Assembly (NCBI GenBank): GCA_009702305.1
Contig: WLIH01000095.1
Coordinates: forward strand, 1 to 8,083
Origin: Actinomycetota bacterium
GTDB lineage: Bacteria; Actinomycetota; Actinomycetes; Propionibacteriales; Nocardioidaceae
Length of the DNA: 8,083 nt
Direction of reading: 5' to 3'
The notes under the pieces were generated by a model. That model did not search any database, had not been told where the DNA came from, and worked only from the letters and a program-made list of their open reading frames with translations. Made by a program: the position numbers and the translations under genes. This document shows positions 1-8,083 of the stretch, piece after piece; position 1 is the first letter of the stretch, and every line of letters begins with the position of its first letter.

Positions 1-1
1 C

Positions 2-1267
2 ACGGGAGTCTTCACCGACAACGCCCCCACCGACTGGGACGAGCCCGGTCTCATCCTCTCCAAGGAGAAGGGCGCGGCCTACGTCATCATCGACGAGGGC
101 GACGACCCGGAGGTCCGTCCGGTCATCAACATCACCTCGGCCCAGCTCATCCTCGGCTCCGACAACCTGACCCCCCGGATCGTCTCGCAGGACGTGATCG
201 ACGAGCAGCCCCTCGGCGATGACATCGGCATCCTCAACGCGCCGGCCGTGCTGCCGGACACCTCGGGCCTGATCGGCAGCGGCTGGACCGCCTGCACCGG
301 CACCGGGTTCGGCCTCAAGGCCGACGTGTCGAGCACTCCGCTCGTCCAGACGTCGGGCGACCTCGCCAACCCCGTCGGCTTCACCGTGGTCACCCAGGAC
401 GCCGAGGGCAAGAAGGAGTATTGGGTGATCGCCGAAGCGCCGGCGACGCTCGACCGTCCGGTCCAGGCGTTCCGCTACCTGCTCACGCAGGAGGCCGGTC
501 TGGCCGACGGCCTGCTCGACGCGGTCAACCTGCCCACGATCGGCGAGGCGAGCGAGGTGCCGCCGGAGTGGGTGGCGCTCTTCCCCCGCGGCGGCGACCT
601 CGACCTGACCAGCTTCGACCTGCCCGACGTCGGTGCCAGTGCGCCCGGCCTCGACGGTGCCAAGGTCGGTCAGTACCTCCCCGACGGCGCCGGGGGCGGC
701 TACGCGCTCAGTGCCGACGGCCCGGTGCCGCTCGATCCGTTCGCGTACGCCGTCTACACGCACGCCCGCTTCCCCGACGGTCGCAAGCCGCGCCCCGCCG
801 ACCTCGCCGACGTCCCCGACGTCCAGCGGGCGGTCGGGGTCTACGACGCCGCGGCGTGGCCGACGCAGGCGCTGTCGGCGGTGGCCGGTCAGCAGTGTGC
901 GCTCCTCGAGGCGACCGCCGGGGAGACGCCGCGGGCGCGGCTGGCCCTCGACCCGACCGGGGACGCCTCGGCCGAGGGTCTCGATGCGGCGACGGAGCGC
1001 GAGGCCTCGGTCGAGCGCGGCCATGCGGCGTACGTCATGAGCGGTGACTGGAGCGACGTCGCAGGCGACTCGGTCTGGGCCGTCGACGCCAAGGGTCGAG
1101 CCAACGCCCTCGTCGGACCGGACACCGCCGCCCAGCTCGGCTGGGAGAGCGTGCGGCCCACGCTGGTGCCCGACAGCTGGATCAAGCTCTTCGGCGAGGG
1201 TGTCGCCCTCTCGCGCGAGGCTGCGCTGTGCCCGCCGAGCCGGGTGACCGATCCCGAGTGCTCCTGA
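2..1267 (+). CDS. eccB: Type VII secretion protein EccB, C-terminal 421 residues (5' truncated by window edge)
   Basis: EccB is a core membrane-complex subunit of type VII (ESX) secretion. It has one N-terminal transmembrane helix and a large periplasmic/extracytoplasmic domain of repeats; the cytoplasmic N-terminus and helix lie left of this window. The open frame runs from base 2 to the TGA at 1265-1267. Visible family features are the STPLVQTSG and YWVIAEAPATLD-type repeat strands. There are also two cysteines, in WTACTGTGF (fragment residue 98) and GQQCALLE (residue 299), about 200 residues apart, matching the spacing of the conserved EccB disulfide. The closing repeat is WAVDAKGRANALVG, followed by LGWES and a P-x-LVPDSWIKLF stretch typical of the EccB end. 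Two extra cysteines sit in the last 14 residues (ALCPPS and ECS). The stop overlaps the mycosin ATG by one base, so the two are probably translated together. Family assignment is confident; the substrates of this system cannot be told from here. Confidence 0.93.
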   Translation, partial: TGVFTDNAPTDWDEPGLILSKEKGAAYVIIDEGDDPEVRPVINITSAQLILGSDNLTPRIVSQDVIDEQPLGDDIGILNAPAVLPDTSGLIGSGWTACTGTGFGLKADVSSTPLVQTSGDLANPVGFTVVTQDAEGKKEYWVIAEAPATLDRPVQAFRYLLTQEAGLADGLLDAVNLPTIGEASEVPPEWVALFPRGGDLDLTSFDLPDVGASAPGLDGAKVGQYLPDGAGGGYALSADGPVPLDPFAYAVYTHARFPDGRKPRPADLADVPDVQRAVGVYDAAAWPTQALSAVAGQQCALLEATAGETPRARLALDPTGDASAEGLDAATEREASVERGHAAYVMSGDWSDVAGDSVWAVDAKGRANALVGPDTAAQLGWESVRPTLVPDSWIKLFGEGVALSREAALCPPSRVTDPECS

Positions 1268-2529
1268 TGCGCGCACTGTCCGGGTCGGCCGCAGCGGTGC
1301 TGCTCGCGGGCCTGCTCGTCCTGCCGGGTGCGCCGGCGTACGCCGCCGACGTGGCCTGCGCCGACCTCGGTGCCGACGACCCGCGACCGCCGACGCCGGA
1401 GGCGGTGAGCGCTCCGCTGCAGGCGCTCGGTGTCCCGGCCGCCCAGGCCTACCTGCGCTCCCAGGGCGTCGAGCCCGGCGCCGGGGTCACGGTGGCGGTG
1501 CTCGACTCGGGGGTCGTCCGGGACGGGTCGGTGCCGCTCGCGAGCGGTCTGCAGGCGCCCAGCTTCGGCAAGGCCCGCGAGCTGGTCTCCTACCAGGGCA
1601 GCGCCGTCGCGGGGCTGATCGCCGCACCCGAGACCGACGAGGGCGACCCGGTCGGCATCGCGCCGGCTGCGCGCATCGTCGACGTCCGGGTCTACGACGC
1701 GCTCGTGCCGGCCGACGACGGGACCGAGGTCGGGGTGAGCGCGTCCCGGGTGGCCCAAGGGCTCGCGTGGGTGCTCGACCGGGCGTCGTCCATCGACGTG
1801 GTGAATGTGTCGCTCCAGGTCGAGTCCACGCCTGAGATCACCGACCTCGTCGAGCGGCTGTGGCGCAAGGGCGTGATCGTGGTCGCCCAGTCAGGGGATC
1901 GCCCGAGCCAGGTCGTGGAGGGCTCGACCAGCCCCTTCGACGCCTATGTCGGCGAGCCGCGGCCGGGCGAGGACGTCGTCGACGTGGTCTTCCCTGCGGG
2001 CTACCAGCGCCAGGTCGTCGCGGTGAGCGCGACCGCCGGTGGGGCCGACCTCAGCGGCATCGTGATGCGCAACAGCGCCGTCGACGTCGCGGCGCCGACG
2101 GCCGGGGCGCTGTCGGTCGCCCTCAACGGCGCGGTGTGCGTGCTGCCGGAGACCAGCACGTCGCTCGCCGCGGCCGAGGTGTCCGGTGTCGTGGCGATGC
2201 TGATCTCGGCCTACCCCGACGACACGCCGCAGCAGACGTTGGACCGGCTCGTCAACACGGCCGCCGGCCGTCCCGACGTGCGCTCACCGCTGCTGGGCGC
2301 CGGGGTGGTGCAGGCCGACCAGGCCGTCTCGCGCATCCTCGAGCCGTCGGTCGACGGCCAGCTCGGCCAGACGCAGGTGCTGCCCGACGTGGAGCGCGCG
2401 GTCGCGCCGGAGCCCGAGCCGGACGTGCTCGCGGGCACCCGTCACGACGCCGTGTGGTGGGGACTGCTCGGAGGAGGGGCGCTGCTGCTCGCCCTGGTGC
2501 TGAGACCGGTCCTGTCGCGCCGTCGCTGA
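1267..2529 (+). CDS. mycP: Mycosin-like type VII secretion subtilase (MycP family), probable pseudoprotease
   Basis: This is a 420-residue S8-family protein of the mycosin type, which sits beside EccB in the T7SS membrane complex. In order: a signal peptide (residues 1-26, likely cut after AYA), a subtilase domain (about 55-355), a Pro/Glu-rich linker, one C-terminal transmembrane helix (about 397-414) and a short LSRRR tail. The catalytic Asp is visible in VAVLDSGV (D80) and the nucleophile Ser in TSTSLAAAEVSG (S299). The His motif, normally HGT, reads QGS in SYQGSAVAGLI (Q110, codon 1594-1596). The only histidine in the whole protein is H393, beside the membrane anchor. The oxyanion-hole segment reads VVAQSGD rather than the AAGN form usual in subtilases. 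The frame is intact, so this looks like a maintained but catalytically dead protein. ATG 1267 is chosen because it starts directly at the signal peptide and overlaps the eccB stop; GTG 1228 and GTG 1258 are in-frame alternatives. No strong ribosome site is visible, which fits translational coupling. Family is confident; inactivity is inferred. Confidence 0.9.
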   Translation: MRALSGSAAAVLLAGLLVLPGAPAYAADVACADLGADDPRPPTPEAVSAPLQALGVPAAQAYLRSQGVEPGAGVTVAVLDSGVVRDGSVPLASGLQAPSFGKARELVSYQGSAVAGLIAAPETDEGDPVGIAPAARIVDVRVYDALVPADDGTEVGVSASRVAQGLAWVLDRASSIDVVNVSLQVESTPEITDLVERLWRKGVIVVAQSGDRPSQVVEGSTSPFDAYVGEPRPGEDVVDVVFPAGYQRQVVAVSATAGGADLSGIVMRNSAVDVAAPTAGALSVALNGAVCVLPETSTSLAAAEVSGVVAMLISAYPDDTPQQTLDRLVNTAAGRPDVRSPLLGAGVVQADQAVSRILEPSVDGQLGQTQVLPDVERAVAPEPEPDVLAGTRHDAVWWGLLGGGALLLALVLRPVLSRRR

Positions 2530-2559
2530 TCGGCGTCCGCGGACTGGACACCTATAGGC

Positions 2560-2578
2560 AAGTAAGTCACTCGTATTT
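2560..2578. promoter_or_regulatory. Possible operator/promoter element upstream of metYX
   Basis: The 82-base gap between mycP and metY holds an AT-richer patch (about 2551-2580) that stands out from its GC-rich surroundings. Within it an imperfect inverted repeat is centred on 2569: AAGTAAGTC, A, CTCGTATTT, with five of nine arm positions paired. A TGGACA resembling a -35 box lies at 2545-2550, but no convincing -10 box sits at normal spacing. Methionine genes in actinobacteria are often repressed by TetR-type regulators such as McbR, so an operator is plausible. The arms do not match a site I can name. Confidence 0.25.
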
Positions 2579-2600
2579 ATCGTGAATGGCACCCGACCCG

Positions 2601-2605
2601 AGGAG
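2601..2605 (+). promoter_or_regulatory. Ribosome binding site of metY
   Basis: AGGAG lies six bases before ATG 2612. It is the strongest Shine-Dalgarno sequence on the plus strand of this window and decides the metY start in favour of ATG 2612 over the in-frame GTG at 2582, which has none. It also suggests metY is initiated independently rather than by coupling to the T7SS genes. Confidence 0.75.
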
Positions 2606-2611
2606 CCCACG

Positions 2612-3898
2612 ATGACGTACCGCCCCGAGACCCTGACCGTCCACGCAGGTCAGGAGGAGGCCGACCCGACCACCAACGCGAGGGCCGTGCCGATCTACCA
2701 GACCACGTCGTACGTCTTCAACGACACCGAGCACGCGGCCAACCTCTTCTCGCTCGCCGAGCCCGGCAACATCTACACGCGGATCATGAACCCGACGCAG
2801 TCGGTCTTCGAGGAGCGGATGACCCAGCTCGAGGGCGGGGTGGGGGCGCTGGCCACGGCCTCCGGCTCGGCAGCCACGACGTACGCCGTGCTCAACGTCG
2901 CCGGCGCCGGCGACAACATCGTCGCGCTCTCGACGCTCTACGGCGGCACCTACGCGCTCTTCGCCCACACGCTGCCGCAGTTCGGCATCACGGTGCGGTT
3001 CGTCGACCCGGAGAAGCCGGAGGACCTGGCAGCGGCGGTCGACGACCGGACCCGGCTGGTGTTCGCCGAGACGGTGGGCAACCCCAAGATCAACGTCGTC
3101 GACATCCGGGCCTGGGCCGATGCCGCGCACGCCCAGGGGCTCCCGCTGATCGTGGACAACACGGCACCGACGCCCTACCTCGCCCGGGTCTTCGACCACG
3201 GCGCCGACGTCGCGGTGCACTCGGCGACCAAGTACATCGGCGGGCACGGCACCTCCATCGGCGGCGTCATCGTCGACTCCGGCAACTTCGACTGGTCGGC
3301 CCACGCCGCACGGTTCCCGGGGCTCACCGGCCCGGATGCCGCCTACCACGGCGTGGTGTGGACCGAGGCCGTCGGCAACCTCGCCTACATCATCCGGGCG
3401 CGAACGGTGCTCCTGCGCAACACGGGCGCCGCGATCACGCCGATGAACTCCTGGCTCTTCCTGCAGGGACTCGAGACGTTGCACCTGCGGATGGAGCGCC
3501 ACAGCGCGAACGCGCTGCGTGTCGCGGAGTACCTCGCCGGGCACTCGGAGGTCTCATGGGTCAGCTACCCCGGTCTCGCCGACAGCCCCTACAAGGCGGT
3601 GGCCGACCGGGTGCTCACCGGTCGGGGGTACGGCGGTCTTCTGAGCTTCGGTGTGAAGTCGGGTCGCGAGGGCGGCACGAAGTTCATCGAGGCGCTCGAG
3701 CTCTTCTCCCACCTGGCCAACATCGGCGACGCGAAGTCGCTGGCGATCCACAACGCCACCACCACCCACTCCCAGCTCACGCCCGACGAGCTCGCGGCGG
3801 CAGGCGTGCCCGAGGACATGGTGCGACTCTCGATCGGCATCGAGCACGTCGAGGACCTGATCGCCGACCTGGAGCAGGCGCTGGCCGCCAGCAAGTGA
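2612..3898 (+). CDS. metY: O-acetylhomoserine sulfhydrylase (O-acetylhomoserine aminocarboxypropyltransferase)
   Basis: This is a 428-residue cytoplasmic PLP enzyme of the Cys/Met metabolism family. It joins O-acetylhomoserine and sulfide to give homocysteine, the direct-sulfhydrylation step of methionine synthesis. The N-terminus ([10 protein letters not shown], then [12 protein letters not shown]) is typical of Met[10 protein letters not shown] (about 54-62) carries the Tyr and Arg that bind the PLP phosphate of the neighbouring subunit. ATASGSAA (81-88) is the cofactor loop, VDNT (181-184) holds the Asp that pairs with the pyridine nitrogen, and [10 protein letters not shown] holds the Schiff-base lysine (K207). 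The length and the [19 protein letters not shown] segment fit MetY better than the shorter MetB/MetZ proteins. The stop overlaps the metX start by four bases, and the product of MetX is its substrate, so the pair forms an operon. Everything looks intact. A low chance remains that it also uses other O-acyl homoserines. Confidence 0.96.
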
Positions 3899-5013
3899 CG
3901 GCCGAGCAGACGACGGCCACGCACGTGAGCCATGCCTCCTCGACCGCCCAGCGGGTCGTCCTGTCGTCGCCGGGCGACCCGCTGGTGCTCGAGCACGGCG
4001 CCCGGCTGGACCGGGTCGAGGTCGCCTACGAGACCTGGGGGGAGCTCTCGCCGGCGCGCGACAACGCCGTCTTCGTCTGCCACGCACTGACCGGCGATGC
4101 CCACGCCGCCGGCGACGGCGGGTGGTGGGAGAGCCTGATCGGGCCGGGGCGTCCGGTCGACACCGATCGGTACTTCGTGGTGTGCCCCAACCTGCTCGGC
4201 GGCTGCCGCGGGACGACCGGTCCGTCGTCGACCGACCCGGCGACGGGACGGCCGTGGGGACTGGACTTCCCGCTCGTGACGATGTCCGATCTGGTCGCCG
4301 TGCACCGGCGGCTGCTCGACCACCTCGGGCTGACCAGGCTGCACGCCGCGGTCGGCGGCTCGCTCGGCGGCATGCAGGTGCTGCAGTGGGCGATCGACGA
4401 TCCGACCGCGCTCTCCCGCGCCGTCGTCGTGGCGGGGTCGTCGCAGCTGTCGGCACAGAACATCGCCTTCTCGGCGGTGGCGCGCGACGCGATCGTGCGT
4501 GATCCCGACTTCCTGGGCGGGGCCTACGTCGGCACCGGGCGCCGTCCGGACCGCGGCCTGGCCGTCGCCCGCCGGATGGCGCACATCACCTACGTCTCGG
4601 CGGAGTCGCTCGAGGCGAAGTTCGGACGCGACCGGCTCGCCGCCGGCCCGCCGCGCCACGGCACCGACTTCCAGGTCGAGGCCTACCTCGACCACCAGGG
4701 AGAGGTGTTCGTCGAGCGTTTCGACGCGTTGTCCTACCTCTACCTCACCCGGGTGATGGACTACTTCGACCCGTTCGCCGACCCTGCGGCGGCGCGCCGT
4801 GCCGGCTCGGCGGGCACCCGCTTCCTCGTGGTGTCGTTCGACTCCGACTGGCGCTTCCCGACCTCGCAGTCGCGGCGGATCCACGAACATCTGTCGGCCG
4901 CCGGCGCGGCGAGCCGGCACGTCGAGATCGCGTCGCCGTGGGGGCACGACTCGTTCCTGCTGCGACCGCCCGGCTACCACGAGCTGGTGGCCGAGCACCT
5001 GGATGCGCCCTAG
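3895..5013 (+). CDS. metX: Homoserine O-acetyltransferase
   Basis: This is a 372-residue alpha/beta-hydrolase-fold enzyme that acetylates L-homoserine with acetyl-CoA, the first committed step of methionine synthesis. VFVCHALTGDAH (59-70) is the strand/loop that helps form the oxyanion hole. NLLGGCRGTTGPSS (99-112) is a MetX signature. VGGSLGGMQVLQWAI (153-167) is the nucleophile elbow with S156. SFDSDWRFP (314-322) carries the catalytic Asp (D318) and PWGHDSFLL (348-356) the catalytic His (H351). The triad is complete and the length is usual. GTG 3895 is chosen as start because it overlaps the metY stop as GTGA, a common coupling arrangement; GTG 3925 in the same frame is the alternative, and the first 20 or so residues are not conserved. 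Succinyl rather than acetyl specificity cannot be fully excluded by eye, but the MetY partner and the likely phylum favour acetyl. It ends in the CTAG shared with the convergent GH3 gene. Confidence 0.95.
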   Translation: MTAEQTTATHVSHASSTAQRVVLSSPGDPLVLEHGARLDRVEVAYETWGELSPARDNAVFVCHALTGDAHAAGDGGWWESLIGPGRPVDTDRYFVVCPNLLGGCRGTTGPSSTDPATGRPWGLDFPLVTMSDLVAVHRRLLDHLGLTRLHAAVGGSLGGMQVLQWAIDDPTALSRAVVVAGSSQLSAQNIAFSAVARDAIVRDPDFLGGAYVGTGRRPDRGLAVARRMAHITYVSAESLEAKFGRDRLAAGPPRHGTDFQVEAYLDHQGEVFVERFDALSYLYLTRVMDYFDPFADPAAARRAGSAGTRFLVVSFDSDWRFPTSQSRRIHEHLSAAGAASRHVEIASPWGHDSFLLRPPGYHELVAEHLDAP

Positions 5014-7271
5014 CGACCCATCACGATCGAGCTGCGCAGGTCGAGGTCACGCGAGGAGGAGCCGACCTGGATGCCGTAGCGCCCGGGCGTGACGATCCAA
5101 CGGTCCGCGCGGGTGCTCCACTGGGAGAACGCCCGCCGGTCGAGGCGCAGGGTGATCGTGCGGCTCTGGCCCGGCTTGAGGAGCACCTTGTCGAAGCCCT
5201 TGAGCTGGCGCGGCGGCTCGCCGGCGGCTGCCGGCGACGACACGTAGAGCTGCGGCACCGCCGAGGACGCACGTGTGCCGGTGTTGCGCACGGTGAAGGT
5301 CGCGACCGCGCCGGAGCCCGCGCGTCGCACCTGCAGGTCGTCGAAGGCGAACGTCGAGTAGCCGAGGCCGAAGCCGAACGGGAAGAGCGGCTTGAGCCGC
5401 CGCGAGTCGTAGTAGCGGTAGCCGACCAGCATGCCCTCGGAGTAGGTCTGCTCGCCGCCGACGCCGGGGTACTGCTCCGGGCTGAAGTCGAGCTGGTCCT
5501 CCGACACGGGGAGGGTCTGGGGCAGGCGACCGCTCGGCTCGTCGAGGCCGTAGAGGATGCGGGCCACCGAGTTGCCGTGCTCGTTGCCGCCGTACCACGG
5601 CAGCAGTACGGCTGCGGCGTCGCTGAGCCACGGCATCCGCACCGGCGCGCCGACGTCGAGCACGACGACGGTGTTGGGGTTGGCGCCCGTGACGGTCGAG
5701 ACCATCTGCTCCTGGTCGAGCGGCAGCTTCTGGCAGAAGAGCGTGACGCAGACCTGCGGCGACATCGAGAGGTCGGCGCGGTCGCTTCCCTCCGATGAGC
5801 CGTCGCCGGCGACCACGATCGCGATGTCGGCGAGGCTGGCGACCAGCATCGCGTCGATGACCGATGAGCCCTCGGTGTAGACGACCGTGTCGCCGTGCTC
5901 CTGGGCCAGCGACTGCACGCCCTGCAGCACCGAGACCACCTGCGGAGGCAGGCCCGAGCCGTGCGACGACCCACCGCCGCCGGTGGAGCTCAGCGCGCCG
6001 AGCGGATTGGCGGCGTACCCGATGACGGCGATGGTGCGGCCGCCCTCGGTGTCGAGCGGCAGCATGTCGTCACGGTTCTTCAGCAGGACGGTGCCCTCGC
6101 TCGCAGCGCGGCGGGCGGTCTCCTTGTGCGCGTCGGTCGAGACGGTGCTGAGGAAGGCCGGCAGGCCCGGGGTGATGGGCTGCTCGAAGAGTCCGAGCTC
6201 GAACATCGGGCGCACGATGTTGCGCACCATCTCGTCCAGGCGGGCGCTCGTCAGGGTCTTGTCGGCCAGCGCCGTCTCGAGCTTGGCGGCGGCGAAGTAC
6301 TTGCCTTCGCCGGCGCCGAAGACCGGCGTCGCCACCGGGTTCTCGAACGGCACGGCGTGCATCTCGAGGTCGAGGCCGGCCATCGCCGAGGGTGCGGTGG
6401 AGTGGACCGCGCCCCAGTCGGAGACGACGAACCCGTCGAAGCCCCAGTCGTCGCGCAGCCAGTCGTCGAGGAGGGTCGGGTTCTCGCAGGCGTACTTGCC
6501 GCCGACCCGGTTGTAGGAGCACATCACCGACCCGACGTCGCCGTCCTTGACGGCGGCCTCGAAGGCCGGGAGGTAGATCTCGCGGGCGGTGCGCTCGTCG
6601 ACCGTGACGTCGACTGTCATCCGGTCGACCTCCTGGTTGTTGAGCGCGTAGTGCTTCGCGTCGGCGATGACCGGGTTGGACTGGATGCCCTTGATGAAGG
6701 GGACGACCATCTGGGCGGCGAGGTACGGGTCCTCGCCGAAGTACTCGAAGTTGCGGCCGTTGTACGGCGTCCGGGCGATGTTCATGCCCGGCCCGAGCAT
6801 CACGTTGATGCCCTTGTCGAACGCCTCGTCGCCGATGGTGCGGCCGACCTCGCGCTGCAGGGAGCGGTTCCACATCGAGGCCTGGGCGACACCGGAGGGG
6901 AAGGTCGTCGTGCCCAGCTGCAGCCCGGCCACGCCGGAGCCGGCGTCGCTGAGCACGAGGTCGGGCACGCAGAGCTCGGGGATGCCGGTCACGTGGCCGG
7001 CGGTGCCGTAGTAGAGCAGGTACGGCGGCAGGTCGCCGAACGTGACCATGTGCATCTTCTGCTCGGCGCTCATCGCGTCGACCAGGGCCCGCGCCCGCTG
7101 GGCGGCAGGGTCCTTCGGGTCCATCCAGGCCGCGCACGCCGGGTCGACCGCGCGCGCTGTCGGACCCGCCGCGCCGGCCGCCACGGACGTGCTGCCGCCC
7201 GTGCCGACGGACACGATGGTGGCTGCCAGGGCGGAGGCGGCGATCGTGCTCATGGTCCTTCGGGTGGGCAT
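5010..7271 (-). CDS. Secreted glycoside hydrolase family 3 protein (beta-glucosidase-like)
   Basis: This is a 753-residue exported enzyme expected to remove terminal sugars from beta-linked oligosaccharides. The N-terminus PTRRTMST, followed by an Ala-rich stretch and a likely cut after ARA (residue 41), is an export signal; the paired arginines make the Tat route possible. The GH3 barrel (about 50-365) shows LSDAGSGV (D109), NIARTPYNGRNFEYFGEDP (R167), AKHYALNNQE (K206, H207) and FVVSDWGA with the nucleophile D285. The second alpha/beta domain (about 385-600) shows the TGGGGSS loop and GDGSSEGSDRADL with the probable acid/base E494. FGFGLGYSTF (about 632-641) leads into the C-terminal fibronectin-III-like domain (about 645-750). 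All expected catalytic parts are present and the length is normal for three-domain GH3 enzymes. ATG 7271 is chosen because GAGAGG lies seven bases upstream. GTG 7319 would add 16 residues that read through an inverted repeat, and ATG 7253 has its AGGA only two bases away. The exact substrate (glucoside, xyloside or other) cannot be read from the sequence. Confidence 0.94.
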   Translation of the reverse strand: MPTRRTMSTIAASALAATIVSVGTGGSTSVAAGAAGPTARAVDPACAAWMDPKDPAAQRARALVDAMSAEQKMHMVTFGDLPPYLLYYGTAGHVTGIPELCVPDLVLSDAGSGVAGLQLGTTTFPSGVAQASMWNRSLQREVGRTIGDEAFDKGINVMLGPGMNIARTPYNGRNFEYFGEDPYLAAQMVVPFIKGIQSNPVIADAKHYALNNQEVDRMTVDVTVDERTAREIYLPAFEAAVKDGDVGSVMCSYNRVGGKYACENPTLLDDWLRDDWGFDGFVVSDWGAVHSTAPSAMAGLDLEMHAVPFENPVATPVFGAGEGKYFAAAKLETALADKTLTSARLDEMVRNIVRPMFELGLFEQPITPGLPAFLSTVSTDAHKETARRAASEGTVLLKNRDDMLPLDTEGGRTIAVIGYAANPLGALSSTGGGGSSHGSGLPPQVVSVLQGVQSLAQEHGDTVVYTEGSSVIDAMLVASLADIAIVVAGDGSSEGSDRADLSMSPQVCVTLFCQKLPLDQEQMVSTVTGANPNTVVVLDVGAPVRMPWLSDAAAVLLPWYGGNEHGNSVARILYGLDEPSGRLPQTLPVSEDQLDFSPEQYPGVGGEQTYSEGMLVGYRYYDSRRLKPLFPFGFGLGYSTFAFDDLQVRRAGSGAVATFTVRNTGTRASSAVPQLYVSSPAAAGEPPRQLKGFDKVLLKPGQSRTITLRLDRRAFSQWSTRADRWIVTPGRYGIQVGSSSRDLDLRSSIVMGR

Positions 7272-7278
7272 GCTGCCG

Positions 7279-7284
7279 CCTCTC
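7279..7284 (-). promoter_or_regulatory. Ribosome binding site of the GH3 gene
   Basis: Read on the minus strand, GAGAGG ends seven bases before ATG 7271. It supports that start over GTG 7319 and ATG 7253. Confidence 0.65.
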
Positions 7285-7307
7285 GCGATGTCGCCGACTC
7301 CTGTTGT

Positions 7308-7332
7308 GTCGACCGTCACATCAACGGTCGAC
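7308..7332. promoter_or_regulatory. Perfect 9-bp inverted repeat upstream of the GH3 gene (candidate operator or leader hairpin)
   Basis: GTCGACCGT (7308-7316) and ACGGTCGAC (7324-7332) are exact reverse complements separated by seven bases (CACATCA). The element lies about 37 bases upstream of the chosen GH3 start, where a repressor site or a 5' leader hairpin would act. It does not resemble the CebR-type TGGGAGCGCTCCCA operator known from actinobacterial cellobiose genes. There is no T-run, so a terminator is unlikely. GC-rich genomes give some chance palindromes, but nine perfect pairs at this position deserve note. Confidence 0.4.
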
Positions 7333-7373
7333 CCGCCATCCCGTTACGCCACGGGGCATCGGTGGGGTGCCGT

Positions 7374-7405
7374 CCGCGCGATGCGCGGCCGCCGAGCCAG
7401 GCTCG
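7374..7405 (-). terminator. Two small GC-rich hairpins just after the small gene, possible weak terminator
   Basis: Immediately beyond the TAG of the 7406-7891 gene (minus-strand direction) are two short stems: CGAGC/GCTCG (7393-7397 with 7401-7405, 3-base loop) and CCGCGC/GCGCGG (7374-7379 with 7383-7388, 3-base loop). Neither is followed by a U-run. Actinobacterial terminators often lack one, so a terminator is possible but not shown. Confidence 0.25.
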
Positions 7406-7891
7406 CTAGGTGGCCGCGGCCGCCGAGCCGCTCTCCGATGCTCGGCGGGCAATCAGTCCGAGACCGATCAGCACGGCGACATCGTCCGGGACGGCACTGT
7501 CAGCAACGTGGACGACCCCGCTCGTCCGGAGCACGCCGCCGAGCGTCAGACGGACGGCCTCAGTGCCGTGGGCATCGACCCAGGAGAATCGACGTGAGAG
7601 CACCCCGCTGATCCTGAGGCGATAGCGCCGGCCGTCGATGGCGGCGTAGCCCCTCCCGAGGATGCCTGTCTGGTGAAATTCGCCGATCGTGGTGCCGTCG
7701 GCGGCGCGGGCGCGCACTGCGCGTCCGAGGAGCCCCAGTGTCGTGAAGTCGATCCGTTGGTTACCCAGGTCCAGGTGGGCTGAACGCTTGAGCAGGCCTG
7801 CGAAGGCGACCTTGCCTTCGGTCCCTGCCGCCTCGCTGAGGATCAGCGACGAGTTGATGAGGGCTGGCTGGGTCACGGTGATGGTGCGCAT
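7406..7891 (-). CDS. Small protein of unknown function, possibly LURP-one/tubby-like fold
   Basis: This is a 161-residue protein that I do not recognise by sequence. It has no signal peptide and no clear membrane anchor. Short beta-strand-like segments alternate with Gly turns: HLDLGNQRIDFT, GLLGRAVRARAADG, TIGEFHQTG, GYAAIDGRRYRLRIS, RRFSWVDAHGTEAVRL. They are followed by a single hydrophobic helix-like segment, DDVAVLIGLGLIARR (136-150), and a low-complexity Ser/Ala tail. Strands with an ID-G-RRYRL and F-x-WVDAxG pattern plus one buried C-terminal helix resemble the LURP-one/tubby C-terminal barrel, a fold guess only. The gene looks real: ATG 7891 has GAGAGG nine bases upstream (7901-7906), and the frame is open to TAG 7406-7408. 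Its codon third positions are less GC-extreme than those of the met and GH3 genes. It may be co-transcribed with the partial gene 39 bases upstream. Confidence 0.7.
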   Translation of the reverse strand: MRTITVTQPALINSSLILSEAAGTEGKVAFAGLLKRSAHLDLGNQRIDFTTLGLLGRAVRARAADGTTIGEFHQTGILGRGYAAIDGRRYRLRISGVLSRRFSWVDAHGTEAVRLTLGGVLRTSGVVHVADSAVPDDVAVLIGLGLIARRASESGSAAAAT

Positions 7892-7930
7892 CGTCGGTCG
7901 CCTCTCTTCGTGCGGTTGTCGATCGGCCCG

Positions 7931-8083
7931 TCATCTCGATGCAGGCAGGAGGAAGGGTGCCAGCCTTGCGACGGTCTCCGAGATCATGTCGGCCGCGACT
8001 CGGTGAGCACGTGCCCCTTGTCTCCATGTCGGCGGGATGTCCGGGGCGTCGGCGCCGAGGTGACGTCGGCGTGACGCGGCCAC
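7931..8083 (-). CDS. Probable C-terminal 50 codons of a gene running off the right edge, unknown function
   Basis: On the minus strand one frame is open from the window edge to TGA at 7931-7933. The 50 residues include an amphipathic helix-like end, ADMISETVARLAPFLLPASR, which reads like a natural protein C-terminus. Codon third positions are mostly G/C but carry more A than in the met genes, similar to the neighbouring small gene. The stop lies 39 bases before ATG 7891 on the same strand, an operon-like spacing. The fragment is too short to assign a family, and a chance open frame in GC-rich DNA is the alternative. Confidence 0.4.
   Translation of the reverse strand: MAASRRRHLGADAPDIPPTWRQGARAHRVAADMISETVARLAPFLLPASR

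Follow-up and report, generated by a model that had tools for sequence, protein, structure and literature searches.

The window, by which we mean the whole stretch of DNA analysed here, is a complete contig of 8083 bases (G000:C474) from a Nocardioides assembly of 2.9 Mb that is 75.6% complete. Its first gene encodes the C-terminal 421 residues of EccB (2..1267; this feature and those of the mycosin below lie on the + strand) and is truncated at its 5' end by the contig edge. The EccB fragment scores 111.2 bits against PF05108 (gathering score 27) and 99.9 bits against TIGR03919, which is below that model's cut-off of 154. The eccB stop codon, TGA (1265-1267), overlaps at base 1267 with the ATG (1267-1269) of a gene for a 420-residue mycosin homologue with a predicted dead active site (1267..2529). 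This overlap ties the mycosin gene to eccB as part of a type VII locus. Downstream of the mycosin gene, an O-acetylhomoserine sulfhydrylase gene and metX occupy positions 2612-5013, where relatives carry dnaX in 79 of 122 loci. A GH3 glycosidase gene lies further downstream on the opposite strand, and a 161-residue open reading frame (7406-7891, - strand) is without a Pfam match.

The mycosin homologue combines a subtilase fold with a signal peptide and a C-terminal membrane helix. The signal peptide (residues 1-26; 1267..1344) was assigned by eye from the sequence, and its residues A24 and A26 are conserved across both the intact and the dead mycosins described below. The membrane helix, taken from the structural model, spans residues 389-418 (2431..2520) and includes a WWG motif (397-399) whose first residue, W397, is 100% conserved in both sets. 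The only two Cys of the protein, Cys31 (1357..1359) and Cys291 (2137..2139), are likewise each 100% conserved in intact and dead mycosins and likely form a disulfide pair. The protein matches Peptidase_S8 (PF00082) at 61.4 bits, against a gathering score of 21.8, and TIGR03921 (type VII secretion-associated serine protease) at 136.8 bits, below the NCBIfam equivalog cut-off of 278.75. Intact Nocardioides mycosins seem to fall below the TIGR03921 cut-off as well: the best E value among those of G085, G063 and G131 is 3e-52, and a match scoring 277.8 bits, with an E value of 3.5e-82, already fails it.

Catalytic residues of the window mycosin

The original prediction held that this mycosin has Gln in place of its catalytic His, that the catalytic Asp and Ser are kept, and that H393 is its only His. 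Codon reading and alignment bear this out. Asp80 is encoded by GAC (1504..1506) and Ser299 by TCG (2161..2163), with Ser299 lying within helix 298-315 of the model. The codon CAG (1594..1596) places Gln110, the first residue of helix 110-119 in the model, at the position of the catalytic His. When the window protein was aligned with 120 listed homologues, the corresponding column held His in 113 of the 121 rows and Gln in the other eight. A second change was absent from the original prediction: Asp211 (1897..1899) stands where the oxyanion-hole Asn is expected, in a column that holds Asn in 104 and Asp in 17 of the same 121 rows, which again comprise the 120 listed homologues and the window protein.

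Close orthologues do not all carry His at this position. P0001, a 433-residue protein from a separate sequence source (a contig of 2128 bases), is 99% identical to the window mycosin, with four differences over 420 aligned residues, and shares both Gln110 and Asp211. We therefore reject the possibility that codon 110 was misread or misassembled. The nearest relatives after P0001 share about 50% identity, and most of them carry His at position 110. The window protein has a single His in its 420 residues, H393, at the beginning of the membrane helix; in P0001 it is replaced by Arg, leaving no His over the 420 aligned residues. Because residue 393 is the first His of the window mycosin, an alternative active-site His is ruled out.

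In place of the Asp-His-Ser triad that characterizes TIGR03921 mycosins, the window protein thus has Asp80, Gln110 and Ser299, with Asp211 at the oxyanion site, and we therefore file it as a protease-dead mycosin homologue rather than as a mycosin protease. The triad of the sedolisins (serine-carboxyl peptidases) has Glu in the place of His, and this was rejected since position 110 is Gln. From these residues we predict, with high confidence, that the Gln110/Asp211 protein has lost protease activity. Asp211 alone may not abolish activity, given that Ser299 and Asp80 are kept and that six genomes with an intact triad also have Asp at the oxyanion site.

Predicted dead mycosins across Nocardioides

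A profile search of 215 Nocardioides genomes, in which the best eight candidates per genome were scored and on which absences rest, gave a mycosin match in 166, 157 of them with a single match. We classed 149 full-length Nocardioides mycosins, the window's included. Five genomes were dropped before this set was fixed: G050, which belongs to another family, G031 and G204, whose mycosins are cut by contig ends, and G190 and G116, in which the match is split over two frames. A further 13 of the 166 were left unclassed (G061, G105, G113, G114, G119, G126, G147, G175, G209, G217, G218, G224 and G230). The match in G224 is a 780-residue frame apart from eccB and may be no mycosin.

The triad is intact in 103 of the 149 mycosins and lacks at least one residue in 46, or about one third, which we call dead; 26 of these have lost one residue, ten have lost two and ten all three. 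At the His site, His is found in 127 mycosins, Gln in 12, Thr in four, Leu and Arg in two each, and Ser and Glu in one each. At the Ser site, 105 mycosins keep Ser, 24 have Ala, eight have His and 12 have other residues; across the genus, this Ser is replaced by Ala, His, Glu, Val, Asp, Ile, Gly or Thr. The oxyanion site of the 46 dead mycosins is Asp in 43 and Glu, Gln and Asn in one each; among the 103 with an intact triad it is Asp in six and Trp in three. The latter form a class (DHWS; G001, G011 and G015) that pairs an intact triad with Trp at the oxyanion site. In another class (DHDH; G073, G035, G002, G155, G173, G143, G033 and G181), the catalytic Ser is changed to His and the oxyanion Asn to Asp, and the resulting two Asp and two His might share one pocket as a metal site. 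The natural pseudo-mycosin coupled to eccB that was originally proposed is therefore a recurrent state in Nocardioides rather than the oddity of one strain. We found no report of natural dead mycosins in the open-licence literature.

To count changes between the intact and the lost state, we used three trees. A mycosin tree of 151 rows, with the active-site columns excluded, requires nine such changes, five of them forced by supported branches, and a FastTree phylogeny of 167 mycosin rows requires ten, nine of them forced. A tree of EccB, which uses no mycosin sequence, also requires nine when rows without a mycosin are omitted. The counts by themselves are silent on direction; that outgroups are intact favours loss. 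In the EccB tree, the clade that holds the window (nine rows, support 99) has Asp211 throughout, while its His site varies: it is Arg, Gln, His (three rows) or Thr (four rows). This pattern suggests, from sequence comparison, that the oxyanion change likely came first and that His was lost separately later. Only the EccB tree supports the clade in which these steps are seen; in the mycosin trees, the one small supported set to include the window protein is its pair with P0001. Joint loss was also tested with independent pairs, of which too few were supported for significance.

Secretion machinery, selection and coupling to EccD

EccB, EccC and EccD are each present in all 46 dead-mycosin genomes (tables read by eye). 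These counts, and the absences given below, rest on the best five EccC candidates and the best seven each for EccB and EccD that were scored per genome. The EccC of the window's own genome carries three Walker A motifs, as does that of all 19 dead-mycosin loci that were read, out of 46. Eighteen of these 19 loci have the gene order eccC, eccD, esx, eccB, mycP; in the nineteenth (G117), mycP and the remaining genes are at opposite ends of a one-contig record, with mycP at its start. In the window's own genome, the genes for EccC, EccD and a WXG100 protein are all on contig C27, which probably adjoins the window contig (C474) in the genome, since relatives carry eccC, eccD, esx, eccB and mycP as one locus. 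A few partner genes gave irregular matches. The EccD match runs over one stop in G151, G077, G207 and G162 and is in two pieces in G161, with one open frame spanning it in G151, G077 and G207; the EccC of G139 is weaker, with two matches. A decayed secretion system is not seen in the EccC, EccB or EccD of the dead-mycosin genomes.

The dead mycosins themselves appear to be under purifying selection. Their median dN/dS is 0.30 (13 pairs) against 0.28 for intact mycosins (30 pairs), by the Nei-Gojobori method on pairs 70-97% identical with each genome used once; the window mycosin had no DNA partner close enough to be included. Intact mycosins show conservation of at least 90% in 54 columns, and 41 of these columns, both Cys and W397 among them, stay conserved to at least 85% in the dead set. 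Only four columns fall below 60%, namely 211, 299, 110 and 77, the last a residue near the Asp. The fall at columns 110 and 299 follows in part from how the sets were defined; that at 211 does not.

The original prediction left two possibilities: either this secretion system needs no mycosin cleavage, or a second, active mycosin lies elsewhere in the genome. The former is favoured. We found no second mycosin among the 45 of 45 scored candidates of the window's own genome, which is 75.6% complete. Nor was one found in the 45 other dead-mycosin genomes, for each of which up to 39 candidates were scored, except for an equally scoring copy in G163. Forty-three of these 45 genomes have a completeness of 90% or more and a contamination of 5% or less. 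In the 45 genomes, the next matches reach at most 59.5 bits, compared with 275-519 bits for the mycosins.

If a dead mycosin serves to hold the complex together, its presence would be expected to track the partners it binds. Across the 215 genomes, 162 have both a mycosin and EccD, 44 have neither, five have EccD only and four a mycosin only (sets compared by hand), a co-occurrence with a Fisher p of 2e-35 when kinship is ignored. In one of the five EccD-only genomes (G211) the mycosin is cut by contig ends. G125 and G149 have EccB, EccC and EccD, and no mycosin was found in them among the scored candidates; given these two, a clamp is not needed everywhere. The coupling to EccD, taken together with indifference to catalysis, is the pattern that a clamp predicts.

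Loci without a mycosin add detail. Four of them (L336 in G145, L337 in G149, L339 in G018 and L342 in G189) keep eccC, esx and eccB. In these four genomes dnaX lies 463-655 bp past eccB, with a tRNA-Ser(gga) at or between them; in mycosin-bearing loci the distance from eccB to dnaX is 1.6-5.3 kb (measured in the 79 of 122 loci whose sequence extends to dnaX). Six mycosin-less loci (L336, L338, L339, L340, L342 and L345) also lack eccD between eccC and esx, and thus hold a reduced EccB/EccC/Esx set. In G145, G188, G018, G229, G189 and G224, EccD was found neither at the locus nor, among the best seven candidates, genome-wide at E 1e-15. In the EccB tree, both G145 and G149 fall within dead-mycosin clades (supports 98 and 99). 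Of the nine mycosin-less rows in that tree, six group with intact relatives and two with dead ones; the placement of G018, on a long branch, is uncertain.

A probable protease-dead clamp, its rivals and known systems

We consider it quite probable, on the strength of sequence comparisons, that the window mycosin is a natural protease-dead mycosin that likely acts only as a membrane-anchored clamp tying together EccB and EccD of its type VII secretion system. With Gln110 and Asp211, the protein is predicted to cut nothing. It would be placed like MycP5, with its protease domain on EccB and its membrane helix on EccD. The loss of cutting may have been possible as a simple EccB/C/D/MycP system would have no substrate that needs it, and in the window's clade it would have proceeded by the oxyanion change and then by separate losses of His. 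As for the scaffold-only version proposed originally, we infer it from the coupling of mycosin with EccD, from the apparent purifying selection and from mutants already published in mycobacteria. In Mycobacterium marinum, the engineered variants S354A and N239Y of MycP1 and S461A of MycP5 still secrete, and the complex is unstable without mycosin (PMC5082899; see also the commentary on these mutants and complex stability, PMC5156307). N239 of MycP1 coordinates the oxyanion hole, so that Asp211 and the engineered N239Y affect the same function. In ESX-5, the protease domain of MycP5 is reported to contact EccB5 and its membrane helix EccD5 (PMC8131196).

Dead mycosins could instead mark a stage before gene loss, in type VII systems under weak selection. 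The loci without mycosin, with their short eccB-dnaX distances, and the nesting of G145 and G149 inside dead clades would fit such decay. We nevertheless judge it unlikely: the reading frames of dead mycosins stay open, both Cys and the membrane helix are retained, dN/dS is similar to that of intact mycosins, the genomes with dead mycosins all keep EccB, EccC and EccD, mycosin-less rows sit mostly with intact relatives, and six of the mycosin-less loci have no EccD either. A very unlikely account is that another protease does the cutting, either an active mycosin encoded in the quarter of the genome that is missing from the assembly or a different secreted subtilase. The own genome does have two further subtilase genes (on C90 and C18), and a secreted subtilase of about 510 residues also occurs in genomes of the dead DHDA/DHDH clade; by eye, the D, H, N and S motifs are intact in the two that were read. 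Those two, however, lack a C-terminal membrane anchor (also by eye) and lie away from the type VII locus, each mycosin is described as acting within its own ESX system (PMC5082899), and the searches of the other dead-mycosin genomes speak against a second mycosin.

It is more improbable still that the window protein remains a protease, working through the altered set Asp80, Gln110, Asp211 and Ser299 or through an acid-shifted mechanism. Ser299 and Asp80 are intact, and there is precedent in subtilisin-like enzymes with a Ser-Glu-Asp triad (PMC11593635), but residue 110 is Gln rather than Glu, no His is found within the 420 aligned residues of the near relative P0001, and the varied replacement of the Ser site across the genus makes activity look dispensable in its kin. 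We return, then, to the clamp as the preferred reading. A stronger version of it would have Nocardioides mycosins turned repeatedly from proteases into pure structural caps in an ordered way, by the oxyanion change from Asn to Asp followed by loss of His or Ser, with the loss of cutting itself favoured as it releases secretion. Such a benefit would be expected from the hypersecretion of protease-dead MycP1, and we regard this version as possible but rather doubtful.

The engineered MycP1 and MycP5 mutants resemble the Nocardioides proteins in a lost catalytic or oxyanion residue and in their Ecc partnership. They differ in that the Nocardioides loss is natural and recurrent, and that in the window it is the His and the oxyanion Asn that are replaced while Ser is kept. 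With MycP5 of ESX-5 (PMC8131196) the window mycosin shares the order of signal peptide, N-terminal extension, subtilase domain and single membrane helix, and both systems have EccB, EccC and EccD; in contrast to MycP5, its chain of 420 residues has no room for the 121-residue loop 5 and its active site is not intact. The MycP5 Trp that is buried against EccB5, which appears to correspond to the ALTW Trp of MycP3 and MycP1, is not Trp in Nocardioides, whether intact or dead. The ESX-4 type cluster (EccB, EccC, EccD, MycP and WXG; PMC4791881) has the same core set, which in the window's own genome is split between C27 and C474 and in relatives forms one locus; the difference is that the window mycosin is predicted to be protease-dead. 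The YukC/EssB pseudokinase of type VIIb systems (PMC9600267) is likewise a dead enzyme fold kept in a type VII system, albeit one of unrelated fold and from Firmicutes.

Why secretion needs a mycosin but not its protease activity has so far been answered only with engineered mycobacterial mutants, and nature appears to have repeated the test. The repeated natural loss of catalytic residues in one genus is new and separates clamp from protease in evolution. The reading predicts that mycosin presence follows EccD and not any substrate. It also implies that the annotation of mycosin genes as serine proteases is often doubtful, and that Nocardioides with dead mycosins would allow protease-free systems to be studied as they occur naturally, in environmental bacteria.

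Mycosins of other genera of the class provide a baseline. Among 30 top loci outside Nocardioides, a sample biased to good scores, one (L232) could not be aligned and the other 29 mycosins are fully intact. Twenty lower-scoring loci outside the genus gave 18 DHNS rows from 17 loci, one DHPD row, one that could not be aligned and one locus without a match; just three of the 20 have eccB beside the gene, and many may not be type VII mycosins. The DHPD row (L247 in G341, from another family) is a membrane-anchored subtilase with Asp-His-Pro-Asp, and is a possible dead mycosin outside Nocardioides.
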